From positions 398,689-462,688 of the forward strand of contig CANMDF010000004.1 of the NCBI GenBank assembly GCA_947496605.1: a stretch of 64,000 nt of DNA, read 5' to 3'. The first letter of the stretch is position 1. Each line of letters begins with the position of its first letter. Of this stretch, positions 1 through 64,000 are shown one piece after another. The notes beneath the pieces are model-generated. The model had not been told where the DNA came from. It saw nothing but the letters and a program-made list of their open reading frames with translations, and searched no databases. Origin of the DNA: an uncultured Paracoccaceae bacterium (lineage in GTDB: Bacteria; Pseudomonadota; Alphaproteobacteria; Rhodobacterales; Rhodobacteraceae). The position numbers and the translations under genes were made by a program.

Positions 1-363
1 AAAAATCACCGCACTCGTGTGCAGCGGGCGTAGTCGTCCGAAATTGCCGTAGGGTTGAAGAACCTCAAAGTTCAGCTGCGGAAACGCCAGTTGGAAGGCG
101 ATAACCACCCCAACCAAAAAACCGACAACGCCCCAGAACCCTGTGGCGATGACGCCTGCACGGACGACATCATCCATATAACCGTCTGGTGTGGCGTAGG
201 TCAGCGCGTCCATGCTGCGCAACACACGCACAAACATATAAGCCGCAACGACCATGATAATCATGGCGTGGACGATGTATGACACGTCACGCCCCCAGTT
301 TGCAGCAACCGCAGCAAAGAGCGTGATGCCCCCTAACACGATCAACTTGATATAGTTCCCCAT
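1..363 (-). CDS. ccoN: cbb3-type cytochrome c oxidase subunit I, N-terminal part (cut by window edge)
   Basis: The reverse strand from an ATG at 363 reads 121 residues without a stop to the window edge. CcoN is the haem-copper catalytic subunit of the high-affinity terminal oxidase in the inner membrane, used at low oxygen. The visible part has an N-terminal membrane helix, a second helix, the stretch [21 protein letters not shown] and the conserved ending [14 protein letters not shown], both typical of alphaproteobacterial CcoN. The rest of the gene and presumably ccoOQP lie to the left. An FNR box lies about 90 bases upstream, fitting anaerobic or microaerobic induction. Identification is from remembered family sequence and is firm; only the N-terminus can be judged. 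Confidence 0.93.
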
Positions 364-451
364 AAGAGATCCCCTTCTTTGGCCGGATCATGAAACGGGT
401 CCGACAGCTACTTGGTATTTTCGGTTATGGGATCTCGGGTCGCTTTGGTCT

Positions 452-465
452 TTGATGTGGATCAA
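452..465. promoter_or_regulatory. FNR/FixK-type box 1
   Basis: TTGATGTGGATCAA is a perfect match to the FNR consensus TTGAT-N4-ATCAA. It is centred about 95 bases upstream of the ccoN ATG at 363, so it most likely drives ccoN. The regulator is probably the FnrL encoded at 2718-3440. Confidence 0.85.
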
Positions 466-473
466 AACGCGAA

Positions 474-487
474 TTGACATAGATCAA
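474..487. promoter_or_regulatory. FNR/FixK-type box 2
   Basis: TTGACATAGATCAA fits the relaxed consensus TTGAY-N4-RTCAA. Its centre is 22 bases from that of box 1, about two helical turns, so both dimers would sit on the same DNA face. It lies about 98 bases before the usp start at 585 and probably serves that promoter. Confidence 0.8.
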
Positions 488-584
488 GGCGCCGTTTGCA
501 AACATTTGGCAGGCTGTATCTAAGGAGCGGTTTGCGCGAACAATCGCCCCCCTACGTTGAACCGATAAGGGGAAGGCCGAACCA

Positions 585-1418
585 ATGACCTACAAGATCA
601 TTGCAACAATTTTGACGGATACAGACCAGTCCACCGAAGGACTGGATGCGGCTATTTCAATGGCAGATCGCATGGATGCGCATCTTGATATTTATGTCGT
701 GACAATCAGCCATACTGAGACGAACACATACTACATGGGCGCAGAGGCCGTCATGATCGCCGAACAAACGCGCGATGCGATGGCCCAGCGCGACAAAATA
801 GAGATTTGGTTGAAGGACCGAATGCACGGAGAAATGGTGCGTTGGTCAATGCAAGCCGCGACGGTACAGGGCCCTGCCCTTACCGATTATCTCGCCCGTA
901 AATTACGCTTTTCTGATCTGGTCGTTCTCCCTCGGCCTTATCAGGACAACCCGGAAGCTGCGACCTTGGTCGAAGCCTGCCTGTTTACCGCAGAGCGTCC
1001 GGTTTTGATGATCCCCAAAGGCTGCAAGGCACCTGATGCAGGTGGCCATGTGCTGATGGGATGGAACGACGGCGCCGAGGCGCTTGCGGCAGCACGCGCT
1101 GCGCTGCCAATTCTGGAACAAGCGGAAGTGGCGGATATCTGCATTATTGATCCTCCTGTCCATGCTGCAGACCGATCTGATCCAGGTGGCGCGATGGCGC
1201 AATATCTGATGCGCCACGGCACGAAGTCGGAAGTGGCTGTATTGGCAAAGACTGAACCACATGTCGGTGATATTTTGCTGCGACGGGCCAAAGAAGTCGG
1301 GGCGCAAATGATTGTCAGCGGCGCATATGGCCATTCACGCCTACGCGAAGCGGTCTTTGGCGGAGCCACGCGCAGTTTGTTGGAAATGGCTGATCGGCCG
1401 ATTTTGATGTCGCGGTGA
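585..1418 (+). CDS. Tandem-domain universal stress protein
   Basis: This 277-residue protein carries two Usp folds, roughly residues 1-145 and 150-277. The second ends with the nucleotide-loop-like GAYGHSRLREAVFGGATRSLL followed by DRPILMSR, typical of UspA C-termini. Usp proteins are cytoplasmic and linked to survival under stress, often low oxygen. The gene is divergent from ccoN across a 221-base spacer holding two FNR boxes, so FnrL control is likely. A purine-rich stretch (GGGGAAGG) lies upstream of the ATG. In related genomes a usp gene commonly sits between the cco genes and fnrL, which agrees with the order here. Its ligand and exact role cannot be read from sequence. Confidence 0.88.
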   Translation: MTYKIIATILTDTDQSTEGLDAAISMADRMDAHLDIYVVTISHTETNTYYMGAEAVMIAEQTRDAMAQRDKIEIWLKDRMHGEMVRWSMQAATVQGPALTDYLARKLRFSDLVVLPRPYQDNPEAATLVEACLFTAERPVLMIPKGCKAPDAGGHVLMGWNDGAEALAAARAALPILEQAEVADICIIDPPVHAADRSDPGGAMAQYLMRHGTKSEVAVLAKTEPHVGDILLRRAKEVGAQMIVSGAYGHSRLREAVFGGATRSLLEMADRPILMSR

Positions 1419-1512
1419 ACTAAGGAAAGCCGTTATGTGAAACAAAGCGGCCATTCATTTTCTAAGCCTGAAAGTCCACTGCCAGACCGCAACAAATCTA
1501 GTTGAACTACGC

Positions 1513-2583
1513 TCAGTCTGCATCACAGTCTTCAAGGAATAGAATAGCTCTATGAAGCTGCTTTTCCCACAACCATCTCATATCTCTGAGTGAACGCGGG
1601 TCGCTTCCCCACTCAACCGCAGTAAATGCAGCCATACAGGCGCAAACCCGCCAATCCTCTTGCAAATCGGTCAACGAATACGCCTTCACCCCACCATCCA
1701 GAAGCGCCTGATGATAGCTAAGGAGTAACGTCTCCTGAAACGCCTTGCGGTGGCCTTCAGGCCAGAAGGGAACGGTCGCATAGACTAGATCAGAGGCTCC
1801 TAGCCAAAGTCGCAGTGACCAATCAAAGGGTTGTCGATCAATCAGGTACAACGGCCGGCGACCATGGGTCGGCGTATTGCTGGTCAGAACATTCGTCGGG
1901 TTTGGGTCACCATGGACCAGCGTTAATCCTTTGCCAGTCTGTGCACGTTGCAACATCCGGTTACCGTCCAAGTCGAATACCTTTACAAGCCGCGCACGCG
2001 AAGAAGCGTCTAGCGCGTCTCCTAACTCAGCCAGTATCGGCTCTAAGCCTTTGGACACGTGTGAAAGAAATCTGGCAAAATCAGACTTAAGGTCATGCGG
2101 GCTTTCAGGGTCGCCATTTGCGCCCCAATGGTGTGCGTGCAACTGGCCTAAAGCATGACCAAGTGCGCCTGCGTGGGTCCCCACAGGTTCGATCATTTTA
2201 TGGTCCGTGTAGTCCGAACCCAAATCTTCCAAGAACAAGGCATAGCCTTGCCCCAGACTTTGCGAGGTCGCGAGATTGGCGCAAACCGCATGATAGCATT
2301 TCGGGATCGGGGCATCTGAGAGGCCGGCGTAGTCCCGACGATAATAATTCACTTCTGACACGCCTAAGAATGCATGTCCGGCTGGGCAGAGCTTTAAGAT
2401 GCATGAACGCGGTACGCGATCTGTTGGTGGACTATCGTCAAAGACCAAGCGAGCTGTATTACTATTATTCGCATCGATCGGTTGCAGTTGGAACGATGGC
2501 ATCGGCAAGCCATCATTCAACACCTGCTCCAGCCAACTTTGGCCAACATCTTCGCAACTGAGTGGTATCCAGCTAGGGTCCAA
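1513..2583 (-). CDS. Phosphotransferase of the APH/ecdysteroid-kinase-like superfamily
   Basis: The protein has about 356 residues and a protein-kinase-like small-molecule kinase fold. Visible motifs are ALFLEDLG (hinge region), LVHGDPNPTN (catalytic loop with Asp and Asn) and LIDRQPFDW (metal-binding Asp), in the expected order. Such enzymes phosphorylate hydroxyls of aminoglycosides, choline, sugars or sterols, and the substrate here is unknown. The start is a TTG at 2583, supported by a strong Shine-Dalgarno AGGAGAGG five bases upstream; there is no better ATG. It sits alone on the minus strand between usp and fnrL, two genes expected to be neighbours, so it may be a later insertion. The IDRQ motif resembles the IDFQ of EcKinase/DUF1679 proteins more than classical APH enzymes. 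Confidence 0.75.
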   Translation of the reverse strand: MDPSWIPLSCEDVGQSWLEQVLNDGLPMPSFQLQPIDANNSNTARLVFDDSPPTDRVPRSCILKLCPAGHAFLGVSEVNYYRRDYAGLSDAPIPKCYHAVCANLATSQSLGQGYALFLEDLGSDYTDHKMIEPVGTHAGALGHALGQLHAHHWGANGDPESPHDLKSDFARFLSHVSKGLEPILAELGDALDASSRARLVKVFDLDGNRMLQRAQTGKGLTLVHGDPNPTNVLTSNTPTHGRRPLYLIDRQPFDWSLRLWLGASDLVYATVPFWPEGHRKAFQETLLLSYHQALLDGGVKAYSLTDLQEDWRVCACMAAFTAVEWGSDPRSLRDMRWLWEKQLHRAILFLEDCDAD

Positions 2584-2717
2584 TTGGTCCTCTCCTAAAG
2601 AGTAGCTGGCTTCTCTTTATCGAACACCGGCCCAGTCTATTCAAGAAAGCGAAGTACTGCCTGACGTCTGTGTCTTTCGCTGCACTTTGTCGAATGGCTG
2701 CGAACCGACTAGTCCAG

Positions 2718-3440
2718 TTAAAACCCGTCCTCACCCGTCTCTGCCTTTAACGCCTCAAGATTTGGCACACGAATGTCTCGCCGGTCATCGAATGCAATCA
2801 ATCCGTCTTTCTTAAGCGCCGACATCTGGCGGCTGACTGTTTCAATTGTCAGGCCAAGATAATTCGCCATCGTTTCACGTGTGATCGGCAAGGTAAACGT
2901 AGCCATCGCTGTCTCACCCGGTTTCAGCGACGCCATCCGCGTCGCAATCATATGTAGCAAGGATGCGATCTTTTCGCGGGCTGTTTTCCGCCCGAGCACC
3001 AGCATCCATTCGCGTGCCGCATCCAGTTCATCAAGTGTCATTTCAAGCAAACGCTGACCGACATGCGGTGTTTCTTCAATCATCTTTTCAAATGGCTTGC
3101 GGCGGAAACAGCAAAGCATCACATCCGTTTCAGCGATCACATCGCACTCAATGGTATTGCGGTTCGGACGCCCCATAAAATCACCGGGCAATAGCAAACC
3201 AACCATCTGCACACGTCCATCAGGCAAAGTACGTGTCAGGCTTGAAACACCTGATACGACTGATCCTACAAACTCTAACGAATCCCCACCAAAGAAAATC
3301 GTCTGACCCGCTGAGTAAGTCCGGTAATACTTGATTTCCTCAAGCTGATCTAATTCCTCGGGCTCACACTTTGAACAAACTGCGTTGTAGCGAATGGGAC
3401 AGTCCGCGCAAGAACGCAGTTTTGGGACGGCAAGCGTCAT
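2718..3440 (-). CDS. fnrL: FnrL, Crp/Fnr-family oxygen-sensing regulator
   Basis: This is the 240-residue global regulator of the aerobic/anaerobic switch. The N-terminus from the chosen ATG has cysteines 11, 14, 22 and 25 plus central cysteines (99, 110, 111), enough for the oxygen-labile [4Fe-4S] cluster. The block RLLEMTLDELDAAREWM is the dimerisation helix. The C-terminal helix-turn-helix (TMANYLGLTIETVSRQ) carries the E-xx-SR residues that read TTGAT half-sites. A longer open frame to 3590 exists, but similarity to known FnrL begins at MTLAVPKLRSC and GGGGG lies just upstream of 3440. It probably acts on the boxes at 452-487 and possibly on the weaker box at 3552. Confidence 0.93.
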   Translation of the reverse strand: MTLAVPKLRSCADCPIRYNAVCSKCEPEELDQLEEIKYYRTYSAGQTIFFGGDSLEFVGSVVSGVSSLTRTLPDGRVQMVGLLLPGDFMGRPNRNTIECDVIAETDVMLCCFRRKPFEKMIEETPHVGQRLLEMTLDELDAAREWMLVLGRKTAREKIASLLHMIATRMASLKPGETAMATFTLPITRETMANYLGLTIETVSRQMSALKKDGLIAFDDRRDIRVPNLEALKAETGEDGF

Positions 3441-3551
3441 GGTGTGAACCCCCGGTCGATTTCGGCTGCCGTCAGTATGCCGCACCATCCAGTTATCGCC
3501 AACCGGTAATTCTGACGCAGGGTGGTGTCCATCTTCACTGACAGTTTTTTC

Positions 3552-3565
3552 TTGACTCAGGTCAC
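3552..3565. promoter_or_regulatory. Weak FNR-like box between fnrL and mtoX
   Basis: TTGACTCAGGTCAC differs by one base from TTGAY-N4-RTCAA. It lies 112 bases upstream of the fnrL start and about 119 bases upstream of the mtoX start. It could allow fnrL autoregulation or oxygen control of mtoX. A one-mismatch site can occur by chance. Confidence 0.35.
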
Positions 3566-3683
3566 GTCGCTGCATGCATACTCTATTCAATTGTAAGACA
3601 TTTGACGCCCGCGTTTTTGGTGTCCGGCTAGCAAGCCCAATAAGCCTGAATTGGCATATTCAATTAGACTGGGAGGACGAATT

Positions 3684-5084
3684 ATGAACTTAAGACCTGA
3701 TCCAACATTCCATCCAACGGCAAAAATGGCGATGGCCGCACCCGTTGAGACGGTGGCCTTTACATTGATGCTAAGTCCCGATGGCAGCAAACCTGACGGC
3801 TTGGCTGTTGTGGACGTGGACCCGACATCAGACACTTATGGCGACATTCTCCATAGCCTCTTTATGCCGAACCTTGGTGACGAATTTCACCACTTTGGCT
3901 GGAACGCCTGTTCGTCGGCGCTGTCACCTTTGACTGGTCACGCGTTTCTTGAGCGTCGGTATCTGATCATTCCCGGCATCCGGTCCAGCCGCATCTACAT
4001 CATTGATGTGAAAGAGCCGTTGAAAGCCAAGATTCACAAGATTATTGAACCAGAAGAGCTGTTTGAAAAGACAGGATATTCCCGCCCTCATACGATTCAC
4101 TGCGGTCCTGAAGGCATCTATGTCTCGACCCTTGGTGGCGGTGGTGAAGATGGCACAGACGGCCCACCGGGTATTTTCATCATGGATTGCGAAACCTTCG
4201 AAATCCTAGGTCGCTATGAGATGGACCGCGGCATTCAGGATAAACACTATGATTTCTGGTGGAATCTGCCACGCGATTACATGGTCAGCTCGGAATGGGG
4301 TCTGCCGCCGCAGTTTGAGAACGGGATCGTGCCTGAGGACCTTTTGTCGAACAAATACGGCCATACCATCCACTTCTGGGACTTGCGCGCACGCAAGAAT
4401 GTACAAAGCATTGATCTGGGCGAAAACCATCAGATGGCCTTGGAAATCCGCCCTGCACATGATCCGGCAAAAGAATATGGCTTTTGCGGTGTCGTCGTGG
4501 ACACAAGCAACTTACAGGGAGCTATCTTTACGTGGTGGCGCAAGGAAGACGGCACATTCGAGGCAAAGAAGACGATCACGATTGATCCGGTGCCTGCTGA
4601 TGCGGATGATTTGCCAGACCTGCTGAAAGGCTTTGGTGCTTGCCCGCCATTGGTGACAGACATCGATCTGAGCCTCGATGATCGCTTTCTCTATGTGGCC
4701 TGCTGGGGCTTGGGCGAGATGCACCAGTATGATGTCTCAGACCCGATGAATCCTGTCTTGGCTGGCAAGGTTGATCTTGGCGGGATCGTCAAGAAGACCA
4801 AGCACCCGAATGGCAAAGACTTCGGATATGGCCCTCAAATGGTTGAGATCAGTCGCGATGGAAAGCGCGTCTATTGGACAAACTCGCTTTATTCCACATG
4901 GGACGACCAGTTCTATCCGGGTGAACGGGGGGCGGCGATGGTCTGCGCTGACGTTGGCAAAGACGGTGGGCTAACCTTGAACAAGGACTTCTGGGTCGAA
5001 TTTCCCGAAGGCTATCGCAGCCATCAGATCAGACTGGAAGGCGGGGACTGTTCGACCGACAGCTTCTGCTACCCGTCGGTCTAA
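3684..5084 (+). CDS. mtoX: Methanethiol oxidase / selenium-binding protein SBP56 family
   Basis: The protein has 466 residues and matches the SBP56 family end to end, including HFGWNACSSA, FLERRYLIIPG, SRPHTIHCGPEG, MVSSEWGLPP, HFWDLRARK and the C-terminal RSHQIRLEGGDCSTD. Bacterial members oxidise methanethiol to formaldehyde, hydrogen sulfide and hydrogen peroxide using copper, and are common in marine bacteria that degrade DMSP. Conserved histidines suited to metal binding are present. No signal peptide is visible, so this copy looks cytoplasmic unless exported otherwise. The start is an ATG with GGGAGGA six bases upstream; an in-frame start at 3651 has no such site. A membrane-protein gene follows after 12 bases or less. 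No SCO or mauG-like maturation genes are nearby. Confidence 0.9.
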   Translation: MNLRPDPTFHPTAKMAMAAPVETVAFTLMLSPDGSKPDGLAVVDVDPTSDTYGDILHSLFMPNLGDEFHHFGWNACSSALSPLTGHAFLERRYLIIPGIRSSRIYIIDVKEPLKAKIHKIIEPEELFEKTGYSRPHTIHCGPEGIYVSTLGGGGEDGTDGPPGIFIMDCETFEILGRYEMDRGIQDKHYDFWWNLPRDYMVSSEWGLPPQFENGIVPEDLLSNKYGHTIHFWDLRARKNVQSIDLGENHQMALEIRPAHDPAKEYGFCGVVVDTSNLQGAIFTWWRKEDGTFEAKKTITIDPVPADADDLPDLLKGFGACPPLVTDIDLSLDDRFLYVACWGLGEMHQYDVSDPMNPVLAGKVDLGGIVKKTKHPNGKDFGYGPQMVEISRDGKRVYWTNSLYSTWDDQFYPGERGAAMVCADVGKDGGLTLNKDFWVEFPEGYRSHQIRLEGGDCSTDSFCYPSV

Positions 5085-5096
5085 CCTTTGTTTGAA

Positions 5097-5762
5097 ATGA
5101 CAACGCAGGCGGCCCTTTGGTGGGCCGTCATCGTCTCTGGGCTCTATCACGGGTTCAACCCCGGAATGGGGTGGCCATTGGCGGTGTCAGCCGCGTTAAT
5201 GGAGCGTAAGACATCGGCCCTGCCAGGTGCGCTGCTTGCGTTGGCTGGTGGGCATTTCTTAGCGATGTGCGCAATCCTGCTGCCGTTCTCGTTGATGGTC
5301 ACGCTCGTCTATTGGGAAGGCCAAATTCGACTTGGTGCGGGTCTATTGGTGGTCGGGCTCGGCATCTACCTTTTGATCAACCGCAAACACCCAAGGTTTC
5401 TAGCACGTGTTCCACCTTCCAAGCTGGCGCTGTGGTCCTTTTTGGCTGCGATGGCGCATGGTGCTGGGCTTATGCTGGTACCGATCTTCTTGGGCATTTG
5501 CGCACCTGGCAGCCTTGATGCGGGGCACGAAGCCGCTGAGAGCTTAATGGCCAGTAATGTCGGTATGGCCTTCATTGTGGCAGGCATTCACACCCTCGCA
5601 ATGACGCTGGCCGGAGGCGCGTTGGCCGTCGGGATGTATTTTTGGCTCGGATTAAAGTTTCTCACGCGCAGTTGGTTCAACTTGGATGTGGTGTGGGCAC
5701 TAAGCCTGATCCTGGTCGGAGGTATTGGGATCATGACGTCGTCGCATACGACTTTGACCTAA
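5097..5762 (+). CDS. Polytopic membrane protein linked to the methanethiol oxidase
   Basis: This protein of about 221 residues has roughly six hydrophobic segments. Near the N-terminus is SGLYHGFNPGMGW, and in the middle MAHGAGLMLVPIF; paired His-Gly motifs inside helices recall metal transporters of the HupE/UreH/NicO type, but I cannot assign a family. A TTG start at 5088 would add three residues. The gene follows mtoX by about 12 bases and is almost certainly co-transcribed with it. A metal (copper) supply or substrate/product transport role is inference. Its end overlaps the 3' end of the convergent iclR gene by four bases. Confidence 0.7.
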   Translation: MTTQAALWWAVIVSGLYHGFNPGMGWPLAVSAALMERKTSALPGALLALAGGHFLAMCAILLPFSLMVTLVYWEGQIRLGAGLLVVGLGIYLLINRKHPRFLARVPPSKLALWSFLAAMAHGAGLMLVPIFLGICAPGSLDAGHEAAESLMASNVGMAFIVAGIHTLAMTLAGGALAVGMYFWLGLKFLTRSWFNLDVVWALSLILVGGIGIMTSSHTTLT

Positions 5763-6526
5763 CGCCCTGCGATTGCGGCCAGTTCGTCCGCGGCTTCACG
5801 GAGCGGTTCAAGATATTCGACCAGATCAGGTAGGTGGCGTCTTTGTTCCGGTGCATGGATCGACAAAGTCGACAACAGCCGCCCCATGTTATCAAGAATT
5901 GGCACAGCAATTGCCGTCATGCCCGGCATGAACTCTTCGTTGTCTGTTGAGTAACCACGGTCACGTGTCTTGATCAGTTCTTCTTGCAGCTCTTTGGGGT
6001 TTGTTATTGTCTTTTCTGTCTGCGGATCAAGTGCGTGGTTTTTCAAAAACCGGTCGAGATAATCCGGACGGAGTGTAGACAAAAACATCTTGCCACTGGC
6101 TGTGCAGTGGAATGGCACCTGCGTGCCCACAGGCAATTGAATGCGCAATGGCCAATGGGTCTCAACCCGGTCCAGATAGAACATGCCTTCGCGCTCTGGG
6201 ATCGCAAGGTTACACGTCTCGCCGACTTTCATCGCAAGCGACTTGAGAACCGCGAGCCGGACAGTACGCACGCGTTCAGACGATAAAGTGTTGATTGATA
6301 AAAGGCGCATTCGACGGCCAGGACTATAGGACCGGCCATCGATGTCACGCTGCAGGAAACCCTCAGCCTCTGCCGTAGCAAAGAGGCGGTGAATAGTGGG
6401 CTTGGGCAGGCCAAGCGTTTCATTCACCACCGAAGGCGTTACGGGAACACCGACCTTCGCGACTTCTTCTAGCAGCAGCAAGAGCCGTAGATTGGTCGGA
6501 ATTTGGCCGGTGTCCTCGTCTTTCAT
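5759..6526 (-). CDS. IclR-family transcriptional regulator
   Basis: This protein of 255 residues has an N-terminal winged helix-turn-helix (TPSVVNETLGLPKPTIHRLFATAEAEGFL) and a C-terminal IclR effector domain, marked by HCTASGKMFLS and RGYSTDNEEFMPGMTAIAVPI. IclR proteins sense small organic metabolites and control catabolic genes. It lies 18 bases downstream of dctM on the same strand and probably ends the TRAP operon, so it likely controls that transporter and the divergent GMC oxidoreductase. The effector is unknown. Confidence 0.92.
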   Translation of the reverse strand: MKDEDTGQIPTNLRLLLLLEEVAKVGVPVTPSVVNETLGLPKPTIHRLFATAEAEGFLQRDIDGRSYSPGRRMRLLSINTLSSERVRTVRLAVLKSLAMKVGETCNLAIPEREGMFYLDRVETHWPLRIQLPVGTQVPFHCTASGKMFLSTLRPDYLDRFLKNHALDPQTEKTITNPKELQEELIKTRDRGYSTDNEEFMPGMTAIAVPILDNMGRLLSTLSIHAPEQRRHLPDLVEYLEPLREAADELAAIAGR

Positions 6527-6544
6527 ATCGCTACCCTATCCGCC

Positions 6545-7903
6545 CTATCTGTCAGGAAGGATCATTAGCGCAGTTTCAGGCACAAGTGCTACAAAGAACC
6601 ACACACCAATCAATGCGATCAGGTAAGGCACAATATAGCGCAGCAGCCGGAAATACGGCACGCCCGTCACACCCGAGGCCACATAGAGATTGAGCCCGTA
6701 AGGTGGTGTTACAAAGCCGATGGATGCACCCACCAGGAACACAACCGCAAAGTGGATCGGATCAATACCTACCGACGCCGCGATTGGGGCCAAGATTGGC
6801 GCAAGAATGATGGTCACCGGCAGGGACTCAAGGATCATCCCAGTGATGAACACAATCGCCATCGACGTGAACAGAACCGCATAATAGCCGCCCATACCGG
6901 TCACAAAGTCACCGATAAAGTCTTTGGCGCCCAGTGATGACATCACCTGCTGCATTGCAACCGAGACAGCGATCAAAGGCACTAGAATGCCCGAGATCTG
7001 TGCAGACCGCGACACGATTGATGGAATCTGTGGAACGGTGAACCCTTCAACCACGAACATTGAGCCATAACTCTTTTGTTCAACTGGTAGGTCAGCAGAG
7101 CTGCCCATGATCTTGTTCAAAGGATAAGAGATCAGGCCCACCAGCACACAGAAGCCCACGGTTACGCCCGCAGCCTCGGTTGGTGAGAAACGACCGGTGT
7201 AGATGCCCCAAAGCACCAGACCGATGGCAAAGAAACCCAACCATGCGCCAATTCCGGTCTTGATCATCCGCGAAATCGACAGGCCGATCAAAACGCCCCA
7301 GCCGTTAATCGTACAGATGATAAAGGCCGCAGTCATCATTCCCAGAACCATCAATGAGCCGGGAATGATACCCGCCACAAACAAGTCAGAGATCGGCAAG
7401 TTCATCAAGAAGCCGTAAACGATGAAAATAATTGATGGCGGGATAATGATACCCACCGTACCACCAGCAGCAGCAGTCGCAGCTGAGAAGCGTTCATCGT
7501 AATTACCTTTGACCATTTCAGGGTGCAGCATTGAACCGATTGTCGCGGTTGTAGCTGAGTTGGACCCAGAGATCGCAGCAAACAAACCACAAGCGGCAAT
7601 AGATGCCATGGCCAAACCGCCACGGAGCCAACCTAGGCAAGAATAGGCAAAATCCGATAATCGTCGGGCAATACCGGACTGGTTAATCAGGTCCCCCGTC
7701 AGGATAAAGAGCGGCATCGCAAGAAGGGCAAAACCCTTACTAAACACGTTGATCAGCTCGTTCCCTGTGTTCGCCAAAGGCAGGTCGATCACAAAGCTAA
7801 TGCCGATGACCCAGTAGAAGATGATCAAAAGGACCGGTGTTCCGAGCATGAAGAAAATCGTCACGCCCAGAGAAATAAGTGTAATCCATGTACTATCGGC
7901 CAT
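6545..7903 (-). CDS. dctM: TRAP transporter large permease subunit (DctM)
   Basis: The 452-residue protein is strongly hydrophobic throughout. It shows DctM landmarks such as GFALLAMPLFILTGDLIN near the N-terminus and AAISGSNSATTATIGSMLHPEM. The C-terminal repeat includes GASIGFVTPPYGLNLYVASG. It forms the channel of a tripartite sodium-driven uptake system for organic acids. It overlaps the dctQ stop by a base or so and is followed closely by the IclR gene. Its binding protein DctP is encoded upstream at 8691-9923. The substrate cannot be read from sequence. Confidence 0.93.
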   Translation of the reverse strand: MADSTWITLISLGVTIFFMLGTPVLLIIFYWVIGISFVIDLPLANTGNELINVFSKGFALLAMPLFILTGDLINQSGIARRLSDFAYSCLGWLRGGLAMASIAACGLFAAISGSNSATTATIGSMLHPEMVKGNYDERFSAATAAAGGTVGIIIPPSIIFIVYGFLMNLPISDLFVAGIIPGSLMVLGMMTAAFIICTINGWGVLIGLSISRMIKTGIGAWLGFFAIGLVLWGIYTGRFSPTEAAGVTVGFCVLVGLISYPLNKIMGSSADLPVEQKSYGSMFVVEGFTVPQIPSIVSRSAQISGILVPLIAVSVAMQQVMSSLGAKDFIGDFVTGMGGYYAVLFTSMAIVFITGMILESLPVTIILAPILAPIAASVGIDPIHFAVVFLVGASIGFVTPPYGLNLYVASGVTGVPYFRLLRYIVPYLIALIGVWFFVALVPETALMILPDR

Positions 7904-8571
7904 TAGACGTCCCCTCCGATAACAGCTTGTTTGATGATCTGGTCACCGGATTTGTAGTTTTTCCAGTCTTCCAGCCAATTGCCGATCACACGACCGGACA
8001 TCAGGGTGAAGGCGATAGGCACAGTGATATAGAACCACCACTTCATTACGTCATCGACACCGTCAACAAGTTGGAAGTTATCAGCGGAGAGCGCGGTAAA
8101 ACGCAGCGAAGTTGTAATCGCGATCCAGCAAAACCCGAACCACAGCGCTGCATCAAGCGTTAGCGTCGCCATCTGTCCCGAAGGGGCCATCTTGGACCGA
8201 AATTCGCTGAAGCTTAGGTGCGTGCGCAGCTTTACGTTATATGAACACGCGAACCAAGCCATCACCATAAACAGGAATGGCGGGACGGTTGTTGAACCAG
8301 ACCACTGGCTTGAAAATACAAATCGGTCGATCACGCCCCAACAGATAATACCCGCGATAATCAGATACATCACAACGGCCGTTGTCCGTTCCAGGTGTCT
8401 CTCAAGGAATGGGATTTTGGCATACATAACATGCGCAAGAAGCCCGCCCAAAAAAGTAAATACAAAACAGAACAACCACATGCCATCGGCGTCAAATGCT
8501 TGCCGCATGTCCCATGTGCTGCCTGAGAAGATGGCCGGTATTACCGCCACCGCTTCAGCCAAAATTGACAT
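7903..8571 (-). CDS. dctQ: TRAP transporter small permease subunit (DctQ)
   Basis: This 222-residue protein has several hydrophobic helices (for example MWLFCFVFTFLGGLLAHVMYA and VVMYLIIAGIICWGVIDRFVF) and lies between the binding protein and DctM, the standard P-Q-M order. DctQ bridges DctM in the inner membrane. It is longer than the usual DctQ of about 160-180 residues, and sequence conservation in this family is low, so the call rests on position, hydrophobicity and size. The start abuts a 119-base spacer that carries a strong hairpin after dctP. Confidence 0.85.
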   Translation of the reverse strand: MSILAEAVAVIPAIFSGSTWDMRQAFDADGMWLFCFVFTFLGGLLAHVMYAKIPFLERHLERTTAVVMYLIIAGIICWGVIDRFVFSSQWSGSTTVPPFLFMVMAWFACSYNVKLRTHLSFSEFRSKMAPSGQMATLTLDAALWFGFCWIAITTSLRFTALSADNFQLVDGVDDVMKWWFYITVPIAFTLMSGRVIGNWLEDWKNYKSGDQIIKQAVIGGDV

Positions 8572-8628
8572 CTAGGTCTCCCCCCTAATGTGTCAGAATG
8601 CCGCTACTATGGAGCGATCTTATTGGTA

Positions 8629-8666
8629 TGAAAAGGGCCGACCGAACACTCATTCGGCCGGCCCAA
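8629..8666 (-). terminator. Intercistronic hairpin between dctP and dctQM
   Basis: On the minus strand GGGCCGGCCGAA (8664-8653) pairs with TTCGGTCGGCCC (8646-8635) around a six-base loop, with one G-U pair, and is followed by TTTT. It has the form of a Rho-independent terminator placed after dctP and before dctQ. It probably lets the binding protein be made in excess of the permeases, by partial termination or mRNA protection. Confidence 0.75.
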
Positions 8667-8690
8667 TTTCGTGGCTATGGAAGGGCTATA

Positions 8691-9923
8691 TTAGCCTTTC
8701 CACCAACGACGTGGCTCAACGTTCTCTGGCAGAGTGTTGCCATCGATTGTGCGAACTTCGTCATAGATTTCCTGGTATGTGTCCAGACCACCGGACCACC
8801 CGTTAAGGCGCTCGCGCCACTCTTCCCAGAGTGCTGGCTGGAACTCAGGTGAACACATCTCTTCCGCTTTGCGAATCTCTGCGTCGGACAAGAATGCGTT
8901 ACGCACGTTGTTCTGAGCAAAGATTGTGTTTGGAAGCTGTGGATCAGATTGGCCAACAGTGTTGATCAGAGCAACTTCGTTTGCTGCCTGAACATGTGTC
9001 TGTGCCCAATAAGATGATTCCATCACTGCGTCCTGCAGATAACCCTCAAGGCCATCAAATACAGATGCAGACATTGCTGTGTGCTCTGTACCGCAGAAGA
9101 AGTTCAGGTGAACAGACTGGGACACAACTGGCGCCATGTTCGCGTATGCAACAGCAGACGCCCATGTTTCCGCACCATCGATCAGGCCCTGCTTCAGACC
9201 ATCAAGTGTTTCTTCCCATGCAACCGGAACTGGGTTCAGGTTCAAAGCTGTCATCGCGATGCGACCCAACTGTGTGCCTGTCACGCGGTTCTTTGTGCCA
9301 GCCAGTTCGTCGATAGATGTGACAGTTGGCTTGTCTTCAAAGTTCAGACCCATCTGCAGGCCACGAAGTTCAGCGTGGCTGAACAGGAACTTCAATCCGT
9401 GACGCTTCTCATATGGCTCACGCAGCAGACGCATGGACGCTGGTGAATACAAGAAGTGATACTGGTCCGCACGGTTACGGAACATATACGCATAGTCCAG
9501 AACGTTCAGATAAGGTGCACCACCGGCAGAGTTTTGAGTGGAAGCAGCGTAGATATCGACGATACCCTGCTGTGTCTTTTCAACACAAGACGTCTGGCCA
9601 CAGATTTGGTTGTCACCGATAAATTCGATGCGAATCTCGCCGTCTGTACGTGCCTCCAGATCACGTGCAAACTCCAACGCGCCAGCGCGCTCGATCAGCA
9701 AGTTGCGTGCGTTAAAGCCCGCTGCGCCAAACTTCAGCGTGTACTTCGCTTCCTTCGAGAAACGACGCTCGTATGTCGATTCGGCCGCTGAAGCCAAGTT
9801 TGCAAGGCTCATTGCGCCACCGAATGTACCCGCCGCCATCAGCGTCGAGCTCATCCCGTATTGCCCTGCTACCTTGAACAGATCCCGCCGCGAAATACGG
9901 CCGAGTTTATCTCCAATCATCAT
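8691..9923 (-). CDS. dctP: TRAP transporter substrate-binding protein (DctP), Tat-exported
   Basis: The mature protein is a periplasmic TRAP-type solute receptor. The N-terminus from the chosen ATG carries the twin-arginine signal ISRRDLFK followed by a hydrophobic stretch and ASA, so export by Tat is likely; Tat signals occur in part of this family. Family features include LEARTDGEIRIEFIGDNQ and the later RVTGTQLGRIAMTALN (with the ligand-binding Arg region) and VAWEETLDGLKQGLIDGAETW. An in-frame TTG at 9965 gives a longer product, but GGAGG with correct spacing points to the ATG at 9923 (or 9920). It is divergent from the GMC oxidoreductase gene, whose start lies only about 90 bases away. 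Confidence 0.9.
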   Translation of the reverse strand: MMIGDKLGRISRRDLFKVAGQYGMSSTLMAAGTFGGAMSLANLASAAESTYERRFSKEAKYTLKFGAAGFNARNLLIERAGALEFARDLEARTDGEIRIEFIGDNQICGQTSCVEKTQQGIVDIYAASTQNSAGGAPYLNVLDYAYMFRNRADQYHFLYSPASMRLLREPYEKRHGLKFLFSHAELRGLQMGLNFEDKPTVTSIDELAGTKNRVTGTQLGRIAMTALNLNPVPVAWEETLDGLKQGLIDGAETWASAVAYANMAPVVSQSVHLNFFCGTEHTAMSASVFDGLEGYLQDAVMESSYWAQTHVQAANEVALINTVGQSDPQLPNTIFAQNNVRNAFLSDAEIRKAEEMCSPEFQPALWEEWRERLNGWSGGLDTYQEIYDEVRTIDGNTLPENVEPRRWWKG

Positions 9924-10013
9924 GTTTCCTCCCATGTTGTCGATTATTGAGACTAATAGTTTCAAAAAAGCCTAGTATAGTCTGACCGTTCTGCATAGAG
10001 TTTTTTCAAATAA

Positions 10014-11624
10014 ATGGAGAACAGTGCCGTGGAAGCCGATTTTATCATCGTAGGTGCAGGGTCCGCCGGGTGCGTCCTTGCGAACCGTTTGAGTGCAAAT
10101 CCAGCTCATAAAGTGATCTTGCTTGAGGCTGGTGGAAAAGACAACAACCCATGGATTCACATTCCGGTTGGTTATTTCAAGACGATCCACAATCCCAAGG
10201 TTGATTGGTGCTACAAGACTGAACCTGATCCGGGATTGAACGGACGCTCTATTGAATGGCCACGCGGTAAAGTCTTGGGCGGATCTTCTTCGTTAAACGG
10301 CCTCCTGTACGTGCGTGGTCAGCCACAAGACTACGACCGCTGGCGTCAAATGGGCAACACTGGTTGGGGCTGGGATGACGTTTTGCCGCTATTCAAGCGC
10401 TCAGAGAACAACGAACGGGGCGCCGATGAGTTCCATGGGAACGAAGGTGGGCTCTCGGTTTCCAACATGCGAATCCAACGTCCCATAACCGACGCTTGGG
10501 TCGCAGCCGCGCAAGCTGCCGGATACAAATTCAATCCTGATTACAATGGCGCCGACCAAGAGGGTGTTGGTTTCTTCCAACTGACTGCACGCAATGGCCG
10601 CCGTTGCAGCTCTGCAGTTGCTTTCCTTAATCCGGTAAAGTCGCGCGATAACCTCCAGATCATCACCCATGCGCAGGTCGAGAAAGTGATTGTCGAAGGC
10701 AAACGCGCAACTGGTGTGACTTACACAGACCGCAGCGGAAACCTGCAAACTGTCAAAGCACGCAAGGAAATTGTACTTTCGGGCGGCGCCATTAACTCGC
10801 CGCAACTCTTGATGCTGTCCGGCATCGGTGAAGCCGCGCAATTGGCTGAGAACGGGATCGAAGTTATCAACGACCTGCCCGGTGTGGGCAAAAACATGCA
10901 AGACCATCTGCAAGCCCGTCTGGTCTATAAGTGTAACGAGCCAACCCTGAACGATGAGGTCAGCTCGCTCTTTGGCCAAGCCAAGATCGGTCTGAAGTAC
11001 ATGATGTTCCGCGCGGGCCCGATGACGATGGCGGCAAGCCTTGCGACTGGCTTCTTGAAGACACGCGAAGACATGGAAACGCCTGATATTCAGTTCCATG
11101 TCCAGCCACTGTCAGCAGAGAACCCCGGCAAAGGGGCCGATAAATTCTCGGCCTTTACGATGTCGGTTTGCCAATTGCGGCCTGAAAGTAAGGGCGAAAT
11201 ACGGCTTGGTGGCAAAGACCCGAAGACCTATCCAAAGATCATTCCTAACTACCTGTCCACCGAAACGGACTGCCGGACGGTGGTTGCAGGTGTGAACATT
11301 GCCCGCAACATCGCACGACACGCCCCGCTGACATCGAAGATCAGCGAAGAGTTCCGCCCCCATGCAGACCTACCGCTAGACGACTACGATGCAACGCTTG
11401 ATTGGGCACGTAACAACACGGCCTCAATCTATCACCCGACGGGCACCTGTAAGATGGGGCAAGGTGAAGGAGCCGTTGTCGACGCGCGTTTGCGCGTGCA
11501 TGGCATCGAAGGGCTACGGGTGGCCGATTGTTCGATCATGCCCGAGATTGTGTCGGGGAATACCAATGCGCCTGCGATCATGATCGGCGAAAAAGCGTCG
11601 GATCTGATTTTGGAAGACGCTTAA
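10014..11624 (+). CDS. GMC-family FAD-dependent alcohol/choline dehydrogenase-like oxidoreductase
   Basis: The 536-residue protein has the FAD-binding Rossmann motif [18 protein letters not shown] near its N-terminus, the GMC signature 1 region ([18 protein letters not shown]), signature 2 ([17 protein letters not shown]) and the C-terminal active-site region [10 protein letters not shown] plus [17 protein letters not shown]. Such enzymes oxidise alcohols to aldehydes and pass electrons to quinone or another acceptor. There is no signal peptide. A GTG at 10029 with GGAG nine bases upstream is an equally good or better start and gives the usual short N-terminus. Divergence from the TRAP genes suggests that it oxidises the imported compound. 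AlkJ-like, PEG dehydrogenase or choline dehydrogenase activity cannot be separated by eye. Confidence 0.9.
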
Positions 11625-11632
11625 ATGATGCA

Positions 11633-11662
11633 GGATGAGCGGCGCAAAAGCGCGGCTCATCC
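11633..11662 (+). terminator. Stem-loop after the GMC gene
   Basis: GGATGAGC and GCTCATCC form an 8-bp stem, continued inside by GCGC-AAAA-GCGC after one mismatch. It starts nine bases after the stop codon. No T-run follows, so it may be a transcript-end stabiliser rather than a classical terminator. I see no gene in the rest of 11663-11929 apart from the possible Pho box. Confidence 0.6.
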
Positions 11663-11829
11663 ACGGCAAGGCAGATAGTCTTGGCGCGTTCTTCATTGCG
11701 TCAAGGTCCGCTTTGGGTCCATAGCAATTGAAGCTGCACATCTCATGAATGGCTGCTCTTTCAAACAGTTATTGACTGATACTGATAACCTTCGGAGACT
11801 CTCCTTTCTTCGGTTTGCAATCCAGGTGT

Positions 11830-11847
11830 CTGTCACCAAAAGTTCAC
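11830..11847 (+). promoter_or_regulatory. Possible Pho box upstream of phoX
   Basis: CTGTCACCAAAAGTTCAC is a direct repeat of 7-base half-sites 11 bases apart, like the PhoB consensus CTGTCAT-N4-CTGTCAT. The first half matches 6 of 7 and the second 4 of 7 bases. It lies 83 bases before the phoX start. The match is suggestive only. Confidence 0.45.
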
Positions 11848-11929
11848 AGAGGTGTTAAAGAACTGTAGTATCCACGTTTTACCCATTTAGCCGTCAGGAC
11901 CCGCTTCGGGTCCCAGCTAGAGGTGAGAT

Positions 11930-13855
11930 ATGTCCCAGATTAATTATGATGAACTGTCTTTTGATGATGAAGATGAGCTGAAGTTTCCGCGCCCGGCCAA
12001 ACATGGCTTTGATGATGTCGTCGAGCGAGCGGTGTCGCGCCGTGGCTTTCTTGGCGGGGCCTTGGCGTTTGGGTCTGGCGCTGCCGTGATGGGTACAGGA
12101 TTGCTGTCCAGCACATCAGCGCAAGCACAACAGACATCGCGTTTCGCTTTTGAGCAACTTTCCCCGCAGACCGATGGGACAGTGCATGTCCCGGACGGCT
12201 ACGATTGGGATGTGCTTGTCCGGTGGGGCGACCCGCTTTTTTCCGACGCACCCGCGTTTGATCCTGCGACTGGTGTCCCGACCGAAGGGTCGGATCGGGT
12301 CTTTGGGGAAAACACGGACGGGATGGAACTGTTTCTGGTCGGTGATACAGAATTGTTGGTGGTCAACTCAGAGTATGTAAACGCCGGGATCAATCTGCCA
12401 GCAGAGCAGGACGGCAAACCAGTTTCGGCGGATGACGTGATGCGCCTTCAGAATTTCCAAGGTGTGACCGTGATGGAAGTCACCGAGAGCGATGCTGGCT
12501 GGGAGGTGGTTGTTGACAGCCCCTACAACCGCCGTATTCACCATCGCAGCCAAATGTTGATTGATGGCCCAGCCGCTGGCCATGATTTGCTGAAAACCAA
12601 TGCAGACCCAACCGGGACTTTGTCCTTAGGTACTTTCAACAATTGCGGGTCCGGGCACACGCCTTGGGGTACATATCTGACCTGCGAAGAGAACTTTAAT
12701 GGGTATTTCGGCACCACGGCTGAGCTGTCCCTTGATGAAACGACAGCCGTAGGCTTTGCGCGCTACGGTCTGAATACCGACGTTGATCCAGGCCGCTACA
12801 ACTACCACGGGTTTGATGCGCGTTTCGATCTTTCCCAAAACCCGAACGAGCCGCACCGCGCAGGCTACATCGTTGAAATTGATCCCTCCGACCCAACATC
12901 TACACCGATCAAACGCACAGCCCTTGGGCGTTTCAAGCATGAAAATGCGGCGTCAGTCGTTGCGCCGGACGGGCGCGTCGTCGTCTATATGGGCGATGAT
13001 GAGCGTGGTGAGTACATGTACAAATGGGTCAGCCGCGACGTCTACACACCTGGCGGTGACACATCCACATTGTTGAGCGAAGGTCAGCTGTTCGTTGCAA
13101 AATTCAACGACGATATGACAGGAACCTGGATTGCACTAACCCCCGAAGACACCGGAATGACTGAAGCGGAAATCGCAATTTTCACGCGCACAGCCGCCAC
13201 GCAAGTCAGCGCAACGACTATGGACCGGCCCGAGTGGATTGCGGTTAACCCGACAGCGATTGAGGCCTATTGCTGCCTCACGAACAACTCGCGCCGCGGA
13301 GCCTTGAATGATGATGGTTCAATCCGCACGAATGCTGCGGGCGAGCCTATGGTTGTAAATGCCCCGAACCCGCGGGAGATGAATCGCTATGGCCAGATCG
13401 TGCGCTGGCGCCCCTCAAACAGCGACCATGCCGCATCTACATTCGAGTGGGACCTTTACGTTATGGCGGGCAATCCGACTGTCTATACCGATGGGCTTTA
13501 TGCGGGCACCGCCAACATCAATGCGGGCAACCTGTTCAATTCGCCCGACGGGATGCAAATCGACAATACCGGCCTGATCTGGATTCAGACAGACGGCAAC
13601 GATGACAACGAAGGTGATTTCCTTGGCATGGGCAACAATCAGATGTTGGCTGGTGACCCTGTGACGGGCGAAATCCGGCGCTTTCTGACGGGTCCGAACG
13701 GATCTGAAGTTACGGGGCTTACTTGGTCTGCGGACCGTCGTACAATGTTTGTCGGCATTCAGCACCCCGGCGCACCGTTCCCCGACGGGGAGGGCGCATT
13801 GCCACGTTCCGCCATTGTAACTGTAAAGCGCAGGGACAACGCGCTGGTCGGTTGA
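11930..13855 (+). CDS. phoX: PhoX-family phosphatase (DUF839), Tat-exported
   Basis: The protein has 641 residues. A twin-arginine signal (SRRGFLGG at about residue 36, followed by a hydrophobic stretch and AQAQ) directs Tat export of a folded, metal-loaded enzyme to the periplasm or outside. The mature part shows PhoX/DUF839 features, including GTFNNCGSGHTPWGTYLTCEEN, GRFKHENAASVV, RPEWIAVNP, and SPDGMQIDNTGLIWIQTDG. Known PhoX enzymes are calcium- and iron-dependent phosphomonoesterases induced by phosphate limitation and common in marine bacteria. The start has GAGGTGA upstream. A Pho-box-like repeat lies 83 bases before it. A strong terminator follows, so it is a single-gene unit. DUF839 proteins without proven phosphatase activity exist. 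Confidence 0.88.
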   Translation: MSQINYDELSFDDEDELKFPRPAKHGFDDVVERAVSRRGFLGGALAFGSGAAVMGTGLLSSTSAQAQQTSRFAFEQLSPQTDGTVHVPDGYDWDVLVRWGDPLFSDAPAFDPATGVPTEGSDRVFGENTDGMELFLVGDTELLVVNSEYVNAGINLPAEQDGKPVSADDVMRLQNFQGVTVMEVTESDAGWEVVVDSPYNRRIHHRSQMLIDGPAAGHDLLKTNADPTGTLSLGTFNNCGSGHTPWGTYLTCEENFNGYFGTTAELSLDETTAVGFARYGLNTDVDPGRYNYHGFDARFDLSQNPNEPHRAGYIVEIDPSDPTSTPIKRTALGRFKHENAASVVAPDGRVVVYMGDDERGEYMYKWVSRDVYTPGGDTSTLLSEGQLFVAKFNDDMTGTWIALTPEDTGMTEAEIAIFTRTAATQVSATTMDRPEWIAVNPTAIEAYCCLTNNSRRGALNDDGSIRTNAAGEPMVVNAPNPREMNRYGQIVRWRPSNSDHAASTFEWDLYVMAGNPTVYTDGLYAGTANINAGNLFNSPDGMQIDNTGLIWIQTDGNDDNEGDFLGMGNNQMLAGDPVTGEIRRFLTGPNGSEVTGLTWSADRRTMFVGIQHPGAPFPDGEGALPRSAIVTVKRRDNALVG

Positions 13856-13863
13856 TCTGAAAG

Positions 13864-13894
13864 AATCTCAGGCGCTTATCTGCGCCTGAGATTT
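13864..13894 (+). terminator. Rho-independent-type terminator after phoX
   Basis: AATCTCAGGCGC and GCGCCTGAGATT form a perfect 12-bp stem with a six-base loop, followed by a short T-stretch. It starts nine bases after the phoX stop. Between it and the riboswitch at 14091 I see no gene. Confidence 0.85.
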
Positions 13895-14090
13895 CGCGAT
13901 GTATACGACTCTAGCTAAGAACTTGCTCTGCAAAATTCCGGGAAATCAGCCATTGGTGCGATTTCAGCGAATATCCGCATTGTCCGCAAAGCGGAACTTT
14001 ACTGACACAATCAACAAAGCCACCGCCAACTTACACCCCCACCTGTCAACTTCCCCCCTTGACCCACCCAACGGAATCGCAAACACTGAC

Positions 14091-14285
14091 CTTGATGGTT
14101 CTCAGCCGCCGAAAATGCGTCTGGGATGAAAAGGGAATACGGTGAGGAAGAGCCAAAGCGCGCCAAACCCGTAACTGCCCCCGCAACTGTGAGCGGCGAG
14201 CGAACCCGATGATTACCACTGAGCAAATGCTCGGGAAGGGATCGGGCAAGCAGCGACCCGCGAAGTCAGGAGACCTGCCATCAAA
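14091..14285 (+). ncRNA. Cobalamin riboswitch
   Basis: The region has the conserved parts of the B12 riboswitch in order: closing helix TTGATGG/CCATCAA at the two ends, GGGAATACGGTGAG, GCCAAAGCGCGCC, the core AACCCGTAACTGCCCCCGC with AACTGTGAGCGG, the B12-box region CCACTGAGCAAATGCTCGGGAAGG, and CGAAGTCAGGAGACCTGCC. When adenosylcobalamin is plentiful it should repress the downstream operon (14417-17608). About 130 bases separate it from the first gene, whose GGAGG Shine-Dalgarno site is preceded by a CCCCGC tract that could pair with it; this expression platform is inference. Confidence 0.96.
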
Positions 14286-14416
14286 GGGCGCAGAGATGCG
14301 CCATCGATAACTCAAACCGGGCGGGGTGTCCGGAGCGGAGAACATGATGGTGAAAAAGGCTGACCTAGCCACACAAACATGCCGTTCCAAAACCCCGCTT
14401 ATGCGCGGAGGGCTGC

Positions 14417-14824
14417 ATGGACCGGACCACACAACACCGAATAACGGTTTGCACATCGTGCAGGCATAAAGGGACGGATTGCCGTCCCGGGTATGAATTG
14501 ATCGAAAAACTGCGCCGCGCCATTGCGGCAGCTGGCGATAGCATTGCCGAAGACTTTGCCATTTCTGGCGTGGCTTGCATGGCGGGCTGTGACAGGCCGT
14601 GCACGGTGGCTTATCACGGCACCCAAAAGGCCACATATCTGTTCGGCGATATGACCCCCGAAGACGACATCGATAATTTAGTCGATTTCGCCAGACAGTA
14701 TGCTGTTCTTCACGATGGCTGGTGTTCCTCAGTGGATCGCCCCGGCAAATTGCGCAAGTCCACGCTAGCGCGCGTCCCCGCTGCGATGATCGCACTGGAA
14801 GAAACAAAGGCGTTGGTGTCATGA
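14417..14824 (+). CDS. DUF1636 Cys-rich metal-binding protein
   Basis: The protein has 135 residues and is the first gene of the riboswitch-controlled operon. It has CTSCRHKGTDCRPG near the N-terminus and CMAGCDRPC near residue 55-63, a pattern like thioredoxin-fold [2Fe-2S] ferredoxins. No signal peptide is seen, so it is cytoplasmic. GGAGG lies six bases before the ATG. Its end overlaps the ATPase gene by four bases (ATGA), so the two are translationally coupled. The family has no firmly known function; its place suggests a role in cobalamin or cobalt handling, perhaps redox processing of imported corrinoid. Confidence 0.85.
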   Translation: MDRTTQHRITVCTSCRHKGTDCRPGYELIEKLRRAIAAAGDSIAEDFAISGVACMAGCDRPCTVAYHGTQKATYLFGDMTPEDDIDNLVDFARQYAVLHDGWCSSVDRPGKLRKSTLARVPAAMIALEETKALVS

Positions 14825-15603
14825 GCGGCTCGCATCTAAGCGTGTCAAATGTCAGTTGGCGCCCGCACAAACGCGCAGCGCCAGTCTTGCATGCGACCAG
14901 TTTTGACCTCCACAAGGGCCGGGTTCTTGGCGTGGTCGGACCGAACGGGGCCGGCAAGTCGACGCTATTGCGTTTGCTTTACCGCTATCAGGCGCCCACA
15001 GCCGGCCATGTCCAGATCAATGGCGCGGACATTTGGAAAACACCCGCACGGCAGGTGGCCCAACAGGTTGCCGCCGTTTTGCAGGAACAGGCCGCTGCTT
15101 TTGGCCTAAGCGTGCGTGAAATCATCTCGCTTGGGCGCACACCGCATCGTCGGACCTTTGCAGGTGCAGATGTGAACGATATGGCGGTCATCGATCGGGT
15201 GGTTGCATTGCTAGACCTGAATGGTTTGGAACACCGCGACTTTGGCACGCTGTCGGGTGGTGAGCGTCAAAGGGTTATGGTGGCACGCGCTCTCGCACAG
15301 GAACCTGAAATACTGATCTTGGATGAGCCGACGAACCATCTTGATATTCGGCATCAGCTTGAGGTGCTTGCCCTCATCCGCCAGCTAGACCTGACCATCG
15401 TGGTGTCATTGCACGACCTGAATATGGCGGCTGACATCTGCGACGATATTCTTGTTCTTGAAGATGGCAAACCGCGCGGCTTTGGCACGCCTGATGACCT
15501 GCTGACCGAAGCACTGGTGTCCAACACCTTCCGCGTCGATGCTCGTCGCGAAAGGCTAGCGCCTAGCGACACCAACCACCTGTCTTTCCATCTTCCTCAT
15601 TAA
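14821..15603 (+). CDS. ABC transporter ATPase, B12/siderophore type
   Basis: The protein has 260 residues and belongs to the BtuD/FecE/FhuC group. It has Walker A GPNGAGKSTLL, Q-loop region AVLQEQAAAFGLSVREIISLGR, signature LSGGERQRVMVARAL, Walker B ILILDEPTNHLD and the H-loop SLHDLNMAAD. The ATG is chosen because it overlaps the preceding stop as ATGA; a longer in-frame start at 14722 lies deep inside the previous gene. It powers uptake with the binding protein and permease encoded just downstream. The riboswitch makes cobalamin or a corrinoid the most likely substrate. Confidence 0.92.
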   Translation: MSGSHLSVSNVSWRPHKRAAPVLHATSFDLHKGRVLGVVGPNGAGKSTLLRLLYRYQAPTAGHVQINGADIWKTPARQVAQQVAAVLQEQAAAFGLSVREIISLGRTPHRRTFAGADVNDMAVIDRVVALLDLNGLEHRDFGTLSGGERQRVMVARALAQEPEILILDEPTNHLDIRHQLEVLALIRQLDLTIVVSLHDLNMAADICDDILVLEDGKPRGFGTPDDLLTEALVSNTFRVDARRERLAPSDTNHLSFHLPH

Positions 15604-15607
15604 GAAA

Positions 15608-16549
15608 ATGCACATGAAACTGACCCTGACAACCGCCCTCTTCACAATCGCGGCGACCGCCGCTGTGGCCCAAACGATCGTGCAAAGCTGCGATCGCGAG
15701 GTGACCTTTGACACGCCACCACAGGCGGCAATTTCAAACGATGTGAACCTCACCGAGATGATGCTCGTCCTTGGGCTGACCGACCATATGGTCGGCTATA
15801 CGGGCATCTCTGGCTGGAACAAACTGGACGCAGAAATGCGGGCCGGTGTTGAAGAATTGCCTGAACTGTCTGAACAATATCCATCCAAAGAGGTGCTGAT
15901 CGGCGCTGAAGCCGATTTCTACTTTGCTGGGTGGAACTATGGCATGCGCGTCGGCGGCGAAGTCACTCCTGAGACGCTCGCCCCATTTGGCATTGAGGTC
16001 TATGAATTGACGGAAAGCTGCATCCACATCGGCGCAAAAGACGCCGTATCAATGGAAGATATGTACAACGATCTGCGCAATCTAGGAGCGATCTTTGGTG
16101 TGCAGGAACGGGCCGACGCATTGATTGCAGGCTATCAAGCAGACCTTGCTGATTTCCTTGCGGATCAGCCTGCTTTATCCCAAGCACCCCGCGCCTTTGT
16201 CTATGACAGCGGCGAGGACGCGCCCTTTACCGCAGGCCGCTACGCGATGCCAAACGCGTTGATTGAGGCGGCCGGTGGCGTGAACGTCATGAACGATTTC
16301 GAGAAAAGCTGGTCAACCGTTGGCTGGGAGGCCGTGGTGGAACGGAACCCTGAAATCATTATCATCGTGAATTATGGCGAAGTGACCGCCGCACAAAAGC
16401 GCGATTTCATGATGTCCAACCCAGCATTTGCGGATTTGGACGCGGTCAAGAACGACCGTTTCGTCGTACTGGAATATGTTGAAGCCACACCGGGGCCGCG
16501 CAACATTCAAGCTGTAAAAACTCTCGCTGCTGCCTTTCGCGCTGAGTAA
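15608..16549 (+). CDS. Periplasmic binding protein, BtuF/FepB-like
   Basis: The protein has 313 residues with an N-terminal signal peptide ending around AAVAQ. It is a class III (helical-backbone) solute-binding protein as used for cobalamin and iron chelates; the N-lobe has VNLTEMMLVLGLTDHMVGYTG and the C-lobe VGWEAVVERNPEIIIIVNYGE. It starts four bases after the ATPase stop and ends three bases before the permease. ATG codons at 15608 and 15614 are both possible starts. No TonB-dependent receptor (BtuB) gene is nearby, so outer-membrane entry must be encoded elsewhere. Confidence 0.88.
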   Translation: MHMKLTLTTALFTIAATAAVAQTIVQSCDREVTFDTPPQAAISNDVNLTEMMLVLGLTDHMVGYTGISGWNKLDAEMRAGVEELPELSEQYPSKEVLIGAEADFYFAGWNYGMRVGGEVTPETLAPFGIEVYELTESCIHIGAKDAVSMEDMYNDLRNLGAIFGVQERADALIAGYQADLADFLADQPALSQAPRAFVYDSGEDAPFTAGRYAMPNALIEAAGGVNVMNDFEKSWSTVGWEAVVERNPEIIIIVNYGEVTAAQKRDFMMSNPAFADLDAVKNDRFVVLEYVEATPGPRNIQAVKTLAAAFRAE

Positions 16550-16552
16550 TTT

Positions 16553-17608
16553 ATGGATCAAGCCGACGGAAAGACCACGACGCTCAGCCCACGCAAAGCA
16601 GGGCTGCGGCTGACCTTTGGGTTGGGGGTTGTGGCGCTGTTCCTGTCACTGTCAGTCGCCGTTAGTGTCGGTGCCGTATCTGTACCGCTGCCAACTGTTT
16701 GGGGCATCCTCGCCAACAAAATAGGTCCGGGCCTGGTGACCCCCGACTGGTCCACGGGGCGTGAAGCAATCGTGTGGGACATTCGCTTTCCACGCGCAAT
16801 TCTTGCCTGTCTCGTTGGTGCAGGCCTTGCAATCGTTGGGGCAAGCCTGCAGGCGGTCACGCGCAACCCGCTAGCCGACCCGCATTTGCTGGGTATCTCG
16901 GCAGGTGGCGCATTTGGTGCGATCCTTGCATTGCTGCATACCGGCCTTTTCATTGGTCTTCTCACCGTCCCCTTCATGGCCTTTCTCGGCGCATTGGGGG
17001 CGACCCTGATCGTGCTCGGCGTTTCACAATTCGCGGCAGCCACCAGTGCAGACCGCCTTGTGCTGGCGGGCGTCGCCGTCTCTTTCATTGTTATGTCAGG
17101 CGCGAATGTTCTGATCTTTCTAGGCGACCCGAGGGCGGTGCACACCGTCGTTTTCTGGATGCTTGGCGGGCTCGGCCTCGCACAGTGGAGCCAGCTGATT
17201 TATCCGCTCGCGATCCTAGTTCTGTGCGGCGCATATCTTTGGGCGAACGCCAGCAACTTAAATGCGATGACCATAGGGGATGAGACGGCCGCCACCCTTG
17301 GTATTCCGGTTGGACGGTTTCGCCTGACTGTTTTTGTCGTTGGCGCAATGATTACAGGCGTGATGGTCGCCTTTTCAGGTATCATTGGGTTTGTCGGCCT
17401 GATGATCCCGCATATCGTGCGGTTGATTGTCGGCGGGGACTACAAGCGCGTCCTGCCAGTGTCGGCCCTGTGCGGCGCTATCTTTTTGCTGTGGGCTGAC
17501 ATCCTTGCGCGGACCATTATGGCGCCAGATGACATCCCAATCGGAATTGTCACCGGGCTGATCGGCGGGGTTTTCTTTGTTTGGTTACTGCGTCGTAACG
17601 CAGTTTAG
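16553..17608 (+). CDS. FecCD-family ABC permease (B12/iron-chelate uptake)
   Basis: The 351-residue protein has about ten membrane helices. It contains the FecCD motifs VWDIRFPRAILACLVGAGLAIVGASLQAVTRNPLADPHLLGISAGGAFGA and GFVGLMIPHIVRLIVGGDYK. It would form a homodimer with the upstream ATPase in a BtuC2D2-like complex. Only one permease gene is present, as expected for BtuC-type systems. The stop overlaps that of the convergent nrdJ gene by four bases. Confidence 0.93.
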   Translation: MDQADGKTTTLSPRKAGLRLTFGLGVVALFLSLSVAVSVGAVSVPLPTVWGILANKIGPGLVTPDWSTGREAIVWDIRFPRAILACLVGAGLAIVGASLQAVTRNPLADPHLLGISAGGAFGAILALLHTGLFIGLLTVPFMAFLGALGATLIVLGVSQFAAATSADRLVLAGVAVSFIVMSGANVLIFLGDPRAVHTVVFWMLGGLGLAQWSQLIYPLAILVLCGAYLWANASNLNAMTIGDETAATLGIPVGRFRLTVFVVGAMITGVMVAFSGIIGFVGLMIPHIVRLIVGGDYKRVLPVSALCGAIFLLWADILARTIMAPDDIPIGIVTGLIGGVFFVWLLRRNAV

Positions 17609-19887
17609 CCGCATTTTGAAAACCCACACGACCCACATGTCATACAGCCCTCGACCATGCGGAGGTCATAAGCCCCACATGACGAACAGGCCTTGCCGCG
17701 TGGTCCACCATTGATCGCAACGACGTCCGCCTGCGGATCAGCTTTCAAGCCCATTCCTTCACCGGCAAGGAACCCGGTTGAGATCATGTGCTTTTCGATG
17801 ACACCACCGATGGCTGCGAGAATGGAGGGCACGTATTTGCCTTGCATCCAAGCACCACCGCGCGGGTCAAACACCGCTTTCAATTCTTCCACCACGAACG
17901 ATACATCGCCACCCCGACGGAACACCGCCGAAATCATACGCGTCAGCGCAACGGTCCACGCAAAATGCTCCATATTCTTGGAGTTGATGAACACCTCAAA
18001 AGGACGCCGGTGCCCTGCAATGACCAGATCGTTGACAGTGATGTAGATTGCATGCTCGCTATCGGGCCACTTTAGCTTGTAAGTTGCGCCGTCCAATTCC
18101 TGCGGGCGATCCAGCGGTTCGGACATATAGACAACCTCAGCGCCTTCATCTTCAGTGCGCACTTGTGCGGGCACCTCTGATGGCGACGCTTCTTCGGATA
18201 CAGATAGCACCGATCCTGTCACATCGTTTGGCCGGTATGTTGTGCAGCCTTTACAGCCCTGATCCCAAGCGGCCATATAAACCTCTTTGAAGGCATCAAA
18301 ACTGATGTCTTCGGGGCAATTGATCGTTTTGGAAATCGAGCTGTCGATCCATTTCTGCGCCGCAGCCTGCATGCGCACGTGATCAAGCGGGGCCAGCGTC
18401 TGCGCGTTCACAAAATAGTCTGGTAACGCTTCGTCACCTTTGAGGTCACGCCATAGCTGAACCGCATAGTCGACGACTTCTTCTTCTGTGCGCGACCCAT
18501 CTTTTTGTAGAACCTTGCGGGTGTAAGCATAAGCAAACACAGGTTCGATTCCGGACGACACATTGCCTGCGTAAAGACTAATCGTTCCTGTCGGCGCAAT
18601 TGAAGTCAAAAGCGCATTTCGTATGCCATTTTGACGTATTGCCTCCCTGACATCGCTATCCATGTCCTGCATCGCACCACTCGCCAAGAACTGCTCGGCA
18701 TCAAAAAGCGGGAAAGCGCCCTTCTCTTTCGCCAAGTCTACGGACGCCAAGTAAGCGGCGCGGGCGATCTGATGCATCCATTTGTCTGTTTGCGCGGCCG
18801 CCTCTTCTGACCCATAACGCAGACCCACCATTAGCAAAGCATCGGCAAGCCCTGTCACACCCAAACCAATGCGACGCTTTGCTTTGGCTTCTGCCTGTTG
18901 CGCTTCGAGTGGGAACCGCGATGCGTCTACCACGTTGTCCATCATGCGCACGGCCGTTGCGACCAAATCCGTCAAAGCAACTTCGTCTAACGCAGCGGCA
19001 TCATCGAATGGATCATTTACTAAACGCGCCATGTTGATCGACCCCAGCAAACACGCCCCGTAAGGTGGCAATGGCTGTTCACCACAAGGGTTGGTTGCGG
19101 CAATCGTTTCGCAGTAATTCAGGTTATTCATCTGGTTGATGCGGTCGATAAAGATCACACCAGGTTCTGCGTAGTCGTAAGTGGATTGCATGATCGCATC
19201 CCACAACGCGCGCGCTTGGACCGTACGATACACTTCTTCGCCAAAGACCAAATCCCACGGGCCATCTGCCTTGACCGCTTCCATAAATGGATCAGTGATC
19301 AGCACAGACATATTGAACATCCGCAGACGTGCAGGGTCCGATTTAGCTGTAATGAAATCTTCGACATCAGGGTGATCGCAGCGCATCGTCGCCATCATTG
19401 CACCTCGGCGTGATCCAGCGGACATGATTGTGCGGCACATTGCATCCCACACATCCATGAACGACAACGGCCCCGAGGCGTCCGCCGCCACACCCTTTAC
19501 GTCAGCTCCTTTGGGTCGAATGGTTGAGAAATCATAACCAATCCCGCCGCCCTGCTGCATAGTCAGCGCCGCTTCCTTTAGCATGTCGAATATACCGCCC
19601 ATGCTGTCAGGCACTGTGCCCATAACAAAACAATTAAACAGAGTAACCGAACGGGCCGTCCCTGCCCCCGCTGTGATGCGACCCGCGGGGAGATATTTAA
19701 AATCCGCCAACGCGCCGTAGAACTTGTCTTCCCATGCTTTGGGATCATCCTCAACCGAGGCTAAGGCCCCTGCAATGCGCCGCCATGTGTCCTCAACCGT
19801 GTCATCAATCGGTGCGCCATCTGCCTCTTTGAACCGGTACTTCATATCCCAGATCTGTTCAGCAATAGGGGCAGAAAACGCAGTCAT
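17605..19887 (-). CDS. nrdJ: Adenosylcobalamin-dependent (class II) ribonucleotide reductase
   Basis: The enzyme makes deoxyribonucleotides using B12 instead of oxygen or glycyl radicals. The protein has 760 residues. It shows TLFNCFVMG (first redox Cys region), NPCGEQPLPPYGACLLGSINMA (active-site Cys/Glu block), RRIGLGVTGLADALL, and SIAPTGTISLYAGNVSSGIEPVFAY. The C-terminal end is a Cys-rich tail (CSSCGAY...CMTCGSCGFSKCG) like a zinc ribbon. The chosen ATG has TAGGAG upstream and fits the family; a start at 19944 would add 19 residues. It is convergent with the riboswitch-controlled uptake operon, so the B12 consumer sits beside the B12 importer. Confidence 0.95.
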   Translation of the reverse strand: MTAFSAPIAEQIWDMKYRFKEADGAPIDDTVEDTWRRIAGALASVEDDPKAWEDKFYGALADFKYLPAGRITAGAGTARSVTLFNCFVMGTVPDSMGGIFDMLKEAALTMQQGGGIGYDFSTIRPKGADVKGVAADASGPLSFMDVWDAMCRTIMSAGSRRGAMMATMRCDHPDVEDFITAKSDPARLRMFNMSVLITDPFMEAVKADGPWDLVFGEEVYRTVQARALWDAIMQSTYDYAEPGVIFIDRINQMNNLNYCETIAATNPCGEQPLPPYGACLLGSINMARLVNDPFDDAAALDEVALTDLVATAVRMMDNVVDASRFPLEAQQAEAKAKRRIGLGVTGLADALLMVGLRYGSEEAAAQTDKWMHQIARAAYLASVDLAKEKGAFPLFDAEQFLASGAMQDMDSDVREAIRQNGIRNALLTSIAPTGTISLYAGNVSSGIEPVFAYAYTRKVLQKDGSRTEEEVVDYAVQLWRDLKGDEALPDYFVNAQTLAPLDHVRMQAAAQKWIDSSISKTINCPEDISFDAFKEVYMAAWDQGCKGCTTYRPNDVTGSVLSVSEEASPSEVPAQVRTEDEGAEVVYMSEPLDRPQELDGATYKLKWPDSEHAIYITVNDLVIAGHRRPFEVFINSKNMEHFAWTVALTRMISAVFRRGGDVSFVVEELKAVFDPRGGAWMQGKYVPSILAAIGGVIEKHMISTGFLAGEGMGLKADPQADVVAINGGPRGKACSSCGAYDLRMVEGCMTCGSCGFSKCG

Positions 19888-20079
19888 GGCGGGGAATCTC
19901 CTATAGGGCAGCAGGCAAGACCTGCATATTACGGGGTTGGACAAAACTTTGGAATGATAAAATCATCTACCATATATTGTGGTTGATCTCAAGGTTCACA
20001 CCACATAAACCTTTCTCGCTGCCATCATTGATATCTCGATGACGCGCCTTACCTCTAGTGCTCATCCCGGGGGGGATAG

Positions 20080-20511
20080 ATGTCGAAAACCGTTCATATG
20101 CTTAAATTATCTGTCGGCACCGAAGACGTTGCCGGACTGGAAGCATGGCAATCGACACGGCGCGCGCAGTCCGATGACGGATTGCCGCGCCATGTTACTC
20201 GGATGTGGCCCAAACGCGGTGAAGAAATTCTGAACGGCGGATCGATCTTTTGGGTGATTAAAGGCGTTATCCTGTGTCGCCAACCCATCCAACGACTCGA
20301 TGAATATATCGGCGCCGATGGTATCCGCAGATGCGCTATCACATGCAAGCCTGGGCTGATCCGGGTTGAGGCCACACCAAAACGGGCATTCCAAGGCTGG
20401 CGCTATCTGGCTGTCGCAGATGCCCCGCGTGATCTGCCAGAGGGACGCCAAGATGAAGACCCGTTGCCGCCAGAGTTATCCAAAGCCTTGGCCGCAATTG
20501 GTGTGCGTTAA
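20080..20511 (+). CDS. DUF1489 family protein
   Basis: The protein has 143 residues and no membrane helix. The beginning MSKTVHMLKLSVGTEDV, the centre VTRMWPKRGEEILNGGSIFWVIKG, and QPIQRLDEYIGADGIRRC are characteristic of DUF1489, a small family widespread in alphaproteobacteria with no known function. GGGGGG lies a few bases upstream of the ATG. It is a single gene between nrdJ (divergent) and a YkgJ-type gene on the same strand 61 bases further on. Confidence 0.85.
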   Translation: MSKTVHMLKLSVGTEDVAGLEAWQSTRRAQSDDGLPRHVTRMWPKRGEEILNGGSIFWVIKGVILCRQPIQRLDEYIGADGIRRCAITCKPGLIRVEATPKRAFQGWRYLAVADAPRDLPEGRQDEDPLPPELSKALAAIGVR

Positions 20512-20572
20512 AGGCCACTAGACGGCCCCTGACCCGCCTTTATAGTCAGCACGAGACAAAGGGCAGTCACCT

Positions 20573-21364
20573 ATGAAACCAACATCGTCACGCGCAGCCC
20601 GCAGGCTGGCCCAAAAGGGCGGAAAATCAGCCGGACTGACGGTTTCTGATCTGATTAACCGCGTGGCGAAAGCGAAGATCAAAGGTATCGACAAAGCACT
20701 GCAAGATCGCAGCAAGCGTATCCTGACCTCATATCTGGAAACGGCCATCACCTACAAAATGCCCATAAAGAAAGTGGTGGATGAAATGGCCAGCGGACAA
20801 GCAGCTTGGCGACTGGGCCATGCTGTACGAGATGAAATTCTTAAGAACCCACCTGAGGCCGTGACCAATGCCGCCTGTGCGCAAGGATGCGCGTTTTGCT
20901 GCATTCTGTCAGGTGGCGAAGGTGGTGTCATCACCAGCTTTGAGGCAGAAAACCTTTCTACCGCCTTAGCGCCTCTTGCAGGCCAGCCCGATGGACGTGT
21001 TTGGCATCCCGAGGCCTGCCCCGCCCTCGATCCTGATACGCGCAGCTGCCGGGCCTATGACAGCCGTCCGATGATTTGCCGTTCTTTCTTATCGACGGAT
21101 GCGACGGCTTGTGAGCGCAATGCTGAAGGCGCGACAGAACAGGGCGCCGGATTGCTGGGCAGTCACCTTGATTACCTGACGGTACACGCCTTGTGCCGCC
21201 AAGCGCTCAAGGGCATCACGCAGGTCCACACCCACAGCATGTCTGTAGTGGCCGCAGCCGCGATTGACGGCGTTGATCCCGCCGAACGCGCAGGCATCAC
21301 GCGCCACAAGCCGTCAGCGCTTGAGCGGGCCTGCAGCGATGGTGCGAAAGCTGCACAAGCTTAG
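20573..21364 (+). CDS. YkgJ-family cysteine-cluster protein
   Basis: The protein has 263 residues. The centre has CAQGCAFCC (about residue 102-110) and CPALDPDTRSCRAYDSRPMICRSF, matching the Cys pattern of the YkgJ / Fe-S-oxidoreductase-like family (PF03692) thought to bind zinc or an Fe-S cluster. The N-terminal 100 residues are basic and helical and do not resemble the minimal YkgJ domain, so this is a longer version. No signal peptide. Function unknown. It is followed after about 100 bases by a small membrane-protein gene on the same strand. Confidence 0.82.
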   Translation: MKPTSSRAARRLAQKGGKSAGLTVSDLINRVAKAKIKGIDKALQDRSKRILTSYLETAITYKMPIKKVVDEMASGQAAWRLGHAVRDEILKNPPEAVTNAACAQGCAFCCILSGGEGGVITSFEAENLSTALAPLAGQPDGRVWHPEACPALDPDTRSCRAYDSRPMICRSFLSTDATACERNAEGATEQGAGLLGSHLDYLTVHALCRQALKGITQVHTHSMSVVAAAAIDGVDPAERAGITRHKPSALERACSDGAKAAQA

Positions 21365-21468
21365 TCCATTGCAGTGTTGACGCAGCGGCATGCACTGTCC
21401 CAGAGTGCCGAAATAAAGTAGCGAAATTTCAAAAAGATAAGGTGCGGTGCACCCCCAAAGGACAGATC

Positions 21469-21864
21469 ATGCAAAAAGAATCCACCCAACAGATTATCGA
21501 TGACTTGGCACGGCGTATGCACACGCGTTACCTATTTTGGGGGTTCGTTTACGTGACACTTGGGTTGCTTAGCGTGATCCTTCCGATCCTTATTACCGTC
21601 GGCGCACTTTCGGACTATCAGCATATCCTGCCGCCACTTGCAGCCATCGTCGCCGCTGCGTTTGCGTTTCTCAAACCCCATGAATACGCGACAGGCTTTG
21701 ACGCGGGTACACAAGAAGCATGGAAGACCCAGATCGCCTATTCACTGGGTCAGTTAAACGACGCAGAGGTTTCGGCGTCTTTGGGCAGGGCGATTGATGT
21801 TACGACCTTCAAATACGGCGTACAGGTTGAAGATCGCGTCAAGCGTAAGTCCGAGGATACTTAG
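21469..21864 (+). CDS. Small membrane protein, unknown function
   Basis: The protein has 131 residues. Two adjacent membrane helices (about residues 20-42 and 47-65) follow a short amphipathic start (QQIIDDLARRMHTRY), and a soluble C-terminal half ends with a charged tail. This layout resembles SLATT/DUF4231-type proteins, but I cannot confirm membership. The ATG is supported by AAAGGAC six bases upstream; an in-frame start at 21442 has no site. Its end overlaps the end of the convergent hisG by four bases. Confidence 0.65.
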   Translation: MQKESTQQIIDDLARRMHTRYLFWGFVYVTLGLLSVILPILITVGALSDYQHILPPLAAIVAAAFAFLKPHEYATGFDAGTQEAWKTQIAYSLGQLNDAEVSASLGRAIDVTTFKYGVQVEDRVKRKSEDT

Positions 21865-22550
21865 ATCCCTAAGACCATCTGTAATGCTTTCAGCTTCGCA
21901 CGCTGTTCGTCTGTCCAATCCCGGCGGCGACCGCGAAACAAGGTCGCTTGACTGGCGTGAATCAAACCATCGTCCAAGATTTTCAACCCATTCGCGCGCA
22001 AGGTTTCCCCAGTTGAGGTGATATCAGCGATTGCCTCGGCGGTTTCGTTCTTGACGGTACCTTCTGTGGCGCCTTGGCTGTCGACCAGTTGATAGTCCGC
22101 CACACCTTGCTCGCGCAAAAACTCACGTACCAACCGGTGATATTTCGTCGCAATCCGCAACCGAAAACCGTGATTGCGCCGGAATGCAGCCGCTACGGCA
22201 TCAAGATCATCAAGCGTTGACACATCGACCCAAGCCTGCGGCACAGCGATGATCAGATCAGCCCCGCCAAAGCCCATCGGGGCCAGCTCGGCCACTTGCG
22301 CATCCCAATTGGCCAGCTTTTCGCGGACAAGATCAGAGCCGGTGACACCAAGATGGATATTTCCCGCGGCCAATTCGCGGGGAATTTCCCCTGCGGACAA
22401 GAGCACCAGTTCAACTCCGTCGATCCCGTCAACAGCACCCGCATATTCGCGGTCTGACCCCGACTTGCGCAGGCCCACGCCGCGCGCGCCAAACCAGTCA
22501 AAGGTCTTTTCCATCAATCTGCCCTTAGACGGCACACCCAGTTTCAACAT
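21861..22550 (-). CDS. hisG: ATP phosphoribosyltransferase catalytic subunit, short form
   Basis: HisG starts histidine synthesis by joining ATP and PRPP. At 229 residues this is the short form, lacking the C-terminal regulatory domain, and so needs HisZ. Features include LKLGVPSKGRLMEKT at the start, GVTGSDLVREKL, and the PRPP-site region VDSQGATEGTVKNETAEAIADITSTGETL. Its start overlaps the hisZ end by seven bases, so the two subunits are translationally coupled. Confidence 0.95.
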   Translation of the reverse strand: MLKLGVPSKGRLMEKTFDWFGARGVGLRKSGSDREYAGAVDGIDGVELVLLSAGEIPRELAAGNIHLGVTGSDLVREKLANWDAQVAELAPMGFGGADLIIAVPQAWVDVSTLDDLDAVAAAFRRNHGFRLRIATKYHRLVREFLREQGVADYQLVDSQGATEGTVKNETAEAIADITSTGETLRANGLKILDDGLIHASQATLFRGRRRDWTDEQRAKLKALQMVLGI

Positions 22551-23623
22551 GCGCGTATCCCCAAAGCCAGATCAGGACGGATGACACCACCCACTGCAGG
22601 CACCGCACGCCCTTGTCCCAAATGCGCAGTCAGCGCGTCATAGCGGCCGCCAGTTGCGACAGGTGGATGATCGGGGCGGTCAGTGGCGTAGAACCCAAAA
22701 ACGAACCCATCGTAATATTCCAACGACGTGCGGCCATAGCTGCCTTCAAACTCAAGCGTGCTGACATCGACACCCTGTGCGGTCAATGCATCCAGCCGCG
22801 CATCCATGCCAGAGACGGCGTCACCAATCGCCGGCATATCAACGGCAATGTCGCGCAACGCGCTCAACACATTCGGCGCCGTTTCCCGCAGTCCCAAAAT
22901 CGCATCGATCAACGCGATTTCCTCTGCCGCAATCGGTGCCGCAGCGGCATCGGCACGCAACGCGTCTATCCTGGCTTCAACCTCGCCTCTGCTGCGCAAA
23001 CCGATGTCCGCGCCTGCGTCAGTGAACGGATCATCCGCCGCCAACAAAGCCGCCCGTGCAGGCGTCACCTGACCCGATCCAAAGCGTTTCATCAACGCCC
23101 GGAAACGCCCCGGTCGCCAGATATGACGCAGCAAAGCCGCTTTGCGCGCCTCTGTCGTGCGCAAACCGCGCACCGCAGCCATGAGCACACCAATATCGCC
23201 AGTCGCCGCACGCACAGGCAGGTCAGCCAGACCTTCCGCAATAGCGGCAAATACCTCAGCATCTGCACCAGCAGGGTTCTGGCCGTCAAATACCTCATAC
23301 CCCACCTGCACATATTCATTGGCGCGGGTTTCATCGGTTTCTTGCTTGCGAAACACTTTGCCCGCGTAGGTATAGCGGGCGGGGTCAGCATGCGTTTCCA
23401 TATGCATCTGCACGACTGGAACAGTGAAATCAGGCCGCAAGACCATCTCACCTCGCAGCGGATCAGAGGTCAGGTAGGCGCGGGCACGAATGTCCTCGCC
23501 ATAAAGATCAAGCAAAGTGCCAGCAGGTTGCAGCACATCGGCCTTGACGACTTCGGCGCCTTTGGCGGCAAAGAGATCGCGCAAGCGACGTGCCTCGGTC
23601 AACGTATCAGCTGAGGTTGGCAT
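22544..23623 (-). CDS. hisZ: ATP phosphoribosyltransferase regulatory subunit
   Basis: HisZ is a class II tRNA-synthetase-like protein without aminoacylation activity that forms the hetero-octamer with short HisG and confers histidine feedback. The 359-residue protein has the HisRS-like motif 2 region (YAGKVFRKQETDETRANEYVQVGYEVFDG) and the C-terminal AVGGVIRPDLAL, but lacks the anticodon-binding domain. It overlaps hisS upstream by one base and hisG downstream by seven. The order hisS-hisZ-hisG is common in alphaproteobacteria. Confidence 0.93.
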   Translation of the reverse strand: MPTSADTLTEARRLRDLFAAKGAEVVKADVLQPAGTLLDLYGEDIRARAYLTSDPLRGEMVLRPDFTVPVVQMHMETHADPARYTYAGKVFRKQETDETRANEYVQVGYEVFDGQNPAGADAEVFAAIAEGLADLPVRAATGDIGVLMAAVRGLRTTEARKAALLRHIWRPGRFRALMKRFGSGQVTPARAALLAADDPFTDAGADIGLRSRGEVEARIDALRADAAAAPIAAEEIALIDAILGLRETAPNVLSALRDIAVDMPAIGDAVSGMDARLDALTAQGVDVSTLEFEGSYGRTSLEYYDGFVFGFYATDRPDHPPVATGGRYDALTAHLGQGRAVPAVGGVIRPDLALGIRAC

Positions 23624-25281
23624 CAGTCCTGCCCATCCAAAATTTCACGCACCTTTGCGATCATCTGATCGCGCGGCACCTCATATTGGCTCGGGCGGTC
23701 TTTCCACTCTTCCAGCGTCGCGTTCTTGGCAATTTCAGCCCCGAGGATCAGGTCCTTGATCTGGACAATGCCTTTGTCGAATTCATCGCTACCCGCGATG
23801 ATGGCAACTGGCGACTGGCGCTTGTCGGCATACTTCAACTGATTGCCAAAGTTCTTTGGATTGCCCAGGTAAACCTCGGCCCGGATCCCCGCATTGCGCA
23901 GGTCAGCAACCATGGTTTGATAATCGGCCATCCGGTCACGGTCCATGACGGTGACAACAACGGGACCAACGGCAGTTTGATCCATGCGGCCTTTGGCACG
24001 CAAAGCGGCCAGTAGACGATCCACTCCAATGGAGACACCGGTCGCAGGGACCTCTTGACCGGTGAACCGCTTGACCAGATCATCATAGCGCCCACCGCCG
24101 GCAACAGAGCCAAAGTTGCGAGGGCGGCCTTTGTCGTCTTTGATTTCGAAGGTGAGTTCGGCTTCGTATACCGGCCCAGTGTAGTAACCGAGGCCACGGA
24201 CAACCGAAGGGTCAATGACGATGCGGTCAGGGCCATAACCCTGAGCATCCAGCAGATCTGCAATCTCGGCCAGTTCAGCAACGCCCTCTTCACCGATTTC
24301 AGATCGCTGCCCATGATCAACAACCGCATGACTAACCAGATCGCTAAGCTCGGTAATTGTAGCAAAACTAATAAGCCGCTCAATCTCGTCTTCAGTTCCA
24401 GATACCCGCAGGTCACTAAGTCGGGCAGAAATCGCTTCAAAGCTCTCATTGCTTCCGTCGAACAGGCGGGATTGGTAAAAGCCGGGCATCAGCTTGACAG
24501 TGCCTTCGTTATTCCATTTTTCCAAAACGCGATCGCGTGCAAACATAAAGCCCATCACCACATCGGCCTGCGCTTCACTCAGCCCAGCGCCTTTGGTAAA
24601 GTCCCCGCTGGCATCCTTGCGGCCTTCACCCAATAACGCACGCACGCCGTCTGTCCCCAAACGGTCCAGCTTATCAATCGCACGCAACACGATCCCACGC
24701 TCGGCTTCTTTATCATCGCCCGCAAGCCCGGCGACTTCCATCACACCATTTAGCACTTTGCGGTTGTTCACGCGGATCACATAATCACCACGGTCAATTC
24801 CCACGGCCTCCAACGTGTCCGACAACATCGCGCAAATCTCGGCATCTGCAGCCACAGAACTGGCCCCAACCGTATCCGCATCACACTGATAAAATTGACG
24901 AAAACGTCCCGGTCCGGGCTTTTCATTGCGCCAGACGGGCCCCATCGCATAGCGACGATAGGGGAAAGGTAGGTCATTGCGATACTGTGCGGCGACCCGC
25001 GCAAGCGGTGCGGTCAGATCATAACGCAGGGCCAACCAATCGTTGTCTTCTTCCCACGCAAAAACACCCTCATTGGGGCGGTCAACGTCAGGCAAGAACT
25101 TGCCCAGCGCTTCGACCGTTTCCACAGCAGAGGTCTCTAACGCGTCAAAACCATAGCGATGATAAACACCCGCAATCGTGCTCAGCATTTCATTGCGCGC
25201 AGTCACGTCCGCGCCAAAATAATCCTGAAAGCCTTTCGGCGTTTGTGCCTTGGGGCGCGGTTGCTTTTTGATCTTGGCCAT
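23623..25281 (-). CDS. hisS: Histidyl-tRNA synthetase
   Basis: The enzyme charges tRNA-His. From the chosen ATG ([21 protein letters not shown]) the protein has 552 residues, longer than the usual 420-or-so because of an expanded middle part, as seen in alphaproteobacteria. Motif 2 is [24 protein letters not shown]; the HisA-type motif is [14 protein letters not shown]; motif 3 is [14 protein letters not shown] frame extension to 25431 is open but does not match the family. It is divergent from slyX, with about 105 bases between starts. Confidence 0.95.
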
Positions 25282-25386
25282 TGGGTTAGTCCTGCTGGTC
25301 ACTTGCTGTCCCGCGCCGTTTACCCTGCCAATGTCACAGGAGCAATGCAGTCGTGACTTCCCAGACTGATCCATTTGCGCTAGGCC

Positions 25387-25596
25387 ATGCGAATGGCTGA
25401 CCTGATGCACCTTGAAGAACAAATCGCCCACCTTACCCGCACGGTTGAGGAGCTGTCAGATATCGTCGCGCGCCAAGAGACCGAGCTTGCAGTGGCGCAG
25501 CGCAGGTTAGCTATTTTGATGGAACGCGAAGCAGGGCGCGAAATGGATGCAGGCGGCACTGTGCCGCTGGCAGATCAGCGTCCTCCACACTGGTAA
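25387..25596 (+). CDS. slyX: SlyX-like coiled-coil protein
   Basis: The protein has up to 69 residues. A short coiled coil ([36 protein letters not shown]) and the C-terminal [10 protein letters not shown] match SlyX, a small cytoplasmic protein of unclear function. In-frame ATGs at 25393 and 25405 are alternatives. It is convergent with dnaE, whose stop is two bases beyond. Confidence 0.88.
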
Positions 25597-25597
25597 A

Positions 25598-28500
25598 TCA
25601 GGCGTCTTCCACCTCAATCACGCCACCCAAGGACCGGATAGCGCCTTTGATCTGCGGATTAACCGGAAACTCTTCGCCTAGGTCTAACTCGACTTCACCC
25701 GGCAAATCATCATGCATTAGGCAGAAATATACTGGTCCACGACTTGCGCGGACAGCCCCGCCTGACGCATTCGCAAGCACGCTTTGAACCGAACCAATCA
25801 CCTCCGGCCCGTCAATAAACACTCGCAAACCGGCCCCACCTGCGTCAGCTACCACAGCATCAACTGGCCCCACCGAGCGGCCCAGCAATTTCAACTGGTC
25901 CGCTTCCATTGTGGCCTCGCAGGTCAGAACAACCTGACTGCCTGTTTCCAAAAACTCGCGGGCCACCTCAAGCGTGTCTGAGAACAACGTGACCTCATAC
26001 TGTCCGGTCGGATCAGACAATTGTGCGAATGCAAAGCGATTGCCGCGTGCAGATTTGCGTTCCTGCCGGCCCGAAACCGTGCCTGCCATTTTCACAACGC
26101 AGGCCCCACGCTCGGCCTTGGCGATGACTTCATCAAGTGTCAGGACCTGTTTGCGTTTCAGCGCACCCATGTAGTCATCCAACGGATGGCCGGACAAATA
26201 GAACCCGATGGCTTTGAACTCTTCGGCTAGACGCTCTGCAGGCAACCAATCTTCGCCGCCCATCAAACGCGGCTCCTGTAGATCATCGCCCGCATCGCCA
26301 AACAGCGACACTTGATTGGACGATTTTTGTTCATGGATGGCCGCTGAATAAGCCGTCAGCGCATCCAAGCTCATCATCACGCGGCGGCGGTTCGGATCAA
26401 GCACATCAAATGCACCGGCCCGCGCCAGCATTTCCAAAGGCCGTTTGCTGATCCGCTTGAGGTCACAGCGCCGCGCAAAATCAAAGAGGTTTACAAACTC
26501 TTTGTCGCCCCGCCCTTCGACGATAAGTTTCATCGCTTCGACGCCCACGTTCTTCAGCGCGCCCAGCGCATAGACCAGCTTTTGATCTTTCACATCGAAC
26601 GTCGCCATTGAACGGTTCACGCAAGGCGGGGTATATTCAATCCCAAGCCCCTTTTTCACCTCTTGGAAATAGACGCCCAGCTTATCGGTCAGATGAATAT
26701 CGCAGTTCATGACGCCGGCCATAAACTCGACCGGATGGTTCGCCTTTAGCCAAGCTGTTTGATAGCTGACCACGGCATAGGCCGCCGCGTGGGACTTGTT
26801 AAAACCGTAGTTAGCGAATTTCTCCAAAAGATCGAAAACCTCGCGGGCTTTCTTGGGCTCAACCCCGTTGGCCTTGGCCCCTTCCTCGAACTTCGGGCGT
26901 TCCTTGGCCATTTCCTCGGCGATCTTCTTACCCATCGCACGGCGCAGCAGATCGGCACCGCCAAGGCTATAACCCGCCATAACCTGCGCGATCTCCATCA
27001 CTTGTTCTTGGTAAACGATGATGCCTTGGGTTTCCTTGAGGATATGGTCAATCGACGGGTGGATCGATTCCAAATCCTTCTGCCCGTTTTTCACTTCGCA
27101 ATAAGTCGGGATATTCTCCATCGGGCCAGGACGGTAAAGCGCCACCAAGGCCACAATATCTTCGATACAGTTCGGCTTCATGCGCTTAAGCGCATCCATC
27201 ATACCGCTGGATTCCACCTGAAACACAGCTGTTGTCTTGGCGCTGGAATAAAGAGCATAGGATTTTTCGTCATCCAGCGGGATCGCCCCGATGTCGTATT
27301 CAAACCCTTCCAGCACATCGTAAAGCTTGGTGCCATCTGCCGCCTCGTTTAGCGGACGTCCTGCTTTCCTAATCAGCTCAACGGCGTTCTGAATAACAGT
27401 CAGCGTTTTCAGACCCAGAAAGTCGAACTTGACCAAACCGGCCTGCTCGACCCATTTCATATTGAACTGGGTCGCAGGCATATCTGAGCGCGGGTCTTGA
27501 TAAAGTGGGACAAGTTCGTCCAGTGGACGGTCCCCAATCACCACACCTGCCGCGTGGGTTGACGCGTTGCGCAACAGCCCTTCAACCTGTTGGGCATATG
27601 TCAGCAAGCGGTCAACGACCTCTTCATTCTTGGCCTCTTCGCGCAAGCGGGGTTCATCCGCCAAGGCCTTTTCTATCGAAACCGGCTTCACACCCTCGAC
27701 AGGGATCATCTTCGACAGGCGATCCACCTGACCATAAGGCATTTGCAAAACACGGCCCACATCGCGCACGGCAGCTTTGGACAAGAGCGCACCAAAGGTG
27801 ATGATCTGCCCCACCTTATCGCGTCCATATTTTTCCTGCACATAGCGGATCACCTCTTCACGGCGGTCCATGCAAAAATCGATATCGAAGTCAGGCATCG
27901 ACACACGTTCAGGGTTCAGAAAGCGCTCGAACAGTAGCGAGTAGCGGAGCGGGTCCAGATCTGTGATCAACAGCGCATAAGCCACCAACGATCCAGCACC
28001 AGAGCCGCGGCCCGGCCCCACCGGAATACCCTCGTCCTTGGCCCATTTGATAAAGTCGGCCACGATCAGGAAATAGCCGGGAAATCCCATGCCCTCAATA
28101 ATGCCCAGCTCAAACTCAAGGCGTTTTTCGTATTCTGCCACATCAGCAGCATGCGGAATGACAGCCAGTCGCGCCTTCAGCCCTTCTTCAGCCTGACGGC
28201 GTAACTCCGCAACCTCATCATCGGCGAATTTGGGCAAGATCGGGTCACGTTTGTACGTTTTGAACGCACAGCGCTTGGCGATCTCAACTGTATTATCAAT
28301 CGCCTCGGGGAGGTCGGCGAACAAAGTCGCCATTTCCTGTGGCGACTTCATATAGTGCTGCGGGGTCAGTCGACGGCGCGCCTCTTGCTGATCAACGTAA
28401 GCCCCTTCGGAAATACAGATTAACGCGTCATGCGCCTCGTAGAGTTCGGTCTTGGGGAAATAGACATCATTGGTCGCAACCAGCGGCAGGCCTTTGGCGT

Positions 28501-29095
28501 AAGCCATCTCAACATGGCCCCGCTCTGACAAACGCTCTGCCTCAGGCAAGCCATCGCCGGGGTGGCGTTGTAGTTCGATATAAAGCCTGTCGGGATAGAT
28601 GGCTGCTAACCTATCGACAATAGCCTCTGCCTTGGGCCGTTGCCCTTGGCGTAACAAACGACCAACGGGGCCATCAGGACCGCCCGACAAGCAAATGAGC
28701 CCTTCGTGGTATTGCGCTAGTTCATCCAAACTCACCTGCGGCAACTGCCCATTCGCGTCCAAATAGGCGCAAGAATTCAGTTTCATCAGGTTCATATACC
28801 CCGCCTCGGACTGCGCCAGTAGCACGATTGGGGCGGGCGGCTCGGCCCGTTTGCCGGGTTCGGGCGTCGCGTAGGTTACGTCGACCTGACAGCCTACAAT
28901 CGGCTGGATGCCGGCCTTCGACGCCCCTTCTGAAAACTCCAACGCGCAGAACATGTTATTGGTGTCTGTCACCGCAACGGCTGGCATGCCCATACCGGCC
29001 ACCAGTCCGGGCAGTTTTTTGACAGGAATAGCCCCCTCTAATAGCGAGTATTCGGTGTGGGTGCGCAAGTGGATGAATCGGGGATCATTGGTCAT
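25598..29095 (-). CDS. dnaE: DNA polymerase III alpha subunit
   Basis: This is the replicative polymerase, 1165 residues, the usual length. The N-terminal PHP domain begins with [18 protein letters not shown]. The polymerase active-site region has the conserved aspartates in [14 protein letters not shown], and [16 protein letters not shown] precedes it. Further on are [30 protein letters not shown] and a helix-hairpin-helix region, then an OB fold near residue 990-1070. It is a single gene divergent from an arsR-type gene. Confidence 0.97.
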   Translation of the reverse strand: [1165 protein letters not shown]

Positions 29096-29142
29096 ATCCG
29101 CAAGGTAGCGAAAGCGGGTCTGGCTGCAAGCGAGGTATAGTA

Positions 29143-29206
29143 AGCTTTTTGACTAAGTATCTTGACGGAAGGTCTCTATGGCATTAATACTTAGCTTTAT
29201 GACTAA
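29143..29206. promoter_or_regulatory. Repeat cluster at the arsR-type gene start (possible operator)
   Basis: AGCTTTTTGACTAA (29143-29156) recurs as AGCTTTATGACTAA (29193-29206), 13 of 14 bases identical and 50 bases apart. In addition CTAAGTAT (29153-29160) and ATACTTAG (29187-29194) are inverted copies. The cluster spans the Shine-Dalgarno site and start of the regulator gene, a plausible place for autoregulation. Confidence 0.4.
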
Positions 29207-29531
29207 CCAATTAGATAGCTTCTTCGGCGCCATGGCCGATCCCACCCGACGCGCGGTGATTGAACGGCTGGCGTCCGGTCCTGCCAGCGTCAGCGAATTG
29301 CATAGCCCCCATCAAATGGCTCTGCCCACATTCATGCGACATCTGAAGGTGTTGGAAGACACGGGGATCATGCGATCCATCAAAAAAGGGCGTGTGCGCA
29401 CCTGCCATATCGAAGCAGCCCCCTTGATCGAAGCGCAAGGTTGGCTCGCGTGGCAGCGCGAAATCTGGGAGAGCCGGTTAGACCGACTTGATGCGCTCGC
29501 CCATTCTATTGCTGAAAATGAGGATAATTGA
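29178..29531 (+). CDS. ArsR-family transcriptional regulator
   Basis: The protein has 117 residues (110 from the alternative ATG at 29199). It is a winged helix-turn-helix of the ArsR type: FFGAMADPTRRAVIERLASGPASVSELHSPHQMALPTFMRHLKVLEDTGIMRSIKKGRVRTC. No metal-binding cysteine pair is present, as in the subgroup paired with SRPBCC proteins. The first ATG has GGAAGG five bases upstream, while the second has no site. The downstream SRPBCC gene begins three bases after the stop, so they form an operon. The signal sensed is unknown. Confidence 0.88.
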   Translation: MALILSFMTNQLDSFFGAMADPTRRAVIERLASGPASVSELHSPHQMALPTFMRHLKVLEDTGIMRSIKKGRVRTCHIEAAPLIEAQGWLAWQREIWESRLDRLDALAHSIAENEDN

Positions 29532-29533
29532 CC

Positions 29534-29998
29534 ATGCCACTCGACACAAAATCATTCGACTTACACCGTGTTCTTCCACTTTCGTCGGATAAGCTCTGGC
29601 ACATTCTAACCGATGCAAAGGAACGAGAAAAATGGAACGGTCCTGATGCATCGACAGTCTTGGAAACCGATGTGGCAGACCTGACAGTTGGTGGTGTGGA
29701 CCGTCATAGGTTTGGGCCTGCAGACGCACCTGAGTTTGAAGTGGAAACCCGCTGGTATGATTTGACAGAAAACGAGCGGGCCGTCTTCACAGAAACGCTG
29801 ATCTTTGGCGGGGCAGCCGTATCCACCAGCCTTGTGACCTATGCTTTGGAAAACATAGGCGCAAAAACAGAGCTAAACATTACGGTAGCGGTGTCATCAT
29901 TTTCAGGATCCGAGGCGTTGGATGAAATTCAGCAAGGCTGGGCTGGAGGTGTCGAAAACCTTGCTGCATATGTGCAGGGTATGGTGCAACCTACATGA
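29534..29998 (+). CDS. SRPBCC / AHSA1-domain protein
   Basis: The protein has 154 residues. It begins SFDLHRVLPLSSDKLWHILTDAKEREKWNGPDAS, typical of the START-like AHSA1 fold, which forms a deep hydrophobic ligand pocket. Such genes often follow an ArsR-type regulator. An in-frame TTG at 29528 overlaps the previous stop, but the ATG fits the family. Ligand and process unknown. Confidence 0.85.
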   Translation: MPLDTKSFDLHRVLPLSSDKLWHILTDAKEREKWNGPDASTVLETDVADLTVGGVDRHRFGPADAPEFEVETRWYDLTENERAVFTETLIFGGAAVSTSLVTYALENIGAKTELNITVAVSSFSGSEALDEIQQGWAGGVENLAAYVQGMVQPT

Positions 29999-30072
29999 TC
30001 AGCTTTTCTTCTTACCAAGAAACACTTGCCAAATCTGCGATCAACCGCTTTCATAGCAGATAGCATAAGAGG

Positions 30073-30099
30073 CAGGTGTCTACGTCGCATCGACACCTG
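30073..30099. promoter_or_regulatory. Inverted repeat upstream of xdhA
   Basis: CAGGTGTC and GACACCTG form a perfect 8-base inverted repeat with an 11-base spacer, ending 41 bases before the xdhA ATG. It may be an operator for the purine operon or the end hairpin of the upstream gene; there is no T-run. Confidence 0.4.
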
Positions 30100-30140
30100 A
30101 GCCCCCTCGCAAAGAATTGGTAAGGCGGCAGGTTAATAAC

Positions 30141-31496
30141 ATGGACGTCACGTTTCTTCTCAACGGAGAAACCGTGCAGGTGGCAGCGGATCCAACGCGC
30201 ACCCTGCTGGATTGGTTGCGCGAAGACCGCGCCTTATGCGGCACCAAAGAAGGCTGTAACGAAGGCGATTGCGGTGCCTGCACAGTGATGGTCACCGATG
30301 CTGACGGGGCCAAAGCGCTGAACGCATGTATTCTGTTTCTGCCACAGCTTCACGGCAAGGCCGTGCGTACTGTCGAAGGGATCAGCGCCGCAGACGGCAC
30401 CTTGCATCCGGTTCAACAAGCCATGATCGAACACCACGGATCACAATGTGGGTTTTGTACGCCGGGTTTCATCGCATCGATGGCTGTTGGACATTTGCAC
30501 GGGCGCACCGACCATGATGATGTTTTGGCTGGAAATCTATGCCGTTGCACAGGCTATGCACCCATTGTGCGTGCAGCACAGGTTGCGGAAAGCGCTGCCG
30601 TTCCTGAGTGGGTTCAAGACCCGATACCTGAGGTTCAGAGCCAGGCCTACGCGCCTGAGACGCTTGATGAATTGGCAAACTGGTATGCAGCTAACCCAGA
30701 CGCAACTTTAATTGCCGGTGCAACTGACGTGGGGCTATGGGTCACAAAGCAGCTGCGTGACCTTGACCAAGTTGCGTTCTTAAACAGATGCGCTGAGCTG
30801 AGAAAAACCACACGGTCGGAAGAAACAATCCATTTCGGTGCTGCCGTGACGATGACCGAAGTTTTGGCAGAGATTGGTGCTGATCACCCTTCTTACGCCG
30901 AAATGATCCGCCGGTACGGCTCAGAACAGGTGCGCAATGCCGCGACAATCGGTGGAAACATCGCCAATGGCTCACCAATTGGCGACAACCCCCCCGCATT
31001 GATTGCAATGGGTGCCACACTCCATTTGCGCCACGGCAGCAAGACCCGAAACATTCCACTCGAAGAGTTCTTTTTATCCTACGGCAAACAAGACCGCGCA
31101 GCGGGTGAATTGGTGACGGGCGTTACTTTGCCCACAATCGCGCCAGCGCTTCGTTGTTACAAAGTTTCCAAACGCTTTGATCAGGATATTTCGGCGATCT
31201 GTGGGTGTTTCAATATCACTGCTTCCAGCGGTCTGATCAACAGCGCAAAGATCGCATTCGGCGGCATGGCTGGTACGCCGCACCGCGCCCATCAAGTCGA
31301 AGCAGCACTGATTGGGCAGGCTTGGACGGCAGAGACGGTGACCGCCGCGGCCTCACACTTTGCTGATGATTACACGCCTATGTCGGATATGCGCGCAAGT
31401 GCGGCGTATCGACTAGAGGTCGCTCAAAACCTGTTGCACCGCTACTTTGCCGAAATGACGGGGCAAGCCACGTCCGTTCTTGAGGTGACACTATGA
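30141..31496 (+). CDS. xdhA: Xanthine dehydrogenase small subunit (Fe-S and FAD)
   Basis: XdhA carries electrons from the molybdenum site to NAD+. From the chosen ATG the protein has 451 residues. The first [2Fe-2S] site is [15 protein letters not shown] with a later Cys (LNACILFLP), the second is [12 protein letters not shown] with CRCTGY, and the FAD-binding region has [16 protein letters not shown] and [19 protein letters not shown] start at 30117 (TTG) would add eight residues. It overlaps xdhB by four bases and heads an eight-gene plus-strand run that ends with a purine/nucleoside transporter. Confidence 0.95.
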
Positions 31497-33880
31497 GCAT
31501 CGCGAAATCCCTGCCGCACGATGCCGCCACACTCCATGTCACCGGGGCAGCGCGTTACATTGATGACATTCCAACCCCTCAAGGGACATTGCATCTGGCA
31601 TTCGGCACGGCGGAAATCGCGTGTGGCGCGATCAGCGCAATGGACCTTGTCAAGGTACGCAGCGCACCCGGTATCGTCGCTGTCCTGACGGCCGAGGATT
31701 TGCCTTTTGCCAATGATGTCTCGCCCTCAATCCATGATGAACCTTTGCTCGCGACAGACACAGTGCACTATCTGGGTCAGCCGCTGTTTTTGGTTGTCGC
31801 CGAGACACATCTTGCCGCACGCAAGGCCGCGCGCCTTGGTCAGATTGACTATGTCGAAGACTCCCCCATTCTGACGATTGATGAGGCTATCGCGGCACAA
31901 AGCCGTTTTGAAGACGGCCCCCGCGTCTGGACCAAAGGCGATGTCGACCAAGCGCTCAGTGCCGCCCCACACCGTTTGCAAGGCACTATTGAAATGGGCG
32001 GGCAGGAACATTTCTATCTTGAAGGCCAAGCGGCTTTGGCATTGCCACAAGAAGATGGCGACATGGTGGTGCATAGCTCGACCCAGCATCCGACCGAAAT
32101 TCAGCACAAAGTCGCGGACGCGTTGGGTGTCCCAATGCATGCGGTCCGCTGCGAAGTGCGACGCATGGGCGGTGGTTTTGGCGGCAAGGAGAGCCAAGGC
32201 AATGCGCTGGCGGTCAGCTGTGCAGTTGCAGCCCGTGCCACAAGGCGCCCTTGCAAGATGCGATATGACCGCGACGACGACATGATGATTACCGGGAAGC
32301 GCCATGATTTCCGGATTTCTTATGATGTCGGTTTTGACAGTGACGGACGTGTGGCAGGCGTTGATTTCAACCAGATGACCCGCTGCGGCTGGGCCCTTGA
32401 TCTGTCGCTGCCAGTGGCCGATCGCGCGATGCTGCACGCAGACAATGCGTATCATTTGCCAACAGCCCGTATCACCTCACATCGGTTCAAGACCAACACC
32501 CAATCTGCAACAGCGTTTCGCGGATTTGGCGGTCCGCAGGGTGTCTTGGGGATTGAACGCGTGATGGATCATATCGCAGCGGAACTGGGCTTAGATCCGG
32601 TGAGCGTCCGCCAGCGCAATTACTATGATGCAATGGATGCAGGGGGGCTGTCTGCCCCCCGCGCAGAGCGCCCCCCCGAAGGTATTGATGAACATGAGAA
32701 TATGGGGCGTGGTACCCGGTTTGGTGGGACATTTTCGCCAAAGCCCAAAGTACAGACCACACCGTATCATATGCCCGTTAAGGACTTCATTCTGCATGAA
32801 ATGACCGAGGACCTGTTAGCAACTTCCAACTATTATGCCCGACGCGCGGCAATCGCTGATTGGAATGCAGAGCAGACAATCCTGAAGAAAGGCATAGCAC
32901 TCAGCCCAGTGAAATTCGGAATTTCATTTACGTTGACCCACCTCAATCAAGCCGGTGCATTGGTCCACGTTTATCAAGACGGATCGGTTCATATGAACCA
33001 CGGCGGCACTGAAATGGGACAAGGGTTGTTTCAGAAAATCGCTCAGGTTGCGGCCCACCGGTTTGGCATTGATGTAGGCAATGTGAAGATCACGGCGACG
33101 GACACCGGTAAGGTGCCCAACACATCCGCAACCGCGGCCTCGTCTGGGACGGACTTGAACGGGATGGCGGTTGCGAATGCATGCGGCATTGTTCGGGATC
33201 GTATTACTGCGTGTTTGGCTGAAATTCATCAGGCGCAAGTAGAAGATGTACGCTTTGAGAACGATCAGGTTTTTGTCGGCGATGCTAAGATGTCTTTTGC
33301 GGAGGCTGCACAGACGGCCTATTTGAACCGCGTCAGCCTGTCTGCAACGGGGTTCTACAAGACACCTGATCTGGCATGGGATCGCATCAAAGGTGAAGGC
33401 ACCCCGTTCTTTTATTTTGCCCAAGGTGCAGCTGTTACAGAGATGGTCATTGATACGCTGACCGGCGAAAACCGTATTCTGCGCACCGATATTTTGCATG
33501 ACGCCGGCACATCGTTGAATCCGTCGCTAGATATTGGCCAGATTGAAGGCGGATTTGTACAAGGCGCGGGTTGGCTAACCACGGAAGAGCTGGTTTGGGA
33601 CAACAAAGGCCGCCTGCGGACCCATGCACCAGCGACCTACAAAATCCCTGCTTGTTCGGACCGGCCGGATATTTTCAATGTCTCTTTGTGGGGTCAACCT
33701 AATCCTGCCCAAACGATTTACCGCTCAAAGGCTGTCGGTGAGCCCCCCTTTATGCTGGGAACGTCAGCGTTTTTGGCCTTGTCGGACGCAGTGGCTGCCT
33801 GCGGTCCTGTCTACCCTGACCTACAGGCCCCTGCGACTGCCGAGGAAGTTCTACGCGCTATAGGACGGACCCGCGCATGA
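31493..33880 (+). CDS. xdhB: Xanthine dehydrogenase molybdopterin-binding subunit
   Basis: The 795-residue subunit holds the molybdenum cofactor and oxidises hypoxanthine and xanthine to urate. It shows [53 protein letters not shown] and the C-terminal [18 protein letters not shown] with the catalytic Glu. Length and motifs are those of the separate large subunit of bacterial XdhAB. Start and stop overlap the neighbours by four bases on each side. Confidence 0.95.
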
Positions 33881-34614
33881 CAGCCATCCGAATTACAGTG
33901 ACCAAGACCGCAGGCTCTGTGCCGCGCGATGCAGGTACCCAAATGCTGGTCTGGCAAGACCGTACCGAAGGCACCATTGGTGGCGGAGCCCTTGAATGGC
34001 AAGCAATGGCTGAGGCCCGTCGGATGCTAAATGACGGACGCCAAAGCCACGACGCACGCATCCCATTGGGCCCTGCGATGGGCCAATGCTGTGGCGGGTC
34101 CGTCAGCCTATTGTGGGAGCAAACTGAAGTATTGCAGTTGCGTCCAGCCCAGCCGTTGTGGATTTATGGCGCGGGTCATGTCGGGCGTGCGCTGGTGAAT
34201 GTTATGGCTCCCCTACCCGCCTATGATGTCACATGGGTTGATACGCATGCTGATCGATTTCCACAAACCGATGTGACGACTTTGGTCGCATCTGATCCAG
34301 CGCGTGTTGTCAAACATACCCCGCTGCACGCTGACCACCTGATTCTCACCTACAGTCACGAAATGGACCTCACGCTGTGCCATGCTGTACTAAAACACCG
34401 GTTTCAAAGTGTCGGTTTGATCGGATCAGCGACGAAATGGGCGCGTTTTAAGACCCGGCTCGCCGCATTGGGGCACAGCCCGGCACAAATTTCGCGCATC
34501 GCGTGTCCCATCGGGGATCCTTCCTTAGGAAAACATCCTGCAGAGATTGCACTTGGCGTGGCAACTGCGATGATCAGCGCGGGGAAACGCGCCAACAAGG
34601 AACGCACTGCATGA
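33877..34614 (+). CDS. xdhC: XdhC, molybdenum-cofactor insertion chaperone
   Basis: XdhC binds and sulfurates molybdenum cofactor and delivers it to XdhB. The 245-residue protein has the conserved MGQCCGGSVSLLWE motif near residue 70 and the Rossmann motif LWIYGAGHVGRAL. The C-terminal half has the variant VGLIGSATKWARFKTRL. It overlaps xdhB upstream and the transporter ATPase downstream by four bases each, directly linking purine oxidation to purine uptake. Confidence 0.93.
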   Translation: MTAIRITVTKTAGSVPRDAGTQMLVWQDRTEGTIGGGALEWQAMAEARRMLNDGRQSHDARIPLGPAMGQCCGGSVSLLWEQTEVLQLRPAQPLWIYGAGHVGRALVNVMAPLPAYDVTWVDTHADRFPQTDVTTLVASDPARVVKHTPLHADHLILTYSHEMDLTLCHAVLKHRFQSVGLIGSATKWARFKTRLAALGHSPAQISRIACPIGDPSLGKHPAEIALGVATAMISAGKRANKERTA

Positions 34615-36134
34615 CCGAGCCGCTTTTGCGTTTATCTGGCCTGACCAAGGCGTATCCCGGGGTGGTCGCTAATCAGGACGTTTCATTTAACATAGGGCGC
34701 GGCGAAGTGCATGCGCTGCTGGGTGAAAACGGTGCCGGAAAATCGACGCTGGTGAAAACGATCTATGGATTGGTCAAGCCAGACGCTGGGTCGATGACAC
34801 TTGAGGGGCAGCCTTTTCAGCCGCCAGAACCACGCGCAGCGCGTGCTGCAGGGGTTGCGATGGTCTTCCAGCATTTCTCGCTTTTTGATGCGATGAATGT
34901 CGCGGAGAATATCGCCCTTGGTATGGAAAATCCGCCACCACAGGCCGAGATTGCAGCAAGGGTGCGTACGGTCTCTGATCAGTATGGTCTCCCGCTTGAT
35001 CCGGACAGAATTGTCGGTGAGCTGTCAGCGGGTGAGCGTCAACGGGTCGAGATTATTCGCTGCCTTTTGCAAGACCCTAAGCTGTTGATAATGGATGAGC
35101 CGACGTCAGTCCTGACCCCACAAGAGGTCGAGATTCTGTTCAAAACGCTACGCCAGCTCAGTTCTGAAGGCACTGCGATCCTCTATATTTCACATAAGCT
35201 GGAGGAAATTCGCGCGCTTTGTGACAACGCAACAGTGCTACGACTAGGTCAAGTTGTCGGTGAGTGTGATCCACGTAAGACATCGGCCCGTGATATGGCC
35301 GAGTTAATGGTCGGCACGACCCTGCACGTTCCAGAAAAAGCTGAAAAACCTGCGGGAGAGGTTGTTCTTGCGTTGGAAGGCCTCAGTGCGAAGGCCCCGC
35401 ATCAATTTGGTACAGCGTTGCACGATATCACAGTTGAGGTTCGCAAGGGTGAAGTATTGGGCATTGGCGGTGTCGCTGGCAATGGTCAGGACGAATTGGT
35501 TGCAGCGCTTTCGGGCGAGATGAAAACAGCCAAAGCGATGGTCGGTTACAAAGGCGAAGGCATCGGGCATCTGCCCCCGAACGCGCGGCGTAAGATTGGT
35601 TTGCTCGCCGCACCTGAAGAGCGCATGGGCCATGCTGCGGCGCCCGATATGAGCCTGACCGAAAATGCGATCCTAACCGCGATGACGCGCGAAGGCTTGA
35701 CCAGCAAAGGGTTCTTGCATTGGGGTAAAGCACGCAGTTTTGCCGAAGGTGTGATCGCCACCTTTGATGTGCGCACGCCGGGCCCGCAAAATGCCGCGCG
35801 TTCATTGTCAGGTGGGAACCTGCAAAAATTTGTGATTGGGCGCGAGATTATGCAAGCACCTGAGGTACTCGTTGTGAACCAACCCACATGGGGTGTGGAC
35901 GCATCTGCCGCCGCCGCGATCCGGCAGGCTTTGCTGGATTTGGCTGAGAAAGGCGCCGCTGTGATCGTGATCAGCCAAGATCTTGATGAATTGATGGAAA
36001 TTTCCGATCGCTTTGCGGCATTGAACGAGGGGCGTCTGTCTGCGCCGCGCCCAGCCAAAGGTCTAACAGTCGAAGAAATCGGCCTGATGCTGGGTGGTGC
36101 ACATGATATGGAGGTGGCGCATGTTGATGCGTAA
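34611..36134 (+). CDS. ABC transporter ATPase, purine/nucleoside (NupA-like, two ABC domains)
   Basis: The 507-residue protein has two fused nucleotide-binding domains, like RbsA and the BMP-family nucleoside importers. The first is complete: GENGAGKSTLV, LSAGERQRVEIIRCLL, LLIMDEPTSVL. The second is degenerate: Walker A is GVAGNGQDEL, signature SGGNLQKFVIGREI, and Walker B VLVVNQPTWGVD with Asn in the usual Asp position, as is common in this group. The chosen ATG overlaps the xdhC stop (ATGA). It energises the two permeases at 36186 and 37671. Confidence 0.92.
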   Translation: MTEPLLRLSGLTKAYPGVVANQDVSFNIGRGEVHALLGENGAGKSTLVKTIYGLVKPDAGSMTLEGQPFQPPEPRAARAAGVAMVFQHFSLFDAMNVAENIALGMENPPPQAEIAARVRTVSDQYGLPLDPDRIVGELSAGERQRVEIIRCLLQDPKLLIMDEPTSVLTPQEVEILFKTLRQLSSEGTAILYISHKLEEIRALCDNATVLRLGQVVGECDPRKTSARDMAELMVGTTLHVPEKAEKPAGEVVLALEGLSAKAPHQFGTALHDITVEVRKGEVLGIGGVAGNGQDELVAALSGEMKTAKAMVGYKGEGIGHLPPNARRKIGLLAAPEERMGHAAAPDMSLTENAILTAMTREGLTSKGFLHWGKARSFAEGVIATFDVRTPGPQNAARSLSGGNLQKFVIGREIMQAPEVLVVNQPTWGVDASAAAAIRQALLDLAEKGAAVIVISQDLDELMEISDRFAALNEGRLSAPRPAKGLTVEEIGLMLGGAHDMEVAHVDA

Positions 36135-36185
36135 GGATGCCTCCGGCAGAGTTTTTTGGACCAAGATGAAGTTGGGGAGCGGCGC

Positions 36186-37268
36186 ATGATCATGCTGGAA
36201 AAGCGTCCGCAGCCATCGCGTGGTTGGACCTTTGCGACCCCTGTCGTCGCTGTTCTGTTGACGATGTTCTTTGGCGGGCTGTTGTTTGCGGCCCTTGGGC
36301 AGGATCCGCTGGTGACGATCCGCACCATTTTTCTTGATCCACTGTTTTCTGAATTTGCATGGTTTTACCGTCCGCAACTCCTGATCAAAGGCGCACCTTT
36401 GGTGTTGATTGCCATTGGTCTTTCCTTTGGCTTTCGTGCTGGAATTTGGAATATCGGGGCCGAAGGCCAGTATATCGTCGGTGCCATCTGTGGTGCTGCT
36501 GTCGGATTGGCCTTCTATCCTATAGAGAGCTTTATCATCTTTCCGTTGATGATCATTGCCGGCGCTTTGGGGGGTATGGCTTGGGCCATGATCCCAGGCA
36601 TTTTGCGGGTGCGGTTTGGCACAAATGAAATCCTTGTGTCATTGATGCTGGTCTATGTGGCTGAACAGTTGCTGGCGTCCATGGCGCTCGGAGCTTTGCG
36701 AAACCCTGACGGCATGGGTTTTCCGGGGAGCCGGAACCTGTCGCAATATGACAGTGCCGCAAACCTTGAGATCATAGCCGGCAGCGGCATGCATTGGGGG
36801 GTTGTCACGGCCTTTATCGCCGTGATCCTGGCCTACATCGCCCTATCGCGGCACATCTTTGGCTTTAACGTCCGCCTATCTGGTCAAAGTCCTCGGGCAG
36901 CACGGTTTGCGGGCGTGAACCCCGGTTTGCTTATTCTCGTTTGCATGGGGATTTCCGGCGCACTGGCAGGATTGGCAGGGTTGTTTGAGGTCGCGGGACC
37001 CGCCGGACAGATCAGCATCGATTTTAACGTGGGCTACGGCTTTACAGCGATTATTGTAGCCTTCCTAGGACGTTTGCATCCTGTTGGGATCCTGCTGGCA
37101 GGCGGCTTAATGGCATTGACCTATATCGGAGGTGAAATTGCGCAATCCAATTTGGGTCTGCCCATCGCCGCGATCCAAATCCTGCAGGGAATGTTGTTGT
37201 TCTTTTTGTTGGCAGTCGATGTGCTGACAAATTACCGGATCACGTTCGGCAAAGGGCAGAAAGCATGA
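36186..37268 (+). CDS. ABC permease 1 of the purine/nucleoside transporter
   Basis: The protein has 360 residues and about nine or ten membrane helices. LSFGFRAGIWNIGAEGQYIVGAICGAAVGL is the typical motif of the BPD-transp-2 family used by BMP-type nucleoside importers (YufP/NupB-like). GGGGAG six bases upstream supports this ATG over a TTG at 36156. The stop overlaps the next small gene by four bases. Confidence 0.92.
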   Translation: MIMLEKRPQPSRGWTFATPVVAVLLTMFFGGLLFAALGQDPLVTIRTIFLDPLFSEFAWFYRPQLLIKGAPLVLIAIGLSFGFRAGIWNIGAEGQYIVGAICGAAVGLAFYPIESFIIFPLMIIAGALGGMAWAMIPGILRVRFGTNEILVSLMLVYVAEQLLASMALGALRNPDGMGFPGSRNLSQYDSAANLEIIAGSGMHWGVVTAFIAVILAYIALSRHIFGFNVRLSGQSPRAARFAGVNPGLLILVCMGISGALAGLAGLFEVAGPAGQISIDFNVGYGFTAIIVAFLGRLHPVGILLAGGLMALTYIGGEIAQSNLGLPIAAIQILQGMLLFFLLAVDVLTNYRITFGKGQKA

Positions 37269-37648
37269 GCAGCGGTTCTTTTAATGTCATGAGTTTGATT
37301 GATGGCGTCTTCCGTTTGGTGATCGGTTTCTTTGTTGGTATGGCGCTTGGCTATACCGCACAGCTGGGCGAAGAAACTTCTTGGTGGTTCGCAGGCGGCA
37401 CCTTGGCTGTGCTCGCAATCTTCTTTTTCGTGATGTTCAAACTCTTCTGGTCGGTGGATCAGGGCTCTCGCCGTTTGTTGGACTGGGCAAGTGGGGTCAA
37501 ATATCCCGGTGGGATCAAACCAGCCAAAAACCCCGCACCAGAGCCAAAACCACACTGGTTTGTACGCTATGGCTGGATACCAGCCTTAGTGCTGGGTGCG
37601 CTGGCTGTTTATGTGCTGCCCGAAGAGGTTCTGGCATGGTTGACCTGA
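37265..37648 (+). CDS. Small three-helix membrane protein inside the purine transporter operon
   Basis: The protein has 127 residues with three hydrophobic segments, about residues 10-31, 41-60 and 102-120, joined by a basic proline-rich loop (KYPGGIKPAKNPAPEPKPHW). I recognise no family. The ATG overlaps the stop of permease 1 (ATGA), and permease 2 begins 22 bases after its stop, so it is translated as part of the transporter set. It may be an accessory subunit of the importer. Codon use looks like that of the neighbours. Confidence 0.78.
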   Translation: MSSGSFNVMSLIDGVFRLVIGFFVGMALGYTAQLGEETSWWFAGGTLAVLAIFFFVMFKLFWSVDQGSRRLLDWASGVKYPGGIKPAKNPAPEPKPHWFVRYGWIPALVLGALAVYVLPEEVLAWLT

Positions 37649-37670
37649 TACCGCATGAAAAGGTGATCTG

Positions 37671-38585
37671 ATGGATCTGAGCGCGATTAATCCCATCCTG
37701 TTGCTGGCGTCACTTATGGTGGCCGCGACGCCGATCATCTTGGCAGCCATCGGTGAATTGGTCGTCGAACGCGCAGGTGTTCTGAACCTTGGGGTTGAAG
37801 GCATGATGATTACTGGCGCCGTTTGCGGGTTCGTCGTTGCCGTTGGGACCAATTCGCCTTGGCTTGGTTTTCTGGGTGCGGCTGTCGGCGGGGCTGTTCT
37901 ATCGCTAATTTTTGGCTTTCTCACGCAATTCTTGCTATCCAACCAAGTCGCGACTGGCCTGGCGCTTACGCTGTTTGGTTTGGGGCTGTCGGCGTTGATG
38001 GGCCAAGGATACATCGGGATCAAGGCGCCTAGCTTTCCCGATTGGCATATTCCTTTGCTTGGCGACATCCCAGTGATTGGTCCAATCGTGTTTCAGCATG
38101 ATCCAATGGTTTATGTCGGGCTTGCGATTGTTGCAGGCGTCTGGGCTTTTTTGAAATACAGCCGCGCTGGCCTAGTATTGCGTGCCGTTGGTGAAAATCA
38201 TGAGGCCGCGCATGCGCTGGGCTATCATGTTGTCCGCGTGCGAATGCTCGCGATCATGTTCGGCGGCGCATGCGCTGGGCTTGGTGGTGCCTATCTGAGC
38301 CTCGTGCGCGTGCCACAATGGACCGAAGGGATGACTGCTGGCGCAGGCTGGATCGCCCTTGCTATCGTTGTCTTTGCAAGCTGGCGGCCGGGGCGCCTTT
38401 TGCTGGGTGCCTATTTGTTTGGCGGCGTGACCGTTTTACAGTTGAACCTGCAGGCAGCAGGGGCCGCGATTGGGGTCGAGTATCTTTCTATGGCTCCCTA
38501 TCTGGCAACCATCGCCGTTCTGGTTATTATGCGGGCCGGACGTGCGCCCGGATCATTGGGCCAATCATTCCATGCCTCACGTTGA
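37671..38585 (+). CDS. ABC permease 2 of the purine/nucleoside transporter
   Basis: The protein has 304 residues and is the YufQ/NupC-like partner of permease 1 in the BPD-transp-2 family. It shows AAIGELVVERAGVLNLGVEGMMITGAVCGFVVA near the N-terminus and LRAVGENHEAAHALGYHVVRVRMLAIMFGGACAGLGGAYLS, the coupling-helix region contacting the ATPase. It is followed after 30 bases by the binding-protein gene. Confidence 0.93.
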   Translation: MDLSAINPILLLASLMVAATPIILAAIGELVVERAGVLNLGVEGMMITGAVCGFVVAVGTNSPWLGFLGAAVGGAVLSLIFGFLTQFLLSNQVATGLALTLFGLGLSALMGQGYIGIKAPSFPDWHIPLLGDIPVIGPIVFQHDPMVYVGLAIVAGVWAFLKYSRAGLVLRAVGENHEAAHALGYHVVRVRMLAIMFGGACAGLGGAYLSLVRVPQWTEGMTAGAGWIALAIVVFASWRPGRLLLGAYLFGGVTVLQLNLQAAGAAIGVEYLSMAPYLATIAVLVIMRAGRAPGSLGQSFHASR

Positions 38586-38615
38586 GGCGACACTAAGACC
38601 ACCAAGGGGAAACAC

Positions 38616-39695
38616 ATGACAATGAAAACAATTCTGGCCAGTGCAACACTCGCGCTTGGCCTTGCAACAGGGGCCGCTGCTGACGGCCACGAGCCAACAA
38701 CAGTTGGTTTCGTCTACGTCGGGCCAATTGGCGATGGCGGCTGGACGTATGAGCACGACAAAGGCCGTTTGGCCGTTGAAGAGGCTTTCGGCGACAAAGT
38801 CGAAACAGTCTTCGTTGAAAGCGTGCCAGAAGGCCCTGACGCTGAACGCGTCATGACACAGATGGCGCTGCAAGGTGCAGACCTGATCTTTACGACATCA
38901 TTCGGCTACATGGACCAGACCATCGCGGTGGCTGAGAAGTTCCCCGATGTGAAGTTTGAGCACGCAACGGGCTACAAGCGTGCCGATAACGTATCTACAT
39001 ACTCTGCACGTTTCTATGAGGGCCGTGCAGTACAGGGCCACATTGCGGGCCAGATGACCGAAAGCAACATCATCGGCTACATCGCATCCTTCCCGATCCC
39101 GGAAGTTATCCGTGGCATCAACTCTGCATTCGTGCACGCACAGGAAGTAAACCCTGACGTCGAGTTCAAGATCATCTGGGCCTACACATGGTTTGACCCA
39201 GCAAAAGAAGCGGAAGCCGCAAACGTACTGATCGAACAAGGTGCTGACGTGATCTTGCAGCATACCGATTCAACCGCACCTCAGGCGGCAGCGCAGGCTG
39301 CTGGCAACGTTGTGACATTCGGTCAGGCATCTGACATGTCCGAATTCGCACCTTTCCCACGCGTCTCGTCCATCATCGACGATTGGGCGCCTTACTACAT
39401 CGCCCGCACACAAGCGGTTATGGATGGCACTTGGGAAAGCACAGACACATGGGACGGCATTGGCCCAGGCATGGTTGGTATTGGTGAAATCACCGACGCC
39501 GTACCTGCCGATGTAAAGGCATCTGCCGAAGCATTGGTCGAGCGTCTGCGCACTGGCGAGTACCACGCGTTCACAGGCCCCATCAACAAGCAGGACGGCT
39601 CTGTCTGGTTGGCCGATGGCGAAGTTGCAGATGACGGCACTTTGGCTGGCATGAACTTCTATGTCGAAGGTGTGACTGGCGAAATTCCCCAGTAA
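38616..39695 (+). CDS. BMP-family substrate-binding protein (purine/nucleoside)
   Basis: The protein has 359 residues with a signal peptide (ILASATLALGLATGAAADG). It is a basic-membrane-protein/PnrA-type periplasmic receptor: VGFVYVGPIGDGGWTYEHDKGR, DLIFTTSFGYMDQTIAVAEKFPDVKFEHATGY, and GADVILQHTDSTAPQ. No lipobox is seen, so it is probably soluble in the periplasm. The coupling to xdhABC suggests purine bases or nucleosides as substrate. A strong terminator follows and ends the operon. Confidence 0.93.
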   Translation: MTMKTILASATLALGLATGAAADGHEPTTVGFVYVGPIGDGGWTYEHDKGRLAVEEAFGDKVETVFVESVPEGPDAERVMTQMALQGADLIFTTSFGYMDQTIAVAEKFPDVKFEHATGYKRADNVSTYSARFYEGRAVQGHIAGQMTESNIIGYIASFPIPEVIRGINSAFVHAQEVNPDVEFKIIWAYTWFDPAKEAEAANVLIEQGADVILQHTDSTAPQAAAQAAGNVVTFGQASDMSEFAPFPRVSSIIDDWAPYYIARTQAVMDGTWESTDTWDGIGPGMVGIGEITDAVPADVKASAEALVERLRTGEYHAFTGPINKQDGSVWLADGEVADDGTLAGMNFYVEGVTGEIPQ

Positions 39696-39718
39696 ACTCT
39701 TCAAACAGCACATAGAAA

Positions 39719-39745
39719 GGCCCCGTCTTTGGCGGGGCCTTTTTT
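39719..39745 (+). terminator. Rho-independent terminator of the xdh-transporter operon
   Basis: GGCCCCG and CGGGGCC form a 7-bp GC stem with a seven-base loop, followed by TTTTTT. It lies 24 bases after the binding-protein stop. From here to 39978 I see no gene, only a presumed promoter region for the next gene. Confidence 0.93.
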
Positions 39746-39978
39746 GTCGGAACTTTGGTGGAAAACTGACCCAAATGCGGCACGCAAGACAACAGCCTAT
39801 ACTAAAGTAAGATACACACGCAGAGGTATTGTTCGCACGCGTAAATTACTGCTAAGGCGGGTCCTGCAGATACCCTTCGGATTCGGGTGATGTCGCCAAC
39901 TAGAGAATGGACGGGGTTTCATATCTAAGCTGGCTGTAAGTAATAGAGTAGTTTTATTAACTAGTTAGGACGGTAAAA

Positions 39979-40929
39979 ATGGGCTTTCAGTGGTCAAACG
40001 AAATGACACGCGTCGCGACGACGACGATACGAACCATGGCATGTGCAGCGACTTTTGCATTTAGTACGGCGCCGATTGCGATTGCACAGAATGCAGTAGT
40101 TCTCGACGCGCAGTTCGTAGAAGATTCGGGGGGCGCCGAACGTATCAATCTTGTCGGAAAACTGCGCATGCTCAGTCAACGCGTTCCCGCTTCAGCATGC
40201 TATGTGCAAGCCGATATCAACACCGACGATACCCGTGCGATGATGCTTTCCGCCCAGAAAGAGTTTGCGACAATTACAGCAGCCTTGGAATTCGGCAACG
40301 AGGATCTTGGTATTTCTGGCGAAGAGACGCGCCGCAAGACGCTTGTCGGAATTTCAAAACTGAACGAGCTTTGGATGCCAATCAGCGCAAGCGTCGACCA
40401 AATCGCATCCGGCAATGGTACAGATGAAGTTGTTCGCCAACTTGCTGACGACACTGCCCCCCTGCTTGATATGGCGATATTGATGGTTACCGAAATATCG
40501 CAACAATACAGCCAGCCAGGTGAACTACTTTTGCGCGACTCGATGGTCATCGATATTGCTGGCCGCCAGCGTATGCTGGCCCAACGGGTATCCAAAAATA
40601 TCTGTCTGATATCTGCTGGCGTTGCGTCTGAAAGTGCTATGTCTGAGCTAGAGCAAGCCACAACAACTTTCGAAACATCGCTCATGGCGCTGCGCAATGG
40701 CATGGAAGCCGCTGGCATCCAAAGGCCGCCGACCCCGGAAATTGAAGCTGGGTTGGACAGTGTCATCGCAGATTGGCAAGAAATCTTGCCAAAAATCAAT
40801 CGTGTCCTCGCAGGCGAGCAGCTGGATGATGAAGAACTCTCATTGGTGTTTGGGTTCTCAAATCGGTTGACCGGAGGCATGAACTCAGTTGTTGGCTTAT
40901 ATGCCGAAGCATCCAAGCTAGGGACCTGA
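39979..40929 (+). CDS. Free-standing periplasmic PilJ-domain protein (two copies)
   Basis: The protein has 316 residues with a signal peptide (ACAATFAFSTAPIAIAQ) and no further membrane helix. Two copies of the type IV pili methyl-accepting transducer N-terminal (PilJ-type, PF13675) motif are visible: RINLVGKLRMLSQRV at about residue 52 and IDIAGRQRMLAQRVSKNICLI at about residue 193. In known proteins this domain is the sensor part of nitrate/nitrite sensors or chemoreceptors, joined to a signalling domain that is missing here. GGACGG lies upstream of the ATG; an alternative start is 40003. It stands alone. It might bind a ligand for a partner sensor, but the function is unknown. Confidence 0.8.
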   Translation: MGFQWSNEMTRVATTTIRTMACAATFAFSTAPIAIAQNAVVLDAQFVEDSGGAERINLVGKLRMLSQRVPASACYVQADINTDDTRAMMLSAQKEFATITAALEFGNEDLGISGEETRRKTLVGISKLNELWMPISASVDQIASGNGTDEVVRQLADDTAPLLDMAILMVTEISQQYSQPGELLLRDSMVIDIAGRQRMLAQRVSKNICLISAGVASESAMSELEQATTTFETSLMALRNGMEAAGIQRPPTPEIEAGLDSVIADWQEILPKINRVLAGEQLDDEELSLVFGFSNRLTGGMNSVVGLYAEASKLGT

Positions 40930-41002
40930 ACTAAAATTTCGCCCGCACTCTTCTGGTCAGCTTTGGCAACTTCGGTCAAAGTGACCCAAGAGGAGAGCGA
41001 CG

Positions 41003-41851
41003 ATGACCGACACACTTGCCCTACTTGGCGTCAAAGGCGGCCCGGCTATTCGGCCGGGTTCCAACATGCCCACGTCGATGCTTCTAAAGCTAGGCGGGAA
41101 GACAATTTTGATCGACGCCGGGCTCGGCGTAACGCGCGGCATCTGTGATCAAGGCGTTGCCTTGACCGAGATCGATTTGATTGTCATCACCCACCTGCAT
41201 TCAGACCACTATCTTGAACTGGGACCCTTTTTTCATACCGCGTGGACAGCGGGGCTTAACCGCACAATTCCGGTGATTGGACCAAAAGGCCTTGATGCAT
41301 ATTGGGCAGGCTTTCAGGCCAGTATGGCCTTTGACATCGATCTGAGGATGAGAGACGAAGGGCGCTGCGACTTTAGCAGCCTCGCCGATATTCAAGTCAT
41401 TCAAGACGAGACCGCATTCGGCGGTATTGCGATCAGCAGCATGCGCAACATTCATCCACCTATCACAGATACATTCGCGTTGCGCTTTGATACAGGCGAA
41501 AAGGGTGTCGTTGTGTCCGGTGATACTGCCTATATGCCAGAAATGGCCACCTTTGCGCACGGTGCGGACCTGTTGATTCATGAAGCCATGCTGCGTGAAG
41601 GTGTTGAGGCCCTCTGCGCCCGCATGACGAATGGCGACGCGCGGTTGCGGACTCATATTTTACGGAGTCATACCGATGCAGCGGACGTCGGACGCATCGC
41701 GAAAGATGCCGGTGTCAAGCAACTGGCGATCAACCACATGGTGCCTGACGGCGATCCAGATTTCACGGAACAACATTGGCAAGTCGAAGTCAGAAAACAC
41801 TGGGATGGCCCCTTCTTGCTTGGCCAAGACGGCATGGTCATTCCAATCTGA
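41003..41851 (+). CDS. Metallo-beta-lactamase-fold hydrolase
   Basis: The protein has 282 residues. The metal motif THLHSDHYLELGP gives the HxHxDH set, followed by VVSGDTAYMPEM (bridging Asp) and INHMVPDGDP (last His). The layout is like RNase Z- or arylsulfatase-type MBL proteins. GAGGAGAG is well placed before the ATG. No signal peptide. The substrate cannot be told. It lies between the PilJ-domain gene and a cyclic-di-GMP gene on the same strand with gaps of about 70-90 bases. Confidence 0.9.
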   Translation: MTDTLALLGVKGGPAIRPGSNMPTSMLLKLGGKTILIDAGLGVTRGICDQGVALTEIDLIVITHLHSDHYLELGPFFHTAWTAGLNRTIPVIGPKGLDAYWAGFQASMAFDIDLRMRDEGRCDFSSLADIQVIQDETAFGGIAISSMRNIHPPITDTFALRFDTGEKGVVVSGDTAYMPEMATFAHGADLLIHEAMLREGVEALCARMTNGDARLRTHILRSHTDAADVGRIAKDAGVKQLAINHMVPDGDPDFTEQHWQVEVRKHWDGPFLLGQDGMVIPI

Positions 41852-41941
41852 CACTTAGCAAATCTAGCCGCGTTAACTTTTCTCGAATGCATCTCGATTA
41901 TGCAGGTTCCGATTTGATTTGTTCGGAATGCATGACGTTTG

Positions 41942-43810
41942 ATGTATCAACTATCCACCATGCTTGCCTTTGGCCTATTCGCCGCGCTGGTTGTGGTATT
42001 GATCAGACGGCTTTCACGGCAATCATCCGATGGGCGCAAAAACAGTGACCCTCTAGACTATTTTGGCTTTGCGCGCATCGCGTGTCAGCATGCCAATGAT
42101 GGCCTTGTCGTGATGAATATGAGCGGGATTATCCAATGGGTAAACCCGGCCTATTGCAGGATTATGGGGTATGCTGCGGACGAAATGATCGGGCAAAACC
42201 CGCGAAGCTTTGCTTTGTTACCTCACGAAAGACCACCCCCCGGAACGCTTGTTCGGTTTCGGCTGGATGCTGATACTCCAGGTCCAGAGACGCTCGAACT
42301 TGTTGAAAACATACGTAAAGATGGTTCTGTCTTTTGGAACCAAATAAGTATGTCGTTTCATACCACCTCCGATGGTGCGCAATACGCAGTTGTTGTTTGT
42401 CGCGATGTGTCCGCAAATGTCGAGAACGAAAAACAGCTCGAAGCCACAAGTAAGGAACTGGCCCACATTGCGGCGCATGATCACCTCACGGGTGCTGCGA
42501 ACAGAGCAGAGCTACTGCGTTTCCTCAAAAATGCGTTGAAACAGGCCAAGAAAACGGGCGCAAGGGTTGGTGTCCTGCACATCGATTTGGATAAATTCAA
42601 GCAGACGAATGACATGCACGGACACTCTGCGGGCGACGCCGTTCTTGTTGCAACAGTCGAAAGGCTCACCGCAGAGGTACGTGACATCGATTTGGTCGCC
42701 CGTATCGGCGGTGATGAATTTATCGTTGTCTGCAAGGACTTGAATTCTCTCAAAGACCTCAAAAACATCGGTCTGGCGCTAAGCCAGGCGGTCAACAAAC
42801 CAGTTCCGTGGCAGAAGATGAACCTTACGTCACAGATCAGTGTCGGAGCTGCCCTTTCAAATCCAGCAATCACCGATCCCGACGAGATGTTGGTGCAGTC
42901 AGATTTCGCTTTGTATGACGTCAAGCGCAGCGGTCGTGGCCGGGTGGCCACCTACAGCGCAGAACTACATCGCCGTCATACGCAAGTAACGCAGCGACAA
43001 ACAGACTTGCAGGCAGCCATCCGTGACAAAGCGATGACTTTTCACTTTCAGCCCGTCGTCGGAAAAGAGCCTGGGGTTGTCAGGGGGCTCGAAACTCTTG
43101 TGCGATGGCAACATCCCTCGGATGGCATGATCCCACCAGATGAACTGCTGCCCATCGCGCAGTCTTTGGGATTGATGGCAGAATTAGATTTTCTGGCAAT
43201 GAATGCGGCACTAGATATGAAGTCAGACCTCAACCGCCACGGTCACAACGATGTCCTTGTCAGCTTTAACGCATCTTCCGAATTGCTCGCACATGATGAT
43301 TTTTGCGCGGCCCTTCTTTCCGGCCTCGCCTTTCGTGAACTCAGCGTAGATGACGTCATTGTTGAAGTTCTTGAGACCGTATTGTTCGAGGATCATCTGA
43401 CAGAAACGCCCTTTGTCCAAAAGGTCTCAGACTTAGATGCGGCTGGAATCTTTACCGTCCTTGATGATTTCGGCAGCGGAAATGCTGGGATTGCGCAACT
43501 CGCGAGGCTTGCGATCCGAGGGGTAAAATTTGACAAGTCACTCGGCATGCGCATCCTGACTGATCCCGCGATGGAGATTGTCTATCGAACGCTCACGCAA
43601 CTCTGCATGGAGTTAGACTTGCGCATGGTAACAGAAGGGGTTGAGACAGAGGCACAGGTCAATCGCCTAATGGCATTGGGCTGCACCAATATACAAGGGT
43701 TCTTGATCTCAAAACCCATGCCCCAAGACCAAGTTTTCACATGGTTGGACACCTACACCGCTTCTGCGATTGCCCCAAGCGACGCCCATCGCTATCTAAA
43801 GGCAAATTGA
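41942..43810 (+). CDS. Membrane-anchored PAS-GGDEF-EAL cyclic-di-GMP protein
   Basis: The protein has 622 residues. An N-terminal helix (about residues 5-23) anchors it. A PAS domain follows (about 45-165, with NDGLVVMNMSGIIQWVNPAYCRIMGY). The GGDEF domain (about 178-340) has an intact ARIGGDEFIVV. The EAL domain (about 350-600) has ETL in place of EAL but keeps its Glu, and retains SFNAS, EVLET, LDDFGSG, VKFDKS, TEGVET and NIQGF. Both synthesis and breakdown of cyclic di-GMP therefore look possible, with PAS input deciding. A TTG one codon earlier is open. Confidence 0.93.
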   Translation: MYQLSTMLAFGLFAALVVVLIRRLSRQSSDGRKNSDPLDYFGFARIACQHANDGLVVMNMSGIIQWVNPAYCRIMGYAADEMIGQNPRSFALLPHERPPPGTLVRFRLDADTPGPETLELVENIRKDGSVFWNQISMSFHTTSDGAQYAVVVCRDVSANVENEKQLEATSKELAHIAAHDHLTGAANRAELLRFLKNALKQAKKTGARVGVLHIDLDKFKQTNDMHGHSAGDAVLVATVERLTAEVRDIDLVARIGGDEFIVVCKDLNSLKDLKNIGLALSQAVNKPVPWQKMNLTSQISVGAALSNPAITDPDEMLVQSDFALYDVKRSGRGRVATYSAELHRRHTQVTQRQTDLQAAIRDKAMTFHFQPVVGKEPGVVRGLETLVRWQHPSDGMIPPDELLPIAQSLGLMAELDFLAMNAALDMKSDLNRHGHNDVLVSFNASSELLAHDDFCAALLSGLAFRELSVDDVIVEVLETVLFEDHLTETPFVQKVSDLDAAGIFTVLDDFGSGNAGIAQLARLAIRGVKFDKSLGMRILTDPAMEIVYRTLTQLCMELDLRMVTEGVETEAQVNRLMALGCTNIQGFLISKPMPQDQVFTWLDTYTASAIAPSDAHRYLKAN

Positions 43811-43832
43811 ACCCTTTACGGAGCGTCCCCCA

Positions 43833-45488
43833 ATGGCTGCCAATCAATTCGTCTACTTCATGGACGGCGTGTCCAAAACTTATCCCGGCGGGAAAAAGGT
43901 ATTTGAAAACATCCGGTTGAACTTTCTGCCCGGTGTAAAGATTGGCGTGGTTGGTGTGAACGGCACGGGTAAATCCACGCTGATGCGCATCATGGCCGGC
44001 CAAGACAAAGACTTTGCCGGTGAAGCATGGGCGGCTGAGGGCGCGCGTGTCGGCTATTTGCCACAAGAGCCCGAACTCGATGCAAACCTAACTGTGCGTG
44101 AGAACGTAATGCTTGGCGTGGCCGACAAAAAAGCGATTCTTGACCGCTATAACGAAGTCGCGATGAACTATTCAGAAGAAACCGCAGATGAGATGGCCCA
44201 GTTGCAAGACGAGATCGACAGCCAAAACCTGTGGGACCTCGACGCACAAATCGACATTTCAATGGAGGCGCTACGCTGTCCTCCCGATGATGCGGATGTG
44301 ACAACGCTTTCAGGCGGTGAAAAGCGCCGAGTCGCACTGTGCCAACTTTTGCTGGATGCGCCTGATATGCTTTTGTTGGACGAACCAACCAACCACTTGG
44401 ACGCCGAAACCATCGCTTGGCTACAACAGCACCTGATCGACTATAAAGGGACGATCCTGATCGTTACCCACGATCGCTACTTCCTTGACGCGATCACCGG
44501 TTGGATTTTGGAGTTGGATCGCGGTTCCGGCATTCCGCACGAAGGCAACTATTCCAGCTGGCTTGAAGCAAAGGCCAAACGGCTTGAGCGCGAAGCAAAA
44601 GACGACAAATCCAAGCAGCGCACGCTGGCACGCGAACTCGAATGGATGCAGCAAGGTGCGAAAGCACGGCAAGCAAAATCAAAGGCACGTATCAGCGCCT
44701 ACAATGATCTGGCCAACCAGTCTGAAAAAGAAAAAATGGGCCGCGCTCAGATCATCATTCCCAATGGGCCGCGCCTTGGATCTAAGGTCATCGAAGTCGA
44801 TAGCCTGAAAAAGGCGATGGGCGACAAACTTCTGATCGAAGACCTGACATTTGACCTGCCGCCTGGTGGTATTGTCGGCGTCATCGGACCCAACGGTGCG
44901 GGTAAGTCCACGTTGTTTTCCATGCTGACCGGCCAAGCCGAACCTGACGAGGGCAGCGTCGAATACGGTGATACCGTCAAGCTGTCCTACGTTGACCAAT
45001 CGCGCGATGCATTGAACCCTGACACAACTGTCTGGGAAGAAATCAGCGGCGGTGCCGAGATTATTGAATTGGGCGATGCGTCAATGAACAGCCGCGCCTA
45101 TTGCTCGGCGTTCAACTTTAAGGGCGGCGATCAGCAAAAGAAGGTTGGCCTGCTATCGGGTGGTGAGCGCAACCGCGTGCATATGGCCAAACTGTTGAAG
45201 TCAGGCGGCAATGTTCTGCTGCTTGATGAACCGACAAACGATCTTGACGTTGAAACGCTGCGCGCGCTTGAAGATGCATTGGTCAGCTTTGCCGGGTGCG
45301 CCGTCGTCATTAGCCACGACCGCTTTTTCCTTGATCGTATCTGCACGCACATCCTCGCGTTTGAGGGGGATGCCCATGTTGAATGGTTCCAAGGTGCCTT
45401 TACCGACTACGAGGAAGACAAAAAGTCACGGCTGGGCGCAGATGCGTTGGAACCAAAGCGGATGAAGCACAAGAAATTCGTGCGATGA
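43833..45488 (+). CDS. ettA: EttA, energy-dependent translational throttle (ABC-F)
   Basis: This 551-residue cytoplasmic ABC-F ATPase binds the ribosomal E site. It has two ABC domains: GVNGTGKSTLM, LSGGEKRRVALCQLL, LLLDEPTNHLD; and GPNGAGKSTLF, LSGGERNRVHMAKLL, LLLDEPTNDLD. The arm region and the linker with lysines and arginines (LEREAKDDKSKQRTLARELEWM) match EttA in length. It overlaps the next, broken small gene by four bases. Confidence 0.95.
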   Translation: MAANQFVYFMDGVSKTYPGGKKVFENIRLNFLPGVKIGVVGVNGTGKSTLMRIMAGQDKDFAGEAWAAEGARVGYLPQEPELDANLTVRENVMLGVADKKAILDRYNEVAMNYSEETADEMAQLQDEIDSQNLWDLDAQIDISMEALRCPPDDADVTTLSGGEKRRVALCQLLLDAPDMLLLDEPTNHLDAETIAWLQQHLIDYKGTILIVTHDRYFLDAITGWILELDRGSGIPHEGNYSSWLEAKAKRLEREAKDDKSKQRTLARELEWMQQGAKARQAKSKARISAYNDLANQSEKEKMGRAQIIIPNGPRLGSKVIEVDSLKKAMGDKLLIEDLTFDLPPGGIVGVIGPNGAGKSTLFSMLTGQAEPDEGSVEYGDTVKLSYVDQSRDALNPDTTVWEEISGGAEIIELGDASMNSRAYCSAFNFKGGDQQKKVGLLSGGERNRVHMAKLLKSGGNVLLLDEPTNDLDVETLRALEDALVSFAGCAVVISHDRFFLDRICTHILAFEGDAHVEWFQGAFTDYEEDKKSRLGADALEPKRMKHKKFVR

Positions 45489-45859
45489 AGACATTTGCGA
45501 TCGCCGCAGGGATCACTTGGGTCGTTGCGGCGTTTCTCTATTTAGGTGACGCCACACAATGGGCTGGTGCGCATCCGTTTTGGGCAGACCAAGTCTTGCT
45601 AACTGGGGTTTTTGTGGGAACACTCTTGGCAGGTTTGAAAACTAAAATTGGTAATTGGAGCCCCGCAATTGGCTTCGCGGTTCTGTAAGTTATGTCATTT
45701 TCCCTAGCATCTTATGGCAAAAACCGCTTTGCCGCATCGTTCGCCGAGGACACGTTCGGTGGTCAACTTTGGTTTTTTGGCTGGCATGCCTTCTGCGCGT
45801 TTACAGTCGCTGCAATCGCGGCAGTTAGCTATCGGACGTTGGTTCTAAGAGGTCGCTAA
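45485..45859 (+). pseudogene. Small four-helix membrane protein gene split by one in-frame stop
   Basis: From the ATG at 45485 (overlapping the ettA stop) 67 codons run to TAA at 45686-45688. One codon later, in the same frame, an ATG at 45692 opens 55 more codons to TAA at 45857. Read through, the product has about 123 residues with four hydrophobic segments, and the third is cut in the middle (SPAIGFAVL, stop, VMSFSLASYG). This looks like a single gene with a nonsense mutation or a sequencing error. Alternatively it is two small membrane proteins. I do not recognise the family. Confidence 0.55.
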
Positions 45860-45957
45860 TCTGCTACCAATCGTTGCAACAGCGGGCGTTGTTACAAACA
45901 TTTTACTTGTATTGTTGGACCTAAGGCCCCACATGCAGGGTGCAGACGTTACACAAC

Positions 45958-45996
45958 TCGACCACTGTTTTCCCTTTCGGCTACAGTCTCTCGATC
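45958..45996 (+). promoter_or_regulatory. Conserved leader element of the first csp gene
   Basis: This 39-base stretch shares 33 of 38 aligned bases with 46407-46444, at nearly the same distance (104 versus 98 bases) from the start codon of the following csp gene. Both copies can fold with TCGA/TCGA and ACTG/CAGT stems, and most differences fall in unpaired positions. It is probably part of a long 5' untranslated region acting in cold-shock control. The rest of 45860-46061 shows no gene. Confidence 0.65.
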
Positions 45997-46061
45997 TTGA
46001 CACTGACTCGGCCAAGCTGTCGCAATTACGCGGACAGTATTGATACTAAAGGAAAAACACG

Positions 46062-46268
46062 ATGGCTACTGGCACCGTGAAATGGTTTAACACAACAAAA
46101 GGCTTCGGCTTTATCGCACCTGATGGCGGATCTAAGGACGTTTTCGTTCACATTTCTGCTGTTGAGCGCTCCGGCCTTACAGGCCTGCAGGACGACCAAA
46201 AGGTAACTTTTGACGTTGAAGCTGGCCGCGACGGTCGCGAATCTGCGGTTAACCTCGCACTCGCATAA
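46062..46268 (+). CDS. Cold-shock protein (CspA family) 1
   Basis: The protein has 68 residues, a single cold-shock OB fold. The RNA-binding motifs KGFGFIAPD and VFVHISAVE are intact. It begins [16 protein letters not shown] and lacks extensions. Csp proteins act as RNA chaperones. A paralogue differing at few positions lies 236 bases further on. Purine-rich AAAGGAAAA precedes the ATG. Confidence 0.95.
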
Positions 46269-46290
46269 GCGATATTTGACTAAGGCTGTA

Positions 46291-46310
46291 GCGCGCGGGC
46301 AACCGCGCGC
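46291..46310 (+). terminator. GC hairpin between the two csp genes
   Basis: GCGCGCGG and CCGCGCGC form a perfect 8-bp stem around a GCAA tetraloop, 22 bases after the first csp stop. No T-run follows, so it may stabilise the mRNA end or support a Rho-dependent stop. Confidence 0.6.
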
Positions 46311-46406
46311 TCGCCACTACTTTGTTCACGTATCGTGGACAATAAATCCCTGAAATCTTGAATTTTGTATAATGTCGTGGCAGTATGTCGCGGCAACGTT
46401 AATCTA

Positions 46407-46444
46407 TCGACCACTGTTTCCCCTACCGGCCCAGTCTTTCGATC
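46407..46444 (+). promoter_or_regulatory. Conserved leader element of the second csp gene
   Basis: This is the second copy of the element described at 45958-45996, 98 bases before its csp start. TCGA/TCGA and ACTG/CAGT pairings are kept while the loop has changed. Sequence between the two genes outside this element is otherwise dissimilar. Confidence 0.65.
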
Positions 46445-46504
46445 ACGTTTGACCGAGCCGAGCCGCTGCACTCCCGCGAGCGGATTACATAAGGAAACAA
46501 GGAC

Positions 46505-46714
46505 ATGGCTTCAGGCACTGTCAAATGGTTCAACACCACCAAAGGCTATGGTTTCATAGCACCCGATGGTGGCAGCAAGGACGTGTTCGTCCATATCTCT
46601 GCAGTCGAGCGTTCTGGGCTCACTGGGTTAAAGGACGACCAAAAGGTCAACTTTGACATCGAAGCAGGGCGTGATGGGCGTGAAAGCGCCATTAACCTGA
46701 CACTCGCCGACTAA
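46505..46714 (+). CDS. Cold-shock protein (CspA family) 2
   Basis: The protein has 69 residues and is almost identical to the one at 46062-46268 (for example [20 protein letters not shown] against [20 protein letters not shown]). A strong Shine-Dalgarno AAGGA lies upstream. The codons differ at many third positions while the protein is kept, so the duplication is old and under selection. It has its own leader copy and its own terminator, so it can be expressed separately. Confidence 0.95.
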
Positions 46715-46741
46715 GGCTAATTGTTAATACTTTTTTGTGGA

Positions 46742-46769
46742 TGGGCGCCTGTTGCAGGCGCCCATTTTT
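46742..46769. terminator. Bidirectional terminator between csp 2 and dodecin
   Basis: TGGGCGCCTG and CAGGCGCCCA form a perfect 10-bp stem with a three-base loop, followed by TTTTTG on the plus strand. On the minus strand a short run of A/T also follows, so it can serve the convergent dodecin gene as well. Confidence 0.9.
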
Positions 46770-46771
46770 GT

Positions 46772-46975
46772 TTAGTCGGCCAGAATAAACGTGACCTTCA
46801 AAACGACACGGTATTCTTCGATCTTGCCATCATTCACAGTGACTTTCTGGTCGGCAACCCAAGCACCCGTAATGCCCTTAAGCGTTTTGGATGCCCGTTT
46901 GATCCCGTTCTCAACAGCATCATCGAATGACTTTGACGATGATGAGATGATCTCGGTGACTTTTGCGACTGACAT
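46772..46975 (-). CDS. Dodecin, flavin-storage protein
   Basis: The protein has 67 residues. The sequence VAKVTEIISSSSKSFDDAVENGIKRASKTLKGITGAWV is typical of dodecins, which assemble as hollow dodecamers and hold flavins stacked on a conserved Trp (here in GAWVAD). It is a single gene preceded by AGGGAGAA and ends next to a shared terminator. Confidence 0.93.
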   Translation of the reverse strand: MSVAKVTEIISSSSKSFDDAVENGIKRASKTLKGITGAWVADQKVTVNDGKIEEYRVVLKVTFILAD

Positions 46976-47057
46976 TTTGTTCTCCCTTTTGAAACAATGC
47001 AGCCGAGCTTAGCGATCAGACAGAGTATCGTCCATGCATACAAATTTCAATCGGCAG

Positions 47058-47726
47058 CTATTTGGCAGACGAGACAAGATCAAGCACGGTCGGGCCCATT
47101 GCAGCGACGATGACTGCAACACCTTCTGCATTGGGATGGATGCCATCACCTTGCAAAAATTCGGACATGCCTTCCTGCATCCCAGCCGCTGCACGTAAAC
47201 CAGAAGCAAAGTCGGCATAAAGCGGGACATCGTATTTGGCAGCAAGCGTGGCATACATGCCTTCAAACTCTTGCTTGTAATCGAGGCCATAATTGCTGCC
47301 TACAGAAAGACCCACCAAGAGCATTTCAACCCCAGCGTCCTGCCCAGCAGACAAAATACCATCGAGGTTCGCACGGCTCACCGCTGGGTCCAGCCCGCGC
47401 AAGAAATCGTTGCCCCCAAGGGTGACGATCATCGCATCGACGTCCGGTGTCAGCGTCCAAGCGACGCGGCTTAGCCCGCCTGCCGTCGTATCTCCGGACA
47501 CACCTGCATTCACAACCGCAACGTCTGCCCCTTGGTCTTGCAGCCAAGCCTGTAGCTGCGGAACAAACCCGTCTTCTTGTGCCAAACCATACCCGGCCGT
47601 CAGGCTGTCGCCCAAGGCCGCAACAGTCACCATTTCGGCTTGCGCCAGTGTCGTGGTCAGCAAAAGCGCGCCCCCCAACTTGGCAGCGCGTGAAACGGCC
47701 CCATATGCAAAGGATGACGCAGGCAT
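47058..47726 (-). CDS. tesA: SGNH-family arylesterase / lysophospholipase (TesA-like)
   Basis: The protein has 222 residues with a signal peptide (KLGGALLLTTTLAQA), so it is periplasmic. The SGNH blocks are present in order: ALGDSLTAGYGL (nucleophile Ser), VNAGVSGDTTAGG (Gly), LGGNDFLRG (Asn), and DGIHPNAEG (Asp-His). An open frame to 47882 runs into the divergent ABC gene and is not used. The starts of the two genes are only 13 bases apart. A tesA-like gene divergent from ybbA-ybbP is a widespread arrangement. Confidence 0.92.
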   Translation of the reverse strand: MPASSFAYGAVSRAAKLGGALLLTTTLAQAEMVTVAALGDSLTAGYGLAQEDGFVPQLQAWLQDQGADVAVVNAGVSGDTTAGGLSRVAWTLTPDVDAMIVTLGGNDFLRGLDPAVSRANLDGILSAGQDAGVEMLLVGLSVGSNYGLDYKQEFEGMYATLAAKYDVPLYADFASGLRAAAGMQEGMSEFLQGDGIHPNAEGVAVIVAAMGPTVLDLVSSAK

Positions 47727-47739
47727 AAAGGCCCCACCG

Positions 47740-48432
47740 ATGACAGATCCCGTACTAACTATTGCGAATACCAACCTGTCTTTGGACGGCAACGCGGGCC
47801 GTGTGGACATCTTGCATGACATTTCCATTGATGTGGCCGCCGGGGAAACGCTTGGGCTTGTTGGGCCGAGTGGGTCTGGCAAATCATCGCTCCTGATGTT
47901 GATGGGCGGGCTGGAACAGGCGACATCTGGTCAGATCACGGCTTTGGGCCAAGACCTGACTGCGATGAACGAAGACCAGCTTGCGCTTTTTCGTAGGGAT
48001 AATATGGGGGTCGTCTTCCAATCTTTCCACCTCATACCGACGATGACCGCATTGGAAAACGTAGCCACCCCGCTGGAACTAGCGGGCGTGAAAGATGCTT
48101 TTGCCCGCGCCGAGGCGGAATTAGAGGCTGTGGGTCTTGCCGACCGTATTGATCATTACCCTAACCAGATGTCCGGCGGTGAACAGCAACGGGTGGCCTT
48201 GGCCCGCGCCTCTGCCCCGCGTCCGCGCATTTTGTTGGCCGATGAACCTACCGGCAACTTGGATGAAACCAACGGGCAGGCCATCATCGATTTGTTGTTT
48301 GATCTGCGCGACCGGCATGGTGCGACACTGATTATGGTCACACACGCGAATGAGCTGGCCAATCGCTGTGATCGCATTGTGCGACTGCGTGATGGTCGGA
48401 TTGATGCACCAGTGGCGAAGGCTGCGGAATGA
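47740..48432 (+). CDS. ybbA: ABC transporter ATPase, LolD/YbbA-like
   Basis: The protein has 230 residues. Walker A is GPSGSGKSSLL, the Q-loop GVVFQSFHLIPTMTALENV, signature MSGGEQQRVALARA, Walker B ILLADEPTGNLD. These are the marks of the MacB/LolD group of mechanotransmission exporters. The ATG has AAAGG seven bases upstream; a longer frame from 47293 is only the shadow of the divergent gene. It overlaps the permease start by four bases. Confidence 0.93.
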   Translation: MTDPVLTIANTNLSLDGNAGRVDILHDISIDVAAGETLGLVGPSGSGKSSLLMLMGGLEQATSGQITALGQDLTAMNEDQLALFRRDNMGVVFQSFHLIPTMTALENVATPLELAGVKDAFARAEAELEAVGLADRIDHYPNQMSGGEQQRVALARASAPRPRILLADEPTGNLDETNGQAIIDLLFDLRDRHGATLIMVTHANELANRCDRIVRLRDGRIDAPVAKAAE

Positions 48433-50945
48433 GCTTAAGGATAGCGTCCCGTTTTGCCGTGCGTGAATTGCGCGGCGGTCTGCGCGGCTTTCGCGTGTTC
48501 CTTGCCTGTCTTGCATTGGGTGTCGCGGCGATTGCTGCCGTTGGCACAGTCCGCGCGGGCATTGAAGCAGGACTGAAACGCGATGGCGCGGCCCTGCTGG
48601 GTGGCGATGCCGAGGTCGAATTCACCTACCGCTTTGCGCGTGAGGCTGAACTGGATTGGCTTCTCAGCATTTCAGACCGAGTGTCTGAAACGGTCGACTT
48701 TCGGTCTATGGTCGTTGTGGATCGGGACGGAGACACCGAACGCGGTCTTACCCAAATTCGCGCGGTTGACGATCTTTACCCTTTGATTGGGGCAGTTCAG
48801 CTGGATCCTCCAATGCCCCTCCCCGACGCCCTTGCTAACAATGGCGGCGTGATGGAACGCGTCTTGGCAGACCGGTTGGCACTTTCTCCCGGAGACAGCT
48901 TTCGTTTGGGCGAGCAGGCATTCACCTTACGCGCCATCCTTGACCGTTACCCTGACAATGCGGCAGGTGGGTTTGGACTTGGACCGCGCACGATCGTGTT
49001 GACCGACGATTTAGAAAACTCCGGTTTGATTTCCGAAGGCACTTTGTTTTCCACGCAGTACAGATTGGACCTGCCCGACGGCGCCGATTTGCAAACTATG
49101 GAGGCAAGTGCAGAGGCACAATTTAGCAACAGTGGCCTGCGTTGGCGCGACAGTCGCAGGGGCGCGGGCGGCGTTGAGCAGTTCGTGGACCGAATTGGCG
49201 CTTTTCTGATCCTCGTCGGTTTGTCAGGACTGGCCGTTGGCGGTGTGGGTGTATCAGCAGCAGTACGCGCATATCTGGCGGGCAAGACAGGTGTGATTGC
49301 GACGCTTAAAACTGTGGGTGCCACCCGTCGGATCATCTTCCAGACTTACTTTATTCAAATCGGCGTTTTGACTTTGGTCGGTGTTGCGATCGGATTGCTT
49401 TTGGGTGCTGGGCTCCCTGTCCTTTTTGCCCCCCTCATCGAAGCAAACCTCCCAATTCCGGCTGTCTTTACGATTTACCCGGCCCCTTTAATCGAGGCAG
49501 CGGTCTATGGTTTGCTGGCCGCGCTAATCTTTACACTCTGGCCGCTGGCCAAGACCGAGGATATTCGCGCAGCTACATTGTTTCGGGATGCATTCACCAC
49601 TAGCGCAGTCTTGCCAAGTGGCCGGTATCTGAGCGCGATTGCGGCTCTTCTCGCGTTATTAATCGCTGCAGCCATTTGGTTCTCTGGAACGGTGTTTTTA
49701 ACGCTCTGGACAGCAGGCGGTATTGCAGCGGCACTTGGCATTCTTGTGATTGCAGCCATTGTCATTCGTTGGGTCGCACGGCGGTTCCGCAAACCGGCAA
49801 GGGGCCGCCCTGCGCTGCGATTGGCCTTTGGTTCAATCGGCGCACGTGGCGGTGAAGCGACCTCTGTGGTGTTGTCTCTCGGCCTCGGCCTGACTGTGCT
49901 GGCGGCAGTTGGCCAAATCGATGGCAACTTGCGCAGCTCGTTCTCTAACGACCTGCCAGCGGTCGCCCCCAGCTATTTCTTTGTGGATATCCAACCCGAT
50001 CAGATCGATGGTTTCCGCGAAAGGCTGGATACAGACGATGCCGTCAGCCGCGTTGATACGGCACCGATGCTGCGGGGCATTATTACCCAGATCAATGGAC
50101 AACCGGCCGAGGAAGCATCGGGCGGTCATTGGGTTACCCAAGGTGACCGCGGCATTACATATGCGGACGTCCAGCCTATAGGCACAGAAGTGACAGATGG
50201 TGCATGGTGGCCAGCTGGATACGACGGTCCACCCCAGATCAGTTTCTCTGCCGAAGAAGCCGCCGAGATGGGTTTGCAACTGGGTGACATGATGACAGTC
50301 AACGTGCTTGGGCGTGATATTACCGCTGAAGTCACCAGCTTTCGCGATGTCAGCTGGGAAGACGCTGGAATCGGCTTTGTGCTTGCGATGAACCAAGGGG
50401 CATTGGCCGGTGCGCCGCATAGCTGGATCTCGACCGTTTATGCCGAACAAGAGGCCGAAGCCGCGATCCTGCGTGATTTGGCGACGGCCTATCCCAACAT
50501 CACGGCAATTCGTATTCGAGATGCGATTGATCAGGTGATTGAGTTGGTAGGCGGAATATCAGCGGCCACGCGCTATGGTGCATTGATAACGCTCGTGACT
50601 GGGTTTTTGGTGCTGATAGGTGCCGCGGCCGCAGGTGAACGTGCCCGGACGTTTGAGGCCGCCGTCTTGAAAACACTTGGGGCGTCACGCCGCAAGATCA
50701 TCACAAGCTTTGCCTTACGTGCCGCGATCCTTGGCTTAGCCGCGGGAATCGTCGCCTTGGGCGCGGGGATCTTGGGCGGTTGGGCCGTTTCAACATTCAT
50801 CATGGACACCGAGTACACCGTTATCTGGTCGAATGCCTTGCTGATCATCGGGGGCGGCGTTCTGGCATCGCTCTTGGCTGGGCTTGCGTTCGCATGGCGT
50901 CCATTGTCCGCAAAGCCGGCGCAGGTGCTTAGAGCACGCGAATGA
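48429..50945 (+). CDS. ybbP: FtsX-like ABC permease, YbbP-like
   Basis: The protein has 838 residues with about ten membrane helices: one near the N-terminus (residues 20-40), a block at about 255-460, and a C-terminal four-helix FtsX domain. Two large periplasmic parts lie between. It pairs with the upstream ATPase in a system linked in other bacteria with the neighbouring TesA-type lipase, possibly for lipid or lipoprotein handling. The start is at the ATGA overlap. Its end overlaps the next gene by four bases. Confidence 0.92.
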   Translation: MSLRIASRFAVRELRGGLRGFRVFLACLALGVAAIAAVGTVRAGIEAGLKRDGAALLGGDAEVEFTYRFAREAELDWLLSISDRVSETVDFRSMVVVDRDGDTERGLTQIRAVDDLYPLIGAVQLDPPMPLPDALANNGGVMERVLADRLALSPGDSFRLGEQAFTLRAILDRYPDNAAGGFGLGPRTIVLTDDLENSGLISEGTLFSTQYRLDLPDGADLQTMEASAEAQFSNSGLRWRDSRRGAGGVEQFVDRIGAFLILVGLSGLAVGGVGVSAAVRAYLAGKTGVIATLKTVGATRRIIFQTYFIQIGVLTLVGVAIGLLLGAGLPVLFAPLIEANLPIPAVFTIYPAPLIEAAVYGLLAALIFTLWPLAKTEDIRAATLFRDAFTTSAVLPSGRYLSAIAALLALLIAAAIWFSGTVFLTLWTAGGIAAALGILVIAAIVIRWVARRFRKPARGRPALRLAFGSIGARGGEATSVVLSLGLGLTVLAAVGQIDGNLRSSFSNDLPAVAPSYFFVDIQPDQIDGFRERLDTDDAVSRVDTAPMLRGIITQINGQPAEEASGGHWVTQGDRGITYADVQPIGTEVTDGAWWPAGYDGPPQISFSAEEAAEMGLQLGDMMTVNVLGRDITAEVTSFRDVSWEDAGIGFVLAMNQGALAGAPHSWISTVYAEQEAEAAILRDLATAYPNITAIRIRDAIDQVIELVGGISAATRYGALITLVTGFLVLIGAAAAGERARTFEAAVLKTLGASRRKIITSFALRAAILGLAAGIVALGAGILGGWAVSTFIMDTEYTVIWSNALLIIGGGVLASLLAGLAFAWRPLSAKPAQVLRARE

Positions 50946-51496
50946 CTGATCCTGAGTTTTTCGGCTATGGCAGCCTCGTCAATTTGGCGACACATAACTA
51001 CGCAAATCCGCGCCCAGCGGTCTTGCAAGGTTGGCGGCGTGTGTGGCGACGCACTAACCTACGCAAAGCGGCATTTCTGTCGGTAGAACGCTGTGCAAAT
51101 ACCGCAATTCATGGGGTGATTGCGCAGGTACCCGGTGGAAATTGGGCGGCCTTGGATCAGCGCGAAGCAGCCTATCAACGCCATGATGTTTCGAACGCGA
51201 TTCTGCATGATGGGTCAATCGGCGCAACCGCCGTCTATCAGGTTATGCCCGAACACAAAGAAACGGCTGGCGATCATCCTATCTTGCTGAGTTATCTCGA
51301 TGTGGTTGTGCAGGGGTATCTACGTATGCACGGGCCCGAAGGCGTGGCGCATTTCTTTGAAACCACTGATGGGTGGCAGTCCGCTTTGCTGGACGATCGT
51401 GAAAGGCCAGTCTATCCGCGCCATCAGTTATTGAGCGCCGCAGAGCGCATAATTGTTGACACTCATCTAGCGGCGGTGATGCAGCAAACTGAATAG
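50942..51496 (+). CDS. Gamma-glutamylcyclotransferase-like protein
   Basis: The protein has 184 residues. FFGYGSLVN at the start is the phosphate/glutamyl-binding loop of the GGCT/ChaC fold, and LDQREAAYQRHDVS carries the conserved Glu of the active site. ChaC-type enzymes break down glutathione to 5-oxoproline and Cys-Gly, but other GGCT proteins act on different gamma-glutamyl compounds. It is translationally coupled to ybbP (ATGA). Its 3' end overlaps the convergent MATE gene by 30 bases. Confidence 0.8.
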   Translation: MTDPEFFGYGSLVNLATHNYANPRPAVLQGWRRVWRRTNLRKAAFLSVERCANTAIHGVIAQVPGGNWAALDQREAAYQRHDVSNAILHDGSIGATAVYQVMPEHKETAGDHPILLSYLDVVVQGYLRMHGPEGVAHFFETTDGWQSALLDDRERPVYPRHQLLSAAERIIVDTHLAAVMQQTE

Positions 51497-52879
51497 GCGT
51501 GCTTGACGCGCAAAAGGCTCGGCCGGTTTGGTTTCGCGACCTTGATTGGCAAGAACTCTACGAGCCAACAGAAATGCGACCAAGGCGAAGACTGCACCAC
51601 CTAGGTATTGACCAATCAATACACCGGGTGCGCCAAACCATGCAGCGCCCACAAGGACGAACGGGATCGTGCCAAGCGTGTGGCGGCCCCAGTTTACGAT
51701 TGTCGAATAGAACGGATGGCCCAAGTTGTTAAAGGCCGCGTTGGCGACGAAAATCACCCCGTTGAAGAAAAACATCAGTGAAAGTGGGCCCGCAAAGAGG
51801 AAGACAATCGTCAACGCGATTCCGTCTTCAAGTTGGAACAGCCATTGAATCCCCGGACGTGCTAGAAAGAACAGCCCTGAGACTACAATTACCACTATCC
51901 CGGTAAACAGCAGACCTTCGCGAAAGGCGTTGCGCACACGGTCATTGAGGCCCGCACCGGCGTTTTGTCCGATGATCGGCCCAATAGCCCCTGAAAGCGC
52001 AAAGATGATACCAAAGCCAACCGGTGTCATACGCGCGACAATAGCCATCCCTGCGACGGCCTCTTCGCCGTATTCCGCCATCGCACGGGTGACATAGGCC
52101 TGACCAATGGGTGTTGCCAGTTGCGTCAGGACCGCTGGGACCGCAATCGCTAGGATCGGACGCAGATCGATGGTCAGGCTGTTGGGGGTCGGTTTGTCGA
52201 AACCACCATAGTGCCGGATAAGCGGTAGTAACGCCGTGATTGCGATGGCGATGCGTGCACAAACACTTGCCAGCGCAGCGCCAGTCAGCTCAAGATCCAA
52301 GCCAAAGATCAATATCGGGTCAAGCACTGCATTGATCAAACCGCCCCAGATCGTCGCCATCATGGCCCGCCGCGCATCACCATGAGCACGCAAGATCGCT
52401 CCGCCTATCATGCCAATCATTAAGAAGGGCAGCGAAGGGACGATGATTTGAAGATAGTGAACTGCCAGATCAAGCGTATCGCCTGTGGCCCCCAGAAGTG
52501 ATGCAAGAAATGCAAGATTGAACCAAACGACGCCAGCAAAAATTGCACCAAAGATGACACCGTAAATCAACGAATTGGTCGCGCGTCTTCTGGCCTCTTC
52601 GACCTCACCGGCACCCAAAGCGCGGGCAACCAATGCGCCTGCGGCGATCGCCATGCCGATACCGAATGACGTTGTGAAAAAGAGGATCGCCCCAGCGTAG
52701 CCGACCGCTGCTGCCAGCTCAGCTTTGCCAAGCATCGAAATGAAGATCATATCGACGAAATCGACGAGAAAAACCGCCATCAAGCCAATAGATGCCGTCA
52801 ACGACATCACCGAAATATGCCCAAAGAGGCTCCCTTTGGTGAATTTGGCTTGGGCTTCGGCGGTTGTGCTATCGTTCAT
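51467..52879 (-). CDS. MATE-family multidrug efflux protein
   Basis: The protein has 470 residues and about twelve membrane helices in two similar halves. Landmarks are FVDMIFISMLGKAELAAAVGYAG, GMAIAAGALVARALGAGE and LRAHGDARRAMMATIWGGLINAVLDPILIF. It exports cationic or other compounds in exchange for sodium or protons. It is the last gene of a minus-strand run and starts 73 bases after gltX. The C-terminal 10 codons lie opposite the end of the GGCT gene. Confidence 0.92.
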   Translation of the reverse strand: MNDSTTAEAQAKFTKGSLFGHISVMSLTASIGLMAVFLVDFVDMIFISMLGKAELAAAVGYAGAILFFTTSFGIGMAIAAGALVARALGAGEVEEARRRATNSLIYGVIFGAIFAGVVWFNLAFLASLLGATGDTLDLAVHYLQIIVPSLPFLMIGMIGGAILRAHGDARRAMMATIWGGLINAVLDPILIFGLDLELTGAALASVCARIAIAITALLPLIRHYGGFDKPTPNSLTIDLRPILAIAVPAVLTQLATPIGQAYVTRAMAEYGEEAVAGMAIVARMTPVGFGIIFALSGAIGPIIGQNAGAGLNDRVRNAFREGLLFTGIVVIVVSGLFFLARPGIQWLFQLEDGIALTIVFLFAGPLSLMFFFNGVIFVANAAFNNLGHPFYSTIVNWGRHTLGTIPFVLVGAAWFGAPGVLIGQYLGGAVFALVAFLLARRVLANQGRETKPAEPFARQARLFSLLHHRR

Positions 52880-52952
52880 GTCAAAGATGCGCCTGCGATA
52901 GGGTGTCCATATTGCTATGGAGCGCAGGACGCGGACGAAAACTCAAGCTGTA

Positions 52953-54278
52953 TTATGCTTCGAATGTCGGTCGCGTTTGCAAGAGCGGCATCACATCGGT
53001 CATTTCGGGACCACGCAAACGACCTGTCACGGCTTTCCGCAAGGGCATGAAAAGACCCTTGCCTTTGCGACCCGTCGTCTCTTTTACCGCTGCGGTCCAC
53101 GTACCCCAAGTGTCTGATGTAAAGGGCAGTTCTGGCAACATCGCAAAAGCCTCTGCGACGAAAGCGCGGTCTTCGTCATCAACAAGTGGCGTCGCGCCGT
53201 CGCGGAACAAAATCCACCAATCAGCGACTTCATCAAGATTGCTGATATTGTCACGCACCACATTCCAGAAAGGATCTTTGATCCCGTCGGGCACGCCAGC
53301 CGATGTTAAAACATCGGCCACATCGCCGGCGTTCAGTGTTGCCAAATGACGCGCAGTAAGAGGGATCAGGTCTTCTGCATCGAACTTCGTGGGCGCAGAG
53401 CCAAACTTGGCAATGTCAAAGCCTGCAACGACTTCGTCTATGTTGCTGCGCAATTCGACCGGATCGGAAGATCCAAGACGTGCCATCAACGACAGGATCG
53501 CTTGCGGTGCGATTCCTTGCTTACGCAGATCACGCAGCGCCAGCGTGCCGAGGCGTTTTGAAAGCGCCTCTCCTTGCGGTCCGGTCAGCAAGGAGTGGTG
53601 TGCAAAGCGCGGCACAGCGCCGTCTAATGCCTCAATCATTTGAATTTGTGTCGCGGTGTTGGTCACGTGGTCGGATCCGCGCACAACGTCCGTGATAGCC
53701 ATTTCGGTATCGTCGACGACAGACGCCAAAGTATATAGGATTTGACCGTCATTCTTGAATAGCACGGGGTCGCTGACGGAAGCTGCATCAATTGAGATGT
53801 CGCCGATGATCCCATCTGTCCATTCGATGCGCTTGTGATCAAGCTTGAAACGCCAATGCGATCCACGCTCGGCGCGCAGCGTATCTTTCTCGTCTTCAGA
53901 CAATGCAAGAGCGGCGCGGTCATAGACCGGAGGCTTGCCCATATTAAGCTGCTTTTTGCGCTTGAGATCGAGTTCAACCGGTGTCTCAAAACACTCATAA
54001 AGCCGTCCCATATCGATCAGCTTTTGCTTGGCTGTCAGATAGTTTTCCATGCGGGCAGACTGATGTTCAACGCGGTCCCATGTGATGCCTAGCCACGTCA
54101 GATCCTCTTTGACGCCAGCGATGTACTCATCCTTAGAGCGTTCGGCGTCTGTGTCATCGATCCGCAGAATGAACGTACCACCTTGCTGCCGTGCGATTGC
54201 ATAGTTGAAGAGTGCGGCGCGCAGGTTGCCGATGTGCAGCCAGCCTGTTGGCGAAGGGGCGAATCTGGTGGTGGTCAT
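52953..54278 (-). CDS. gltX: Glutamyl-tRNA synthetase
   Basis: The 441-residue class I enzyme charges tRNA-Glu (and in many alphaproteobacteria also tRNA-Gln as a substrate of the amidotransferase). The HIGH-type motif is SPTGWLHIGNLR and the KMSKS-type motif is GEALSKRLGTL. The spacing is normal. Alphaproteobacteria often have two gltX genes, and the HIGN/LSKR variants suggest this may be one of the pair. The start at ATG 54278 is standard. Confidence 0.93.
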   Translation of the reverse strand: MTTTRFAPSPTGWLHIGNLRAALFNYAIARQQGGTFILRIDDTDAERSKDEYIAGVKEDLTWLGITWDRVEHQSARMENYLTAKQKLIDMGRLYECFETPVELDLKRKKQLNMGKPPVYDRAALALSEDEKDTLRAERGSHWRFKLDHKRIEWTDGIIGDISIDAASVSDPVLFKNDGQILYTLASVVDDTEMAITDVVRGSDHVTNTATQIQMIEALDGAVPRFAHHSLLTGPQGEALSKRLGTLALRDLRKQGIAPQAILSLMARLGSSDPVELRSNIDEVVAGFDIAKFGSAPTKFDAEDLIPLTARHLATLNAGDVADVLTSAGVPDGIKDPFWNVVRDNISNLDEVADWWILFRDGATPLVDDEDRAFVAEAFAMLPELPFTSDTWGTWTAAVKETTGRKGKGLFMPLRKAVTGRLRGPEMTDVMPLLQTRPTFEA

Positions 54279-54408
54279 GGGTGCGTCTCCTGTTGTGCAG
54301 CTTTGAGCATGAGACGCGTGGGATGTCCAGTTTGCGGCCCGTCTGAAAGGGGCGCTGCCCCTCGGCTTCGCCTCACCCTGAAGTTTGAAAGGACATAGAA
54401 AGCGGAAT

Positions 54409-54828
54409 TCAGGTGGGTGTAATCACCCACCTTTTGCCAAGGTCATCAAGACCCGCGCGGATGATTTCTGCGACGACATCGATATCAACATCGGCCAGTT
54501 TGTTGATGTAAAGACAAGCTTTGCCAATCTTGTATTTTCCGAGCCGGTCCAAGATCGGTTGAAAATCGGCATAGCCGGGCATGATGTAGATTGAGAGACT
54601 AGCTTTGCGTGGGCTGAAACCAGTCGCCAGTGAACTGCCGCTATGCCCACTTTCATACGTGTACTGATATTCGCCATAACCGACAATTGTCGCCCCCCAC
54701 ATACGCGGTTGCCAGCCTGTGATGTCGCGAAACAGCGCATCAAGCACCCGCGCGTCAGCCGCCCGCGTGGGATGGTCGACCGCTGCTAGGAAATCTTCAA
54801 CGCTTTGCTGAGGTTTATTCTCTGCCAT
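54409..54828 (-). CDS. DUF1801-domain protein
   Basis: From the chosen ATG the protein has 139 residues. VEDFLAAVDHPTRAADARVLDALFRDITGWQPRMWGATIVGYGEYQYTYESGHSG is typical of DUF1801, whose best known members are YdhG/frataxin-like iron proteins; the assignment of iron function does not extend safely to this one. A longer frame to 54906 lies within the overlapping upstream gene. The ATG fits the family. It overlaps the preceding gene by 14 bases, so coupling is likely. Confidence 0.82.
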   Translation of the reverse strand: MAENKPQQSVEDFLAAVDHPTRAADARVLDALFRDITGWQPRMWGATIVGYGEYQYTYESGHSGSSLATGFSPRKASLSIYIMPGYADFQPILDRLGKYKIGKACLYINKLADVDIDVVAEIIRAGLDDLGKRWVITPT

Positions 54829-55384
54829 ACGTAACCCTATCAGGACTTGTTTCAGTCTCAAAGGGCGCGCCTTCTTCGACCGTCCAGATACCGTTGCGCG
54901 CGCCAACGACCTCCGTTCGCCCTTCCCGTAGAGACTTGCCCTGTTTCTCTAGCCGAACACTGACAAGTTTGATGATATCTTGTGACTGATGGGTCAGGTG
55001 AACGACATCAAATTGCGTGTCTTGATCATCTGTTTGAAAGACCAATCGGGTGTGTTTGGCCAAGAGCGGAACATACGCACGAATTTGCACTAATTCATTG
55101 AGCGAAATAGTCTTGTCCGATGCGGAAAAGTGAATTTTCGCGTCACTGATTGTCAACTTTGTCCTCGGTGCGCGACGCGGGAAAACCGCCCAGAGCGCCG
55201 CCGCGAGCAGTGCTGGGCCTGGCAGCAGGAACCCGAGATCAGTTATCTTGACCGTCGCGGCGAACCCTAAAAATATGCTAACCAGCGTCAAAGGCACTGC
55301 AATGATCAGCAGCAAGCCACCGCCAAGTTGGCGAAACCTAAGGTCCTCTTTGATCAGCGTTTCACACATCAGGGCCCCTGCCAA
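54815..55384 (-). CDS. Membrane protein with a PH-like soluble part, unknown function
   Basis: The protein has 189 residues (184 if started at the ATG at 55369). Two helices (about 21-45 and 50-66) are followed by a beta-rich soluble part (RTKLTISDAKIHFSASDKTISLNELVQIRAYVP), which resembles bacterial PH-type domains. I recognise no named family. It lies between nadE (23 bases upstream) and the DUF1801 gene (overlap 14 bases). Confidence 0.6.
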   Translation of the reverse strand: MAGALMCETLIKEDLRFRQLGGGLLLIIAVPLTLVSIFLGFAATVKITDLGFLLPGPALLAAALWAVFPRRAPRTKLTISDAKIHFSASDKTISLNELVQIRAYVPLLAKHTRLVFQTDDQDTQFDVVHLTHQSQDIIKLVSVRLEKQGKSLREGRTEVVGARNGIWTVEEGAPFETETSPDRVTYGRE

Positions 55385-55407
55385 ACCGCTTAGGCGAAAT
55401 CTACACC

Positions 55408-57069
55408 TTAGCTGCTATCGCGCCAACGGTTCACAATCGGGTAGCGCCGATCAAGCCAGAACGCACGGTCCGAAAGGCGCGGGCCTGGTGCTGATTGGAA
55501 ACGCTTGTATTCGCTAATGTAGATCAGATGTTCGACCCGTTTGACCGTGTCCCGGTCATACCCTGCCGCGACGCAATCGGCGACCGAGGCCTCACCATCA
55601 ACCAGCATTATCAAGATACCGTCCAGCACATCATATGGAGGCAGGCTGTCTTCGTCTTTTTGGTCAGGCCGCAATTCAGCCGAAGGCGGTTTGTCGATAA
55701 TCGCCACAGGAATGACCTCACCAGCCGGGCCCTTCATCCAATCACGGTGGTTTGCGTTCCGCCAGCGACAGACGTCAAACACGCGCGTTTTATACATGTC
55801 TTTGATCGGGTTATAACCGCCCGCCATGTCCCCGTAGATTGTCGCATAACCAACCGCGACCTCGGATTTATTGCCCGTGGTCAGCAGCATTTCACCGAAC
55901 TTATTCGACTGCGCCATGAGTAACAGACCGCGAATGCGGGACTGGATGTTCTCTTCGGTCAGGTCTGCGTCAAAGCCAGCAAAAAGCGGCGCCAGCGCGT
56001 CTGTGACGGCTGCGCGTGGGCCTGCAATACTGACGGTGTCATACTTACAGCCCAGCGCATCAGCAGCTGCAGCGGCATCATCAAGGGACGCTTGCGACGT
56101 ATATTCAGACGGCAACATGACGCAGCGGACGTTTTCTGCGCCCAACGCGTCTGTCGCAATCGCCGCAACAATCGCACTATCGATCCCGCCAGACAGACCA
56201 AGAAGCACCTTTTGAAAGCCTGTCTTGCGCATATAGTCGCGTAAAGCCTCGACCATGACGCGATAGTCTTGTTCCATCATGTCCGGCAACAACGCTTTGT
56301 CACCGTCTTGGGCGACCCAACCCTCGTCAGTCAGTACAAAATCAACATGGGCAATGGCGCTTTCCATGATTGGCATTTGTACGGCCAACTTTCCGCCACG
56401 ATTAAGAACAAACGACCCACCGTCGAACATTTGATCGTCTTGTGCACCAACCATGTTGATATAGACCATCGGCACTTCGTTTTCGATGACACGACTGACC
56501 ATTGTATTCATGCGGATTGGAAACTTGCCGCGGAAATAGGGCGAACCATTCGGTACAACCAAAATCTCGGCACCGCTTTCGACCATGGCTTCGCAAACAT
56601 CGGGATACCACGCGTCTTCGCAGATAGGGTTGCCGATACGTGCACCGTTGTTGTGGGCATAAGGACCTTCGATATCAGCACTCTTGAACAAACGAACTTC
56701 GTCGAAGACGTTGAAATTTGGCAAGAAATGCTTGCGTGAGCGGGCAACGATTTCGCCACCACGCAAGGTAAAGTACGCATTATATAGCCGCTCTTCTTCG
56801 ACCAACGGGCCGCCAATAGACAGTGCGGGCCCATCCGCGCAGTCCTGCGCCAGTTGCATTAACTGCGCCTGAGCATCCGCGACAAACGCTGGTTTTGCCA
56901 CCAAGTCTTGGGTTTGGTAGCCGACCAAAAACATCTCGGGCAATGCCACCAGATCTGCACCCGCCGCCTTGCCCTCAAGCCACGCGTTGCGCGCCAGCTC
57001 TGCGTTCCCGGCGATATCCCCTACGGTGGGGTTTAACTGTGCCATTGTCAGGCGAAATTGCTTTGTCAT
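55408..57069 (-). CDS. nadE: Glutamine-dependent NAD+ synthetase
   Basis: The enzyme makes NAD+ from deamido-NAD, ATP and glutamine. From the chosen ATG it has 553 residues. The N-terminal nitrilase-type glutaminase has the Glu in LVALPEMFLVGY, Lys in RKHFLPNFNVFDE and Cys in GNPICEDAW. The C-terminal synthetase has the ATP loop LGLSGGIDSAIVAAI and GNKSEVAVGYATIYGDMAGGYNPIKD. A start at 57093 would add eight residues. It is divergent from the MORN-protein gene. Confidence 0.94.
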   Translation of the reverse strand: MTKQFRLTMAQLNPTVGDIAGNAELARNAWLEGKAAGADLVALPEMFLVGYQTQDLVAKPAFVADAQAQLMQLAQDCADGPALSIGGPLVEEERLYNAYFTLRGGEIVARSRKHFLPNFNVFDEVRLFKSADIEGPYAHNNGARIGNPICEDAWYPDVCEAMVESGAEILVVPNGSPYFRGKFPIRMNTMVSRVIENEVPMVYINMVGAQDDQMFDGGSFVLNRGGKLAVQMPIMESAIAHVDFVLTDEGWVAQDGDKALLPDMMEQDYRVMVEALRDYMRKTGFQKVLLGLSGGIDSAIVAAIATDALGAENVRCVMLPSEYTSQASLDDAAAAADALGCKYDTVSIAGPRAAVTDALAPLFAGFDADLTEENIQSRIRGLLLMAQSNKFGEMLLTTGNKSEVAVGYATIYGDMAGGYNPIKDMYKTRVFDVCRWRNANHRDWMKGPAGEVIPVAIIDKPPSAELRPDQKDEDSLPPYDVLDGILIMLVDGEASVADCVAAGYDRDTVKRVEHLIYISEYKRFQSAPGPRLSDRAFWLDRRYPIVNRWRDSS

Positions 57070-57209
57070 AGTTTTGTCCCAATGCCTTGCCATTGATGTA
57101 GCAGAAAGATGCGCGGGGGGAAGCGGTTTGACACGGACGGCTCTTAGTCGTTGTCAGGTGACAACTCCTCTCCTAAGCTGCGCGGACAAAGAAGCGATCG
57201 GAGAATCTG

Positions 57210-58622
57210 ATGACAATGTTTGAACTACCTAAAGTCGTGGCAACCGCCATTTTAGCAGCAAGCGTTGCATCCAGTGCATTGGCCCAAGAGGTTCAAACAA
57301 AACAATACGATGACGGAGGTATCTATGAAGGAACCTTTGTTGACGGCAAGCAGGACGGAACGGGCACTTACCGCCTCCCCAATGGGTATGAGTATACCGG
57401 ACAATGGGTTGCAGGCGAAATTCGCGGTGAAGGTATTGCGACATTCCCGAATGGGTCAGTTTACGAGGGCGAATTCGTAGCCGGTAAGCCAGAAGGCCAA
57501 GGCCGAATCACTTTTGCAGATGGAGGCACATTTGAAGGTGAGTGGGTCGACGGCAACATCACTGGGCAAGGAATTGCCCAATATGCAAATGGCGTCGTCT
57601 ATGAAGGTGAATTCCGTAACGCGATGCACAACGGCACCGGCACGATGACAAGCCCAGGTGGCTATACTTATGCGGGCAATTGGATCAATGGCGCCAAAGA
57701 AGGCGAAGGTAAGATTACCTATCCGGATGGCGCGATCTACGAAGGTACGTTAAAAGCGGGCGAGCGCGACGGCGTTGGTACGCTGACGATGGCCGATGGT
57801 TTGGTCTACAGCGGCGAATGGGTCGACGGTCAGATCCAAGGTACGGGCGCGCTTTCACAGCCAAACGGTGATGTCTACGAAGGCGCATTGGTCGATGGCC
57901 GCCGCGAGGGCGAAGGTATCGTAACCTATGCAAACGGCGACATCTACGAAGGGTCGTTCTTGAACGATCGCCGCCACGGCACTGGTACTTTCCGCGGGAC
58001 AGATGGCTACACTTATGTTGGCGCATGGGTAGAGGGTAAGATCGAAGGCGAGGGCGAAGTGACCTATCCTGATGGATCGGTCTATGCCGGTACTTTCATG
58101 AATGATCTGGCCGATGGCACAGGCAAGATCACTTATCCGGATGGATCAACCTATGAAGGCGCATGGCAAGCGGGCGTGATCAGCGGTGTTGGCGTCGCAA
58201 CTTACATGAATGGCCTTGTCTACGAGGGTGAGTTCTTGAATGCCAAGAACCACGGCCAAGGCAAAATGACCTATGCAGATGGCTACGTTTATGAAGGTCA
58301 GTGGTCCGAGGGACAGCGCAACGGTTTGGGCCGCGCAGTCTATGCCGATGGCACAGTCTATGTTGGCGAGTTCTTGAACGGTCAGCGTAACGGTGACGGA
58401 GAAATTACCCTGCCTGACGGCTTTAACTATGTCGGCCAGTGGCAAGACGGTGAAATCAGTGGTGCTGGACTCGCGACTTACGTCAATGGCGATGTCTACG
58501 AGGGCAACTTTGTACGCGGTCGTCGTGAAGGCGATGGCACGATGCGTTATGCGACAGGCCAGGAAAGCGTTGGTGTCTGGTCTGATGGTGCACTGGTGTC
58601 AGAGACGGCTGACAGCGAATAA
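57210..58622 (+). CDS. Secreted MORN-repeat protein with 18 full repeats
   Basis: The protein has 470 residues. A signal peptide (ATAILAASVASSALAQ) is followed from about residue 36 by 18 uninterrupted 23-residue MORN units and a partial 19th. The unit pattern is G-x-x-Y-x-G-x-(F/W)-x-x-G-x-x-x-G-x-G-x-x-x-(Y)-x-(N/D). The aromatic at position 8 alternates F/L and W between successive units, except units 9 and 10, which are both non-Trp, so the array seems to have grown in two-unit (46-residue) steps. MORN arrays bind lipids or proteins, and here would act in the periplasm or on the surface. GGAG precedes the ATG. Confidence 0.93.
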   Translation: MTMFELPKVVATAILAASVASSALAQEVQTKQYDDGGIYEGTFVDGKQDGTGTYRLPNGYEYTGQWVAGEIRGEGIATFPNGSVYEGEFVAGKPEGQGRITFADGGTFEGEWVDGNITGQGIAQYANGVVYEGEFRNAMHNGTGTMTSPGGYTYAGNWINGAKEGEGKITYPDGAIYEGTLKAGERDGVGTLTMADGLVYSGEWVDGQIQGTGALSQPNGDVYEGALVDGRREGEGIVTYANGDIYEGSFLNDRRHGTGTFRGTDGYTYVGAWVEGKIEGEGEVTYPDGSVYAGTFMNDLADGTGKITYPDGSTYEGAWQAGVISGVGVATYMNGLVYEGEFLNAKNHGQGKMTYADGYVYEGQWSEGQRNGLGRAVYADGTVYVGEFLNGQRNGDGEITLPDGFNYVGQWQDGEISGAGLATYVNGDVYEGNFVRGRREGDGTMRYATGQESVGVWSDGALVSETADSE

Positions 58623-58645
58623 TAATGCTCTAATCGAGACGCAAA

Positions 58646-58673
58646 GGGCCGGTGTTCAGCACCGGTCCTTTTT
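58646..58673. terminator. Terminator between the MORN gene and photolyase gene
   Basis: GGGCCGGTG and CACCGGTCC form a 9-bp stem with one G-U pair and a five-base loop, followed by TTTTT on the plus strand. On the minus strand AAA precedes, giving TTT after the stem, so it may also serve the convergent photolyase gene ending at 58680. Confidence 0.88.
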
Positions 58674-58679
58674 CGTTCG

Positions 58680-60194
58680 TCATACAGGCTCACCAGCGTC
58701 CATCTTTTGCAAGAACGCGTCCGCCTCAGCCAATACCGTTGCACGACGTGCTTCATCCATGCGGTCCCAAACCCGGTACATATTGCCCATACGTGGATTG
58801 TTTGAAAACCGATCCCGGTGTCGGTCAAGAAAATGCCAATAAAGCAAGTTGAACGGACACGCATTCTCACCCGTTTTATCCTGCACACGGTATGCGCATG
58901 ACCCGCAGTGATTGGACATTTTGTGAATGTAGTTCCCGGATGAGATGTATGGCTTTGACGCGATGATCCCATCATCGGCAAATTGGCTCATCCCTATGAC
59001 GTTAGGTGCCTCTACCCATTCATAGGCGTCGGCATATACGGCCAAATACCATTCATGGACTTCCATAGGGTCTATCCCTGACAACAGCGCAAAGTTCCCT
59101 GTCACCATGAGGCGTTGAATATGGTGGGCGTATGCCTCTTGCTGGGTCTGCCCAACAGCTTTGGCCATGCAGTTCATTTTGGTGTCACCGCCCCAATAGA
59201 CCGCTGGCAGTTGGCGATCATGGCCTAGCGCGTTGCGGGACGTGTAATCCGGGCCCTCGAGGAAGTAGATGCCGCGCACATACTCACGCCAACCGATGAT
59301 CTGGCGGATGAAACCCTCAACCGCATTCAAAGGCGCGTGACCTGAACGGTAAGCAGCCTCGGCCTGCTGGCAGACCTTTAGCGGATCAAGCAGGCCGGCA
59401 TTGAGGTAGAAACTGATGAGTGAGTGATAAAGAAAGCGGTTTTCATTCAGCATGGCATCCTGAAAATCGCCAAACTTGGGCAGGCCACCGTCCAGCCAAT
59501 GGGTCAGTTGTTCTTGTGCTTGCACGGTGTCAGTCGCGAACCAAAATGGGCGAAGGTCACCAAAGTTATCGCCAAAGCGTGCATCGACCAGATCAAGAAC
59601 GTCTTTATCGGGGGCAAACTTCAACGGCCCCTTAAAATGGACCTGATCCGGGGCAGGCTTGCGGTTGTCGTGATCATAATTCCACTTGCCACCCTCGGGC
59701 TTGTCGCCATCCATCAACAAGCCTGTTTTGCGGCGTATATCACGGTAGAAATACTCCATCCGCAGCTGTTTGCGGCCTTCGGCCCATTCTTCAAACTCTT
59801 GGTGAGTCGCGATAAACCGCGTGTCTGGCAAACTGTGGGACTGCAACGGCATGTCGCCCAGCGCTTCGATCAGGCGCCATTCGCCGGGTTCAGTATACAC
59901 AACCCCTGCAGCATCATATTCAGAAGCTCGGCGGATCAATTCGCCCACGATCGACCCTGTGTTGTTGGGGTCATCCAGCTTTGTATAGGCGACAGTCCAA
60001 CCATCTCCGCGCAATTTTTCGGCAAATTTACGCATAGCCATAAAAGTGAACGCGATCTTTTTGGGGTGATGGGGCACATAAGTGGCCTCGCCTGTCACCT
60101 CTGCCATGACCACCACGTCTTGCGCTTTATCGGTTTTTTTCAGAGCGGACAGTTCCGTCGAGAGCTGATCTCCTAAAACAAGAACCAACCTCAC
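58680..60194 (-). CDS. phrB: Fe-S bacterial cryptochrome / (6-4) photolyase (PhrB/CryB type)
   Basis: The 504-residue flavoprotein belongs to the FeS-BCP group that repairs (6-4) photoproducts or signals light. It begins LVLVLGDQLSTELSAL and shows the C-terminal domain with MEVHEWYLAVYADAYEWVEAPNVIGMSQ. Four cysteines for a [4Fe-4S] cluster are visible: one in TKMNCMAKAV, then NHCGSC and ENACPFN, with C-x2-C and a 13-residue step to the last, the spacing of PhrB. The start is a GTG overlapping the SDR stop (GTGA). It is translationally coupled to the SDR gene. Confidence 0.93.
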   Translation of the reverse strand: MRLVLVLGDQLSTELSALKKTDKAQDVVVMAEVTGEATYVPHHPKKIAFTFMAMRKFAEKLRGDGWTVAYTKLDDPNNTGSIVGELIRRASEYDAAGVVYTEPGEWRLIEALGDMPLQSHSLPDTRFIATHQEFEEWAEGRKQLRMEYFYRDIRRKTGLLMDGDKPEGGKWNYDHDNRKPAPDQVHFKGPLKFAPDKDVLDLVDARFGDNFGDLRPFWFATDTVQAQEQLTHWLDGGLPKFGDFQDAMLNENRFLYHSLISFYLNAGLLDPLKVCQQAEAAYRSGHAPLNAVEGFIRQIIGWREYVRGIYFLEGPDYTSRNALGHDRQLPAVYWGGDTKMNCMAKAVGQTQQEAYAHHIQRLMVTGNFALLSGIDPMEVHEWYLAVYADAYEWVEAPNVIGMSQFADDGIIASKPYISSGNYIHKMSNHCGSCAYRVQDKTGENACPFNLLYWHFLDRHRDRFSNNPRMGNMYRVWDRMDEARRATVLAEADAFLQKMDAGEPV

Positions 60195-60853
60195 CAGACA
60201 ATCTCCTGTCCTGCGTAGTCATAGAACCCACCAGATTGCTCTGGCGTCAGACCTTTGATCACAGTGAGCAGATTGCTTGCGGCCTCATTGGCAGGAACCG
60301 TTTTATGCCGACCCGCATAGTTTTCCGTGAATGACGTTTCAACCGTTCCGGGATGCAGTGCGACGCACACGGACTGTTTGTGTGTGCGCCCCAATTCGAT
60401 GGCAGCACCACGCACAATTTGGTTCAACGCCGCCTTCGACGCGCGATAAGAATGCCAACCGCCAATGTTGTTGTCACCAATTGATCCCACACGCGCGGAG
60501 AGGGTCGCCAAGACGCCGCGTTTGTCTTTGGGCAAAAGACGGGCTGCGTGGCGCATGATCAGCGCGGGCCCAATCGTATTCACAGCAAAGACCCGTGCCA
60601 TATCTTCAGGTTTGATCGCAGAGAGCGATTTTTCCGGCGTTCCCCAAAGCGGAGCCAGAATACCAACAGCCACAAAGATCAGATCAAACGGGCCGGTTTG
60701 CATCGCCATGCCGCGCTCAACTGAAGCGGCATTTGCCACGTCAAACCCATCAACTGACCGCGAGAGCCCGGTAACGTCCCAACCATCCCCCTGTAACTGT
60801 GCAAAAATGGATGAGCCTATACCACCGGTCGCTCCTATAATTAATGCGCGCAT
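60191..60853 (-). CDS. Short-chain dehydrogenase/reductase
   Basis: The protein has 220 residues. The cofactor motif is GATGGIGSSIF, the catalytic Ser lies in SARVGSIGDN, and Tyr/Lys in YRASKAALNQ. It resembles CsgA-type SDRs. GGAGAG lies about five bases before the ATG; a frame extension to 60916 lacks such a site. It is coupled to the photolyase gene by the four-base overlap; SDR plus photolyase pairs occur in related bacteria, but the link is not explained. Confidence 0.9.
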   Translation of the reverse strand: MRALIIGATGGIGSSIFAQLQGDGWDVTGLSRSVDGFDVANAASVERGMAMQTGPFDLIFVAVGILAPLWGTPEKSLSAIKPEDMARVFAVNTIGPALIMRHAARLLPKDKRGVLATLSARVGSIGDNNIGGWHSYRASKAALNQIVRGAAIELGRTHKQSVCVALHPGTVETSFTENYAGRHKTVPANEAASNLLTVIKGLTPEQSGGFYDYAGQEIVW

Positions 60854-60984
60854 TGCTCTCTCCTTCGGTTCCACGGGACCTAGCGCCAGTGCAACAGCGG
60901 ACAAGGCGGAGCGCAATGAACATTGCGGTCACGTGACATCACCTTTGCAGGGGCAAAAACTAGCGCCTGATGTACACAAAGCGC

Positions 60985-61012
60985 TTTTCAAACGAAGTTT
61001 CCGCGATATAGT
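60985..61012 (+). promoter_or_regulatory. Candidate promoter of the leuA leader
   Basis: TTTTCA (60985-60990) and TATAGT (61007-61012) resemble -35 and -10 elements with a 16-base spacer. Transcription would start near 61019, almost at the first ATG of the leader peptide. This would explain why the leader ORF has no Shine-Dalgarno site. Prediction only. Confidence 0.35.
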
Positions 61013-61019
61013 CGCCGCC

Positions 61020-61100
61020 ATGATGAACCGCGCACATATCACAAGCTCAGCCTCGAAGGGGCTGCTTCTGCGCGACATCCTACTCCTTAGCTGCCTCTGA
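61020..61100 (+). CDS. Leucine-rich leader peptide of leuA
   Basis: The 26-codon ORF starts at ATG 61020 (or 61023). Its C-terminal part reads KGLLLRDILLLSCL, with seven Leu codons: three at 61062-61070, three at 61080-61088, and one just before the stop. It lies 72 bases before leuA. Such leaders sense charged tRNA-Leu through ribosome stalling. No separate function of the peptide is expected. No Shine-Dalgarno site is seen. Confidence 0.75.
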   Translation: MMNRAHITSSASKGLLLRDILLLSCL

Positions 61101-61165
61101 GCGTGCCTTCCGGCGCGACCGCTCAGAGGATGAAACGCGCCAAGACAAGCTAAGGACTAAAGGAA
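61045..61165 (+). promoter_or_regulatory. leuA attenuator with competing RNA pairings
   Basis: Perfect pairings are visible: (a) CCTCTGAGCG 61094-61103 with CGCTCAGAGG 61120-61129; (b) TCCTTAGCT 61084-61092 (over the Leu codons) with AGCTAAGGA 61148-61156, just before the leuA Shine-Dalgarno AAAGGAA; (c) GGCGCG 61112-61117 with CGCGCC 61136-61141, which excludes (a); (d) AAGGGG 61056-61061 with CTCCTT 61083-61088, which excludes (b). A ribosome stalled on the Leu codons would cover (a) and (b), favour (c), and leave the leuA start free. No T-run follows, so control is probably of translation rather than termination. Confidence 0.7.
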
Positions 61166-61172
61166 TTACACA

Positions 61173-62732
61173 ATGACTAAATCGAACGAAGTGTTGATTT
61201 TCGACACAACCTTGCGCGACGGCGAGCAATCACCGGGTGCAACAATGACCCACGACGAGAAACTGGAAATCGCCGAGATGCTGGACGACATGGGCGTCGA
61301 TATCGTCGAAGCGGGCTTTCCCATCGCGTCCGAGGGCGACTTTCAAGCCGTCAGCGAAATTGCAAAACTGGCGAAGTCAGCGACCATCTGCGGCCTGTCG
61401 CGCGCAAACTACAAAGACATCGATCGCTGTTGGGAGGCCGTGAAACACGCCAAATCCCCGCGCATCCATACCTTTATCGGCACCTCTCCCCTGCACCGGG
61501 CGATTCCGAACCTGAATATGGATGAAATGGCCGAGCGGATCCACGACACTGTGACCCACGCCCGCAACTTGTGCGACAACGTGCAATGGTCGCCCATGGA
61601 CGCAACACGGACCGAATGGGATTACCTGTGCCGTGTGGTTGAGATCGCGATCAAGGCAGGTGCCACGACGATTAATATTCCAGATACCGTGGGCTACACC
61701 GCCCCTGTTGAAAGCGCCGATCTGATCCGTAACCTGATTGCGACCGTGCCGGGTGCGGATGAGGTGGTCTTTGCCACGCACTGTCACAACGATCTTGGCA
61801 TGGCGACTGCAAACTCTTTGGCCGCTGTCGAAGGGGGCGCGCGTCAGATCGAATGCACCATCAACGGTTTGGGCGAACGTGCGGGCAATACCGCATTGGA
61901 AGAGGTCGTAATGGCGCTGAAAGTGCGTGGCGACATCATGCCGTTTACGACGAAAATCGATACTCGCAAGATCATGAACATTTCGCGCCGGGTCGCGACG
62001 GTGTCGGGTTTTGCGGTGCAGTTCAACAAAGCCATCGTGGGCAAGAACGCCTTCGCGCATGAAAGCGGTATCCACCAGGACGGCATGCTGAAAAACCGCG
62101 AAACCTTTGAGGTCATGCGCCCCGAAGATGTGGGTCTTGCGGGAACGTCCTTGCCCTTGGGCAAACACTCAGGCCGCGCGGCATTGCGGGCCAAGCTGAA
62201 TGAGCTGGGGTTTGATCTGGCCGACAATCAGTTGAACGATGTGTTCGTTCGCTTCAAGGATCTGGCCGACCGCAAGAAGGAAGTCTTTGACGACGACCTG
62301 ATGGCATTGGTCACGCAGAACGACACCGAGGATGACCGGCTGAAACTGAAATCATTGCGTGTCGTGTGCGGCACTGATGGTCCGCAAACGGCTGACATGG
62401 TGATGGAGGTTGACGGCACCGATGTTGAAACATCGGCCACGGGTGACGGTCCGGTGGATGCCACTTTCAATGCAGTCAAAGCGATCTTTGATCATGGCGC
62501 GCGTCTGCAATTGTATCAGGTGAGTGCCGTCACCGAAGGCACCGATGCGCAGGCGACTGTATCGGTTCGAATGGAAGAAGATGGGCGCATTGCGACAGGT
62601 CAATCTGCGGATACTGATACAGTCGTCGCCAGTGCCAAGGCCTATATCAATGCCCTGAACCGTTTGCTGGTGCGGCGCGAACAATCCGAGCCGGGATATG
62701 ATGTGAAGGGTGTCAGTTATAAGGACGCTTAA
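61173..62732 (+). CDS. leuA: 2-isopropylmalate synthase
   Basis: LeuA makes the first committed step of leucine synthesis, from 2-oxoisovalerate and acetyl-CoA. The 519-residue protein has DTTLRDGEQSPGATM at the start, the metal-binding His pair in ATHCHNDLGMATANS, NGLGERAGNTALEEVVMAL and HESGIHQDGML. The C-terminal part (about 400-510) is the leucine-binding regulatory domain, so feedback inhibition is expected. AAAGGAA is eight bases before the ATG. A strong terminator follows. A leader peptide and attenuator precede it. Confidence 0.96.
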   Translation: MTKSNEVLIFDTTLRDGEQSPGATMTHDEKLEIAEMLDDMGVDIVEAGFPIASEGDFQAVSEIAKLAKSATICGLSRANYKDIDRCWEAVKHAKSPRIHTFIGTSPLHRAIPNLNMDEMAERIHDTVTHARNLCDNVQWSPMDATRTEWDYLCRVVEIAIKAGATTINIPDTVGYTAPVESADLIRNLIATVPGADEVVFATHCHNDLGMATANSLAAVEGGARQIECTINGLGERAGNTALEEVVMALKVRGDIMPFTTKIDTRKIMNISRRVATVSGFAVQFNKAIVGKNAFAHESGIHQDGMLKNRETFEVMRPEDVGLAGTSLPLGKHSGRAALRAKLNELGFDLADNQLNDVFVRFKDLADRKKEVFDDDLMALVTQNDTEDDRLKLKSLRVVCGTDGPQTADMVMEVDGTDVETSATGDGPVDATFNAVKAIFDHGARLQLYQVSAVTEGTDAQATVSVRMEEDGRIATGQSADTDTVVASAKAYINALNRLLVRREQSEPGYDVKGVSYKDA

Positions 62733-62755
62733 GGCATCCTGCGCGACTCAGTCTT

Positions 62756-62795
62756 AAGGCGGCGATCTATTTCTATGGATCGCCGCCTTCCTTTT
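62756..62795 (+). terminator. Rho-independent terminator of leuA
   Basis: AAGGCGGCGATC and GATCGCCGCCTT form a perfect 12-bp stem with a ten-base loop, followed by CCTTTT. It lies 24 bases after the leuA stop. Confidence 0.93.

Positions 62796-64000
<1,205 letters not shown>

Follow-up and report, generated by a model that had tools for sequence, protein, structure and literature searches.

A conserved leucine-codon leader before leuA in Rhodobacteraceae and other Alphaproteobacteria is a candidate LEU-type translational attenuator

The window is a stretch of 64,000 nt from an uncultured Paracoccaceae bacterium, and the features described here lie at its leuA gene (Table 1). The leuA product contains the Pfam HMGL-like and LeuA_dimer domains, and its top match among solved structures is a 2-isopropylmalate synthase. 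The nearest named records in a plasmid collection are from Rhodobacterales. Upstream of the gene, and following an ORF on the opposite strand (60191-60916), is a short ORF that the initial annotation described as having 26 codons, seven of them Leu, and ending 72 bases before leuA. This is confirmed by the letters; the stop codon UGA occupies 61098-61100, and a gap of 72 nt separates it from the leuA ATG at 61173. Elsewhere in the window a 470-aa ORF (57210-58622) is composed of MORN repeats (Pfam PF02493, E 3.1e-97, nine stretches).

Table 1. Features of the leuA leader region, in window coordinates.
Feature	Position	Strand	Remarks
Promoter-like site TTTTCA, 16 nt, TATAGT	60985..61012	+	-10 hexamer 61007-61012, ending 7 nt 5' of the leader ATG
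Leader peptide ORF, MMNRAHITSSASKGLLLRDILLLSCL, then stop	61020..61100	+	26 codons, 7 Leu; second ATG at 61023
Leader Leu codons	61062..61097	+	CTG CTT CTG 61062-61070; CTA CTC CTT 61080-61088; CTC 61095-61097
Outer helix, 5' arm UCCU	61078..61081	+	MFE fold; partner AGGA 61161-61164, the leuA SD
Helix A, 5' arm TCCTTAGCT	61084..61092	+	last Leu codons; fully complementary to the 3' arm
Helix A, 3' arm AGCTAAGGA	61148..61156	+	just 5' of the leuA SD
Hairpin B, arms CCTCTGAGCG / CGCTCAGAGG	61094..61129	+	61094-61103 / 61120-61129; perfect 10 bp; leader stop codon in the 5' arm
Inner hairpin D	61103..61116	+	61103-61107 / 61112-61116; MFE fold; rivals C for 61112-61116
Helix C, arms GGCGCG / CGCGCC	61112..61141	+	61112-61117 / 61136-61141; perfect 6 bp; B loop to downstream sequence, pseudoknot topology
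leuA Shine-Dalgarno (SD) site AAGGA	61160..61164	+	read from sequence
leuA, 2-isopropylmalate synthase	61173..62732	+	Pfam HMGL-like and LeuA_dimer

The promoter-like site immediately before the leader is the only one in 60900-61300, where shuffled sequences gave a mean of 0.2. In 155 of the 193 elements that we collected, a TATA hexamer precedes the in-frame leader ATG by 6-9 nt. A -10 box at this distance from the ATG implies a leaderless start, and transcription should thus begin at the leader ATG or only a few bases away. This is consistent with the earlier suggestion, made from the TATAGT seven bases before the ATG, that the leader is leaderless or nearly so. Leaderless mRNAs are common in Alphaproteobacteria, with 375 described in Caulobacter (PMC4117421). 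Within the same interval, 60900-61300, there is no terminator-like site (shuffles gave a mean of 0.7) and no U-run, as the initial annotation had observed in setting this leader apart from the enteric attenuator, and an intrinsic terminator was rejected on these grounds.

The distribution of the element was examined in the family, sampled as one genome per genus, and in the genus. A LeuA match was found in 149/149 family genomes, from which 144 upstream stretches were taken, and LeuA was found in 56/56 genomes of the genus. Elements were scored by a fuzzy motif allowing up to 7 mismatches in 22 positions; 187 of the 193 matches have no more than 5. Counting the cases where a cupin gene lies between, 141 of the 144 family stretches carry the element, two of them by a second search, as do 54 of 55 congeners, the remaining congener (L180) being unscored. 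The motif and hairpin searches detected no leader in three family genomes, G118 (L101), G029 (L148/L212) and G090 (L166/L213), which are possible losses or cases of strong divergence. The element is located directly 5' of leuA in 163 of the 193 instances, 5' of a cupin gene in 19, 5' of a cupin remnant in one and at other distances in 10. Named carriers are Paracoccus denitrificans and Phaeobacter inhibens in Rhodobacterales, and Methylobacterium bullatum. The gene table of the Phaeobacter record, such tables being incomplete, has no entry for the leader. A record labelled as a 17.9-kb Phaeobacter inhibens plasmid (L383, NZ_CP081282.1) carries leuA together with its leader; this is either a true plasmid copy or a matter of assembly. 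The combination of an ORF end with at least four Leu in its last eight codons and a hairpin over the stop codon with 8 of 10 positions complementary was present in 147 of the 163 leuA-first stretches, against 0/163 reverse strands and 2/3260 shuffles.

The pattern TATA-N2-N6-9-ATG was found in 155 of 192 scanned elements and was lacking in the other 37, and all 155 of these promoter-linked ATGs are in frame and open through the Leu run and the stop codon, at 20 different lengths. One third would be expected to be in frame if there were no selection. The 137 family leaders have a mean of 6.6 Leu, with at least four in the last eight codons in 132 of them. Codon choice is also distinctive. CTA accounts for 12.9% of the 901 leader Leu codons (17% in the last eight), compared with 0/1105 in leuA of 30 loci, and CTT for 29.6%, compared with 8.1% in leuA of those loci. 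Such enrichment could serve a sensor of Leu-tRNA, and might also be caused by pairing constraints. Judged from these patterns, the ORF almost certainly encodes a real leuA leader peptide that is under selection. Nearer its start the window leader has CATATC (His-Ile, codons 6-7) at 61035-61040, and 56 of 137 family leaders have this hexamer at precisely the same offset, 15 nt from the ATG. His in the first 11 codons of family leaders is written CAT 90 times and CAC 16 times, whereas leuA of 30 loci favours CAC, 272 to 168.

The minimum free energy (MFE) fold of the window region comprises helix A, hairpin B, hairpin D and the outer pairing between 61078-61081 and 61161-61164. The region folds better than its shuffles (MFE z = -3.05), with 1 of 200 equally good. 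Through the outer helix the computed fold pairs the leuA SD core with leader codons at a probability of 0.43. The 9-base complementarity between the last Leu codons and a segment near the leuA SD, noted in the initial annotation, is exact, and the hairpin that it placed over the stop codon is perfect over 10 bp. The 6-bp helix C that it read as an exclusive alternative to this hairpin also pairs perfectly, but B and C have no base in common, so that their mutual exclusion by position was rejected. Together they would form an H-type pseudoknot, and it is C and D that exclude each other.

Covariation was assessed on a MAFFT alignment of 122 one-per-genus sequences (A1), from which 17 of 139 were omitted because their segments exceeded 126 nt; a second alignment (A2) leaves out 17 further look-alikes, picked by eye. 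On A1, 86.1% of cells are paired for helices A, B and C taken together, and double changes occur at 15 pairs; shuffles gave 83.0% and 8.6, and none of 500 was as high on either measure. Slid controls, in which phylogeny is kept, reached at most 50.7% paired. In these 122 sequences hairpin B is paired in 98.0% of cells with double changes at 6 of its 10 pairs, and helix C in 92.5% with double changes at 2 of 6. Four pairs of hairpin D (61104-61107/61112-61115) are 97.7% paired. Helix A is paired in 65.6% of cells, a low value because its 3' arm is poorly aligned by MAFFT, and we therefore used an alignment-free test of cognate against permuted arms. Cognate arms paired at -10.98 kcal/mol, against -8.62 for permuted arms (z -12.8, 0/2000, n = 133; this permutation ignores phylogeny). 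The genus means from this test (1988), an artefact of an empty partner, were discarded. By the same kind of permutation, likewise blind to phylogeny, z was -9.5 in the 66 sequences with divergent arms and -5.9 in the 67 with the common arm. When the 133 sequences were compared singly with their shuffled downstream regions, z was below -1.5 in 52% and below -2 in 38%. The signal for helix A is strong across the set and uneven among its members. Helix C gave z -10.2 in the family, again with a permutation that ignores phylogeny. These patterns of substitution indicate that helices A, B and C covary within the family, and the conservation of pairings and Leu codons on which the initial annotation had made its reading depend is found among the relatives.

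The effect of the pairing on the ribosome binding site (RBS) was computed for the free RNA and with a ribosome stalled on the leader, leaving aside 10 elements without an assigned first gene and L177, which is cut by its stretch. For the window the unpaired probability of the leuA SD core is 0.52 when free and 0.74 with the stalled ribosome, whereas that of the region -24..-16 changes from 0.12 to 0.78. The modelled helix thus mainly covers -24..-16, with weak outer pairing to the SD. The SD core changes little in leuA-first genomes. It goes from 0.49 to 0.58 in the family (n = 123) and from 0.46 to 0.63 in the genus (n = 36), and among the 123 family members the SD opens by more than 0.2 in 34 and closes in 6. 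The region -24..-16 goes from 0.23 to 0.62 in the genus (n = 36) and from 0.43 to 0.57 in the family (n = 127). leuA's own SD lies 3' of helix A, and is the stronger, within the proper range of positions for an SD, in 136 of 163. Simple masking of the SD in the window is weakened by these values.

A cupin gene lies between the leader and leuA in 19 elements (L009, L014, L025, L049, L052, L054, L056, L057, L059, L177 and L203-L211), where the element sits 5' of the cupin; the one copy tested is Pfam Cupin_2. A remnant-like cupin sequence is present at L050, with L051 and L060 read by eye, and the remnants in a few relatives suggest that the cupin gene has been lost there. In the cupin-first loci the 3' arm of helix A lies over the SD; the median distance from its end to the cupin ATG is 3 nt in 5 family sequences and 6 nt in 12 of the genus. 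Scoring of the RBS covered 18 of the 19 elements, and the unpaired probability of the SD core rose from 0.04 to 0.49 (6 family) and from 0.17 to 0.59 (12 genus) on stalling. The masking of translation proposed in the initial annotation is therefore clear at the cupin SD in the modelled folds, and only partial in the window; direct SD masking is predicted clearly in the cupin-first genomes only, and in leuA-first genomes, the window included, helix A mainly adjoins the SD. Helix A thus lands on or beside the RBS of whichever gene is first, and no other observation speaks more strongly for an output at the level of translation. In the folds the site is as open with a ribosome placed at the stop codon as with one stalled on Leu codons, so the model depends on the departure of the terminating ribosome.

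To look beyond the family we built a covariance model, R1, on the core of B and D from 105 sequences of the window's family; the E-values of the tool are rough. In the window's own genome R1 gives a single match at E ≤ 0.1. Over 385 genomes of the class it gives 30 at E < 0.005, where about 2 are expected by chance (5 of the 30 are in the family), and 52 at E ≤ 0.1, where about 38 are expected. The latter number is near that of chance, and we therefore rely on the 30 and on 15 inspected loci outside the family (L222-L236). The motif precedes LeuA in 15/15 of these, with leaders ending, for example, in LRLSRP or LLLLICP before the stop. A search for LeuA in 96 class genomes found a close LeuA in 42, 30 of which gave loci. 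Among 28 loci outside the family (L354-L381) the motif TTA...CC[CT]C-stop was present in 20, and R1 matched just 5' of leuA at E ≤ 0.05 in 18. Helix A gave a cognate z of -7.2 in the wider class (35 entries, 31 distinct; a permutation that ignores phylogeny), with its 3' arm 2-70 nt before the ATG. For helix C, 31 alphaproteobacterial sequences from beyond the family showed no preference for the cognate arm (z +1.3, phylogeny again ignored). Alphaproteobacterial families other than the window's also have the element 5' of leuA.

R1 also recognises LEU-like elements before actinobacterial leuA, having been built from the window's family alone. At least 80 actinobacterial loci (L237-L316) were picked by the leader pattern of Streptomyces lividans, which makes the R1 test on them partly circular; among the matches listed, R1 found the element in 74 of 80 at E ≤ 0.1 (42/47 and 32/33). 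CTTAGC is kept in 79 of 80 of the loci among the matches listed, and was not demanded by the pattern. The AGCU of this motif pairs in a predicted hairpin. In nine whole actinobacterial genomes the match with the element's score was the best of the genome in eight, with E from 6e-4 to 1.45. In an unselected test on 148 actinobacterial genomes R1 matched at E ≤ 0.05 in 14, where chance would give about 7. Of these matches, 10 start 213-344 nt before a LeuA motif and the other four do not. This test used stricter filters, and G586, matched in the whole-genome run, was missed. Helix C is nearly invariant in Actinobacteria, so that its permutation test is uninformative there (z -0.4, 70 sequences). 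The likeness between the phyla may be due to common descent, transfer or convergence.

Ribosome-read leaders are familiar in other forms. In the enteric leu attenuator a Leu-codon leader peptide is read by the ribosome, and a U-tailed terminator provides control of transcription; the Leu-codon leader is common to that system and this one, and the terminator is found only in the enteric form. In translational attenuators of the ermC type a ribosome stalled on the leader by a drug makes the RBS of the following gene accessible. Here the logic is shared rather than the membership, since the ermC stall is induced by a drug and that proposed here would come from a shortage of Leu-tRNA. The closest comparison is with the LEU element before actinobacterial leuA, described by Seliverstov 2005 (PMC1262725) as a Leu-run leader with a base stem between Leu codons and SD, a pseudoknot and an alternative hairpin. 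The Leu-run leader ORF before leuA, the base stem between Leu codons and RBS and the hairpin loop that pairs downstream all have counterparts in the sequence of the window, whose host belongs to a phylum other than Actinobacteria; hairpin D is the putative counterpart of the alternative hairpin. The base stem lies on the SD in the LEU element as described there, and mostly ends 5' of it in the window's leuA-first relatives. The stop codon is in the hairpin stem here and in the loop in the actinobacterial loci inspected, and the arrangement with a cupin gene between leader and leuA, seen in the window's relatives, is a further difference. With most features shared, and the stem on the SD in part, the element is a variant of the LEU element. 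The initial annotation had missed this close match, and the presence of the element in other alphaproteobacterial families.

Several described leaders share parts of this design. S. lividans leuL1 is a leaderless, Leu-rich leader (with an LLLLS run) before leuA and has no typical intrinsic terminator (PMC8079986); in all of these respects it is like the window leader, while being shorter and having a C-terminal half of CRGEGL. The uORFC-8-2 motif before cysS is, like the present element, an attenuator candidate of Rhodobacterales, but differs in its Cys codons and intrinsic terminator (PMC8632094); 'leuA' has 0 occurrences in the accessible main text of that paper. trpL of Sinorhizobium meliloti, a leaderless alphaproteobacterial leader sORF with Ribo-seq coverage, serves transcription attenuation with Trp (PMC10117765). 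Our literature search found no earlier report of an alphaproteobacterial leuA leader, and a mention may exist in the proteobacterial survey of Vitreschak 2004. Rfam at gathering score had no match at the element in 14 loci (there was one tRNA elsewhere in L278), and at a relaxed threshold gave three chance matches on the window, all far below gathering score, so that a known Rfam family was rejected.

Our best reading is that the element is probably a translational attenuator of leuA of the LEU type. The sequences compared show a leader ORF under selection, the position of its promoter, the three helices A to C and the lack of a terminator. The mRNA would begin at or beside the leader ATG, and ribosomes would load on the leader without an SD. 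When leucine is plentiful they would translate through the Leu run and be released at the UGA, which lies in hairpin B, whereupon the Leu codons would pair with AGCTAAGGA as helix A, stabilised by hairpin B and pairing C, and the closed helix would block or crowd the RBS. When leucine is short a ribosome would stall on CUA, CUC or CUU and cover the 5' arm of helix A, keeping the site open so that leuA is translated. That ribosomes stall, that leucine shortage is what switches leuA on and that control falls on translation are inferred. The sensing of leucine by the ribosome is very probable, and the output at translation is the likelier outcome. Against this reading stand the small change at the SD in leuA-first genomes, the variable position of the helix A 3' arm across the class, the 65.6% pairing in the alignment and the 38% of single sequences with z below -2. 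Further points against it are that the folds do not separate a stalled ribosome from one at the stop codon, and that Streptomyces leuA experiments cited by Seliverstov 2005 were at odds with classical attenuation.

The same leader and sensor might act instead through Rho. With helix A closed, leuA or the cupin would be poorly translated and Rho would terminate transcription, which a stalled ribosome would prevent. The lack of an intrinsic terminator fits this scheme, as does the limited opening of the SD itself in leuA-first genomes, and Rho has been suggested for the terminator-less cys leaders of some actinobacteria (PMC1262725). On the other hand the spacer from leader to leuA is short and structured, and helix A tracks the RBS of the first gene in cupin-first genomes, a sign that translation is affected first; we regard termination by Rho as rather unlikely. 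An attenuator of the enteric type would account for a Leu-run leader peptide before a leu gene and for alternative helices. It would also need the terminator, and with neither a U-run nor a terminator-like site in the window, nor an Rfam match at gathering score, it is highly improbable.

A different division of labour was proposed for the LEU element by Seliverstov 2005, who favoured a binding protein because, by that account, earlier Streptomyces leuA mutants and experiments did not fit classical attenuation (PMC1262725). Applied here, the element would be the binding site of a regulatory protein and the leader peptide secondary. The strongly conserved nucleotides of B and C and the near-constant CTTAGC of the actinobacterial loci are what such a site would have. 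However, the uniformly in-frame ATGs, the choice of Leu codons and the use of those codons as a covarying helix arm point to the ribosome as the sensor, and we think a protein site improbable. A chance ORF with chance hairpins would call for nothing beyond a short ORF, but the near absence of the pattern from the reverse strands and shuffles, the 155 promoter-linked ATGs that are without exception in frame, and the same layout in other families of the class reduce its likelihood almost to nothing. Returning to the preferred reading of a translational attenuator, we tentatively suggest a wider connection, which is possible without being the likelier case: the alphaproteobacterial leuA leaders and actinobacterial LEU elements would be one and the same RNA element, with a single origin for both phyla, in which the Leu codons of a leaderless leader make up one side of a lid on the RBS, closed by a pseudoknot. 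On this view the LEU element would be a translational switch worked by the ribosome and not a protein-binding site.

The analysis gives a central biosynthetic gene, in many families of the class, a conserved RNA control element that drew no Rfam match, and links it to the LEU element, for which the 2005 account did not settle the mechanism. The cupin-first genomes are natural experiments, in which the predicted lid lies on the SD of the cupin. Whether a LEU element works through the ribosome or through a protein can now be tested in Paracoccus or Phaeobacter.
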